This document shows, piece by piece, positions 1 to 64,000 of a stretch of 64,000 bases of DNA; the stretch's first letter is position 1; each line of letters begins with the position of its first letter. The notes beneath the pieces are model-generated. The model was not told the DNA's origin, made no database searches, and worked only from the letters and a program-made list of their open reading frames with translations. Both the position numbers and the translations under genes were made by a program. Source of the stretch: Diprion similis (lineage: Eukaryota; Arthropoda; Insecta; Hymenoptera; Diprionidae); assembly GCF_021155765.1 (NCBI RefSeq), contig NC_060114.1:9639001-9703000 (forward strand), in the 5' to 3' direction.

Positions 1-571
1 AACCTCGTCCTCCCCCTAATCATTCTTGGAATGGTGTCGATGATCGGCGGGCTCTCAGGGCTCCGTTTACCGGAGACTTTACATTATCGTTTACCACAGA
101 CAGTGGAGGAGGGTGAGCTGTTTGGAAAAAATTGGGCGTGGGCAGATTGTATACGATGTATACCGAAAAGGTAGATTTTTACAACACTATTTCTAATTTG
201 CATAATTTTAGTCTATCCAAAACCCTCTTGGCACACGCGTTCTGGGTTCTAATACTCCCTGAGAAATGACTCCAAGAGGGTTTGAATTACAATGTGATTG
301 GATGTAAAAGTTACTCGTTACTGGCTTCCGCAGGCCATCGTCGACGACGACTTCGTATGAGGATCTTTCATCCGGTGAGACGGTTGAAATGCAGCAAGCG
401 CCAGACCCGTTTCATGCTACCGACAAAACTGCTTTCGAGGAGTCTCCACTCAATGCTGGAAAGGATTGCCGTGATTCTCATGCCAGTATGCGACGACTTG
501 TTCGCCAATCAAGCGTGATGGATACACAGCGAGACTCTGATGGTGCCATAAAGTTGGCTTATTGGTTTTAG
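1..571 (+). CDS. SLC22-type (organic cation/carcinine transporter-like) major facilitator, 3' end only
   Basis: This is the C-terminal end of a gene that begins outside the window. Two coding pieces are visible, 1-170 and 334-571, joined across a GT-AG intron (171-333) that keeps frame (AG|G, Arg). The first piece encodes the last hydrophobic helix (LVLPLIILGMVSMIGGLSG), then LPET and LPQTVEEGE, the signature after the last helix of SLC22 transporters. The second piece encodes an acidic, Ser/Thr-rich cytosolic tail (SYEDLSSGETVEMQQ) ending at a TAG. The family carries organic cations, anions or carcinine across the plasma membrane. The substrate cannot be told from the tail. The family call is fairly sure and the member is not. 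Confidence 0.72.
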
Positions 572-747
572 AGTCAGGTAATTAGCTATAACTTGAAGCG
601 CTGTAAAACGCAGAGAATTTTTCTTAGCTCGCTTTGTACAGTTTACGCTGATTACATCAACAATGAATAAAATGTTATTCTCTCGTTTGTTTTAACGAAA
701 ACTTGCTTCACAGACCTCTGGAAATTCTTCGTTAATGCCATAAGCGA

Positions 748-1757
748 TCATTCTCCGTCAATCTGGTTTTCCAGCAAACGAACCAAAGCGTCACTGGTTT
801 GGAACATTGGGCCGTGTCCAGGGATAATGTAATCAGCATATTTCATTATTCGCAAACGTGAGGAAGCCTGAATTTTCCGGAGTGCAAAGGTACCAACTTC
901 TTTCCATAATGATGGATCTGCAATGTCTTCTTCCTTCTCAAACAAGTCACCTGTGTACCGACCGTCACAGTTTATGAGAATATAATACGTAGATCAGATG
1001 TACAGAGGGCCAAAAGAATTATTATGCTAAGTTATTTGACGGATTAAATTAAGAGCGCGATCTTCACCTGTTATTGCATACTTGACAGTCTCTCTCGTTG
1101 TACCAGCTTCCACTAGAACTGTGACATCCTCATAAGTATGCCCAGGTGTTGCGGTAATGCTAATACCATTGCAGAGTTGGTAATCTTCTGTGGCAGAGAT
1201 AGAGCAACATCTTATTTTATATATTAGATTAGACATGGAGATTCATTCAGCCTAATCGAAAATTCAAGTTGCCACTAATTGCTTAGACAATGTTTGAACA
1301 AATGAGAATAGAGGTGTTTACCATTCTCAAGCCGTTTCTCATAAAATATTGTCCCCCGGTGAACACCATAGCCAACGATGTGTTCTGCATTGAGAAATAA
1401 ATTATTGTTTCCAATGTGATCTGCGTGGCCGTGCGTGCAAACAACGTAATCGACATTCCGTGGTTGTACATTGTGTTTCTCCAAAGCTACGTAGAATTAC
1501 ACAAAGCGAACAATGACGTCTTGCGATTATTAGCATTAAATTATTAAAATATTTGTTTCCTTGAAATATTCACTATTCTACTGATAACAGAGATATAATA
1601 TTCTACCCTCGACTAGACGTTCTCGGTCCCAGGCAGTCATTGTATCCACGATAATGGTTTTCGGTCCTTTGATAAGCGTACACGTGCCGTTGGCATCTGT
1701 TCTGTCGTCACTGAGACGTTTCGAGTAACCGTTGAATAATACGACTACATCCCACAT
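748..1757 (-). CDS. MBLAC1: MBLAC1-like metallo-beta-lactamase fold hydrolase, 212 aa
   Basis: Four exons on the minus strand: 1607-1757, 1322-1486, 1068-1187 and 748-950, all joined at GT-AG sites with matching phases. The start ATG is at 1757. The protein has the complete metal-binding set of the metallo-beta-lactamase fold: THGHADH (His69, His71, Asp73, His74), TPGHT (His122), ITGD (Asp147) and IPGHGP (His191). It therefore looks catalytically intact. The vertebrate homologue MBLAC1 is a small nuclease-like hydrolase reported to act on histone pre-mRNA. That role is taken from the family and not shown here. The gene is divergent from FOXRED1, with 1.1 kb between starts. Confidence 0.85.
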
Positions 1758-2857
1758 GTTTGAAAACTTCGTTTTCTCTTTCCCTGTTTGTGCTAATCAC
1801 TTCTGCTGAAACCCTTAATCGCGACCGGAAATGGGCACGGAGATAAATGTCATTGTTTTAGGTTACGTCTACAAAAATTCGACTGTTTTTCCTACAGATT
1901 GAACGTACGTAGCTAAACCTACAGGTAAGACAGCTGCCATGCGTTTAGTGTTATCGTTAGTCGTACGTTCGTATCATGCTTTCAACTGATATATATTTTA
2001 GAGAACATAAAGGGTACTATTGACAAGTATGGAGTATCAATATTGTCGATAATTAATAGTATTGTATTTACATAATCATAATTAAATTTCTCGTACGAAA
2101 TTTTAGATTCTAGTACGTTTTGTGCCTTTGTGGCTCTATCTAGTACGACGAAGAATTTTAGTCTGGTAGCACGGCGGTCGGTAGTTGTCACACGAACGAG
2201 CAGATGGCGTTGACAGCGGTTTTTTTTTTAAATTGTTATCTCAGTCACTGTTATTTTGTTGGAGCTCAGCGATCAGCTGATCTCCGGAGTGAATCGAGTT
2301 CGTAACCACCCGAACGGATTCACTGATATTGTACAATCGGTGACCAGATCCAGTTGTTATGAGTTAAACTTGCAAAAGAAAAAAAAAAGAAGAAGGGGAA
2401 GAGTTTTCGATTTTCAAATATATACCTTGTAGTTGTCGCCTGAAGCCGGCAATTCGGCATTCACAATCGGTTGCACTCAGTCGCACGTGGTGACCATTGA
2501 TTACGCCACACCGGCTACAAGGTGACGAGGTTGAACGCGACAGTGACCCAACTATCTTATTCCCTTCACTGATAAAAATACACATTATGAAATGTCGGCC
2601 TGGTAGATAATTAGTGACCCGTGTTTATCTTGCACGCAGTAATAACAAGAGTAGAAACGCTGCGAAAAGATTTTTACACAGCGCCAATGTAGCAGCTCGA
2701 GGAGCATCTGAGATACGCATGCACATTCATATGAATATTCGAAAGTGAATGTGTGCATACATAAATTACTACTAGCTGGTATGTACGTACCAGCCAAGAT
2801 TCAGTTCCATACACCGGCATATTTAATGGTACAACTATTGTAACCACTTTCTTCAAC
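1758..2857. promoter_or_regulatory. Divergent intergenic region between MBLAC1 and FOXRED1
   Basis: This 1.1 kb stretch separates the start codons of two divergent genes and should hold both 5' UTRs and promoters. It is AT-rich with a T-run near 2221 and an A-run near 2380. I see no coding exon supported by splice sites. The short open frames on the minus strand have no recognisable composition. Confidence 0.5.
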
Positions 2858-5800
2858 ATGCTACGCCATATGATTATATGTAGAGCGAGCATTCGCATCA
2901 ATCCACTCTGCTGCGCACGTATCTACCCGCAGACGTCCAATTTTCATTCCACCAAGGTGAATACATAGGCCAAGTTTATCATAATCTCAGTAACAGTTGG
3001 TTATTCTTCAAACATCATACCTGACTGATTATACAAAATGCTACTCAACCATTTGCTTGCAGTTAAAGACTATGCGTAGCTGTTACCTAATTGTTTCTTT
3101 TTCATTAATTTCTTTTCCTCAATTTTTAGCAACTCAAGCATGACGATAACAAACATGACGCAGAAAACCCAATTTCCCGCACCCTGGGAGCGCTCAAATA
3201 CGATTTTAGCCAGCTCAAAAAACGCTTCACCATGACAAAGGAAGAGCGTGAGCTTGAGAATAACACAGAAGGAGATATTCCGTATAATTTTCCAAAACAC
3301 TGCGATGTCATCATCATTGGTGGAGGTGCGATGGGCAGCTCTATTGCTTACTGGCTGAAAAAACGCGCTCGTCATGGCCTTCGTGTTGTTGTAGTTGAAA
3401 AAGATCCCACAGTAAGTGCATAAAAATTGAATTGCAAAGATAATACATACACAGATACTTTCCATTTCGAATAATATTGTCCCACACAAATTGGATGTAT
3501 AAATGTATGTGTATAGACTTACACATATCTATATCGAGGGGTGCTGAATCTCTGAACACGTTTGAAAAGTAATAAAATCTCATTGCAGTACCAGAAATGT
3601 TCCTCCGTTTTATCCGCTGGCGGTCTTCGCCAGCAATTCTCTTTGGAAGAAAATATTGAAATGTCGCTGTACGGGGCAGAGTTCATACGTAACATGGGTG
3701 AATACTTGAGCATTGAAGGGGAGCCGCAGGTAGATCCACAGTTTCATCCGTACGGATACTTGTTCTTGGCATCAGAAGCAGGCGCCGATACGCTCAAGAG
3801 AAATTCCGAACTGCAAAATTCTTTGGGGGCACGAAACTTGCTTTTGACTCCTGAGAAACTGACGCAAAATTTTCCTTGGATCAACACTGATGGTATAGAG
3901 CTTGGCTGCTTTGGTCTGCAGAATGAAGGCTGGTTCGATCCGTGGACACTTCTTAGTGGGCTGAAAAACAAAGCCGTACACCTCGGGGCTGAATACATCG
4001 CAGCGGAAGCTGTAGAATTTGAATTCAAGCAAAAACCTAACATAGAAGTATCCGGTGTTCCTGCAGGCCAGTATGTCGGACTAGACAAGCTCAAAGTAAA
4101 TAAAACTTTATGTCAATTCTCGTTTTCTTTCGTTATAGGATTACTTTGCTTATCGCTCTGTCTGATCGAATTTGTTGGTGATTTACCCGCAAATATTTCC
4201 CACAAAAGAGGGGCAAATTGAAAAAGATAATGCGTAAATAGATTTGGAGAATAGTCTTATGTCGTCTCGTTTATCTGCGGTAAAAAAAGACCGTCACCAA
4301 ATCGCGCATCATTAATCGTTGCGGTAAAAACAAAATAATCCAAGGACGTATTTACCTACGCGATTTGAAACAAACCTTTTATAAAAGTCTAGGCTCTGAT
4401 CTTTGTTACGATAGGCGTTTTACTGATTTTTAGGTGAGAACTTGCTCTGGGGTAGAGAGGAGCATCGAATTTGCAATAACTATCATAGCTGCCGGGGCTC
4501 ACAGCAACGATATAGCGAAAATGGCAAAGATCGGGACGGGGCCTGGAATGTTGAGTGTGCCATTGCCGGTTGAGCCCAGGTAAGCCAGATATAAAAATTT
4601 ACAACTTCCGTTGTTAATTGGTGTGTATTCGCCAGGAAGAGATATGTCTATTGCTTTCACTCCCCTGACGGCCCCGGGCTGAACACACCTCTGACGATAG
4701 ATCCTACAGGAACGTACTTTAGGTGAGCTGACATGGCTTATGCAACTTATCTTCTTGCTTTAATCTATTTCACACAAACACGTTAAAACAGGAGGGAAGG
4801 TTTGGCGGGCAACTATATTTGCGGACGGTCTCCGGAACTGGTAGATGAACCAGCGGTCGACAACCTCGAAGTAGACTATGAATACTTCGATCAAAAAATC
4901 TGGCCTATATTAGCGAAGAGAGTCAAGGCATTCGAGAACTTGAAGGTAAACTCCAACTCTGATATTGTCATATCTGAATACTACATTAATTTACAAAAAT
5001 TCAAAGTTCTCTGAAAATTCCAAAATTATTAGTGTCTTTAAAATTTTCATGTGGGTTGAAAAACCAGGGATTGTCGTATATCTAATGGTATAGAGACGTG
5101 TGCGCCAGGCGAATTTAGTAGCAAAAGGGTGTATAATTGTTTGTTTCGCGGCATTCGCTATATAAGCACTCAATACATTAAAAGCCCATTTTTATTTACT
5201 ACATTTATAGATGGTACAAGGTCGTATCTGCCATTTCTGTGTTTTTTTCATGGCGCGAAAATTTTCGAAACGTAATTTTGGGATTTCGTCGATTTCGGGA
5301 AGAATGTTTAGAAATTTTATTTTCGCAGAAAATAATATCGAAGGTAACGGTATAAAGACGTATGTGGACGCAAGCGACCTTACACCATTAGTGAACGTGA
5401 TTTTTTTTTCATAAAATTTATTGGTGTTTTTCAGTTTCATAATTTTTGAATGTATCTTCATGTTTTTCGCGTTATTACAAAGGGGGAACAAATACGCCTT
5501 TTTACATTTACGCGTGGTAAAAGATCGTATAATGGGACATACGTCCCGATACCATTATACGCGCGGTGTATTTGATTCTTCCACACAAGTGAAAAACGTA
5601 TTTGCACAACAAGTTTCTTTAAATGCATTGTAGCAATAAACCTTGCGTATATAATAATATCTAATGGAGGAAAAGATTTTACGATTGTTCGAGTTTACTG
5701 GAAAATTCAAATTGCATTAATTAATTCCCGAAGGTGCATGAAAATTTTATTCCCAGTGTTAGTTAGAGCTGGTTCTTTAATAATCCATTGTTATTGCAGG

Positions 5801-6054
5801 TACAAAGTTCGTGGGCAGGTTTTTACGAGTACAACAAATTTGACGAAAACGGAATCATTGGTATGCATCCGTACTACCACAATTTATACCTGGCAACCGG
5901 ATTCAGTGGCCATGGCATTCAACACGCGCCAGCTGTGGGTCGAGCTATATCAGAGCTCATTATAGATGGTCGATTTGAAACGATAGACTTAACAAGGCTA
6001 GGTTTTGATAGATTAATTACGTTGGAACCGATGCTAGAAGCGAATATCGTCTAA
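2858..6054 (+). CDS. FOXRED1: FOXRED1, mitochondrial FAD-dependent oxidoreductase (complex I assembly), 509 aa
   Basis: Seven exons: 2858-2956, 3130-3411, 3589-4095, 4434-4579, 4636-4722, 4792-4945 and 5800-6054. All phases agree. The first 33 residues are rich in Arg, Ser and hydrophobics with almost no acid, as in a mitochondrial presequence. Exon 2 carries the FAD/NAD Rossmann motif [18 protein letters not shown] and its closing acidic strand VVVVEKDPT. The C-terminal exon has the DAO-family ending ([19 protein letters not shown]). Vertebrate FOXRED1 is 486 aa and is a molecular chaperone for assembly of respiratory complex I. The ATG at 2858 is preferred because it supplies the targeting peptide. 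A later ATG at 3229 would remove it but keep the FAD fold. Confidence 0.92.
4946..5799 (+). other. FOXRED1 intron 6 with a repeated, partly inverted motif
   Basis: This is the longest intron of FOXRED1 (854 bp). A motif of the form TAAYGGTAT-n6-GTRTG occurs at about 5083 and 5345 in direct orientation and at about 5538-5557 inverted. The flank of the last copy also forms a short palindrome (GTATAATGG ... CCATTATAC, 5526-5559). This may be the remnant of a small non-autonomous element. No coding sequence was recognised. Confidence 0.3.
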
Positions 6055-7157
6055 GGGGCTATCTCTAGATAGAAGAAAACAAAGGATCCGCTTTTCAAGT
6101 TTTATTCATTTTATTGATACAGATTGATAACACGTTCAGAGGGTCTGTCAAACATTAATATTTTATCCAGTTTTACGTCAGTGGAGATGGGTATGTATGT
6201 ACTGCCCTTGATACAAAAAAACGGAAAAACAACTTGGGACTAATAGGTCGTCTAACGTACCAAATCTGAGTTTGCTTCAGGTGCCCCATTTGAATAAATA
6301 AAGTATCCTTTGTACATAAAACATAGTCTTGGACTTGAATATTTGTACCCAGTATCCTCCGTATCAAGTTCTCAAAACCAGATCGCGCGGTGTACATACA
6401 CAGCGCATGTGCAATGACCAGTTTTGTCTCCTAGAGGATACACTCCAGGGGCTTTAGGTATTGCATGTGTCCGAACTTGTTACTATGATTCAAACAAGTT
6501 TAGTCTTTGTGATACTTTTGCTACAGATTTCAGGCATCATTGTGTACATACCTATATACGTCAACGGAATAATTTGAAGACTGTTGGGCAAATTTTAGTG
6601 ACCAGAACTCTGTGAATGAGTGGGCCTGGGGCCGTAAAAACCTGTGTTGGCGATCCGGTAGCTTCTTTATCGGCGGAGACATTCACGTGAATCCATTTAA
6701 GGTAACTAGAGAAACAGTCTTCGGTCAAAGATTGAGGCAGTGACTACAGACCTATATCTAGACCTGTATAGAGTCCCTCAATGATGTTGGTGTCTTTGAT
6801 AACTTAATAAATCAAGTACTTCGCTTTCCGAACGAATTTCTTATACGAGATATACTTAGGTTTCGCTGGCACCACGTAGTGGCAAGAAGCAGAGGGAAGC
6901 TATGTCGTAAACACTGTGTACGAATATGAGGGTCGTCTGACTGCTCTATACAACGTTCTTACACCATGGTCGTCATTTTCTATCGTGTAAGAAATTTTCT
7001 ATGTCTATGGTTCTCCCACCGCCGTCAAGTACCGATAGCATCCTACTACTCCGTTGGTACGACCCCGGGTACATTTTGATTGCTTCGCAGTTCGCGTGTA
7101 TTTAATGCGATCCGCAACGTCGTAAAGAGGACTCCGATCACACATCAAAAATTCAAC
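6055..7157. other. Intergenic, FOXRED1 3' side to TFIIS promoter
   Basis: This holds the presumed 3' UTR of FOXRED1 and the 5' region of TFIIS. The open frames are short and on both strands, with no splice signals joining them. Nothing else was recognised. Confidence 0.4.
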
Positions 7158-8865
7158 ATGAGTGCCGAAGAGGAAGTACTGAGGATCCAGAAAAAACTGA
7201 ATAAAATGTCGAGCGGCGACGGGACGGTGAGTCTGCAGTGAGTAAATTTGCAATCGCGGCTTCCCCAATTCTGCCGGCTTAATCTGTGCCTCTTAAGTTT
7301 GTGCTGTCCGCTCGCCTTCGACGCGGCAGCAGATTATTTACTTTGGAACGTATCAGTAATCGACATTTACATTGCCTCAAAACCTCTGGGGATAACGATC
7401 GCGGCTATCATAGACCTTAATATTTTGTATCGTGAAAGGTTACCAGCATCATCTCTGCAAGCTACACTGCCGCTAACGCGTTCATGTTTAGCGTAGCCCT
7501 GAAGTTGATCCGACATAACCTCAAAATGTTACTGTGTTGATACAGTGTTGTTGACTTATGGATTTGTGATTCTTTTTGCCCGACATGTTTCTGAATGAAA
7601 TATCCTAATGAGGTTAATCAAATTTTTGTTTATTCTGATCAAAATTACTGGTAACAGGGCCAAGAACAAGCCTTGGAATTGTTGAAGGTTCTGCAAAAGC
7701 TACCAGTAAATTTGGAACTCCTGACAAAAACGAGGATTGGAATGACTGTAAATGCGCTGAGGAAATCAAGCAAAGACGACGAAGTTATATCACTTTCAAA
7801 GACGCTCATAAAAAATTGGAAGAAATTCTTATCTGGTAAGCGAGTTGTCTATGCTTCGGAGAGTTTATTTCGCTCACATTATATATAAACCCTTGAATTT
7901 TCACAAAAAAGAAGCTTAAAATTCTAGTCTAAATATCAGAGTCTCGATAATAAAAGGCCTTGATCTTTTCCGTCTCCGGTCTAGGTCCTAACAAAGATAG
8001 CAAGGATTCAAGTTCTTCGAGTGGATCAAAAAAAAAAGATGAGAAATTGGATAAGATTAAGGAAGAAGGGGATCAAAAGAAGGAAAAAGATGGAGTTATT
8101 GACGGGGGCGATTCTAAATCCAAGGAAGATAAGACAAGTAAAGATTTGTCAAGGAAACAGTCTTCTTTTCCAGCTGCCACCACCACAGATGCGGTCAGAT
8201 TAAAATGCCGAGAACTGTTGGCTGCTGCACTGAGAGTTGACGGAGGAGCCATCGAAGGTTGCGCCAGTCCAGAAGAACTCGCCGAGGAGCTGGAGGAAGC
8301 AATTTATGCCGAGTTCAGAAATACGGACAACAGATACAAGAACAGAGTAGAGTTTTTGAAATATGTGTAAAGCTATCCTAATGTCTTAGAGTGAACATAT
8401 ATTTTTCTTTCTTTCAAATATCCTAGCCAAGTTATGGTTCAGGAAACGAATCACTCCAACGAATCTTTACACATCTATTGTTAAGAGCAGGTCTGGAGAT
8501 TGTTTCCTGTAAATGTTTTGAATTTGCAGGTGCGCAGTCGAGTTGCAAACTTAAGAGATGCGAAAAATCCAACCTTGAGGACAAATTTTCTTGTCGGAGC
8601 GATTCCTCCTAGCCGTCTGGCTGTAATGACTGCTGAGGAAATGGCAAGTGATGAGATTAAACAGTTGCGGGAGCAGTTCAAGAAAGAAGCCATTAATGAT
8701 GCACAACTGGCAACTGTTCAGGGAACAAAGACAAGCCTATTAAAATGTGGAAAGTGCAAGAAGCGCAATTGCACATATAATCAGGTTCAGACACGATCCG
8801 CCGACGAACCTATGACAACATTTGTCTTGTGCAACGAATGTGGGAACCGTTGGAAGTTCTGCTAA
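7158..8865 (+). CDS. TfIIS: Transcription elongation factor S-II (TFIIS), 314 aa
   Basis: Four exons: 7158-7226, 7658-7835, 7985-8346 and 8530-8865. The N-terminal LW/TFIIS-N domain covers roughly residues 1-82 ([29 protein letters not shown]). A charged Ser/Lys linker follows. The central RNA polymerase II-binding domain has [18 protein letters not shown] and the C-terminal zinc ribbon runs from CGKCKKRNC to [11 protein letters not shown]. The catalytic acidic pair lies in [17 protein letters not shown] inserts into paused RNA polymerase II and stimulates cleavage of backtracked transcripts in the nucleus. Length (about 300 aa) and domain order match animal TFIIS. The start gives the usual short acidic leader [11 protein letters not shown]. 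Confidence 0.95.
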
Positions 8866-9908
8866 AGCTTCCTACCACAACGTCCCAGCTCTGTCTCTTT
8901 GCATTATTTAACCCACTATAAACTGAAGTTCATCGTAGCGCTAATATGAATGGTGAATAACAAACATCGGCAAATGAATTATCGGGCCATACTATTACCG
9001 CGCATTCAAGTAAAGGATATCGTTTTCTTTGCTTAATGTGTTAGGCTAGCTATGAACGATTATCGATTAATGTATGCATCTTATTTCTATCTACATAGGA
9101 TTCATAAACATGCCGATGTTTAGAGCAGATGTGACCTGTATATCGGTCTATCGGGCTTGAGAAAATGACATTATCATTTTTTTTTTTTTTTTGAGTGGAG
9201 GAAAAAAATTGGATTATCTCTTGGAACCTCGACTATGTCAGTAATCCTTCTTTACAGAAGAAAACATCATGATAGTGTACAAATATTGGTGCGCATAGGT
9301 AGTGCGCAAAGAGTATCTCCTTTTTTTTTTAAATTTCTCTGGAAAGTTTGATTGGAAACAGCTGATAGATTTGTAAATAAGTGGCAGAACGCTGACTGAT
9401 TTTTCATAATTATCGCAACCGATACGATCGAGTGCATGTGAGAATTACGTCAACAATAATAAGTTTCAAATGACGATCGTTTTATTGAAAAGGTGAATTA
9501 GAGTAATTAGTTATACATATATTACCTGTGCGGATTGGATGTAATGGTATTTAATAGAGTAAAAAATCGTTAACTACTCGTCATCATGTTTGAATAAACA
9601 ATCTGTAAGTCAGCTGCATACAATGGTATAAATCATTTTCTACCTATGGGCGTGATTTCCGAACACCGTTATATGTTATGTGAGTATATTTCTTCGCAAA
9701 CTTGGTAACATAAATAATAAACTTATACCGCAGGATCTTATCTATGATTAATTCACTTTACCCATAAATATCCAAATGCATATTTATTAGTAACTTCCGT
9801 CTGCCAAATACTATCAATACTGTAAGACTACATTATCTATACATATAACAGAATTCACTTCTTCATAATAACATTTCCACATGCTTTAAAAATCAGAAAA
9901 CATTTAGT
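8866..9908. other. Convergent 3' flanks of TFIIS and ALKBH7
   Basis: This AT-rich stretch lies between two convergent stop codons and should contain both 3' UTRs. It has T-runs at about 9178-9192 and 9321-9330. No exon or repeat was recognised. Confidence 0.4.
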
Positions 9909-11086
9909 CTATGTGCTTGGGATCACACAAGGATCACACCTACATATCACAGATATTCGTCTGGATCTGGGGACCTTGTTCCCTTCAAAATTCGATTCAT
10001 CGGGACCAAGTATTTCGTGATTGTATTTATATCTTGCAGCACCGCTAAAATAGTATCATAATTTCATCGTATAGTTAATCTGGAATTATAATTTTTCAGA
10101 TGTCAAACGTACAAATGCAGCGACTTCTTAGATTTTTGTCTACCTCATTATGTATAGCGATCGTCGAAGGAGCAGATAATCTCTGAAGCATTCTTTTTCA
10201 CAACCAACCATAGTCAGTCGCATCACACTGTCGCTTAAGAGGCTCAGTCCAGCTATCGTATCGCCGCAAAACTGAAAAAATTAAAAACTAAGTCTGAAAC
10301 AGTAAGCATAATGTCTGAAATAGTACTTCAACGTTTATCTCATGAATATTAGTTTGCTTGAACAGAGGCAAAGATAGGTGTGCTCCGTGTGCCGCATCGT
10401 GCAAATGTGTAAGACGAATACCCAATGATTTTGCTTCTTTTTAAAGCATCCGCATCTTCTATGCCGGTGTGTTTGTTTTGAGTAGATACAATCATCTCTT
10501 TCAGACAACTAGTCGATATGCCTGAACACATGTCAATGGAAACTCTACACAGCGTTTAGTGACAAGTCGTACCCTGACGCTGTCGACATGAGGCATTATC
10601 TTCCCATCACCTGCCAGATCCAATACGTGAACGTGTCCTAGGAGAGAGGTGTCGGTTGGAAACGCCGTCTTTTGGATTCTCTGCACGACAGCCGAGTTCC
10701 CTTGGTTCCATGTCGATTTCTCAGTCTCCCTATAATTTTGTATTGCCTGTCGGATAACAAAAATTGAACTTAAAATTTCAATGGGATAAGTTCGGACTCA
10801 GGGTAAAGGAGAGAAAAAAACTAATCCAAAGTGGTCTCACGTTATCCCAGTGCGAGGATTCGTATCTGAGCCTCTTAAGGTAGGGTTCAATTTCTTCCAA
10901 CAGAGACTCTTCTTCTTCGGGGGTAATGAAATCTGGAAAAACACGCATCGTGGCAGACAGCTCTGACACCCAGTCACTCGACAAAGTTTTCGCGGATCTC
11001 CGAGACCCCGAGGTTATGAGGTTAGAGCCGAGACTCTTCGTCCAAAGGGTCTTGAGCCACGCCGAAAGTAAAGAACGGGACAACAT
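9909..11086 (-). CDS. ALKBH7: ALKBH7, mitochondrial AlkB-like 2-oxoglutarate/Fe(II) dioxygenase, 227 aa
   Basis: Four exons on the minus strand: 10841-11086, 10573-10746, 10144-10271 and 9909-10044, all with GT-AG borders and consistent phases. The basic Ser/Leu-rich N-terminus fits a mitochondrial presequence. The dioxygenase iron ligands are present: His135 and Asp137 in MPHVDSVRFCG and His192 in RYKYNHEIL. The 2-oxoglutarate-binding Arg is in RSRRISVICR. Human ALKBH7 is 221 aa, works in the mitochondrial matrix, and is linked to programmed necrosis and mitochondrial RNA demethylation. These roles come from the family. The gene is head-to-head with TRMT1, with 478 bp between the start codons. 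Confidence 0.92.
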
Positions 11087-11564
11087 TCCTCTACTAACAA
11101 AGTAAGTAGGTTCTATGATAGAACAATATGCGATTGTTAAAAATAAACAGAAAAAGTAAGTTCTACAGTGTCACAATACATCTACGTACGTATCTACAAT
11201 TACGAAGGTAAATAAAGCGTGATATCAGTGACAGTTTTTCGTTCAGCTGCGCGGCGACTTGTGTCGTTAAACAGACCGCGAATTAGGTTAGGTTAAAATT
11301 GAAAACTAATATTCACTCGGTGTCGTTTTGTCTGTTCATGGAGATTGAAAATCGGGGACTTCCGCGTGTTTGTAATTTCTTCCTTTTATTCTTACCCCTT
11401 TTTCATTGATCCTCACTATTGCACCGCCTGGCAACTCGCTTATCTTTGACCAACGTGCGTAGCGCCTGAGTATATTCTGTGTGAAACACGTAGCTCGGCG
11501 ATATCATGTGCTCGATGTAAACAGTCTTCCACCATTTTTCAGCTCCTCTTCTGCGAAAATAATT
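11087..11564. promoter_or_regulatory. Bidirectional promoter region ALKBH7/TRMT1
   Basis: 478 bp separate the two divergent start codons. It contains TTAGGTTAGGTT at 11283-11294, a telomere-like pentamer repeat that is common in insect promoters. No TATA box stands out. A shared promoter is inferred from the spacing. Confidence 0.5.
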
Positions 11565-14050
11565 ATGGACACCCAGACAACGGAGACGCGGTGTGCTGAG
11601 GAGTCCGTCGTCGTCAGGGAAGGAATGGCCGAGATATTGGCGAATGAAAAAAAAGTCTTCTACAACCCGGTTCAAGAGTTCAATAGAGACCTCAGGTAAC
11701 CCCTCGTCGCTATCGCTAAAGGCAGTGCTTTCTTTCCTTCCTGCGCATTACGTAGCATTAGAAGGGTCAAGTCGACTTGTAAAGTACAAGGTTTCTCAGT
11801 TTTTTTCTGTCGCTGACACTGATTCCTGCTGATTTACCTACAATTTGTTTGAGCATCAAGTTGGCCCTCGTGTCACTTCATATATTGTATGACCGATGCA
11901 TCGCTTGAATGAATGTTGAGGGTTTCTTTTGTCCGTGCCCCAGTGACAACTCATTCTTCTTTCAGTGTCGCCGTATTGTCAATTTTCGCCAAAGAAAGAC
12001 ACGAGGCTTGTCAAAAAATTGAACCCAGCAAGAAGGCTGCTCGAAAATCCTCGGTGAGATGGGATTAGCATTTTGATTTGATTCCTCTACTTTTGTGCGT
12101 TTAATTATCTCATCTACAGGAAGGCATCACGATCTTGGAAGCTCTGTCTGCTACAGGGCTACGCAGTATCAGATATGCCAAGGAGGTTCCATTCGTTCAG
12201 CAAATTACTGCCAACGACATTTCCGCCCCTGCTGTAGAGAGCATAAAGAAAAACATACTCCATAACGGTGTGGGGGACCTTGTAACGACCAGTCACGAAG
12301 ATGCTACGTACGGGATTAATTGTTATTTCTCCTATTAAAAAACACTATCTTGACGTTGTATCAATTCTTCCCAGAAAAGTGTAATCGTAAACGCTACAAT
12401 CTTTGAATTCTCTTTCACAGTATGGTCATGTATCGGCACAGGAGCGATCGGTTCGATGCTGTAGATATAGACCCTTACGGTTCACCATCAGTTTTTCTAG
12501 ATGGTGCTGTACAATGCATTTCCGAGGGTGGCTTACTTTTGGTTACAGCAACAGATATGGCGGTTCTCGCTGGGAACTCACCAGAAACATGTCATGTTAA
12601 ATATGGCGCTATTTCCTTGAAGTCAAAAGCCTGCCACGAAATGGTGAGAGTTACTAACGTCTTGTGACGTTGTTGAATTGCTGCGGAATACACGAATGTG
12701 GCCCTGACCTGGTAAAGAAAGTAAATTTTTCAGGCCCTAAGGATACTTTTGCAGCATATTTCATCTCACGCAGGACGTTACGGCCGATACATACAGCCAT
12801 TGATATCGATTAGTGTGGATTTCTATATCAGGGTATTTGTGAGGGTCTACACAGGGCAAATTGTTTGCAAGAGTGTAGCGAGTAAATTAGGAATGATTTA
12901 TCAATGTGTCGGGTGCGAGAGTATGACTACACAACCGCTCAGCATTATAAAACCTGACAACAAGTTCGGTCTACCAGCAGGACCGCCGGTCGACAAACTT
13001 TGCCAGTATTGTGGACACAAACACCATGTAAGCAAGTAAAAATTCGTATAAGAGTGTTGTAGCGATATAACGATAATTTGTTAAAGAATGTGAAGCAGTA
13101 ACGTTACTCTTACAGATCGGCGGGCCGATTTGGCTTGGGCCTTTACATGATCGCCAGTTTGTTTCGCAACTACTGTCCAAAGTGGATACCGTAGGATTTG
13201 GGACTAGAAAAAGGCTTCATGGTGTCTTAAATGTGATTTACGAAGAATTGGACGTACCGCTCTACTACTTACTCGATCGTTTAGTAAGAGGACACATAGC
13301 ATTTGAGTATATTGTTGTGCAGAATCCCAAGAGTTTTAATCGATCGTTTATTATCTCTTTTTCAGATGTCTATAGTAAAGTGCGAGGTACCCCCCATGGT
13401 GACATTTAGTTCTGCGCTGATAAACGCTGGCTATAAAGTGTCAATTTCACATGCACATAAAACATCCGTTAAAACCGATGCCCCAAACGATGTGATATGG
13501 GACATAGTTCGAGCATGGGAAAAGGTGCATAGTTAATGAGTTGTTAGCTGGATGTATTATTATATTTCAGCATATTTTATTTGTGTTCTAGTTGCATCCA
13601 GCCAAAAAGGAAAGGTTCGAATCAGATAGCGCTGCGCTGGCTATTCTTAACACCTCGTCTTCGCACGAAATATCTTTTCAACCGCATCCCCTTGCCAACC
13701 CAGCATCGAGGCAAAAGAAATTAGCTAGGTTTCAAAAGAACCCAACCGCATACTGGGGCCCTGGTACAAAGTCGACAATGATGTATGTAATTTTCAATTA
13801 CTCGACACTGTCTCGACCCAAAATTGATCCAGGCATTGACAAGATATATGTATGCGCTTTCAGGGTGCAGACAAAAGATTCGATATTGAAAAAGAAGAAG
13901 AACCAAAATAAACATTTCAAGAAACGACACTCCGCTTTCTCTGACGAATCTGGCATCGCGGAATCTTTTGATTCACCAGAAAAACTCGGTGCAATTTCAG
14001 AAGACGATCAAATAAAACCGACACCTCAGAAACAGTTGAAAAGAGACTGA
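11565..14050 (+). CDS. TRMT1: TRMT1, tRNA (guanine26-N2)-dimethyltransferase, 542 aa
   Basis: Nine exons: 11565-11695, 11966-12053, 12120-12307, 12421-12643, 12734-13027, 13116-13283, 13366-13524, 13592-13782 and 13864-14050. Trm1 landmarks follow in order: VREGMAEI and [11 protein letters not shown] near the N-terminus; [18 protein letters not shown] (AdoMet loop); [19 protein letters not shown] (catalytic DPYG); the [10 protein letters not shown] block; a zinc pair CVGC...CQYC; and WLGPLHD. The C-terminus is lysine-rich. The enzyme uses AdoMet to make m2G/m2,2G at position 26 of nuclear and mitochondrial tRNAs. The ATG at 11565 is used because an upstream open stretch begins only with GTG. 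The last intron (81 bp) has no in-frame stop, so its retention would insert 27 residues. Confidence 0.95.
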
Positions 14051-14495
14051 TCAGTTTTACGAATCTGTACATACGTGGCAATATAACTCTGAAAGGACAT
14101 TAAAGTTTATAACGAAGAACAAATGATTTCAATTTATTGACAACACTGCCTCTTTTCTAGTTGAAAACTAGTCGTTAAATAATCTTCGATCAATGTCATC
14201 TGGTTTGAACCACGACTGCGAATATAGCCTGTGTTCTGCGAACTAATAGCAAAGTCAAAGTGTCCAAGTTGGCTCATTTGTACTTTCAGATTACTTTTCA
14301 GATACAACATCACAGCTGGAAACACCTGCCTAGCAACTGTCGCCTTGGCAACGAAATGGCACAACTGAGAAAATATTGATTCACATTAATTACATATACA
14401 GTTGTTTCTCAATCTTCCTAGGCTGGTGTGACGTTGTGTTCATTGTGAACTTGTTAGTCATATAATACTAGGCTTATTCCCATTTTTATTCAAGA
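14051..14495. other. TRMT1 3' flank and IFT81 promoter, with an unassigned minus-strand open frame
   Basis: The stretch between TRMT1 and IFT81 has an ATTAAA polyadenylation-like signal near 14099. On the minus strand 14134-14364 is open for about 75 codons and is preceded by a good splice acceptor (TATTTTCTCAG). No upstream exon could be joined in frame: the only nearby ATG exon ends in the wrong phase for this acceptor. I do not recognise the product. Confidence 0.3.
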
Positions 14496-17400
14496 ATGAG
14501 CGATGATATAAAATTCATCATAACAGAGCTCAACAAAGTTTTGGATCGAAACTACAATTTGATCACCTTTGACGCATTGCGCTCTGAGGATCTATTACAA
14601 GTGAGTTTATGTTATTAATAAGCAGGCACAATTTGAATAATAAAAGTAAACAATGTCTGACCCTAACAATTTTCATAGGTTCTCAGTGATGTTTTGGCTG
14701 AAATACAACAAGACGGTCCCCCGCACGATGTTAGAATCGAAACCCCGGAGCAAAACTCTGTACGCATCTTTTCCGCCTTGAGAGTCTTAAAGTATCAACC
14801 TCAAGGTGACCCAGCGTTATTCAGGTATATGCGATATTGATGGTGATTGAGGATGAATGTAGAGAGGGGCTTTTCTCTATCAATGTTTGTTGCTACTTTG
14901 CTAACGCCCTGTCCCCTTTTTTTTGCCTCCCAAGGGCTGTCTACCCCTTCAGGCTAATTGTAAATGAAATGATTCATTACTGTCTTAGACGCCGCTAGCC
15001 TGTGAGAATACATAACAAACAGTTGCATATTTGCGAATATCCTCAGGCACGGACTGGTGAAGGGAGAGTCCTCAACAATACATGCAGTCCTAAAATGGCT
15101 TCTGTCCAATATGGATATCTCACGACAAAGAGCATATCTGGCCCGCTTTTTGGTGAAGGTAATGTTACATAAAAATATTCGATCATATAAGAATAATAGT
15201 TTTCCGCAATATGGCTTTACACAGTATATATAATTTACATTTGGATAACCAGTATACATACAATGCAGAATTTCATATAGTTACACCATTTAATGGTATA
15301 TCGAGAAAGAGTTGACTCCTCTTATGCAATCGGAAAATTATACTAGCTTACTTACTACTTACTAAACCTGTGACTATCAAATGGAATCAAAAAAATTATC
15401 ACACATTTTCCTTTTTTTTTTTTTTAAAACACATCTCAAAGGTCTGCTACGAAATCAAAGTTTTTTAATCCATATGCGAAAGTGGTAAAAATATCACTAG
15501 ATTTCTTAGACAAGTTGAAATTCATTCAAGTAAATATTAGGCTGCTAGACGAATGGTAATGAAATGTTATATTTGGCCGATTCCGAAATTACGCAGGTAG
15601 AAGTGCCCACAGAGTATTCGGGTGATCCTGAATTGACGGGACTGTATGATCAGTACGCGAGATTGGTCGATGAATTCAAAGCGATTCACAAAGAACGAGA
15701 AGTTGGAAAAAAGGTAGAATATTTTAACAACATTCAACGAGACGTTATCGTTTTGTCCCTATTAGAGTGATGAATAACATCCTTTTCTTCAGGGTGGGGA
15801 GGCTGCAGCAGAACTGAAGAATGATCTGGAAGCTATGCAAAAGGAGCGAGAAGTGATTCTGGGAAGAGTGGAAAAAATGAAACTAAGGGCTGAGAGTGCA
15901 CCCCAATTGCTTGAAGCTGCTCGGAAACTTCGTGTTGAAAGAGACAGAGAGCGTGAGCTGGCGTTGCAAAAACTCCAACAACAAGAATCTACAGCTATGT
16001 TGCAGGTGAAATGACGCAAACATTGCTTCTTACAATGCCTATAATTTGGTTTATTCTTGAACCATCCCCCACCCAGGTATCACTGCAACGGACAGAGCGC
16101 GAGCTGCACAACCTAAAGGAATCTGGAGCAAGTCTTACTCCCCAAAAATTGATTCAACGTTTGTCGGAAGAAGTTACCGTGCAAACAGCCATATCCAGAG
16201 ATCGACTGCCTGTAGAGTTAGCAGTAAAAAAGTCTCACGTCGATGCGTTAAGGTTCGTCTCTCGCTCGGTGCACTTGGGACCGGATGATATTATTGCGTT
16301 GCGGAATAAACTGGATGTAGCTGCTCGAGAAGTACAAACTCTAGCTGAAAACAAGGTGATTAAAACATATTGATCAGAGTCAGCATTATACATGTTGAAT
16401 TTAATGAAGGTTTTCATTACCTGTGTGCACAAGATACAGCAACAAGTGAATTGGTGATTTGTTAAATCAAAGTTCGCTTACTTGGTATTTGATTTTATAC
16501 CACATTTTTATGGTTGTTTGAAATATAATACTGCACTTGGTGCATTACGACTACTGCAGGCTACTGGAGGTACAGACAAAGTGGCACCATTCAGGCAGCA
16601 GGCAGCAGCGGTTGCTGGAATGAAACGAACTGTACTGGACAAACTGAAGAGATCTGAAGAGACTCTTGAGGAAATGAATGCTCGGTTAGCAGAGCGACGA
16701 GAGGAGGCCAGACAGCTCGCTGAAGAGCCAGCGCCAAGAGGCGACGAACTGAAGCGGTACGTCACGCACCTCAGGGCCAGGAGCACGTTATACAAGCAAC
16801 ACAGAGCGGAACTTGCTGGCCTTCGAGCAGAGGGAGGAGTCCTGAATCGCACCCTGCGTATATTGGAGGCGCAAGTAAGTAATCGTTCCTTTTTCATTTA
16901 AGCTCATTTTCATCCAGGTTGGTGATACTGGCTTCTGTGACATCACTCTTTACAACTTAGCTCAGCCGTGTCAGGGTCAGTATCAGCCCTGTGCAAATGG
17001 GACTTGCAAAAACTCTACCGGATGGATTTACGGCAGAAAACGTAGTCTCAGCCAATGTAGAACTGGCACGGAATATCTCTGCATTCAGAGCTCAGCTAGT
17101 ATCGCTGCTAAACGGTAATTATTATTAAATTGTTACATTTCTACAGGGTGACGACAATTTTGCTCAATGAAAGTTCCTTTAAACTTTTCCTGAGAAAAAA
17201 TTCAGAATTTTCTATAATGTTGAACAGCTTTTATAAGCAAAAGCACCAGAAATTGTCCACTCTCAATACATCAATTTGGATTAAAAACACACAAATAATT
17301 AGAAATTGAACAATACTAGTATATCATAATTCTATAATTTTCTGAAAGATGGAATTTCCTAACTATTCTCGGTTTTCCCGGTCTTTCGCCACCCTATTCT

Positions 17401-18252
17401 TTTGTAAGATTCACTGTGAGGCATCTATGCATATACAGGAAGTAAGCTGAAAACTTGCAACATTGGTAATTTTTTATTACAGAACTGAGACCGCTAAGAC
17501 AGAAGGCACAGGAAGTAGACGAGCAACACGAACGAGCAAAAATTAGCCATAGCTCTGTAGAAACGAGCTTGGAGAGTTCTACAGTCGCATTATCATCTGA
17601 ATTGAATTCTCTCCGAGATAACAATGATAAGGCAGGTTTGATAATGCATACACTACACGTGCATCAGAGAATAAGATACTCTCTACATCCCTAGCATGGG
17701 TATCCATACTACTTTGGTATTCCAAAGTAAATTCATCCCTTTATGTGCAGGAGATGGAAGAAGTCAAGCAGTTGCGTATCAACATATCGAAACTAAAAAT
17801 TGCAAAAGACAAAATTCAGCAGGAAATGCGGGTGTGTAATATGTTGATTTGCTTTGGTCCATTCGCACTTCCGTATCAAACAAATATAATCATACGTCAA
17901 TCGCTTCTGAATCGATGCATCATTTACAGCGTTACGCGAGTCCTAGCAGCGGATCAACACTAAGGGATGAGCTGAATGAAGCAATTCAAGCAGAGGAAAA
18001 GAAGCTAAATTTCTTCAAGAATGAAGAAAAATCGCTCAAGGATCAATTGGCTAATAGCGAGACGCAGATACGTTTGTGGGGCAACCTGATATTGTAAGTA
18101 TATACTTGAAATATCGTGCAGGATGACGTGCTTATGACAACTGCGATTCTTTTAGGATTTACGAGTGCAAATGGCAGTCCGCCGAGGACAGCAAACGCCG
18201 AGATGGGGTTGTCGTACGTGGACAAGGAGCAGAGACCTTGATTTTACAGTAA
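14496..18252 (+). CDS. IFT81: IFT81, intraflagellar transport complex B protein, 643 aa
   Basis: Twelve exons: 14496-14600, 14679-14824, 15047-15158, 15597-15713, 15793-16005, 16077-16355, 16560-16874, 16961-17114, 17483-17631, 17751-17831, 17930-18093 and 18156-18252. The N-terminal calponin-homology-like domain (residues 1-122, FIITELNKVLDRNYNL to YLARFLVKVEVP) binds tubulin together with IFT74. The rest is heptad-rich coiled coil. Human IFT81 is 676 aa, so this is full length. It carries cargo in cilia, which in insects are mainly in sensory neurons and sperm. Intron 9 appears to use a GC donor (AAG|GCAGGT). A GT donor four bases on would need a weak internal acceptor to keep frame. Confidence 0.93.
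17144..17395. mobile_element. Candidate small inverted-repeat element (MITE) in IFT81 intron 8
   Basis: The intron segment starts CAGGGTGACGAC and ends with GTCTTTCGCCACCCT, giving imperfect terminal inverted repeats (AGGGTGRCGA). Weaker inverted similarity continues inside (TTCAGAATTTTC against TTCAGAAAATTATAG read from the other end). It has no coding capacity. Target-site duplications are unclear, so the boundaries are provisional. Confidence 0.35.
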
Positions 18253-18318
18253 TGCAACCATTTGGTAATGCTATAGTTTTATTACAAAAGAAAAAATAAT
18301 TTTAAGTACATCCAAACG

Positions 18319-19209
18319 TTAGAAATGATTTTTTAACAACAACCAAGTCAACAGTCCCAACCCGCCGAGTGTACCAAAGTAAAAAGTGGTACTCCTTGAG
18401 GTGCCTCTGTCCTGCAAAGAAAATATTCTTCAGTTAGTTATACACTTAAGGACGGTAAGACTTATACGTTGCTGGTAGAGTTGAATAAGTAGCGCAGTTC
18501 CACACCTCTAGAAACGATTTGAGTTCTTGCAGAGCTGATCGAGTTTCTCGGATCTCAGAAATAGTCGCTGTAATTGCCAACTCCAAAGCTTGGCTACTGC
18601 GCAGATTACCATTTATTTCGATGAAAGAATCCATTTTTTCCTTGTTAACACGCAATCTGATATATGTAACAAATGCGTTGATGAGTGACAAATGTTTACC
18701 ATTATTTTCCAGAGATTCCAGTAGTTGATCTAATCTGGAAAAATTGAAAATTATGTCTGTACCAAAATTGTTCCAACGCCATGTGTTATACATATTCATT
18801 CCTATACATACATATTTCATATGAATACCGACTTTATATACTTGTAAGTCATATACCTACTTTTGCTGCGGTGTTAACACCGTTAGACCAGTACGCCTCG
18901 ATATTGCAGACAACTGTTTGAGCATACGATCGGCAAGTTCATGGTCTGCACCTGTGAAAGAAGTTTAAGCATCACATAAGCTGTGATTCATATAAATGAA
19001 ACACTAGCACCGTATTAAAAAGGGTAGAGATATCCAGTACCAAGTAGTACAAGGTCATCGTGCGTCAAATCAGCCAACATTTCAGTCGATATATTCATCT
19101 CCCTGAATTGTGGTACAAGTTTCTTCGCTCCCATTCCACACAACAGGACCGCAGTCTGGTTAGTAAATCCCAGAACGTCCTCATACCCCTTAAGGCCTGT
19201 TAATTCCAT
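18319..19209 (-). CDS. SAM-domain protein with C-terminal membrane anchor (GASZ-like C-terminal half), 193 aa
   Basis: Four exons on the minus strand: 19041-19209, 18861-18951, 18506-18734 and 18319-18411, with consistent phases. Residues about 20-75 form a sterile alpha motif (LVPQFREMNISTEMLADLTH, then DDLVLLGADHELADRMLKQL). A helical, probably coiled-coil region follows. The protein ends with a hydrophobic segment (FYFGTLGGLGLLTWLLLKNHF), which is a tail anchor. SAM domain plus tail anchor resembles the C-terminal half of GASZ/ASZ1, the mitochondrial piRNA-pathway scaffold, but the ankyrin repeats are missing. No upstream ankyrin exon was found in the 2 kb before the ATG. The product name is therefore left open. 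Confidence 0.62.
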
Positions 19210-21171
19210 TTCTCGGTTGTTTCTTCCTTAAATCCAACGAAAACTGTTGAACGTTCATATTTCGAATTAGCTTGATCAGATTCACAGGTTTCAATTCCAT
19301 ATATCTTGTGCTTGTTCTGATTATTATGCATACGTTGTTGATGTATGTAACTGCAAATACTGACAATAGTTGATTGCTAACCTTATTCTCTAAGGTTTAT
19401 TAACCTCTGGTTCCATACTCATTAGCCTCTGGTAGAAGATGACCGGAAAATGTACTGTTTGTCTATTTCAATGGAATATCAATTGTAGCAATTTATATCC
19501 ACGTATGATACACAAAACCAGAAGAGCCCCGACTTTGGCTTTCTAGGAATTCGGTCTTCGCTGCGCGGCCGTATTTACAAACAACCATTGCCGTGGTATG
19601 TAACATGCAAAAAGGTCTAAATATCACTGATCTGAACACCACGGTGCAACATACTAAGTATTGGCGGCAACTGTCGGCCAATAAAATTCGGACGACTTGA
19701 CGCACGCGCATAAGGTGCGTGCGCACTTTCCTCACGGACACACGGTATATGGACGGTCAGCTTCCGAAGCATAGACTGTTATTTGTTGCCGTAAGTAATG
19801 TCTTGGTAATTTATTGCATGAGACTTGATAATTTAATCTGGGAAAAAATTATTTAAATATGAGTGGGAATCTTCAGTCAACGAATTAAGTCAACTATTAT
19901 GTGCAGGGCGTTGATAAGTTAAGTTTTTAACGGAGTCAGGAAAATTTGTACGCAGATTCCAATATATACTGTGTTACAGTAGAGTGGGAAAAGTGCTACA
20001 TACTACTAGAATCGCATTCTGATATTTTATAATCGTTTATGCACCCTACAAAGAAAAGACAGATTTGCAAACGGTTATAGCTGGCATAGCTGTATGTACT
20101 GATTTACGGTGAATTTCTTTTCTGTCGGCTACGATCGTGAGCTAATTGGTAAACTTCGAATTGCTAGAACAGCAGGATGAAACAAAACAATACGGCATTC
20201 TTGAACCTTATTCACAAATTAATGTAATTGTTTCCACTAATTGTAACTAAACAAATCTTAATCGCTAAAAATACCATGAAACGCTGAAGAGGATAGGAAT
20301 TGTGGAACAAATTATCGATAACAATAACAAGTCTTTAATTATTTCTTGCTCTTATTTCATTGTCAGTATGTAATTCTAGAAAATATAGCTGCATGTTTGA
20401 AAAATGTTTTACAGTCACACTTCATAGAAATCTGGAAACAACCGTCTGAAAATAATTGTAATACATGTCAACTGCTCTGATGAACTTTTTCAAAAGCAAA
20501 TAACAAAATTTACACGATTCGATCCTTCAAAGTGGTGCAAATGTGTCAATCGCGCCTGTTGTCGCATGCATGATTCGCGAAACGAATTCTGGGTGCATTC
20601 CGAAACTAGCTGGCAGCGCTGAAAACTCCCTAGGACAGAGACAGAGCTAGTCACAAACTTGGCAGCGCAAGAGAGATAAGAGATTGCCGATAGCACTGGG
20701 ACCTAATTTCGGAACGCAACCACTATAGCGATGCTGACGACAGCGCGATCTGCCGGCGAGGCCCTGAGTTATTCACGCTGACCGCGGTTTGGACACTTGG
20801 TACCAAACGCCGAATGTGCAGTCTATGCTCAGACTCTCTGCTGTCCGGACCAGACATATTAATAAAGCAATTAATTAAAGGAAGATGACTTAGAGGGAGG
20901 TACACGGGTTGTGTAAATGGACCCAATAAAACAATGTTCTGAAATAAACTTCTCCACATTTATGTACGTAAGTCAGTGGGAGTGAGTCGTGTCTGGTGGA
21001 AAGACGCTTTGAGCGAGTTTAACTGCGATTATCTGCAACTGGTTATGCGCATAGCCGTGTACCCGAAGTGCGAAAAGTTCTTAACCTCAATTTGCGAATG
21101 GGCGAAGAGTTGTATAAAAGTGATATAAAGTGCTGTTACAATCGTACGCGAAAACGCGAACTGCGTTTGCC
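19210..21171. other. Intergenic region between divergent SAM gene and PIG-T
   Basis: About 2 kb separate two divergent start codons. It should contain both promoters and 5' UTRs. Open frames such as 20723-20959 (minus) are short, have no family match I recognise and lack a supported splice chain. No ankyrin-repeat exon was seen. Confidence 0.4.
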
Positions 21172-24100
21172 ATGTACTTCATACAGGCGTTAATATTGAG
21201 TGCTACAGGAGTTGTCGGATTCGTTTCTTGCACTCCCGACGTGGATGATACCTTCAACGAGGAGCTTATGCTGAAACCCCTGCCGAGCGGACACGTTTAC
21301 GCACATTTTCAATTTACTACCCTGTGGCAGACTGACATCGAGACTGAAACCTGTATGTACTACATATGATGCGTACATACGTTCTTCTATATCAGTGTAG
21401 ATGCATGGCCAAACGTCATAACCTGGAAAACGGCGGTATTAAGGTGAGGTTGGAGTGCCGACTAAGTGAGTTAATCGTATTTTACAATTTTCTTCTCTCC
21501 AGAATATCAAAATTTTTTCAAACTTTGGAAAATTATTGTTCGTGCTATTGTGCTTGTATGTTGGCTCAGATAAGTTCGAAAAATTGACAAAAACACAGAA
21601 CATGCAACAGATTCTCACTCACTTCGAGGTTATGGCGTGTTGATATCTGAATCCCATGCTTTTCGAACTTCTATACATCAATAATTGAACTTTTTTTTCC
21701 AGCACACAAATACGATTGCAAGCAGTGTCATTCCCCAACGTTTGAAACATTTTCCTTACTCTGAAGAGACTAGCATCGTAAAATACGATTTTCTTACTTT
21801 GGCGATACTCTAACCTCCCTTTAAGTTTGACATTTTATTGTTTGATCATTTGCTCATTCTCTTTTTGATTGTTCTATTTTTGAATACGATCGACCTATCA
21901 ACTTGCACATGTTTTTCTGTACACAGTCCAACATTCTCGGCTGTTTCCTCGTGGGTTAGGAGAAATAATCGGACGCCACAATGTCAGAGAACTTCACGTC
22001 AGTTTGACTGAAGGATTATGGCGTTATGAAAAATGGGGATATCCTCTTCAGGACACCGGTTCCGGCGCCGAGGTTTATGCCTGGTTCAACGATGACGTAG
22101 GGTACAACAACTTACCATTATCTAACCTGACAACAATCACTTAACAACTTTGACATTCTGAAGAATTCTCATATTCTTTTCGTCGATTGCTTGCCCTTGG
22201 AAAACTATTAAGTAAAATATCCGATGATAATACACTTGATATTCTTACTTTTAGGATCGATGAGAATTGGAAAAGCTTAACTAATGCGCTTGCGGGTTTG
22301 CTGTGCGCCTCGCTTAATTTCGTAGATGTGTCCAACAGCTTGTCACCTGATTTTACCTTTCGACCCAGTGGCGCTGTTCCAGCTCCGCTAAACTCGAGCT
22401 GTCTTAGATATTCCTCGCTGCCAAGAGAAATAGTTTGCACTGAAAATTTAACACCGTTTAAAAAATTACTGCCGTGTGACTCCAAGGTACGAACAAGAAG
22501 AATTATTGTTTTATAATATCTTGTTAACGTCAAAATCATAATATTTTATCACCTTTATCATTCTTCGTATAAGGAAAAAAATTTTAAACGTATTCAGCAC
22601 AGTTTTATCCCTCAGAAAGGATTGGCAACTCTCTTGAATTCGGCATACATCCATAACACTAATTACCACTCGATAGCTGTTGATGTACGACCCGTGTGTA
22701 CCAATGCGGCATGCACCCAAACTACCATCGAGCTCCGGCAAACAATTTCATTGGTCTACGACACCATGACAACTGACTCGCAGGTACGTACGTATGGCAC
22801 CGTGAAGCAGCCACGTTTTTATGAGAAATTCCTTATCTTGCTTGAATCCAATTTCTTTAGATCATTTTTGATCACCCAAAGTAAAGTAGACTGAATCTGC
22901 GTGATATTGGAATCTGAAATAATTTTACACGAACGCTAACATTTCCAACAAAACGACTCTTGGTTCGCAAAATAATATGAACTTTGTCAATACTTTCTGA
23001 CCTGCAGGACTGGTCGGTGCGAAAGCTTTTTGGCATTGGGCTCCGAAGCGCTTGTCCACTAGCTACCCTGAGTCGTGTATATGTGGATATAACCGATAAT
23101 GAAACATCTCAAACTTATCGGCTAGTGCCTGAGCCGTCGGAGACTGTAATCAGTTTACGAGGAGGACAAGAAAATAGAATAGCTGTGTACGATATTAGAT
23201 CTTTTTCCAATGCTGGGATGTTTAATGTCGCTGCTGTCCACAGCAAAGCCAAAATTTATGGAGTCGAAATTCCACCAGTGCTTTTTGCAAACAGATATGT
23301 AGTAGGTGTGTCTTTGTTTATAATGTAATGGCCTTGATTATTATTAAACTGTAGTACCTATTATGGAATGGATCGCCATTGTCTTGATGTAGCAGGATCT
23401 GAATAACTCTTGACAAAACGCTATTCTCAGGCTATGGTCAAGAAAGAGGTGGCCTGGTGACAAAACTCCATAATAATTACTGGAAGCCATTGGATGTCGT
23501 ACTCCTGGAGAACATTCCATGGTACATACCGGTCTACACTCATACGATAAAGATCACCTGCAAAGGGGAATTACTCAAGCCTCGTATGTATAGATTTCTG
23601 TGAGCATCATTGGTTTCAGTCATCATTCTGTAACTAATCTTTTCTAATCCGTTATTCGTGGATTTTGCTCGTCGTTTCAGTAATCAAGCGATATGTGCCT
23701 GGCAGAGAAAGGGAACGTCCTTATTACCTCGAGATGGTTCTGCGTCTCCCCGCGCGTTCCGTAACCGAGTTTTCTATAGAATTGGACTATCTCTTTCTCA
23801 AGTGGCAGGAATACCCTCCAGACGCTAATCATGGGTTCTACATGGGTCCTGCGATAATAACCTCTCTTTTGCCAACTGCGAGAAATTACACTGCTCTGCC
23901 TCAAGACGGAAGTACTATTTCATCCAGGTAAGGGAACAATGGTCGATCAATTGTTGAACACTATTCCATCAAGCTTTGACGACCAAGAGGCAAGAAAAGA
24001 ATTACTGTTCCGGGCAGCCACTGAGCTATTGAACCTGGCAAATCACGTAATTTTTTCCTTAAAACTTCTTGGCCACCATGGGGCGTTATTCTAAAACATC

Positions 24101-24423
24101 CAAAGTTGTTTACTAATTGGTAAACACGGTGAATACAATGCAATGTAAAGCCATTATTATTATGTGGTTGCAGTTTCAATGCTTCTCGAGACGGTTACTT
24201 GGTCCAATTGCGAACTGAGATTCTACTTGTTAGTCTGCCAACGCCCGACTTTAGTATGCCTTACAACGTTATTTGTCTGGCTTGTACGGCAGTGGCACTG
24301 GCTTTCGGTCCTCTCCACAACATAACAACAAAGAGGCTCGTTCTTAAGCCGTCGAAGAAGAATAAACTAGTTTCTTACATTAGAGAGAAGTTCTCTAAGC
24401 CAAAGGTAGATAAGATAGAGTAG
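21172..24423 (+). CDS. PIGT: PIG-T, GPI transamidase subunit, 567 aa
   Basis: Eight exons: 21172-21352, 21927-22101, 22255-22486, 22616-22783, 23008-23305, 23431-23583, 23681-23927 and 24174-24423. An N-terminal signal peptide ([20 protein letters not shown]) precedes the lumenal domain. Diagnostic blocks include [48 protein letters not shown]-like (here [11 protein letters not shown]), and [17 protein letters not shown] before the single C-terminal transmembrane helix. Human PIG-T is 578 aa. PIG-T holds the GPI transamidase complex together in the endoplasmic reticulum and is disulfide-linked to the catalytic subunit PIG-K. The complex attaches GPI anchors to proteins with a cleavable hydrophobic C-terminus. 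Confidence 0.95.
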
Positions 24424-25080
24424 ATATGCGAAGTTCTCTGCAGTCATATTTGCTATTCACTCCAAAGGAGAATACTCCATTCCTCACTATTGGATCTATA
24501 ATAGAGGCCTTGGTGACATAATATTATGAGTTGAGAAAAAAAAACTTGAACCGATAAACAAATTTAGATGAATAAATCAAACAATCGATTATCTGGTATT
24601 TTATACACAAAATTTTGGCGTATTTCATTTATGAAATAGCTTCACCTTCCTTCAAAAACCTCAATTGACGCTTCTCAAAACAGTGACTAGTAAAGTAAGT
24701 CCTGCAAACGTAAAACTTTTGCAACACCGGTGTACCTCTGTGATTCAAGATGGAAAAAATATAGAACTGCAAATTTGGAACAAATCTGTAAGGCACAGTA
24801 AAGAACACAAATATAACATATAGTTAGACTTTATTGTGAACAATTCCGATACCAATCTCGACGTATATATATATATATAACATACAATTGGGTACGTAAA
24901 AAAAACGAAAAGATAAATGGACGGCTTAAAACGTTATTCGAATATCTCGAGTTGGATGGTATTACAGTATATTACTTACTTTGGTTACTTCTAATCGTAA
25001 TTGCTATAATCTAATCTTGAAAAATATTAGGTACAATTATATTTTGTAATTGTTTAACATACTGACAACTTGATAAATAA
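24424..25080. other. Convergent 3' flanks of PIG-T and the TEP gene
   Basis: AT-rich sequence between two convergent stop codons, with an (AT)n microsatellite at about 24865-24880. It is expected to hold both 3' UTRs. No exon was seen. Confidence 0.4.
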
Positions 25081-28000
25081 TTAGAACAAGTAGAAGAATG
25101 ACTTTGCGAACATAATAACAAACAGTAGAACGGGCGACGAGAGTTGGTACAGGGCGCACGCACTCCCCTTCGAATCGTCGTTTTCGTTTTTCTGATTTTC
25201 CAACATCCCTACGCAAACATTACCGCAATCTTCCTCATCGCAGATATCGCACAGCGTAGCTTTCTGTGGTTCATAAAACACTCTGGCGCGTCGACCTGAA
25301 ATATAACAGATATATTAAGCAGTTTACACGTTATTCACTCTTATAATGCGATATTCTCCCACAAATTGCTGATCATAGTAAGCATATATGCAAAACGTCT
25401 TACTCGAGTCATAGTAGTCATAAATTGAGACTGGAACAGGCTTCTGTTTAGCAACCTTGTGGGTCCTGAACGCAGACACTGTTGGGCAATACTCCTCTCT
25501 TACCATCTGCGAATTTTTTTTACTAAATGATACTCCATAATGGATGGATAATAGTACATCGGTCCAGAACAATAGAGGTTCCATGCATTCAACGTCTTTT
25601 TCTCACCTAATTCATGACTCACAAATCGCTTACCTTGTCGAAGTACAAAACTACCATAGTGTCTCCATTTTTGGTCTCAACTCGCTTAACGTGTTGCGAT
25701 ATTTCCAAGCTTGGGAGGGAGTCAATGTCGACGGTAAATCCCGACGGTAGGCTTACTTCCATTACAGCCATGTTGCTCTCGTTCGCCTCTTTTGTAGGTA
25801 CGAATCTGGTTGAAGGGATATTGAATGTAATTAATTTTACTCTAATAGCTATCCTTTTGCTAATGCGACTTGTAGCATTTGTACATCAGACGTTTCACCG
25901 TACCCAGAGCAAATTGAAAGCTGCAAGTGATTCGCGTTTGAATTTTTATCCACTTGAGGGTCAAGGGTGAATAGGGGCCAGGCACCAGTGACATTCAGAT
26001 TGTAGCTGTACGACACTTGAATTATCGCAAATCCAGTGCCGGTAGCTGTCAGGTTCACCTCTCTAATTTTTCTGGGCAACTAAACGAGACAGGGAATGCG
26101 GTCAAAAATCTAGTCCCATATTTCTCAAGTAAAAAAATGGTGTGACAAACAAATATACCATATGCTTCTGAAGAATCATATTATTGCCTGGGTTGATATT
26201 TATGTTGGTTTGACCTCCGTCTTCGTAGACGAACGATATGGCGATGTTACTGTTCTTGGATGATATTTTTTCACTCAATTTGGATAGCGCATAAATTCCG
26301 ATTACCGTGTCCTGCAAATAAGGGACATCCCTCCAGTAAACGAAAAGTGCATTTTTATGTATACTATCGACCTGAAAAATTCTCATTTTCTCCATGAAAT
26401 TGGATGATAGTTGTTTCACAATCCTCACCAGACGTTATTTTATTCCATGAACACTAATATTTTCCATACTCATTTTCTTTAACTATTGTACTGCGTATCT
26501 GGTATAAGGATTTTTCACGTCAATGTTAGATAAAAGAGAAATATTGCAACTTGAAAAACAGTATTTCGCATTTGCGAACCTGGGTTGAGGCGAATCCTCC
26601 GTCCGCGTTTCTCTGGCTCACTAGCCACTTCATTATGGGAAGCGCATCTGCCATGTTTCTTTTGAGGTATGTAAGCAATGCGTATGAAGTCATTTCAACA
26701 TCTACGGAACTTGGTAACGAATACCAAGGATTCTTGTTGTCCTCTGGAATTGGTTTACTCCACCACTTGTAATCCCCGCTTTTTTTGGCCTTTGATTCCA
26801 ATCGATTAAATGCTGTGTCTTCGTAAGGATTCTTGGCTAAGTTTAAAACGTAGGTGCAAAGACAAAGCGAGTATACATCGTCGAGCCCGTCGAGATTCCG
26901 CACAATGTAATCGACTCCCTTGTTTACGACATTGCTGTATTCCTCGTAATAATCCTGCAAACGAGACACATTTTGTCGAATTTTTTTTCTTAAAATTTTT
27001 CTACCAGGTAACGCTGTTGGTCATTATCGATCTTACCCGATTTTCAAGGAAGGCTACCAAAGTGAATGCAGTCAATGCCAAGCCTTTGGCTGCGCCACCT
27101 TGCATGTCACGATGACTCACTTTTCCAACCTCAGGAAAGCTGCCGTTTGGTGACTGGTTGGCGGCGAGCCACTGGAGAGCTTCCTTTATAATTCGACCTT
27201 CTATCATAATGTGTTCTGCAGCCTGGGCAAATGACTTTGCCACAAATGCTGTCAGCCTACAACGGAATAAAAGTAGTAATCCAGATGATTACAACCCCTG
27301 TTTTAGGGCAGATGTCTGTTAGCTATATTGCTACTGACCATGTGCTGCCGCTGTGATCCGAGGTTCCAAACGCGCTAAAAGATCCGTCTTCGTGACGATA
27401 AGTCAACTCTTGCTGGTAACCAATTTCCATATATTTGAGTGCTTTTCCTTTAACCGCTTGCGTAAGTTGATCGGTGTTCTATAATGATGAATTACGTTCT
27501 GGATAAAAATGTCGACATGAATAAGGATTATTGGTAGAATTACACACCTTCAGATAGTTAATCACGACTATATTGGGGACAAAGTTGAGCATGTTTTGTT
27601 CTCCGCATCCAAATGGCATTTTGATTAAGTTCGCCAGATTCGGTATGCTGGGTCCAAGAATATCCCCTAAAATAAAGATCATAATGTCAGCTGGACAGTT
27701 TATTTCCCTATCTGCTTTCAACTCCCGCAAGTCTTGAATCCCAGGCAATATCTTACCGACGGCAGAAATTTCCACATGCTCAGAGCCCACTACAGCGTTT
27801 CTTGGTACATCTACTGTCAAGTTGGTCTCAAATTTATTCGCATTTCGCAGATCAACAAATATAGCCTTGTTCCGATATTGAGTTTCTCCTTCAGACTGGA
27901 AACCCATAAAGCTAATGAACCTCGGGAATATGTATATAAAAAATTATATTTGACCATTTTCAAATAAAATATTTTTTATAATATTTCTTAAACCTAGATT

Positions 28001-31000
28001 TACACGCTTTCGAATAAAACAAACTCCAATCGAAATCCGTAAAATATCGAGTTTTACCTTAACGAGTAGTTTCCGCTCGATGCCATCTCCAGCCAAAGTA
28101 CTGCGCGCAGTGGCCTTAATGACAATATGTCCCAAGTCCCTAGGAATAATCATGAAGGAAACAGACCCTTGCGCATTGGCCTTGATATCTATCGTCTTTC
28201 TGCGATATAGTTCCAGCTCTGCAGTAAGTAAATCAAATTTACTTGTTTATTTACGTCACAAATACATATTGCAGCACTTGCAACCCAATGTAGACTTACT
28301 TGGCGTGTCGTGGATCTCATTCGATATTTCAGCAAATTCAAACTGGTTCATGTTTTCCAATACGACCTCCGCTGTGAGATCCTTGTCCAGGTAATTGAAG
28401 ACTACGATGGGTATAGCAACAATCTCTCCTCGTATCACAGAGTACGGTAGATCAAGTGATATGAAAAACGGTTGAAAGACTTTCAGCTGAAACACACAAA
28501 TATCACATCTTATTGTTATTCACATTACTCGATTCCTAAATAACCGAGTGTCGAATGGAATACGTACCTTTCTTGGAGTGTCGATGAGACCCAACCCGTG
28601 AACAGAGTCAATGGAAAATGCAGTGAGCACCCAGGAGGTGATGGTGTCAGGAACGGACCGCCGGAGAACAGTTTTTCCTTCGGGGCTGTTACATTTAAAA
28701 AACTGTTTCAACATTTATCACCATTAGTGTAACGAATTTTATACTAATGAAAATGATTTGGAATAACCGATTGTGGGTGTAAATATAGCATGAAATGTGG
28801 AACGAACAATTGAAAAAAAAAACAAAAAAAGAAAGGATGAGGCACCGTATAACTACATGGATACGTAAGCGTGCAAGAAGACATAAATAAATACCCTGAA
28901 GAGAAATTCGCGAAAAGCCAGGTGTTTGAGATGTCATGCATTGGGAAAACATGGGGCTTGTTCCATACGGGGGTTGGAATGCGAGAGAAGGCGTAGGGAC
29001 CCGCCAATGGTGGTCTGGTTGCTACTCTGTACGTTACCGGTGGGCCGATGTCTGGCCTGAGTGTGGACACACCAGGATGGAAGCCATCTATTCTACCACC
29101 AACAACTCCTGGCTGGCCTGCAATCCAACTCTAACGATATAGGTAGGTAGAGAGGTCATATTATTTTCTCTTACTTCATGCTGAGCTTACACACCTCGTC
29201 ACTTATCGCGTTTATCTTTACATTATCAAGGCGAGCGTTGCCCTTATACCGGATAAATACGACAGTTATTACAAATTGAGATTCACACGGGGTTAGCGGT
29301 AGTGGGAAAGTTAGCACTTCGTTAGTTAAACACTTTCCGTTGCCGTAAGCGTCTATCTCCGCCACTTGCTTCATGAGACATTCATCTTTGATGATAAGAG
29401 AGAAAAACACAGGTGAAAATTTTATACACACATATATAGGTGTGCCTGTACACAATAGTATAGATATATATTAGGGTGGTCCTTATTTAAGGTAAGTGTC
29501 TCAATTATTGACTTCTTTTTGGTTGTATCTGGTTGATCCTTAGTTCTGAAATTACTAAAAAATAAATTTGTAGTGTCTGACCCTCTAGCAATTGGTTTTA
29601 GTCATCAAGAAATTCATAATTTGTGCCACTAATTTACAATTTTGGAAAATAAAAGGGTCAATAATTGGATCTAGCCGTGTCAATATTTGGAATATTTCAT
29701 CGGCTGCCCTCTAAATCGACTCTAAATAATTAAAAAACAATACCCTAATTTTTTCAGATTCTTATCTCAACTCTACCGACACCTGTCTTTAAGAGGGTGG
29801 ATATCCCCATTTAAAATACACGTGTTTTGGCTATATTCTCAGTAAATATTTTATTGTAAAAGTAATGATTTTCAAAAAAGTGTGTAACTGTGAGACTTTA
29901 GCTACTATCCTATAAAAAATTGCACACTCTCTAAATGGCTTTAAATAAGAAAAACGTGAGATCTAGAGGGTGTGCAATTCGTCTAGATTGCCTGGTATGA
30001 TGATATAAATTTTTTATTAGATAGCACCAATGCCCAATTAAGTCTCCCACTTACAGATTTTTCTGGAAATTATTACTCTTACAATAAAATATATACTGAG
30101 AAACAAAATCCACCCTTTTACAGGCAGAGATTAGAGTTGAGTAAAAAGTCAGAAAATTAGAGAATTATTTTTGAATTATTTGGGGGGGTGAATAATAAAA
30201 AAATTCGTCTGAGGCCCGAACAAGGACCACCCTAATATATATATGTACACACTTTTGGAGAATTCATCTCGTTTGACCTGATGGTAGAAAATCATTGACC
30301 GTTGCTGTTCATTTTCATAACTTATTTCCCAGTAGTACCGTCAGAATGAGTATTAAACAGTCTGATCATTCACTAATGACTTCAAATTGATCAGAGATGT
30401 GGATGTTAAGGATTTTTCCAAGGATTCTAAGATTTTCCGCACATTTTCTGGCACTTATAATAGCATTGATTGCAAAAAGTTGGCAGTTTGGATGCTGCAG
30501 GCTTCATTTATTCCGAGCGCCGATACATTTGATCAAATTGAGAAACGCCTACCTGTAACAACACTTATTTGACGCTACCCTTGCGAAAGTAGATTCTGGA
30601 AAAATGTCTGAGCGACAATCCTCCGTCATTAGGTTTAATACAAAAAAACGTTCAACCAGTATATGTATACACTTATATACATATACTATACCTAAGCCTG
30701 TATAGATATTGTGTATATGGAAAGATTGAATTGTGAAGCATTAAGAAGTTAAACTCATGAAACGATCTTTTGCAGCAAACGGCCCTTATGATCGGGTCCA
30801 AGATGAACCGAAATAATCAAGAATCCGTTCACCAAACTGAGGGGAGTCGTGGAATGTAATCAATTAATTGTCGCCATACCCAGCATCAAGCATTTGCCAA
30901 AGCCAGGTTTCAGGGAAGTTCTTGCGCACTTTCAGTTTCCCAGGTTGGACTGTAGTCGGGTCGGGGCTCGCCGCCGCACTTTCATACATCACTCCGTCGA

Positions 31001-34000
31001 AATTAGCTCTGAGGTATACTATGCAATATGTTCTATGTTATGTAACAAGTGGGAGGGTATCATTATTATTGTAATAGGCAGGTGGTAAACCAAGTCCCCG
31101 AGAAACATTTACGACTTTCTTTCCCTCAACGGAAGATCTGAATTTTCATATTGAGTATACGATTTTCATAATTCGTCTTGTTGTTCATGCAACATAAGTT
31201 TTCAAAAGATTGAGAACTTAGCAAGACACTTTTAAACACGTAAAGTCAATATATTCGCCATTCACATTGGACCCCTAGCGATTTGTTTTTCTGAAGTATT
31301 AATATGAATGCATAGTGTTGAAGTATTTTGGTCAAAAAATGATTCCCGACATAGAAACGTGCGGTGTAAAATAACGTTTGATAATCTTAGAATTTGCCGA
31401 ACTAAGTGAAAAAACTGTTTTTAAAACATTTCATCAGAAAATTCCAAAGTTACCGCAAAATTGGTAAAGCCATTAGGTGTGAATTTTGTGCCAAAGTAAA
31501 TGACAGCTACAAATATTAAGATGGCATTTTACTTTCGAGTATCTGAAACATAAGAACTGAGAATACGGTGGGTAAAGATCACTTGTAATTGTGTACATGT
31601 GTGGAAAAAAAATCGTCTTGGATTCCGTCTTAAACGAGCACTTGGTTGTCACATGTACCTATATCTATACATGCCAGGTTATTGCACATGAATACAAGTT
31701 TATTATACTATTGCAGAGAGCATTGGCACTTATTGGAGAAGCAATTTAAACATTTATATATACTTATACCACTTTGAAATTGTGATGGAAAACTTACTGA
31801 GTGGGAAAATATCGTGGACGTAGCCATTGGTCAGGATAACTGCGCCAGATTTCTGGAATAAAATTATTTGGACATAATTTTCAACAGTATCTTTGCTTTT
31901 TGTCAAGTTTAAAGACAGGTTTGTCTGTAAAACGTTATACATACATCGAAGACATCGAACGCAGAAGATGATCCAGGGCTCCAAGAAGAACTACCCCATG
32001 CCGGAAAAACGGATGAAAACTCATTGTTCATATCGTATGACTTCAGTTCGTTTAATATTTGGTCCTGCAAACGGAATTTCGAAATTGCAAACATTCAAGC
32101 AATTGGAGATATAACACCTGTTGGAATGCGTTTGTTGTTAGCCAACCCGATACAGCTCATCAAAGACATGGATTTATTTACACATTTGACAAAATGTATT
32201 TTAGACAAACAGTTACCGATTTACGGAATCTTTTTTATTATATATAACAATATAATTTTGGCACAGGCTCGCATTTGTTTAAAGATATGCCCCCATTTTA
32301 CGCATCCAGAAAACTGAATTACATAAATACTTTGTGGTAAGATGACTAAAATTGCATCTTTATAAAAGAGTATTATCCTCCTCTCTATACAAATGTGCGG
32401 TATTGGTTTGGTTTTCCTCTCTTTTTTTTCAATATGCCGTCGGAACTGTTTATACAAGAAATTCAACCGTACTTGATGCATTGAATACTCACATGTGATA
32501 TATCATTGCCGGACTTCAATAGAATTGAACTTTGATCAACACCAAGAAGTGCAATATAAGAATTTGGCTTTGATGAGATAACAAGATCGACGTTACCTCC
32601 AGGTGACGTTTCATTGGGCATAGTTTTGATGTCAACCTGCAACAGCAAAAATTCGACCAAATTACCGTCATGTTGCATGTTTTTTGCAGTCAAGATGAAG
32701 ATATTCTTTACTTTACTATTTCATTGTGTTAAGAATTCAATTTTTTACGTACAAAATTTTGAAGTGCGCCGTCTAGGTCTACGTTAAGGGAATCAGCAAC
32801 TATCTCTCCGTCTTCGCGCATGTAATAGACCACTATGTGCGCTGTTGGCGCCATCACGTACGTGGCAAGGAATCTATGGGTACGAATAAAATATGTAGAA
32901 AGATTTACTTTTGAAATAGAACACCAGCACCGTCGCAGCTAGATGATATCTCACTTAAATTTGACAGTGTATTCCTCTGGGACTTTGACAGAACCTGCAT
33001 TGAGTATGTCGCCTCGTCCCAATACTTGGTAGCTCAGATATTTGAGAGGTGCTGTGGAATTTACTTCGACTTCGATGTTACTGTTTACCTAATCAAAGTA
33101 TACCATTTTTTCACATTCTAGGATAGAATTTTTGAGCACATATTTTTGGGAAAAATCGTTCACACTTACCACAGGGTTCTCGGACTTCAAAAGTGCTTGT
33201 ATGTAAGTTCCGCTCGGTGACAGAGCTCGATTTATTGAAGAAAACCACTCGTGCAAAGTCAAGTATTGTGCCTTTATAAAAACCCAATTTATTCTTCCGG
33301 TAAGTGTATCAACTAATAGATATCAATTATTCCGAAGCAATTTAGAGCTGTGTGAATAACAACATACCTCAATATTCAATGGGGCTGAGGTATCATTTGC
33401 CGCGAGGGGTGGGTAAAAATCCAACTGTATCATTCCATGTTTGTCAAGCATGCGAGTAATGTTGGTGTAGGAAGATTGATCGTAACTGAAACCGTACCAT
33501 ATTTGTACTGGATTTGTCTGATCCTGGACAGGTGATCCGTCGTGATAAGCGATTTTTATCTGCAAAATAATGCCATTTCCTTTATAAATACACAAAGGTT
33601 TTGTTTAAGGGAAATTGACATCTGCCTTGCATGGACAATCGTAATATGCGCATATACGATTATCCGACTTTTGCCATAGATTTAATTTATCCTTTATTCA
33701 AGCGATTATACGTTCATATTCAGCCAAGATACATCCAGCGTCAATAAAGAGTCAGAACAATACGTCATACTTTCCCATATCGATTATATCTGGTTATGTA
33801 ACTTACAAACGCAGTGTATTTCAAGCCCGGCTTATAGCTTTCTGCTGTTTTCACGAGTTCCATTGTATATTTATGCTTGTGCAATATCATCTGCGCAGAG
33901 GTGTTTTGTATGCGGCCAGTCAATGCCTCCTTGACAGCTACTTCCAATTGTATAGGTCGTTCGTAATCGTCCGTAAGCCTGTGAACGAAAATTTTCAATC

Positions 34001-35642
34001 ATTGACAATTCATTGATGCCGTAAGACCTGCAAAACTGTAAACAACAATCCCTCGAGTTGCCTATAGGTAACTTCACTGCCAGAAGTATGTACAATAATA
34101 TAAAACTGTGGCTTTGTCGCATTAGGATCACCTCAGTTCGTTGCCAATGTCGAAATTCACTGTAACATTTCCATCTATAGGCACCACTTTCCGGACCGGC
34201 GCTTGAAATATCGGTTGGATAACCCCAGAAAATATATCTGGGTATGCCGTGATGGTCGCTTCCCCTTTTACCGGTTTGCCATAGGTGTATCTGAAATGTT
34301 TAAATCGAATTATTATGAGCAATGATTTTGAGAAGTTACCGACGATTTCATTTTTTCGGAGATATCGAAGCCTGACGTTGCCATGTCTGGGACTAGAAGT
34401 GCAAAGAGTATCGCTACAAAAATATGAAAATTTCATCACCTAGCACGAACGGTCGCGGTCACAGAGGAGTCTTTGAAGGTAGCATGTTTCGGTACGTCGA
34501 TGACCACCTCAAATTTAGGTAGAACATATTCAGCAACTTCAAATTGCTTTTCAAAAGTTTGGTCCAATATGTTGATAAAGATCTTCCAATTTCCTAGTAC
34601 CGGTGAGTCCGAGAGCTGCAGTTCTCCGACAAAGACACCTTTACTATCCGTGCGTCGTTTCCACTGTTTGATTCGGTTGCCCTGACCGTCCTGGCAAAGA
34701 GATTCAAATAATTTTAGTCAATGGTCAAGTTATGTAGAGAGTATCTCTAATCGAGTCGAAAAATTATATTCTTTAAGGATCATCTGATTTAACTTAGATT
34801 AATTACCGTTATGTATATATCTAATTCAGCGATGCTTAACGGAGGGCGGAGCCTCGAGTCCAGTATTACAGTGCGAAACAAGACTTTGCTACCAGGTTTA
34901 TAGACCGCTCGATCAGTCTGCACAAAAACCGAGTAGCTTTTGTGAACGTATCGAAGATCGGTAGAGTTAGAAAATATGATCCCAGCAAGTCCTCGGGATA
35001 CCAACTTGTAATTTCCAGGCGTCGTATCTCCAACCTACAGAGGAGAACATTTTCGCAACTGTTTAAAACATTATTACTTTTCTCTCTCCTTCCCATTTTC
35101 TATGATACTTTGGATCATGTTGTCATTTTCATTCTCATTTTGTAGTAACAAAAGTATCAGTTGAAGGATCGCAAAAAGAAGAGCATGATTGGAACAAACC
35201 TCAAGCCTGACAATACGAGTTGAATAAGGTTCCACTGTGATAGTCTGGGAGACATTAAAGAAATTTCCAGAGTCCAAATCTCCGTTCAACTCTATGTAAA
35301 TAGTGGACGGCTGGGATATCTCTGTTGTCCCAACAGCTACGTGATATTCCGAGTTTGGTCTGACAACTTTTGGTCCTATAACCGTGTAGTACCTTTGAAG
35401 AGAAATATCTGTGAGATGCGAGCAATAAAACATACAATGACGTGTTCGTCGATGATATTATTTTGTGCAATTGAAGACGCTGTGAAGAATTATCTCTATT
35501 CTTTATGGAAGACACGATCGTCTTGTACCCGACAGAACCACGATACATAGCTGATGACTGAAAATAAATGTACGTACGGAGAAGGTGTTACGGTAGCAAT
35601 TGTCCCCAGCATTACCAGTAACGGTGGCCATAGTGTGTCCAT
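25081..35642 (-). CDS. CD109: Thioester-containing protein, CD109/alpha-2-macroglobulin family, about 1450 aa
   Basis: 27 exons per transcript on the minus strand, from ATG 35642. Exons: 35578-35642, 35200-35392, 34807-35034, 34440-34690, 34132-34290, 33807-33978, 33368-33559, 33170-33271, 32955-33088, 32753-32873, 32493-32636, 31945-32064, 31798-31852, one variable exon, 28568-28685, 28300-28486, 28058-28218, 27757-27895, 27548-27666, 27339-27478, 27037-27256, 26580-26954, 26159-26311, 25904-26079, 25634-25805, 25404-25506, 25081-25295. Order: signal peptide, macroglobulin domains ([15 protein letters not shown]), Ser-rich bait region, [14 protein letters not shown], thioester motif GCGEQ (27596-27610), helical thioester domain, receptor-binding domain, Cys-rich [13 protein letters not shown] and a hydrophobic end. 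These proteins bond covalently to microbes or proteases and act in insect immunity. The hydrophobic tail suggests a GPI anchor, as in CD109. Confidence 0.93.
28895..29117 (-). CDS. TEP variable exon D (TWLF type)
   Basis: 223 bp, acceptor GGATTGCAG, donor GG|GTATTT, with the same entry and exit phases as exon A. The peptide is Gly/Pro-rich and ends [14 protein letters not shown], aligning with the TWLW block of exon A. Used instead of A it would give a protein of about 1478 residues with a longer, proline-rich bait segment. Confidence 0.68.
29175..29385 (-). CDS. TEP variable exon C (candidate, cysteine-rich, no TWLW)
   Basis: 211 bp with a strong pyrimidine tract and acceptor (TCTCTTATCATCAAAG) and a strong donor (AA|GTAAGAG). 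Phases at both ends equal those of exons A and D. The peptide has four cysteines ([20 protein letters not shown] at its start) and no TWLW block. It could be a third alternative exon, an alternative terminal exon (TAA follows at once if unspliced), or part of an unrelated nested gene. Confidence 0.45.
29471..30235. mobile_element. Fold-back DNA element (MITE) with long inverted repeats
   Basis: The element begins TTAGGGTGGTCCTTATT and ends with the inverse (AACAAGGACCACCCTAA), flanked on both sides by TA-rich sequence that could include a TA target duplication. Inverted similarity continues far inside: TCTCAGTAAATATTTTATTG near 29840 pairs with sequence near 30090, and TTGCACACTCTC near 29923 pairs with GGTGTGCAA near 29970. 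The whole element is thus an imperfect palindrome of about 765 bp. It has no coding capacity. It lies in the TEP intron between variable exons C and A. Confidence 0.75.
30240..30879. other. Rest of TEP variable-exon intron with an orphan plus-strand open frame
   Basis: Between the fold-back element and exon A. The plus strand is open at about 30363-30572 (peptide core [19 protein letters not shown], ending at TGA), preceded by an AG. I do not recognise it. It may be a fragment of a processed gene or element. No further TWLW-type exon was found on the minus strand. Confidence 0.25.
30880..31018 (-). CDS. TEP variable exon A (TWLW type)
   Basis: 139 bp, with acceptor ATTGCATAG and donor GG|GTATGG. 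It enters with two bases and leaves with two, so it fits between exon 31798-31852 (which ends with one spare base) and exon 28568-28685 (which needs one base). It encodes a variable stretch then [14 protein letters not shown], the conserved post-bait block of the family. This is the most standard choice and gives a 1450-aa protein. Confidence 0.8.
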
Positions 35643-38600
35643 TATTTCTCAACGTCACTGCAAAATGCAAAAAATAAATCATATTACATTTTTATTCCTA
35701 TATCGTTGGGAAAATTTACTGTCATGTCCGTTTACTTTTCGTACGATTATGAACAAGTTCCCATATTTTCTATATTATGTATTACTGATGTGAAAATGTT
35801 GCAGCAGCGCAATTTTACATGCAATGCCGAATCCAAATATTCAAAAACCATTTTGCTTTTCGCAACAATAATGCCGGAAAATACATTATTTGAAATACTG
35901 CTTATCGCAGGAATACATTCTCCGGCGTTATTCTGGCATGAAACATGAAAGTTTTTTTGGTATGAAATTACGCACAGTGTTTAGCATTTCCACATCAGTG
36001 ATACGTCGGTTTCGATAGTAGTGAAAATAAATGTGATTTAACTCGGTCGGTAAATACTGACTATAGCATGTTTTTGCATACGCAGGAACGTGATACACTT
36101 GTGCGTCAGAGCGTATAAGTAGGAAGCTACGTCCTTGCCGAAATAGGAGCTATGTTTCACATATCTTTATAGGTAACTCGTTACTCACCTCAAAGACGTT
36201 GGCTCGGCTTTCCCTGATTCTTAACTAAACGCAGCTTTCTAATATGAAAAGACGCTATCGGAATCCTGTGCAGAAAATAATCTTCTGCACGCGTAGGATG
36301 ATCAGTGATCCGGGAAATACTAAAGTACGGAAAATATAAAAGAGGAGCAAAACAATCAAAATTTGATACAAGCTGATGAGTTAAATGCACGTAAGACGTA
36401 TAAATCAAGCTCGTCGCTACACACGGGTCTTATCGGATTTTGGAAGCGACAGAACACAGGATAGAAAAAACCGGGCGTGTTGATGCGAACGATGAATGTA
36501 AGAAATTAGCGCGGCTAAACTGGTTTTCCAGGCGACGACGGTCACACCTTGAGAAGATCTGCGGGACCGATGCAGTGCCAATCAAGGTAGCCGTTGATCG
36601 CTAGGAATCCTTTCTCTCCTCCGCGTTCCCCTCTTTTTCCTCAAGTATGACACCCCGTGACTTTATACCTATATACACGTATAATGTATTCGTGTAGACT
36701 GCCCATCTTACGCATATACATGGGTATTAACCGTTACGATTACGCATATTGGAGTACAGTGCAATACAATTGAAGTTTTACGCATTTGACTCCTCATAAT
36801 TTATGCGTTTGGGAAAATCGCAATTATTCTCAGACATTTTCATACCGGACAGTCGGCCGCCGCAGTTTATGCAGGCTTATGTGTTTCAACTCCTAAATCG
36901 TAGGGATTAAATAACCAGCTTATTATCCTCCGTCGTAAAGACATATGCTCAAAGTTATGACGCTCGAAAAGCAAAACTGTAATGGCAGCACACATTGAGC
37001 ACACAGACTCACGTGTAGTCAACTGCGTGTTTTTTATTTCTTTTATTCACCTTGCTCAATACCTGCCAATACAGACATTGCATATTCAACAATTGTTGAA
37101 ACCCACTCGGTGGGTCGATATGTATACACATTCGTGCTTGCAATATTTGGAACTCTCCAACTGAAAAGAAAAAAGCATTCATACGGTGATTTCATCATTT
37201 CACCTTGCAGACGAAGGCTGCTTGCCCAGACTTACGTGGGTGCTTGTCACTGTCCCTACTGCACCTGTTTGTCTATGGAACTTGCGACCACGCTACCATC
37301 CCACTGATCGTTCATGTAGCTTAGGGATTCTAACGTGTTGCGAGTGCGCAAAAGGCTCTGCAGTGTTGCCACCACATTGCTCGCAAGAGGTTTCGGTGGG
37401 TTGCGAGATCTGCAGGGTGAATTTTAGGAGGAATTGACTAAAGATGTAGGAACAAAGACTGTTAAACCTTGCGGACTTTGTTCTGCGGGTAAAGTTAAGG
37501 TGAGGGGAGCTAAACCAGGTAGTATTCTGTTGCAAGTTCACGTGATGTCATCGCCTGGCCGCATGCATGTTCTGCCAGCAGACCACTATATGGCTGTTTC
37601 CGCAGTGTAGGAAGACTTGCGTGGACTTGCGCATGTGCGCTTCTGAAAGAGGCTTGCTGCAGATTTGCGGCAGATGACATGTTATGCTCTACTGTGAAGA
37701 AAAAAGACTTATTCTCCGATAACCGAGCTAACTTATACGATATATGGGGTTCCGATGAACGTGCAATCTATAACTATTTGCATTTCTTTCACATCTATTG
37801 ACCATGGCGCTGTTTTGATAAAATTGTTAGTGCATCAATCCAGTATACTAATCCGATTATGTCGAGTAGTTTGTGCACTCGCGAGAAAGTTACAAGAAAA
37901 ATAGTCGAATCGCCATCTATACGTGAGAAGTCGAAGTAATCAGTAAGCAGACCACTGAACTCTGAAAGAGATTCATACGTATCTGTAGTTCAACAGCAGT
38001 GCAGCAGTATGCAACAATCATGCCCAATTCTATCGTAAAGTGCTGCCGAACACATACTTTTAACCGTGAACTCTACCAGCACCATTTTGGATTGTGAGAA
38101 GCAGCAAGAGAGAGATAGGTGTGCTTGAAGTTGGTAAGCCTTTGTCACACTATTAGCGACTTCCAGCGACTATCCCGCATAAAAACCTTGACCGCCGGGC
38201 CAGAATTGCAAACGACGCGGTTGTTTCGGTTGTGTATAGTGAACTCTAGTATTATACAGAGTTCAGTGACCTGGCTCAATCTCAGGATCACATTATTTTA
38301 TTGGTGTTCTCCTACAGATATATTGATACATCATTCAATGAAAACACCGAAATCAAGCGGAAACAATCTATTTATACAAGAATGTAACCTACTTCACAAT
38401 CAGTTTTTATCACGCAGGATCGCTCTATATCTATAACAAAATGTAATCAATTTGTACATACGTCATTTATTCTAAATATCATAATACATTCATATGTATC
38501 AGGATTCATTATTTGATATACACGTTCAAATTTACATAATTTACACACTATATTTACTGCTTTTGCCATAATTATGATTTTTTTTATATATCATTCAATT

Positions 38601-40148
38601 TACCATGTACTAATCTTAGGAACAACTGTCGATATCTCAACAAACCGATGTTTGTGCTCAGTCAGTACGTATCGTGTGCGACAAGGGCGTACAAACTTCA
38701 ACCACAACTATCTCTGTCTGACGTATTCAACCGACCCCCACTATCGTAGCGTGTGGAGTCCCTTCTTCTACTTACTCTTTCATCGATCGTGAATAGAGCA
38801 GAATAGTATCTGGAGTTCCAAGTTACGCGAGTCTAGCGCCACCATCGATTCCTTGTTTGATTTTTACAACGATATGCTCCAATCTCTTAATCCCTTTACT
38901 TCATGTGGTTCGTGGTGATTCGTCGTGGTTCGTGGCGCGAGTGCGGCATCTGCAGCGACAATAATCACTTTTCAGCTAATAGCGTCACCGGACATAGACA
39001 TATTTGTTTCTGTATATAACAATTAAATAATACACAACTAGTCGAATCGTTTTTTTGATCGTATTGATTCTATCACGTTGCACAAATACAACAAATTGTT
39101 TTGCGGTGCATAGTTTTCCATCGGTAAGTATCATCCTTCGATATAACACCGCGATAAATAAATCTCTCGTCGCGTCGAGTAGAGTAGAGTAACCACAAAT
39201 CAACATGCCCCTGGCTGCGCGAATTGTACTTGGGGCATACATCGCAGCTCGACTCACTCGAGCCCTACTTAACTTAACCTAACCTAGCCCAGTCTTGCTT
39301 AGCTTAATTTTATCCTCTGCATCGCCCATCCCAGACTTCCCAGCTTGGACGTAGTAAACCTCTTTCAAAAGTAATCCTTCAGATTTGCACGTGAAACGAC
39401 GGGTCAAGTATATTTCGTTTGACTTTGAATGAAATCACTTAAATGAAATATAAACGCCTGGGACTAAGTATAAGCAGTGCATCGTCTGACTGTGCTCATA
39501 TCTACTTTTTATCTTTGATTCCACAAAATCTGTTCAAATTGCCAAGTTCGATTGTTTAGCAAATTTGTTTAGTACCAGGATTATCAGGTTCTATGAAAAT
39601 GAAAAATCTTATAGAGAAAATGAGCAACATGTCGCCACATTATTTAATTCTACCAATCCTCGTCTGACATTTTCTCACGCTTGATTAAGGGTCAGGTAGC
39701 CCTAGTGTTCAGCAACCGGTAAATAATGCTACATAGGTACAGAAAACATTGATTCGATATACCTTTCTAATCGACAGTAGCCTAAGTAAAATACATGAGA
39801 AAAGTTGATAAATGCATTCAATTATATGTCATGGTAGTGGGAATAACAGCTACAGATACAGGTACATATGTATATTAAGTACGCAAAATGAAAACTTATC
39901 AGCGGTTATGCATAACTGATCTAAACAGCCGTTCGGATTCTTTTAAAAATACAACTAGGTCTGGGTAATTCTGCTGAGGTCAGAGATTACGTAAGTCAAT
40001 CCATTCGATAATAGCAATACTGCCATTGTCGTGTTTGAATTTCAATCTTCCTGCGCAATGTATCTGACAAAAGTTTATGGCAGATTGTAACAACGTAACG
40101 TATATGATTCAGGAAATGAGCGAATTGACGATTATCATTGTTTCAGAA
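35643..40148. promoter_or_regulatory. Divergent 4.5 kb region upstream of TEP and Acinus
   Basis: This gene-poor stretch must contain the promoters and 5' UTR exons of both flanking genes. TTAACCTAACCTAG, the complement of the TTAGG telomere-type unit, occurs at 39274-39287. A good acceptor (TTGTTTCAG at 40138-40146) lies three bases before the preferred Acinus ATG. This suggests a non-coding first exon for Acinus upstream. No other coding exon was recognised. The open frames near 37186-37437 look like chance. Confidence 0.4.
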
Positions 40149-43100
40149 ATGAGGCGCAAAAGTGAGAGGAACAAATCCAAGGGATCCCCGGAGAAGAAGG
40201 TGGAAAAAGCAACACGGAAATCGACACGGAAACGTGGTAGAAGGGCGACGTCGTCATCGCCGGAAAGAGAGGAATTTGAATCTAAGTCGGTGGATTCTTC
40301 AAAGGACCAAGAGAGCGTGCCAGAATCGACGACGTCGCTGCCAGCCACAAGGCTCAAGATCAGAGAGTTGAAAGCAATAGCGGAAGAAGAGTCATTGGTG
40401 AAGCAGATAAGCAGCAGCAGCAGCAGTGCCCCTCCCTTGGAAAACCTTGAGGAAGGCGTAGGGGAGGGAGCCTCGGTTTGGAAGGTAGCGAGGGCGGATG
40501 CCTCGCCAGGCGAAATCCAGAAGCTCAAATTGTGCAGGCAGCGAAATCCGTCGGAAGCGTCAGATAGTTCTTCGTCTAGGAAAAAATCTCACAAGTCGTA
40601 TGAAAGTGGTGAGGGTGACGGCGAGGAGGGTGACTCCGCCGAGGAACCACCTAGGTCACGGAAGCGAGACCTTGGTAAGGAGCGGCAGGACGATCCCTCC
40701 TCCCCGAACCCGGGTCAGGACTCCAAGGAAGAGGTAAGTCATTGTAGGGAGATCCTGCCCAGAACCACTTCAGCCAACTTCACCTTGTCTGACGATAAAA
40801 AAAACGTAGATCGGCTAGCCGACAACAACGCCGACCAGGCTATTCGTTACGACCAAAACTGTCCTGTCCAGAAGTCGCCAAAGGCAGATACCAGTGAACA
40901 GGCGGAGCCCAGCTCCAATGGAGATGATCTCGATCAGACGAAGGCCCCCGTAGTCGAGCGACAGGCCTCCGAGGATTTTGATAAAAACTTGCCAGAGGGA
41001 AGGAAGGGCGAGGAAGAGGTGGAGAAGGTGGGTGAAACTAAAACCGAGGCCGTCGTTCGACTTAACGAGCCGCCTACAGATGATAGCCAAGCTGATGAAA
41101 AAGAGGATTCAATCGCTCCCGCCGAACCTGAAACTAGAGAGTCGAGCACTGACGAAGATAGATGTAACAAGTCGATTCCACCATCGGTGACAAGCGAGAC
41201 CAAGATTCAAACGAAAAGGTCTGAACTACGAGCGTCGTTGCGCACGGCGCGGCGGAAGCATCGCGACAAGTATCATGAATCCTCCGACTCCGATACACCC
41301 GAATCCGAGGATGAACCTAATGAGAAGAAGACTAACGATTCTCAGCCGAGAGAAGAAACGGGGAAGGAATCGGCTAAGATCAAGAGCAGCAGATCCCCGT
41401 CTCCGGTGAACAGATTCGGCTTCTGCGCAGACGTTACAGTGGATAATAAAACTGAAAGTTCCAGAGAGATAGAGGAGAGGCGGAATAGCTCAAACGATTG
41501 CAGACCCTGTGATCAATTACCAGTTAATTCTCTCTCAGCCGATTATAAACCTGCAAAAGTCAATTTGAAGCGATCCTTGTGAGTAAACGGTTGTTTCGTT
41601 GGTTTCTTCGTTCTTATTCTTTTTTTTCACAACCGATTATCTGGTAGAAAAATGTCTAAAGTTGGCATCACCACTCGAACACAATCGATTAAAATCTAAA
41701 TGGTGATTCATTACGCTTTTGTTGCTAATTTATTGCTGGAATCCCGAGTTTGTTGCTTTAACCGATTGGGCAGAATCAAGGCCGAAAAGATATTCGAAGA
41801 GAGCCCTCGAGTAACAAATTAAAAAAACAAAAATACAAACGCTGTCTATAAATTTGCTATGAAGCAGTGACGTTTAATTGCTTGAATGTCATGTAAATAT
41901 GCATTTCAGATTATCCTTTACTTCAGCAATTATACAATCATAAGCAATTAGACATTTAAAACATGTTTTTGCTTCAATTACTTTTCAGCTCTGTACGGTT
42001 AATGGAAGCTGAGGAGTCAGTAAAAAGAGATGATGCCGAGAAAAATGGAGAAAGCGAAGCATCTCTCCGAGTCAAGGTGAGAGTGTGGTGTAATTTTGTT
42101 AGATGGGCATTTTCCAGATCCCAAAGAGATTTTGCTTTCACTGTCTTTCTGTAAAAATCAATACTTCCAATGCTTTGGAAACCTTAGTACTTACGTATAG
42201 GTTAACTAATTGTACGTTACGCTTGGCCAACAGGAAATACACAGCGTAGCTGAACAAACCGATGGTAAGAATGTGCCTCGCAAGCGTCGCTGGGGAGTTG
42301 CAGTTACAGCGGAATCGACCCCAGCTTTCACGGTATCGACCGATTCCTTGAAGGTATGTTTTATTTCAATTTGTTACATTGATATCTGCATTTGAAAATT
42401 GCGTCAAAAATACTTGTCTGATTTTATCTCCAATCGATACACAGGCTTTGGTACCCGGTGCAAAGCCACTGTCGATTACGGAAGTCAGACTATCCAAAGA
42501 CGATGATGAGCCAAAGGAACGACGCAAAGAGCGGGAAAAACTGCGTTCGATCAGCGACGACGCCGAGGAGCAGAGAGTTTCCGAGGATATTGCAACGACA
42601 AAGAATGAAAATACGAAGAAGGGAGATCTCAAACATGATAATCACATAGGTGGGTCACAGACGCAGTTTAATACGCAATTAAATTGAATCGCAATGTGTA
42701 TCTGTAACTTCTAGTCTCTCCTCTTCATCCAACAGTGTATTTACATATACTTGATATTCCACAGGTGCAAAGCGGAAGATATCAATACTGAAAGAAGCAC
42801 CTCGCATCAAATCGCCAAGCCCGTCATTAGCAAAGGCGACAAACGTACTACTGATAAAAAACCTTGTTCGTCCATTTACTTTGAACCAGATCAAGGAACT
42901 GCTTTCTCGGACAGGCACCATTGTAGAGAATGGCTTTTGGATAGACGGGATAAAGTCCAAATGCTATGTAGTGGTACGTGTTAAATTTTTAATTTCTCGA
43001 TTTCGAGCGAGCTCGATTTTTATCTATTCCGTTTTTTTGATTACCAACAGTATGCGAACGAGGACCAGGCATTCGAAACCAGACAAGCCCTGCACGGAAT

Positions 43101-43963
43101 TTCGTGGCCGTTGTCGAATCCTAAACGTCTTCAGGTCGAGTACGCGACTAGAGAAGACGTGGAAAAAGCGCGCGAACTGTCCAAAGACCAACCCGCCCTT
43201 CGTGCTGCAGAGCCATCTCTGGGTAGCGATACCTGGCAGCAAGTCTGGGCACGCGAGGAGAAGCAAAATGCACCGGTCAAGGTAGCCAATCTTTCAAATC
43301 GCTCACCGAAGATTAATGCTTTCGGAGTCACTGTATTTTTTCTATCCTACGAGTAATTTTGTTGATGAGTTAAACTCGTTTTTTCTACTGGTTTGGGCTT
43401 GTATGTATTACCTAGGTACTTTTACTTACTTTTTTCTTCCTCATCACTGTGACATAACAATTTGCACATCGTGCAGGTGAATACTGTCCGCGAATGGGAT
43501 TTGGGTAAGGAAGATGGCCATCAAATGAAAGAGAAGGAAAGAGGAAAAAAGGATTTGGAGAAGAAAAGACGACAAAGAAGTCGCAGCCCACCTATAGAGC
43601 CTCACCTACCTCCACCTGCACGGAAATTCAAGAAAAAGGAGGATGACCCACCGCCAGCCAAACTCCTGGACGATTTGTTTAAAAAAACTAAGGCCATTCC
43701 ATGCATATACTGGCTACCACTTACAAACGAACAGGTAAGTGGGAGGGATCGTTACCACATCTGCACAGGTTTCTTATTCTCACATGACGGTGAACCGTTT
43801 GCCATTCGTGCCTATAAAACCTATGATTGCATTTTAGATTGTGGTAAAGGAAGAGATGCGGCGGCAGCATATGGCTGAACACGCGCGTAGACTCGAGGAG
43901 ATGAAGCGCGCGGAGAGAAGCAGAGACCCTGCCGCACGTCGCCGGCGCAGCCCCAGAAAATAA
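40149..43963 (+). CDS. Acn: Acinus (ACIN1), ASAP/PSAP splicing complex scaffold, 888 aa
   Basis: Eight exons: 40149-41578, 41989-42076, 42234-42353, 42445-42649, 42765-42973, 43051-43281, 43477-43734 and 43838-43963. The long first exon is low complexity, Ser/Glu/Lys/Arg-rich and disordered. The RNA-recognition motif (about residues 640-715) starts [20 protein letters not shown] and includes [18 protein letters not shown]. The C-terminal RNPS1/SAP18-binding motif is [19 protein letters not shown], then IYWLPL, followed by an Arg-rich tail. Acinus nucleates the ASAP complex with RNPS1 and SAP18 on the exon-junction complex in the nucleus, controls splicing, and in flies influences autophagy. 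The ATG at 40149 ([12 protein letters not shown]) is chosen because a splice acceptor sits just upstream. An in-frame ATG at 40077 is possible. Confidence 0.93.
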
Positions 43964-45734
43964 ACCCCGTTGGTTTTATCCAACAGTCGTATCCTCCCCG
44001 AGCGACCCAAGATTACTTTTACGACTAGACAACAACACGCGACCGACGTTCAGGTCTCAGAAGCTAGAGTCTGTATAGAAATCAATCCAATGACTTGCCT
44101 ATTCCAAGAGACGATCGTTGCACGCAAGCGACCAATTAACCATCTCTTTCCTTTATATCTCAACCCTACTTGTTTCCCGAGCCTTTCCTTCGACTTTTTT
44201 CAATATACATGCTCCTTACTCGTAACTGTATCTTAGTTGCAATTGACGAGCAAATCGTTCCAAATTCACCGGGTTGCCGACTTTTGGTGCATAGACTAAC
44301 TTGTAATTCTCGTACGACCGACGCACGAATCGAGTCCCATCTCTCCGGTCCATTCCTCAATTTCAGCATTAAACCGTATTTCTTACAGGTCTACATCTGT
44401 TCATAACCGTTCACCAAAGGCAGTAGCGATAGTGATATTGTACTTTGATAACTGTACCGCAAGGGTACTGTCGCCGGCAAGTGACATGGTATTATTTCGA
44501 CTAATAGCATCGATATCACTATCAGGCCCTGGCCTCGATAATAATAATTTGCCCCCGGTCCGGGTGCGCCGCGTCGAGGGAATAGGAAAGACGAGACTTG
44601 AACTGGGCATAAGAGGAAAAACGAGAGAAGTACCGGCATTGCTCGATCGACACTCAGAACATGGGGGTGTGTAACACAACCGATATTGCGCTTGAGTCAT
44701 GCGCCACTACCCGCGTAATGCTAATTCCAACAACTCGAAATACATATAAAGAACGAACAACGTATACTTTCGATGGAAATTTTGAACAATGTGTATTACG
44801 TATAATACATACTAATTTTTGGTTGCCGACATTGGCATGTTTGGACAAATATGACGCGCAAACAATGTGAGACCGTTAACTGTTGGCGAACTTGGAAACG
44901 TGACGAATAATGTGTTATTTCAATAAATTGACACCTGCCATGAATCAGGTAGCAGCTGTTATTCGCCGGCGATGTATGCGCAAGTGTAACAACATACAGC
45001 ACGTATTGCCGCACCACCTTGCGGAATCATATGTATATATTATACCTGATATATCCCCAAATGTGGCATGTAAAATTATTCATCAATAAAAGTAATACAA
45101 TCATTACACGCGCTCTTTATAAGATAAGATAAATAATAATAATAATAACATGACAACAAGGATTATAATTTTAAGAAAATATGACTATTGTTGTTTTTTC
45201 GGTCCTCATAGTTAATAATTCACAGGAAATACCCAGATTTATTTAACTGTCCCAGGTGTCCGCAACCAGAGCACAAGCCCCCCCTCCCCACGGCTTGCAT
45301 TTTTTCAACCCAATATGTTATATTCCTCGAAACCAAATAATGATATTGACGAATTGTCGACAGTCTCTTCTTTATTCAATGTCACAGGGTGATCCCAATA
45401 TTCAGTGATAACAGGGTTTGTATTCATACAAAACTGACGATTCAAAAACTCTACTGTTTCGAAAATCTTTGATACAGCATAAACGAAAGCTGAGAGTGGT
45501 TAATTGGAAAAAATCCCTAACATAATAACCGATTTGTACAAATTACTCATACATATGAATATTAATCCTCATATATGTATATATACACGCTTATAAGATG
45601 CACACTTAACATTAAGTGAACTATATTATCGTTATCGTTACCAATAACATAATTTATGTAACACAGTATGGTTTACCCCGCTTTTTTGCCTCTTTTATGT
45701 CGTAGTGCTGAAGAGTGCTCTTCTCTGTATTACA

Positions 45735-45765
<31 letters not shown>

Positions 45766-46125
45766 AACTTGTGAACCGTACTTTTGTCACATAAAGTATC
45801 TGGCATACCATGGAAGCAAAATTTTTTTCGTCTCACGTATTTCCAATATTCATCTTTGGCTCGCGCACGCGCTCGCATACGACTCATATTGCAAACGCTC
45901 GGCGAAAAAGACCTACTTTGCATCCTTGGTACACAATCTACTATTATTCTTTTTAAAGTTTTGACAGTTAGTGTGTCTCTGGAAGTTACCGAACCGATAC
46001 ATTCAAGTAGTTTCGTGCCATTTTTATTGTAGGCAATGAATTATTAATTTTCTTCGATTTCCCGCAACAGTCACCGATAGGTAGTGTACTCCTCGGGACT
46101 TAACTGAGTTGTAACAAGTCTTACA
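43964..46125. other. Convergent 3' flanks of Acinus and TM9SF2
   Basis: Over 2 kb between two convergent stop codons. It contains a long A-run at about 45739-45767 and AT-rich microsatellite-like sequence near 45570. Several overlapping open frames at 44390-44700 are open in many frames at once and give no recognisable protein. No gene is supported here. Confidence 0.4.
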
Positions 46126-49100
46126 CTAATCGACTTTCACTACGCTATAGATTTTACGCACGAACCAAAAGCAGGCAAAAAATCCGATGGAACCTGAAAT
46201 AAATAAGCAGCATGAATGTTGGCAATCTTTCACAATGCAGAAGCATTATGGACGTGTCGTATCCCTGCCTTAACTTACCTGTCAGCAAGAAAAATAAAAA
46301 CACCATAATGAGGGTGTATCCAAAGTACAGGAACGTCGACGTCGCGTCTTCGATATCAAGTTTCGTGACAAAGTAGTGGATGCAATAAACCAGAAGATAG
46401 AACGCAGTGAAACCTGATGTCAAGAAGCTCCGCCACCACCAGTGGTAATCCTAGGATGCAGAATATGTCATTCATTAAGGGCTATTACTGTGAATAGGAA
46501 GTGCATTGCCGGAATTACGCCTGGATTTACCTCTGCGCAAAGATGGAAGTAGCAAAGAAGAATTGTCGTCTCTGAACACGTTATGACGAGAATCAGAAAT
46601 ACCAGGAACAAGAATCCGAACATGTAGTACACCTGACTTGACCTGGAAACGGAATGTGTATACACAAAGCATGAAATATAATATCTTACTTGGTTTGAAA
46701 CCTATGTTTGTGCGCACAAGCGTTATTTACCAGAGAGAATTCAAAAGAAAGAAGAGCTGAATGAATATGCATCCAAAGGGTAAGACTCCTCCCATTACAA
46801 CTCCTGGAACAGCCTGTGTGTAGAAACTTTGTTCTGGTATCTGACGTGGGATCTGGTTGGTCCTTACAGGATGCTCGAGAGGCTGCGAGGATGAAAATTA
46901 AAGGCAGAATGTACTTTGTGGACCAAGGCGCAAGGAAATGACAAGAATGATTGTCAAGACAATGATGGAAACAATAACAAAGAAAGTAAGAATGATAACA
47001 TTACTAACCCTTTTCCTAAAGCCAAAATATGATCCAACGAACGTAAGAGGAACAGATACACCAAACCACAATGCCAACAGGGCGACGAGTGTGCTGAAAG
47101 GTACAGCTGCGGAGCTGTCGTTTATCCAGAATATCAAGTTCATTACAAAGAACGAGCTGAAGACGATGCTGGAATACCGTTAAATCATATCAGTAGTAAC
47201 AGTGGTATTATTTTTTTTTCAGCAGATCCTAGCTGCAGGCAGCCGGATTCTATAAATATATTCGCACTTATCTGCAACTCACCCAGGGCTGAGCATAGAA
47301 GTTAGAAGAACGTTCGACTTCCATTTTTCTCCACCAAAACTCTTATAGACACGAGCTGAGACATATCCAGCTGGGGTGCCGAGGCACACATACAGCACCA
47401 TGGCGCAAGTCATTAGGGCGCCACGATTTGCCGGCGAAAGGAAGCCAAGACAAGCAAATGCTGGAGAGAACCATCAATATCGAGTAATTAGTTTAATTCC
47501 AGTATTATCCTATTATTGCTTTCTGCTCTTACCCAAGACTCAAACTTCGACCTACCTAAAGTAATCAGTGCCATAAAGAAGACCTGAATGCCAGAGCCAA
47601 GAAGTACCGATAGTAGCATCCCTTTCCGTGGAGGGCGAAACACATCGCCGTGTACCAACTTCCATCCAAATTCCTCCTGTGCATCCTCACCCGACTCTAT
47701 CTGAAAGTAGGCCTGCGTTATCACAACACAGACATTGCACAATCACTATTTCATAACGGATAATATGGCTGGAACCCATGTATTTCCTTTCACATTTTTA
47801 GATCAATTTTTTTGTACAGCGTGATTGAGGGAATCTTGTACATATAATGTTAATTTGCATTTATATCCTGTATTCCATTACCTTCCAAACCAAAATAAGA
47901 CTAATATTGAAGAATATCCAGCTCATTATCTTGGTCTAATCACGGATAAGACAACAATTTTGAAATTAGTCAAGCAACCAATCTTAAATTTAATCTGATA
48001 AGTGCATTGTTAAAGCAAGCCTGTGCAACAAATGTGCAGTGAAATAAGTAATTTGCAGACATACCTGGTTATATCGAGCAATATCTTTATTCAGCGTGCG
48101 TAGCATAATCATAGCCACCATCCCAGACAAAAATAGAACAATCACTAGTGAATTTAGGATACTAAACCACTGGATATTCGTTTGTGGCATTGACTCGAGA
48201 ATATAATCCCATCTCGATGACCATTTGATTGTGTTGTTTTTCTGAAAATTCAATTCAATTCAATTTACCGAATGCGCAGCTACCGAACCATTTTTCCTTA
48301 ATTTTAGTAATAGCAAAAATTCCTTGGTTCTAGCCATGACAGGTTCTTGACATGTAGCTTATATCGTAGGATTTTAGAGCACATCATGTGAGTTGCATAA
48401 GGCCAAAACCAGGCTTGTTCGCGATCACGCTCCTTATCCTATAAATTTGTAACCTATAATATATCTACATAAAATAATTCACTCATTTATCTAACAGATT
48501 GCAGATCCACAGGAAAGGTATTTTAAGTAGAGGTAGCAGGTAAGGGTCGCAAACAATTTGAATGTATCCATGATGCAGAGAGCTTAGCGTAGAACATCAC
48601 TTAGATATTGAATTTGAACTGGGTGTAAGTATTTGAACAAAAGTATTTGGAGAAAAGAATAGACAAGTCTCTGCTTGGAAGTTGTGAAAATAGTTAAAAA
48701 TCATAATTTAACAGGGCTTGTTCTTTCATCAGCTCACCACATACGTAACGTGGTATGTGTAAAGCACGTCAAATTTTTCCGACTGGCTTAAGTCTTCTCT
48801 TCTGATTGCCAATGGACTTTTGCTCTCACAGTCCGGTGAAGACGGATTGTGATTTATGCTGCGGGGCTCCACCTTCACAGCTGAAACACACAAGCGGATG
48901 AAGATACCTTTTGGTAAGTATTCGCAGATTGCTGATTTTCGTCAAGTTAACATGCTAAAAGTTGAGATTTGCCATTCCTGCCGGTGCAATTTTTTTAGGC
49001 TTTGATCAATTATTCTGAATTGTCCGTCAATTTTCATTGATAACAATTTAGGTAGATTAGACTTTGGGATAAAAGTTCCAGGTTTAAATTGGTCTTGTTA

Positions 49101-50817
49101 TTAATAAAAAATGCTAAGCGCACTACATATTTTTTAAAAGTGAATTCACAAGAATCGTTTTTTTTAAAGGAACTTACATATTATTCGCCCAACTTTTTGA
49201 CTATAACCCGATCCCCACTCCTCTGTTTCACCGCTATGATACGTTATGGTCAAGTCGACGTGATTGAACAGGTAGTAAGTATTCGGTTGGTTGTAGCCTA
49301 TCTGTGGAATTATTAAAATTGTCAAGTTGTAAAAATATGACTATTCATTATCCTTAAATATCTTAGATCGTACACAGATGGTAACGAACGTAATTTTTAT
49401 TAATTGCTGTATTTTGGAATAATAATGTGTTTGGCGATACAGATATGTCAAATGTTAGCAGATTCCTTGATATTTTTACTCACATTACACATGTCTGTTG
49501 GCGACCGAACGTCTTTGGATAGACAGCCCATTGGGAATCCAGTACTGCAGTATTGGCGGGAGTTTTCTAGTGGGTAACACCACGTAACAGGCATATTATC
49601 TGCAAAAGGAAATGAGATTGATTTAATTTGGGTCACGGGTGAATTATCAATCACATTCGACGGTTGATTGTCGTGAATATCTTATCAAAAGACCATTGTG
49701 GGTGTGAGATTGTTACAACTGCGGTATAATTACTCTGCATTATAAAACAAAAAGAATTTGCTAAGCTGTAATTGTAAAATATGCTGTTCTACTGACCGAC
49801 GATCCAATGATGCTGATAATTCAGAGCCATGCCTTTCTTCAAAAGCTGCAGCTTCTTTGCAGATTGTTCATCTCCTCCCGAGTACGTTTTTTTGCATAAC
49901 ACCGTGCAAGAATCATTTTTCATAAATACAAGCTAAAAAGTTGAAGATTACAGAATTACATTGCCTGAAACTTGATACAAACGGTTATATCGAGATCTAG
50001 GAAAAATAGAATCAAAGGTTACACGGTAAAGGATGAAAAATCAGGCTTAGAGCCACCTGTTTTGCAGCAATGATCGGTATATCGTTGTCGCCATCACTAC
50101 AACGATCGACCAGCAAAGGTAAGCTCACAACCAATTCTCAGAAGCAGTAGGTAACAATTTTACCTTGTAAGACGACAGTCTTATACGTTCCCCAAACACC
50201 ACTTGACCCAAGTTTTCTACTGGCGATTGCTCATCATTGGCAGGACAGAAATCGAAACTGAAAAAATAGCATAAACGGATGGTTATATGCTTCGGTTAGA
50301 CAAGCGAGCAAATTGCATCAAATATAGTGTACTCACTGATTGTACTCGTAAGGTATTACGGAATGCTCTGTATTGAGTCTGTTGACGAATAACTTGATCT
50401 CAGACTGAAAATATTACAAAGTAGCAGTGGTGAAAAGCGTGAAATATACCACAGTCGACGAAGGGTGGGGACGGGGAGCTAGCAACGTTGCAGACTGCTT
50501 CAATCTCCCGGTATTATGAGAAGCGTACTGCTTTTTGTAAGGCAAACAAGGCATAGAAATCATATGTCGCCGAACCACCACGGCACTATTATTATCGTTT
50601 CGATACGTGGATTCTATCGGTTATGTCCGGTCATCCGGAAAACTGCCACGCAGTAATATCCAGGTAATAAAACTGCGGTGGTACATACCTTGCACGTATC
50701 CGATTGTTCTCCGACATGGCAATAATTCACGGGTGCCAAACCTGGTAGGTAGAAACCGTTGGACGCAGTTAATGCGCACAACCCAAATAGTAGAGACAGG
50801 GTAAATTTTTTCGCCAT
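46126..50817 (-). CDS. TM9SF2: TM9SF2, transmembrane 9 superfamily (nonaspanin) member, 657 aa
   Basis: Fifteen exons on the minus strand: 50689-50817, 50337-50404, 50164-50257, 49797-49932, 49484-49599, 49178-49301, 48738-48880, 48065-48241, 47556-47700, 47283-47460, 47009-47168, 46731-46882, 46531-46642, 46279-46450 and 46126-46193. A signal peptide leads into [14 protein letters not shown], the mature start typical of TM9SF2. The lumenal domain contains [18 protein letters not shown]. Nine membrane helices follow ([20 protein letters not shown] onward; [37 protein letters not shown]). The last residues KIYSVVKVD carry the KxD/E-type Golgi retention signal. Human TM9SF2 is 663 aa. The family acts in endosome/Golgi sorting, including glycosyltransferase localisation. 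Confidence 0.95.
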
Positions 50818-51674
50818 TTTGGCTCTTTGCGGGTACCAATTTTTCTTATAGCGAACTCTCGGTATTGCTTGCTTACGTTACATCAGGACAATTCTCAGCG
50901 CGTAACTGCCAACCACTGCCGTTCCGAGATATTCTGTGACAGCAAACGTCATACACTATGGTCATACAGCGTATTCCCCTGTTCCCAGGACCACGGAATA
51001 GCAGCACTTCCGCGGACCGCCGCCGCCGCCGCTGCCACCGTCATGATACGTCACAGCGGTCACAGCGACCACCGCGAGTGAACGGCTCGGGTGTTAAGGG
51101 AACCGATTGCCGGTCAAAGAGTGTTTCAAATTTATCAACATTGTCTCTTAACCAATGTAAATGCATTTTTGTAATTTTCTGATTAGGAATCGTCCGTGAC
51201 TTAATCCTAGGTGTCTATCAAGAACTACAGATTGAAGGGACTGGCCAGAAAACATGAAACTTGGACCAAGTTTTCAGAGAGATGGGAAAAGGAAATAACG
51301 TATTCACGAATAGAAGCTTCCGTTTCAGTTCAGTTTCAGTATATTTGATACGCATTATTCCTAGTACAAGTGTTCGGATGTCAATGTACAATATGTGAAC
51401 AAGTTGCTTAGTAGTATCATAGTGCATGAAGGAATGCAAAAAATGATTGAAATTAACATAATAAAGCTGACTATTATCTTAGGATGTAAAAGGACAATAC
51501 ATGTTACCTTAAGCAGTATATGAAGGGTAGTGTATGAGTAATATATATATATATATATATAACATTGTATTGTTACATGTGATCCGAATTGATATAAATG
51601 AATAAACGACCTTCAGTGTGTTTTCTTCATATTTGAACCTTTCCGTAATATATCTGCTGCTGGTCTTTCGTTTG
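50818..51674. promoter_or_regulatory. TM9SF2 upstream region up to the satellite edge
   Basis: This should hold the TM9SF2 promoter and 5' UTR. A short GC-rich run of CCG triplets lies at about 51019-51040 and an (AT)n tract at about 51542-51560. No exon was recognised. The satellite begins at its distal end. Confidence 0.4.
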
Positions 51675-54600
51675 TTATTTCTCTGCTATTGGTCTGAGGC
51701 ATCTTTCGTTGCTCTTTCTAAGCTTTTGGAGGTCCAGTGAGTCTGATAGGGTTATACGAATTAAATCCCAAATGGAAGGTTTTTGATCTAGAGGAACTAA
51801 CGAGGGTAACTTTTGCATTTTTGATGACGACTTCGACGATTATGAAAAATACTGCAAACAGACCTTCTATGCACTGTTGCGACGTAATTTTGCAAGGAAA
51901 ATCGATTGAACGCAGCCCCAATACTATGCAAGAAACGGATCAAAGGTTACGGCCAAAAAACGGAAGACGCATTTTCTCTATTTTTTAGCTACTAATCTCT
52001 GCGTCGTGATTTCGATGCGGTTGGTGCTACGCTCTTTTTCTTGTGTTTTCTGAGTTCCTAGGCGTACACTTGATCTAGTATGGGTCATACGAATCGATTT
52101 CGAGACGGAAAATTTTCGGCTCCGAAAATGAGGAAAGAACTAAGGCTAACCCCTCTGGATTTTTGGCGAAAATTTCGACGACTTTGAAAAGTGCTGCAAT
52201 AAATTCTTTGAGGCACTATTCCGACGTAATTTTGCGAGAGAAATCGATTGGGCGCAGTCCCAATACGCTGCGATTAACGCCTGAGAAGTTACAGGCGAAA
52301 AACTGATTATTTCCGTCCTCATTTCTCTGCTGTTGGTCCTACGCTCTTTTTCATGTGTTTTTTGAGTTCCTAGGGGTCGGTATACTCCGGAAAGGGTCAT
52401 ACAAATCGATTCCGAGACGAAAAATTTTCAGCTCCGAAAATGAGGAAAAAACTAAGGCTAACCCCTTTGGATTTTTGGCGAAAATTTCGAGGACTTTGAA
52501 AAGTGCTGCAATAAATTCTTTAAGGCACTATTCCGACGTAATTTTGCGAGAGAAATCGATTGGGCGCAGTCCCAATACGCTGCGATTAACGCCTGAGAAG
52601 TTACAGGCGAAAAACGGATTATTTCCGTCCTCATTTCTCTGCTGTTGGTCCTACGCTCTTTTTCATGTGTTTTTTGAGTTCCTGGGGGTCGATTTACTCC
52701 GTAAAGGGTCATACGAATCGATTTCGAGACGAAAAATTTTCGGCTCCGAAAATGAGGAAAAAACTAAGGCTAACCCCTTTGGATTTTTGGCGAAAATTTC
52801 GACGACTTTGCAAAGTGCTGCAATAAATTCTTTAAGGCACTATTCCGACGTAATTTTGCGAGAGAAATCGATTGGGCGCAGTCCCAATACGCTGCGATTA
52901 ACGCCTGAGAAGTTACAGGCGAAAAACGGATTATTTCCGTCCTCATTTCTCTGCTGTTGGTCCTACGCTCTTTTTCATGTGTTTTTTGAGTTCCTGGGGG
53001 TCGATTTACTCCGGAAAGGGTCATACAAATCGATTCCGAGACGTAAAATTTTCGGCTCCGAAAATTAGGAAAAAACTAAGGCTAACCCCTTTGGATTTTT
53101 GGCGAAAATTTCGACGACTTTGAAAAGTGCTGCAATAAATTCTTTAAGGCACTATTCCGACGTAATTTTGCGAGAGAAATCGATTGGGCGCAGTCCCAAT
53201 ACACTGCGATTAACGCCTGAGAAGTTACAGGCGAAAAACTGATTATTTCCGTCCTCATTTCTCTGCTGTTGGTCCTACGCTCTTTTTCATGTGTTTTCTG
53301 AGTTCCTGGGGGTCGATTTACTCCGTAAAGGGTCATACAAATCGATTCCGAGACGAAAAATTTTCGGCTCCGAAAATTAGGAAAAAACTAAGGCTAACCC
53401 CTTTGGATTTTTGGCGAAAATTTCGACGACTTTGAAAAGTGCTGCAATAAATTTTTTAAGGCACTATTCCGACGTAATTTCGCGAGAGAAATCGATTGGG
53501 CGCAGTCCCAATACGCTGCGATTAACGCCTGAGAAGTTACAGGCGAAAAACTGATTATTTTCGTCCTCATTTCTCTGCTGTTGGTCCTACGCTCTTTTTC
53601 ATGTGTTTTTTGAGTTCCTGGGGGTCGATTTACTCCGGAAAGGGTCATACAAATCAATTCCAAGACGTAAATATTTCGGCTCCGAAAATAAGAAAAAAAC
53701 TAAGGCTAACCCCTTTGGATTTTTGGCGAAAATTTCGACGACTTTGAAAAGTGCTCCAATAAATTCTTTAAGGCACTATTCCGACGTAATTTTGCGAGAG
53801 AAATCGATTGGGCGCAGTCCCAATACGCTGCGATTAACGCCTGAGAAGTTACAGGCGAAAAACTGATTCTTTCCGTCCTCATTTCTCTGCTGTTGGTCCT
53901 ACGCTCTTTTTCATGTGTTTTTTGAGTTCCTGGGGGTCGATTTACTCCGGAAAGGGTCATACAAATCGATTCCGAGACGTAAAATTTTCGGCTCCGAAAA
54001 TGAGGAAAAAACTAAGGCTAACCCCTTTGGATTTTTGGCGAAAATTTCGACGACTTTGAAAAGTGCTGCAATAGATTCTTTAAGGCACTATTCCGACGTA
54101 ATTTTGCGAGAGAAATCGATTGGGCGCAGTCCCAATACGCTGCGATTAACGCCTGAGAAGTTACAGGCGAAAAACGGATTATTTCCGTCCTCATTTCTCT
54201 GCTGTTGGTCCTACGCTCTTTTTCATGTGTTTTTTGAGTTCCTGGGGGTCGATTTACTCCGGAAAGGGTCATACAAATCGATTCCGAGACGTAAAATTTT
54301 CGGCTCCGAAAATGAGGAAAAAACTAAGGCTAACCCCTTTGGATTTTTGGCGAAAATTTCGACGACTTTGCAAAGTGCTGCAATAAATTCTTTAAGGCAC
54401 TATTCCGACGTAATTTTGCGAGAGAAATCGATTGGGCGCAGTCCCAATACGCTGCGATTAACGCCTGAGAAGTTACAGGCGAAAAACTGATTATTTCCGT
54501 CCTCATTTTTCTGCGGTTGGTCCTACGGTCTTTTTCATGTGTTTTTTGAGTTCCTGGGGGTCGATTTACTCCGGAAAGGGTCATACAAATCGATTCCGAG

Positions 54601-57600
54601 ACGTAAAATTTTCGGCTCCGAAAATGAGGAAAAAACTAAGGCTAACCCCTTTGGATTTTTGGCGAAAATTTCGACGACTTTGCAAAGTGCTGCAATAAAT
54701 TCTTTAAGGCACTATTCCGACGTAATTTTGCGAGAGAAATCGATTGGGCGCAGTCCCAATACGCTGCGATTAACGCCTGAGAAGTTACAGGCGGAAAACT
54801 GATTATTTTCGTCCTCATTTCTCTGCTGTTGGTCCTACGCTCTTTTTCATGTGTTTTTTGAGTTCCTGGGGGTCGATTTACTCCGGAAAGGGTCATACAA
54901 ATCGATTCCGAGAAGTAAAATTTTCGGCTCCGAAAATGAGGAAAAAACTAAGGCTAACCCCTTTGGATTTTTAGAGAAAATTTCGACGACTTTGAAAAGT
55001 GCTGCAATAAATTCTTTAAGGCACTATTCCGACGAAATTTTGCGAGAGAAATCGATTGGACGCAGTCCCAATACGCTGCGATTAACGCCTGAGAAGTTAC
55101 AGGCGAAAAACTGATTATTTCCGTCCTCATTTCTCTGCTGTTGGTCCTACGCTCTTTTTCATGTGTTTTTTGAGTTCCTGGGGGTCGATTTACTTCGGAA
55201 AGGGTCATACAAATCGATTCCGAGACGTAAAATTTTCGGCTCCGAAAATGAGGAAAAAACTAAGGCTAACCCCTTTGGATTTTTGGCGAAAATTTCGACG
55301 ACTTTGAAAAGTGCTGCAATAGATTCTTTAAGGCACTATTCCGACGTAATTTTGCGAGAGAAATCGATTGGGCGCAGTCCCAATACGCTGCGATTAACGC
55401 CTGAGAAGTTACAGGCGAAAAACGGATTATTTCCGTCCTCATTTCTCTGCTGTTGGTCCTACGCTCTTTTTCATGTGTTTTTTGAGTTCCTGGGGGTCGA
55501 TTTACTCCGGAAAGGGTCATACAAATCGATTCCGAGACGTAAAATTTTCGGCTCCGAAAATGAGGAAAAAACTAAGGCTAACCCCTTTGGATTTTTGGCG
55601 AAAATTTCGACGACTTCGAAAAGTGCTGCAATAGATTCCTTAAGGCACCATTCCGACGTAATTTTGCGAGAGAAATCGATTGGGCGCAGTCCCAATACGC
55701 TGCGATTAACGCCTGAGAAGTTACAGGCGAAAAACTGATTATTTCCGTCCTCATTTCTCAGCTGTTGGTCCTACGCTCTTTTTCATGTGTTTTTTGAGTT
55801 CCTGGGGGTCGATTTACTCCGGAAAGGGTCATACAAATCGATTCCGAGACGTAAAATTTTCGGCTCCGAAAATGAGGAAAAAACTAAGGCTAACCCCTTT
55901 GGATTTTTGGCGAAAATTTCGACGACTTTGCAAAGTGCTGCAATAAATTCTTTAAGGCACTATTCCGACGTAATTTTGCGAGAGAAATCGATTGGGCGCA
56001 GTCCCAATACGCTGCGATTAACGCCTGAGAAGTTACAGGCGAAAAACGGATTATTTCCGTCCTCATTTCTCTGCTGTTGGTCCTACGCTCTTTTTCATGT
56101 GTTTTTTGAGTTCCTGGGGGTCGATTTACTCCGGAAAGGGTCATACAAATCAATTCCAAGACGTAAATATTTCGGCTCCGAAAATAAGAAAAAAACTAAG
56201 GCTAACCCCTTTGGATTTTTGGCGAAAATTTCGACGACTTTGAAAAGTGCTGCAATAAATTCTTTAAGGCACTATTCCGACGTAATTTTGCGAGAGAAAT
56301 CGATTGGACGCAGTCCCAATACGCTGCGATTAACGCCTGAGAAGTTACAGGCGAAAAACTGATTATTTCCGTCCTCATTTTTCTGCGGTTGGTCCTACGG
56401 TCTTTTTCATGTGTTTTTTGAGTTCCTGGGGGTCGATTTACTCCGGAAAGGGTCATACAAATCGATTCCGAGACGTAAAATTTTCGGCTCCGAAAATGAG
56501 GAAAAAACTAAGGCTAACCCCTTTGGATTTTTGGCGAAAATTTCGACGACTTTGCAAAGTGCTGCAATAAATTCTTTAAGGCACTATTCCGACGTAATTT
56601 TGCGAGAGAAATCGATTGGGCGCAGTCCCAATACGCTGCGATTAACGCCTGAGAAGTTACAGGCGGAAAACTGATTATTTTCGTCCTCATTTCTCTGCTG
56701 TTGGTCCTACGCTCTTTTTCATGTGTTTTTTGAGTTCCTGGGGGTCGATTTACTCCGGAAAGGGTCATACAAATCGATTCCGAGAAGTAAAATTTTCGGC
56801 TCCGAAAATGAGGAAAAAACTAAGGCTAACCCCTTTGGATTTTTGGCGAAAATTTCGACGACTTTGCAAAGTGCTGCAATAAATTCTTTAAGGCACTATT
56901 CCGACGTAATTTTGCGAGAGAAATCGATTGGGCGCAGTCCCAATACGCTGCGATTAACGCCTGAGAAGTTACAGTAGAAAAACTGATTATTTCCGTCCTC
57001 ATTTCTCAGCTGTTGGTCCTACGCTTTTTTTCATGTGTTTTTTGAGTTCCTGGGGGTCGATTTACTCCGGAAAGGGTCATACAAATCGATTCCGAGACGT
57101 AAAATTTTCGGCTCCGAAAACGAGGAAAAAACTAAGGCTAACCCCTTTGGATTTTTGGCGAAAATTTCGACGACTTTGCAAAGTGCTGCAATAAATTCTT
57201 TAAGGCACTATTCCGACGTAATCTTGCGAGAGAAATCGATTGGGCGCAGTCCCAATACGCTGCGATTAACGCCTGAGGAGTTACAGGCGAAAAACAGATT
57301 ATTTCCGTCCTCATTTCTCTGCTGTTGGTCCTACGCTCTTTTTCATGTGTTTTTTGAGTTCCTGGGGGTCGATTTACTCCGGAAAGGGTCATACAAATCG
57401 ATTCCGAGACGTAAAATTTTCGGCTCCGAAAATGAGGAAAAAACTAAGGCTAACCCCTTTGGATTTGTGGCGAAAATTTCGACGACTTTGAAAAGTGCTG
57501 CAATAAATTCTTCAAGGCACTATTCCGACGTAATTTTGCGAGAGAAATCGATTGGGCGCAGTCCCAACACGCTGCGATTAACGCCTGAGAAGTTACAGGC

Positions 57601-60600
57601 GAAAAACTGATTATTTCCGTCCTCATTTCTCTGCTGTTGGTCCTACGCTCTTTTTCATGTGTTTTTTGAGTTCCTGGGGGTCGATTTACTCCGGAAAGGG
57701 TCATACAAATCAATTCCAAGACGTAAATATTTCGGCTCCGAAAAAGAGAAAAAAACTAAGGCTAACCCCTTTGGATTTTTGGCGAAAATTTCGACGACTT
57801 TGAAAAGTGCTGCAATAGATTCTTTAAGGCACCATTCCGACGTAATTTTGCGAGAGAAATCGATTGGGCGCAGTCCCAATACGCTGCGATTAACGCCTGA
57901 GAAGTTACAGGCGAAAAACTGATTATTTTCGTCCTCATTTCTCAGCTGTTGGTCCTACGCTCTTTTTCATGTGTTTTTTGAGTTCCTGGGGGTCGATTTA
58001 CTCCGGAAAGGGTCATACAAATTGATTCCGAGACGTAAAATTTTCGGCTCCGAAAATGAGGAAAAAACTAAGGCTAACCCCTTTGGATTTTTGGCGAAAA
58101 TTTCGACGACTTTGAAAAGTGCTGCAATAAATTCTTTAAGGCACTATCCCGACGTAATTTTGCGAGAGAAATCGATTGGGCGCAGTCCCAACACGCTGCG
58201 ATTAACGCCTGAGAAGTTACAGGCGAAAAACGGATTATTTCCGTCCTCATTTCTCTGCTGTTGGTCCTACGCTCTTTTTCATGTGTTTTTTGAGTTCCTG
58301 GGGGTCGATTTACTCCGGAAAGGGTCATACAAATCGATTCCGAGACGTAAAATTTTCGGCTCCGAAAATGAGGAAAAAACTAAGGCTAACCCCTTTGGAT
58401 TTTTGGCAAAAATTTCGACGACTTTGCAAAGTGCTGCAATAAATTCTTTAAGGCACTATTCCGACGTAATTTTGCGAGAGAAATCGATTGGGCGCAGTCC
58501 CAATACGCTGCGATTAACGCCTGAGAAGTTACAGGCGAAAAACGGATTATTTCCGTCCTCATTTCTCTGCTGTTGGTCCTACGCTCTTTTTCATGTGTTT
58601 TTTGAGTTCCTGGGGGTCGATTTACTCCGGAAAGGGTCATACAAATCGATTCCGAGACGTAAAATTTTCGGCTCCGAAAATGATGAAAAAACTAAGGCTA
58701 ACCCCTTTGGATGTTTGGCGAAAATTTCGACGACTTTGAAAAGTGCTGCAATAGATTCTTTAAGGCACTATTCCGACGTAATTTTGCGAGAGAAATCGAT
58801 TGGGCGCAGTCCCAATACGCTGCGATTAACGCCTGAGAAGTTACAGGCGAAAAACTGATTATTTCCGTCCTCATTTCTCTGCTGTTGGTCCTACGCTCTT
58901 TTTCATGTGTTTTTTGAGTTCCTGGGGGTCGATTTACTCCGGAAAGGGTCATACAAATCGATTCCGAGACGTAAATTTTTCGGCTCCGAAAATGAGGAAA
59001 AAACTAAGGCTAACCCCTTTGGATTTTTGGCGAAAATTTCGACGACTTTGAAAAGTGCTGCAATAGATTCTTTAAGGCACTATTCCGACGTAATTTTGCG
59101 AGAGAAATCGATTGGGCGCAGTCCCAATACGCTGCGATTAACGCCTGAGAAGTTACAGGCGAAAAACGGATTATTTCCGTCCTCATTTCTCTGCTGTTGG
59201 TCCTACGCTCTTTTTCATGTGTTTTTTGAGTTCCTGGGGGTCGATTTACTCCGGAAAGGGTCATACAAATCGATTCTGAGACGTAAAATTTTCGGCTCCG
59301 AAAATGAGGAAAAAACTAAGGCTAACCCCTTTGGATTTTTGGCGAAAATTTCGACGACTTTGAAAAGTGCTGCAATAGATTCTTTAAGGCACTATTCCGA
59401 CGTAATTTTGCGAGAGAAATCGATTGGGCGCAGTCCCAATACGCTGCGATTAACGCCTGAGAAGTTACAGGCGAAAAACGGATTATTTCCGTCCTCATTT
59501 CTCTGCTGTTGGTCCTACGCTCTTTTTCATGTGTTTTTTGAGTTCCTGGGGGTCGATTTACTCCGGAAAGGGTCATACAAATCGATTCCGAGACGTAAAA
59601 TTTTCGGCTCCGAAAATGAGGAAAAAACTAAGGCTAACCCCTTTGGATTTTTGGCGAAAATTTCGACGACTTTGCAAAGTGCTGCAATAAATTCTTTAAG
59701 GCACTATTCCGACGTAATTTTGCGAGAGAAATCGATTGGGCGCAGTCCCAATACGCTGCGATTAACGCCTGAGAAGTTACAGGCGAAAAACGGATTATTT
59801 CCGTCCTCATTTCTCTGTTGTTGGTCCTACGCTCTTTTTCATGTGTTTTTTGAGTTCCTGGGGGTCGATTTACTCCGGAAAGGGTCATACAAATCGATTC
59901 CGAGACGTAAAATTTTCGGCTCCGAAAATGAGGAAAAAACTAAGGCTAACCCCTTTGGATTTTTGGCGAAAATTTCGACGACTTTGAAAAGTGCTGCAAT
60001 AAATTCTTCAAGGCACTATTCCGACGTAATTTTGCGAGAGAAATCGATTGGGCGCAGTCCCAACACGCTGCGATTAACGCCTGAGAAGTTACAGGCGAAA
60101 AACTGATTATTTCCGTCCTCATTTCTCTGCTGTTGGTCCTACGCTCTTTTTCATGTGTTTTTTGAGTTCCTGGGGGTCGATTTACTCCGGAAAGGGTCAT
60201 ACAAATCAATTCCAAGACGTAAATATTTCGGCTCCGAAAAAGAGAAAAAAACTAAGGCTAACCCCTTTGGATTTTTGGCGAAAATTTCGACGACTTTGAA
60301 AAGTGCTGCAATAGATTCTTTAAGGCACCATTCCGACGTAATTTTGCGAGAGAAATCGATTGGGCGCAGTCCCAATACGCTGCGATTAACGCCTGAGAAG
60401 TTACAGGCGAAAAACTGATTATTTTCGTCCTCATTTCTCAGCTGTTGGTCCTACGCTCTTTTTCATGTGTTTTTTGAGTTCCTGGGGGTCGATTTACTCC
60501 GGAAAGGGTCATACAAATTGATTCCGAGACGTAAAATTTTCGGCTCCGAAAATGAGGAAAAAACTAAGGCTAACCCCTTTGGATTTTTGGCGAAAATTTC

Positions 60601-63600
60601 GACGACTTTGAAAAGTGCTGCAATAAATTCTTTAAGGCACTATCCCGACGTAATTTTGCGAGAGAAATCGATTGGGCGCAGTCCCAACACGCTGCGATTA
60701 ACGCCTGAGAAGTTACAGGCGAAAAACTGATTATTTCCGTCCTCATTTCTCTGCTGTTGGTCCTACGCTCTTTTTCATGTGTTTTTTGAGTTCCTGGGGG
60801 TCGATTTACTCCGGAAAGGGTCATACAAATCAATTCCAAGACGTAAATATTTCGGCTCCGAAAAAGAGAAAAAAACTAAGGCTAACCCCTTTGGATTTTT
60901 GGCGAAAATTTCGACGACTTTGAAAAGTGCTGCAATAGATTCTTTAAGGCACCATTCCGACGTAATTTTGCGAGAGAAATCGATTGGGCGCAGTCCCAAT
61001 ACGCTGCGATTAACGCCTGAGAAGTTACAGGCGAAAAACTGATTATTTTCGTCCTCATTTCTCAGCTGTTGGTCCTACGCTCTTTTTCATGTGTTTTTTG
61101 AGTTCCTGGGGGTCGATTTACTCCGGAAAGGGTCATACAAATTGATTCCGAGACGTAAAATTTTCGGCTCCGAAAATGAGGAAAAAACTAAGGCTAACCC
61201 CTTTGGATTTTTGGCGAAAATTTCGACGACTTTGAAAAGTGCTGCAATAAATTCTTTAAGGCACTATCCCGACGTAATTTTGCGAGAGAAATCGATTGGG
61301 CGCAGTCCCAACACGCTGCGATTAACGCCTGAGAAGTTACAGGCGAAAAACGGATTATTTCCGTCCTCATTTCTCTGCTGTTGGTCCTACGCTCTTTTTC
61401 ATGTGTTTTTTGAGTTCCTGGGGGTCGATTTACTCCGGAAAGGGTCATACAAATCGATTCCGAGACGTAAAATTTTCGGCTCCGAAAATGAGGAAAAAAC
61501 TAAGGCTAACCCCTTTGGATTTTTGGCAAAAATTTCGACGACTTTGCAAAGTGCTGCAATAAATTCTTTAAGGCACTATTCCGACGTAATTTTGCGAGAG
61601 AAATCGATTGGGCGCAGTCCCAATACGCTGCGATTAACGCCTGAGAAGTTACAGGCGAAAAACGGATTATTTCCGTCCTCATTTCTCTGCTGTTGGTCCT
61701 ACGCTCTTTTTCATGTGTTTTTTGAGTTCCTGGGGGTCGATTTACTCCGGAAAGGGTCATACAAATCGATTCCGAGACGTAAAATTTTCGGCTCCGAAAA
61801 TGATGAAAAAACTAAGGCTAACCCCTTTGGATGTTTGGCGAAAATTTCGACGACTTTGAAAAGTGCTGCAATAGATTCTTTAAGGCACTATTCCGACGTA
61901 ATTTTGCGAGAGAAATCGATTGGGCGCAGTCCCAATACGCTGCGATTAACGCCTGAGAAGTTACAGGCGAAAAACTGATTATTTCCGTCCTCATTTCTCT
62001 GCTGTTGGTCCTACGCTCTTTTTCATGTGTTTTTTGAGTTCCTGGGGGTCGATTTACTCCGGAAAGGGTCATACAAATCGATTCCGAGACGTAAATTTTT
62101 CGGCTCCGAAAATGAGGAAAAAACTAAGGCTAACCCCTTTGGATTTTTGGCGAAAATTTCGACGACTTTGAAAAGTGCTGCAATAGATTCTTTAAGGCAC
62201 TATTCCGACGTAATTTTGCGAGAGAAATCGATTGGGCGCAGTCCCAATACGCTGCGATTAACGCCTGAGAAGTTACAGGCGAAAAACGGATTATTTCCGT
62301 CCTCATTTCTCTGCTGTTGGTCCTACGCTCTTTTTCATGTGTTTTTTGAGTTCCTGGGGGTCGATTTACTCCGGAAAGGGTCATACAAATCGATTCTGAG
62401 ACGTAAAATTTTCGGCTCCGAAAATGAGGAAAAAACTAAGGCTAACCCCTTTGGATTTTTGGCGAAAATTTCGACGACTTTGAAAAGTGCTGCAATAGAT
62501 TCTTTAAGGCACTATTCCGACGTAATTTTGCGAGAGAAATCGATTGGGCGCAGTCCCAATACGCTGCGATTAACGCCTGAGAAGTTACAGGCGAAAAACG
62601 GATTATTTCCGTCCTCATTTCTCTGCTGTTGGTCCTACGCTCTTTTTCATGTGTTTTTTGAGTTCCTGGGGGTCGATTTACTCCGGAAAGGGTCATACAA
62701 ATCGATTCCGAGACGTAAAATTTTCGGCTCCGAAAATGAGGAAAAAACTAAGGCTAACCCCTTTGGATTTTTGGCGAAAATTTCGACGACTTTGCAAAGT
62801 GCTGCAATAAATTCTTTAAGGCACTATTCCGACGTAATTTTGCGAGAGAAATCGATTGGGCGCAGTCCCAATACGCTGCGATTAACGCCTGAGAAGTTAC
62901 AGGCGAAAAACGGATTATTTCCGTCCTCATTTCTCTGTTGTTGGTCCTACGCTCTTTTTCATGTGTTTTTTGAGTTCCTGGGGGTCGATTTACTCCGGAA
63001 AGGGTCATACAAATCGATTCCGAGACGTAAAATTTTCGGCTCCGAAAATGAGGAAAAAACTAAGGCTAACCCCTTTGGATTTTTGGCGAAAATTTCGACG
63101 ACTTTGAAAAGTGCTGCAATAAATTCTTCAAGGCACTATTCCGACGTAATTTTGCGAGAGAAATCGATTGGGCGCAGTCCCAACACGCTGCGATTAACGC
63201 CTGAGAAGTTACAGGCGAAAAACTGATTATTTCCGTCCTCATTTCTCTGCTGTTGGTCCTACGCTCTTTTTCATGTGTTTTTTGAGTTCCTGGGGGTCGA
63301 TTTACTCCGGAAAGGGTCATACAAATCAATTCCAAGACGTAAATATTTCGGCTCCGAAAAAGAGAAAAAAACTAAGGCTAACCCCTTTGGATTTTTGGCG
63401 AAAATTTCGACGACTTTGAAAAGTGCTGCAATAGATTCTTTAAGGCACCATTCCGACGTAATTTTGCGAGAGAAATCGATTGGGCGCAGTCCCAATACGC
63501 TGCGATTAACGCCTGAGAAGTTACAGGCGAAAAACTGATTATTTTCGTCCTCATTTCTCAGCTGTTGGTCCTACGCTCTTTTTCATGTGTTTTTTGAGTT

Positions 63601-64000
63601 CCTGGGGGTCGATTTACTCCGGAAAGGGTCATACAAATTGATTCCGAGACGTAAAATTTTCGGCTCCGAAAATGAGGAAAAAACTAAGGCTAACCCCTTT
63701 GGATTTTTGGCGAAAATTTCGACGACTTTGAAAAGTGCTGCAATAAATTCTTTAAGGCACTATCCCGACGTAATTTTGCGAGAGAAATCGATTGGGCGCA
63801 GTCCCAACACGCTGCGATTAACGCCTGAGAAGTTACAGGCGAAAAACTGATTATTTCCGTCCTCATTTCTCTGCTGTTGGTCCTACGCTCTTTTTCATGT
63901 GTTTTTCGAGTTCCTGGGGGTCGATTTACTCCGGAAAGGAAAGGGTCATACAAATCAATTCCAAGACGTAAATATTTCGGCTCCGAAAAAGAGGAAAAAA
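51675..64000. repeat. Tandem satellite array, 312-bp monomer, about 39 copies, continues past the window
   Basis: Head-to-tail copies repeat every 312 bp from about 52050 to the end. The first copy at 51675-52000 is strongly diverged and the second is intermediate. Most later copies differ at only a few positions. Landmarks in each monomer are ATCGATTGGGCGCAGTCCC, GAGTTCCTGGGGGTCGATTT and AAAATTTTCGGCTCCGAAAA. Both strands have long open frames in every monomer (plus up to 104 codons per unit, minus 84 codons). This follows from the period being 3 x 104, and I do not treat it as evidence of genes. The array is probably centromeric, pericentromeric or heterochromatic satellite. That is inferred from structure only. 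Confidence 0.97.
57659..63898. repeat. Two tandem copies of a 3120-bp higher-order unit (10 monomers each)
   Basis: 57659-60778 and 60779-63898 carry the same ordered set of monomer variants at an exact 3120-bp offset. The shared markers are the AAATATTTCGG monomer, the TATCCCGAC monomer, GATGAAAAAACT with ATGTTTGGC, the TAAATTTTTCGG monomer and the TCTGTTGTTGG monomer. The long plus-strand frames 58907-60106 and 62027-63226 encode identical peptides. A two-monomer block (first at 57659) also recurs at 60155 and 63275, showing a nested repeat structure. Confidence 0.9.

Follow-up and report, generated by a model that had tools for sequence, protein, structure and literature searches.

The choice of one bait exon among several is already known from flies, snails, scallops, shrimp and ticks, described here from the accessible parts of the papers cited. 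In Drosophila melanogaster, the alternative exon 5 of Tep2 gives rise to five isoforms with a hypervariable, bait-like region (PMC5489563, PMC2685406). In Biomphalaria glabrata, BgTEP2 has 12 mutually exclusive exons whose C-terminal residues are conserved, and A2M and BgCD109 of the same snail also have alternative bait exons (PMC7016707). According to PMC7016707, the six mutually exclusive exons of CfTEP from the scallop Chlamys farreri yield isoforms that differ between tissues and with challenge, and alternative bait exons are likewise on record for shrimp A2M-2 and tick A2M (PMC7016707, PMC2685406, PMC5489563). In Daphnia pulex, the genome sequence led to the suspicion that Dappu-TEP2 has additional, putatively coding exons in the corresponding position (PMC2685406). 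The part available of the one paper found that combines Hymenoptera, CD109, thioester and alternative splicing holds no bait-exon case (PMC5691223), and the parts available of three further papers (PMC1847501, PMC12939704, PMC5989330) contribute no new case, apart from citing the tick and scallop work.

The gene described here lies on the minus strand of the window, i.e. the whole stretch of 64,000 nucleotides that was analysed, and is very likely a further example of this strategy. An earlier note on this DNA likened it to Drosophila Tep2, which is right in kind as far as the accessible accounts go (PMC5489563, PMC2685406): both are insect TEPs with alternative exons for a bait-like region, five versions in the fly as against two firm ones and one candidate in the window gene. 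Two of its exons, termed A and D, resemble those of BgTEP2 and BgCD109 in their tandem arrangement, their varied length and composition and their conserved C-terminal part (PMC7016707); however, the Biomphalaria exons are far more numerous and have been observed in transcripts, whereas those of the window are predicted from genome sequence. CfTEP, as described, follows the same kind of splicing but is a mollusc gene with six exons and transcript-observed isoforms (PMC7016707), and Dappu-TEP2 shares with the window gene extra exons at the same place that were inferred from the genome (PMC2685406). The window gene was recognised in none of the literature searched, of which coverage was partial. 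Since bait-exon choice has already been reported in several animals, the value of the locus is comparative: it offers a small and clean case with two firm exons, one of them diverged, and a phase common to a paralogue with a single bait exon. If spliced as proposed, one gene would supply thioester proteins with different protease sensitivities and thereby wider recognition in an animal without antibodies.

A CD109/TEP homologue and its paralogues

25634..35385, minus strand: CD109/TEP gene core, 24 exon cores including that of A; the modelled exons are those between the first and the last, and the join from 33807 to 33574 is left open

The chain of exon cores matches MG2, MG3, A2M_BRD, A2M, TED_complement and A2M_recep in this order, each above its cut-off. 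Among solved structures the best matches are human CD109 (609 bits) and Anopheles TEP1 (AgTEP1, 515 bits), followed by A2M (407) and C3 (233); such a search compares sequences and does not bear on alternative bait exons in the CD109 and TEP1 genes. By these bit scores, which come from a sequence search and not from a tree, the gene's nearest relatives are CD109 and TEP, ahead of A2M and C3. The thioester motif GCGEQ is present, read as PFGCGEQNM, and about 100 residues further on the frame reads VSHRDMQGG, the histidine of which we take to be the catalytic one. Judged by its sequence, the minus-strand gene is a CD109/insect-TEP homologue of the alpha-macroglobulin superfamily, and the earlier assignment to CD109/TEP is in keeping with the domain order, the GCGEQ motif and the best bit scores. 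CD109 proper is marked by a GPI anchor signal; on this point, an open frame with a hydrophobic tail was seen by eye at 25081-25314.

When the genome (269 Mb, 60 contigs) is searched for the A2M and thioester families, it seems to contain three such genes: the window gene, a TEP with GCGEQ near 1.48 Mb of C9 and a C9 gene near 3.35 Mb. In the last of these DAAEQ replaces the thioester and a cysteine-rich segment occupies the bait position; by eye this segment resembles the LDLa segment known from macroglobulin complement-related proteins. The bait exon of the TEP paralogue (C9:1481191-1481014, boundaries by eye) is 178 nt long, i.e. 1 mod 3, and runs in frame from one spare base before it into the next exon. 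It ends in FPETWLWELVQTG, with a glycine codon split GG/gt as in A and D, and in the comparison of bait ends with A and D its end reads TIRSYFPETWLWELVQTG. Introns of 81 and 108 nt flank this exon and leave little room for extra ones. Because the paralogue shares the phase, the phase of the bait exon is probably ancestral and inherited, which suggests that the rule of one exon out of several was inherited as well and need not have evolved anew.

The phase rule across the bait interval

31798..31852, minus strand: upstream constant exon, as translated; the best join uses the acceptor at 31852, the donor GTAAGT lies at 31797, and one base (A) is left over
30880..31018, minus strand: bait exon A, 139 nt as named; ends in a split glycine codon (GG/gt); aligned to CD109 and AgTEP1
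29175..29385, minus strand: candidate exon C, 211 nt; four cysteines and no TWL block
28895..29117, minus strand: bait exon D, 223 nt; 75 residues, of which 12 are prolines; last codon a split glycine (GG/gt)
28568..28685, minus strand: downstream constant exon, the start of which needs one base

The interval between the flanking constant exons measures 3,112 nt, compared with 69-428 nt (median 94) for 20 other placed introns, a set that excludes the two bait joins and one unplaced join. Within it the cassettes A, C and D are each preceded by AG, followed by GT and 1 mod 3 in length. All eight combinations were translated in the upstream frame. Any single cassette, whether A, C or D, carries the frame on into the downstream constant exon; with no cassette at all the frame is shifted, yet stays open to the end of that exon, and the joins AC, AD, CD and ACD are shifted and run into stops, which in the joined piece, counted from 0, lie at codons 65, 72, 96 and 65, respectively. 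The cassettes lie in tandem and in the same phase, exactly one of them restores the frame, and we infer from this that they are mutually exclusive. The coordinates, the lengths of 139, 211 and 223 nt, the 1 mod 3 remainder and the one-base ends at 31798 and 28685 in the earlier note are exact, and the eight translations agree with its assertion that a single cassette restores the frame and that none or two shift it.

The phase of the cassettes is firmer than their lengths. The splice scores derive from a consensus matrix and rank sites without calibration, and each cassette has more than one in-phase start. For A these include 31018 (-2.7 bits), 31006 (-4.2 bits) and 30949 (-0.8 bits, giving 70 nt), for C 29445 (3.4 bits, giving 271 nt) and 29385 (0.2 bits), and for D 29117 (0.9 bits) and 29108 (-1.4 bits). 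The 5' end of A is uncertain, and a weak alignment of AgTEP1 through its first half mildly favours the long form. As all of these options give 1 mod 3, the phase rule survives and it is the exon lengths that are provisional.

Exons A and D share a register

In both A and D the block TWL(W/F) begins nine codons ahead of the split glycine codon, so that the earlier observation that both exons end in a TWLW/TWLF block is borne out in the same register. The DNA pattern for T-W-(F/L/I/M/V)-(F/L/C/W) occurs five times in 74 kb (the window plus L019, both strands), and the two occurrences with GG/GT in register are those of A and D; the register match is beyond chance. Among A, C and D only A has the full FPETWLW block, and D is without the FPE residues before TW. 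Exon A has the FPETW/TWL block in common with the paralogue, AgTEP1 and CD109, and aligns there with FPETWIW of CD109 and FQESWLW of AgTEP1; the matching bait ends are SYRTNFQESWLWKNVSIG in AgTEP1 and HVRKHFPETWIWLDTNMG in CD109. Placed before the same constant exon, A gives 38.5 bits to PF00207, D 35.0 and C 29.1.

Free local protein alignment is significant for A against the paralogue bait exon (0 of 1000 shuffles as good) and not significant for A against D (184 of 1000) or for D against the paralogue bait exon (486 of 1000), and the case for D therefore rests on the register. On the DNA level the last 60 bases of A have a modest similarity to D, with 7 of 500 shuffles as good, and the repeat D2 pairs 28914-28934 in exon D with 30899-30919 in exon A. 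The codon score of D, 0.160 bits per codon, lies within the range of the constant exon cores (0.06-0.41); of 2,000 shuffles of D, 13.65% stay open, and 1% combine an open frame with an equally coding-like score. One antisense frame of D scores higher than the sense frame (0.257) and contains one stop. A search for relatives of D in viral contigs returned five pattern matches, none of which was confirmed.

Taken together, the frame rule, the register, the shared split glycine and the phase of the paralogue make it very likely that A and D are alternative bait exons. That the two are versions of one ancestral bait exon, used alternatively with exactly one spliced in, is probable. By their register A and D are homologous exons; C shows no similarity to either. 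The portrayal of all three cassettes as interchangeable, phase-locked bait exons is well supported for A and D, where frame, register, split glycine, paralogue phase and the enlarged interval all point the same way, and falls short for C, for which the evidence is an open frame, codon usage and phase.

Candidate exon C and competing explanations

In 125,800 strand-bases of background, counted with acceptor and donor scores both at least 0, a cut-off that the weak acceptor of A itself fails, there are 10 phase-compatible open cassettes of 200-400 nt, of which six have a codon score of at least 0.16; this stricter class amounts to 0.148 per 3,112 strand-bases, a rate that may overstate chance since some of these cassettes may be real exons of other genes. 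Within the interval, open and phase-compatible cassettes of at least 120 nt fall into five distinct groups, with a mean of 0.55 and a maximum of 3 in 300 shuffles. The plus strand of the same interval, however, contains five raw cassettes of 127-178 nt and as a control shows that such counts are weak evidence. One further cassette (30697-30553) with the letters FPES was rejected: its codon score is -0.44, and 239 of 500 shuffles align as well to A on the DNA level (30740-30530). The motif scan found no TWL block in the cassettes at 31401-31266 and 29576-29432.

C may be a true third alternative that puts a four-cysteine module in the place of the bait and the TWL strand, a reading we hold to be possible while leaning slightly against it. 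In its favour, C is phase-compatible, has 69 stop-free codons where the remaining sense frames are interrupted by 11 and 8 stops, scores 0.165 bits per codon (23 constant exon cores, 0.06-0.41) and has a GC content of 44% as against 33% in introns. Only 0.4% of its own 2,000 shuffles are open and 0.05% are open and as coding-like, a cassette of at least 211 nt appears in 6.7% of cases when the whole interval is shuffled 300 times and laxer splice cut-offs are applied, and its cysteines are even in number. On the other hand, local alignment detects no protein similarity of C to A, D or the paralogue, its DNA is no closer to A than that of 331 of 500 shuffles, and its use would remove a block common to A, the paralogue, AgTEP1 and CD109. 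C has no match in Pfam or NCBIfam, no convincing one among PDB sequences (best E 0.027, to a calcium-binding protein) and no second match in the genome search, and modelled by itself it gives a structure of low confidence (pLDDT 59.8). With the background rate given above, C is not clearly beyond chance. Its match to one viral contig falls among stop-rich frames and is chance-like. Were C real, the resulting isoform might exchange the bait and the conserved FPETW strand for the four-cysteine module and serve, on an unchanged thioester scaffold, as a receptor or ligand-binding form with a different fold, not as a trap cut by proteases; we regard this extension as rather doubtful.

A more austere explanation has A as the sole working bait exon, D as a retired or decaying old duplicate and C as a chance open stretch. 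The full FPETWLW block in A alone, the weak overall similarity of D, the expectation of about 0.15 C-like cassettes per 3,112 strand-bases and the lack of a further match to either C or D in the genome search all speak for it. D is intact, however, being free of stops, bounded by AG and GT, in the right phase and with TWLF and the glycine in exact register, and the rarity of open shuffles of C and the many stops in its other sense frames likewise count against this explanation, which we consider unlikely. A different fate for C is conceivable since its open frame ends CKLSMK-stop just beyond the donor, with the stop overlapping the donor (AAG TAA): an exon terminating there would yield a shortened protein or a transcript bound for decay instead of a bait isoform. 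But in the phase of C many donors should have a stop that overlaps GTAA, no AATAAA was seen by eye in the 57 nt before D, and C also fits in phase with 28685, all of which makes termination at this point improbable. Least probable is the joining of two or more cassettes through other splice sites: other in-phase acceptors do exist for A, C and D, but those listed are also 1 mod 3, so that pairs still shift the frame, and the two- and three-cassette joins meet stops.

A model for bait choice

With A and D as the alternative bait exons, the flanking constant exons would demand an insert of 1 mod 3, and splicing would pick exactly one of the two, with C as a possible third alternative. Each of them follows one spare base and passes two bases on to the next exon, so the frame is shifted when both are skipped and when both are included, in the latter case with a stop; wrongly joined products would presumably decay. 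A would supply about 47 residues, given a start at 31018, and D about 75 in a proline-rich stretch, thus exposing different segments to proteolytic cutting. Each bait would bring with it a TWL strand of its own that leads into the constant A2M domain, and a cut in whichever bait is present would set off the conserved thioester, presumably in an immune role.

Spacing within the interval

29118..29174, minus strand: spacer between C and D, 57 nt
29458..30248, no strand assigned: stretch of some 790 nt in the intron between A and C, with inverted ends of 30 nt that are 90% complementary

The spacer between C and D is shorter than all 20 other placed introns (69-428 nt) and may hinder the joining of C to D. 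A lies about 1.5 kb from C, and steric hindrance thus cannot explain the exclusion of A. About 190 bases of the stretch with inverted ends (29487-29685) belong to a dispersed repeat with copies elsewhere in the genome; the length of the interval is therefore not wholly due to its exons.

A repeat-bearing stretch within the bait interval

The intron that separates cassettes A and C of the CD109/TEP homologue carries a stretch with inverted ends:
29458-30248, A-C intron; inverted ends of 30 nt

The core of these ends is AGGGTGGTCCTTATT, and a second inverted repeat, of 63 nt, lies inside the stretch. Among the 40 of 792 candidates that were scored, at least 39 further genomic sites match parts of it, the majority limited to about 190 bases (29487-29685; 81-86% identity), and a single site, on contig C3 at ~14.77 Mb, matching a longer portion at 71% identity. 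The stretch could be a non-autonomous DNA transposon that carries a dispersed repeat at one of its ends.

The same bait interval holds a further cassette that is open and phase-compatible:
30553-30697, contains the letters IFPES

Its codon usage is non-coding (-0.44 bits per codon), and it may be due to chance or be the remnant of a very old bait exon.

The 3' end of the gene and a third family member

25081-25314, 3' end of the gene; open frame, cysteine cluster and hydrophobic tail
L020 3209-7261 (G000:C9 ~3.35 Mb), third TEP-family gene; single open frame of 1,350 aa

The hydrophobic tail may serve as a GPI-anchor signal, as in CD109. The gene on C9 has DAAEQ where the thioester is expected, its bait position is occupied by a cysteine-rich segment, and its frame is devoid of introns, whereas the window gene is divided into many short exons.
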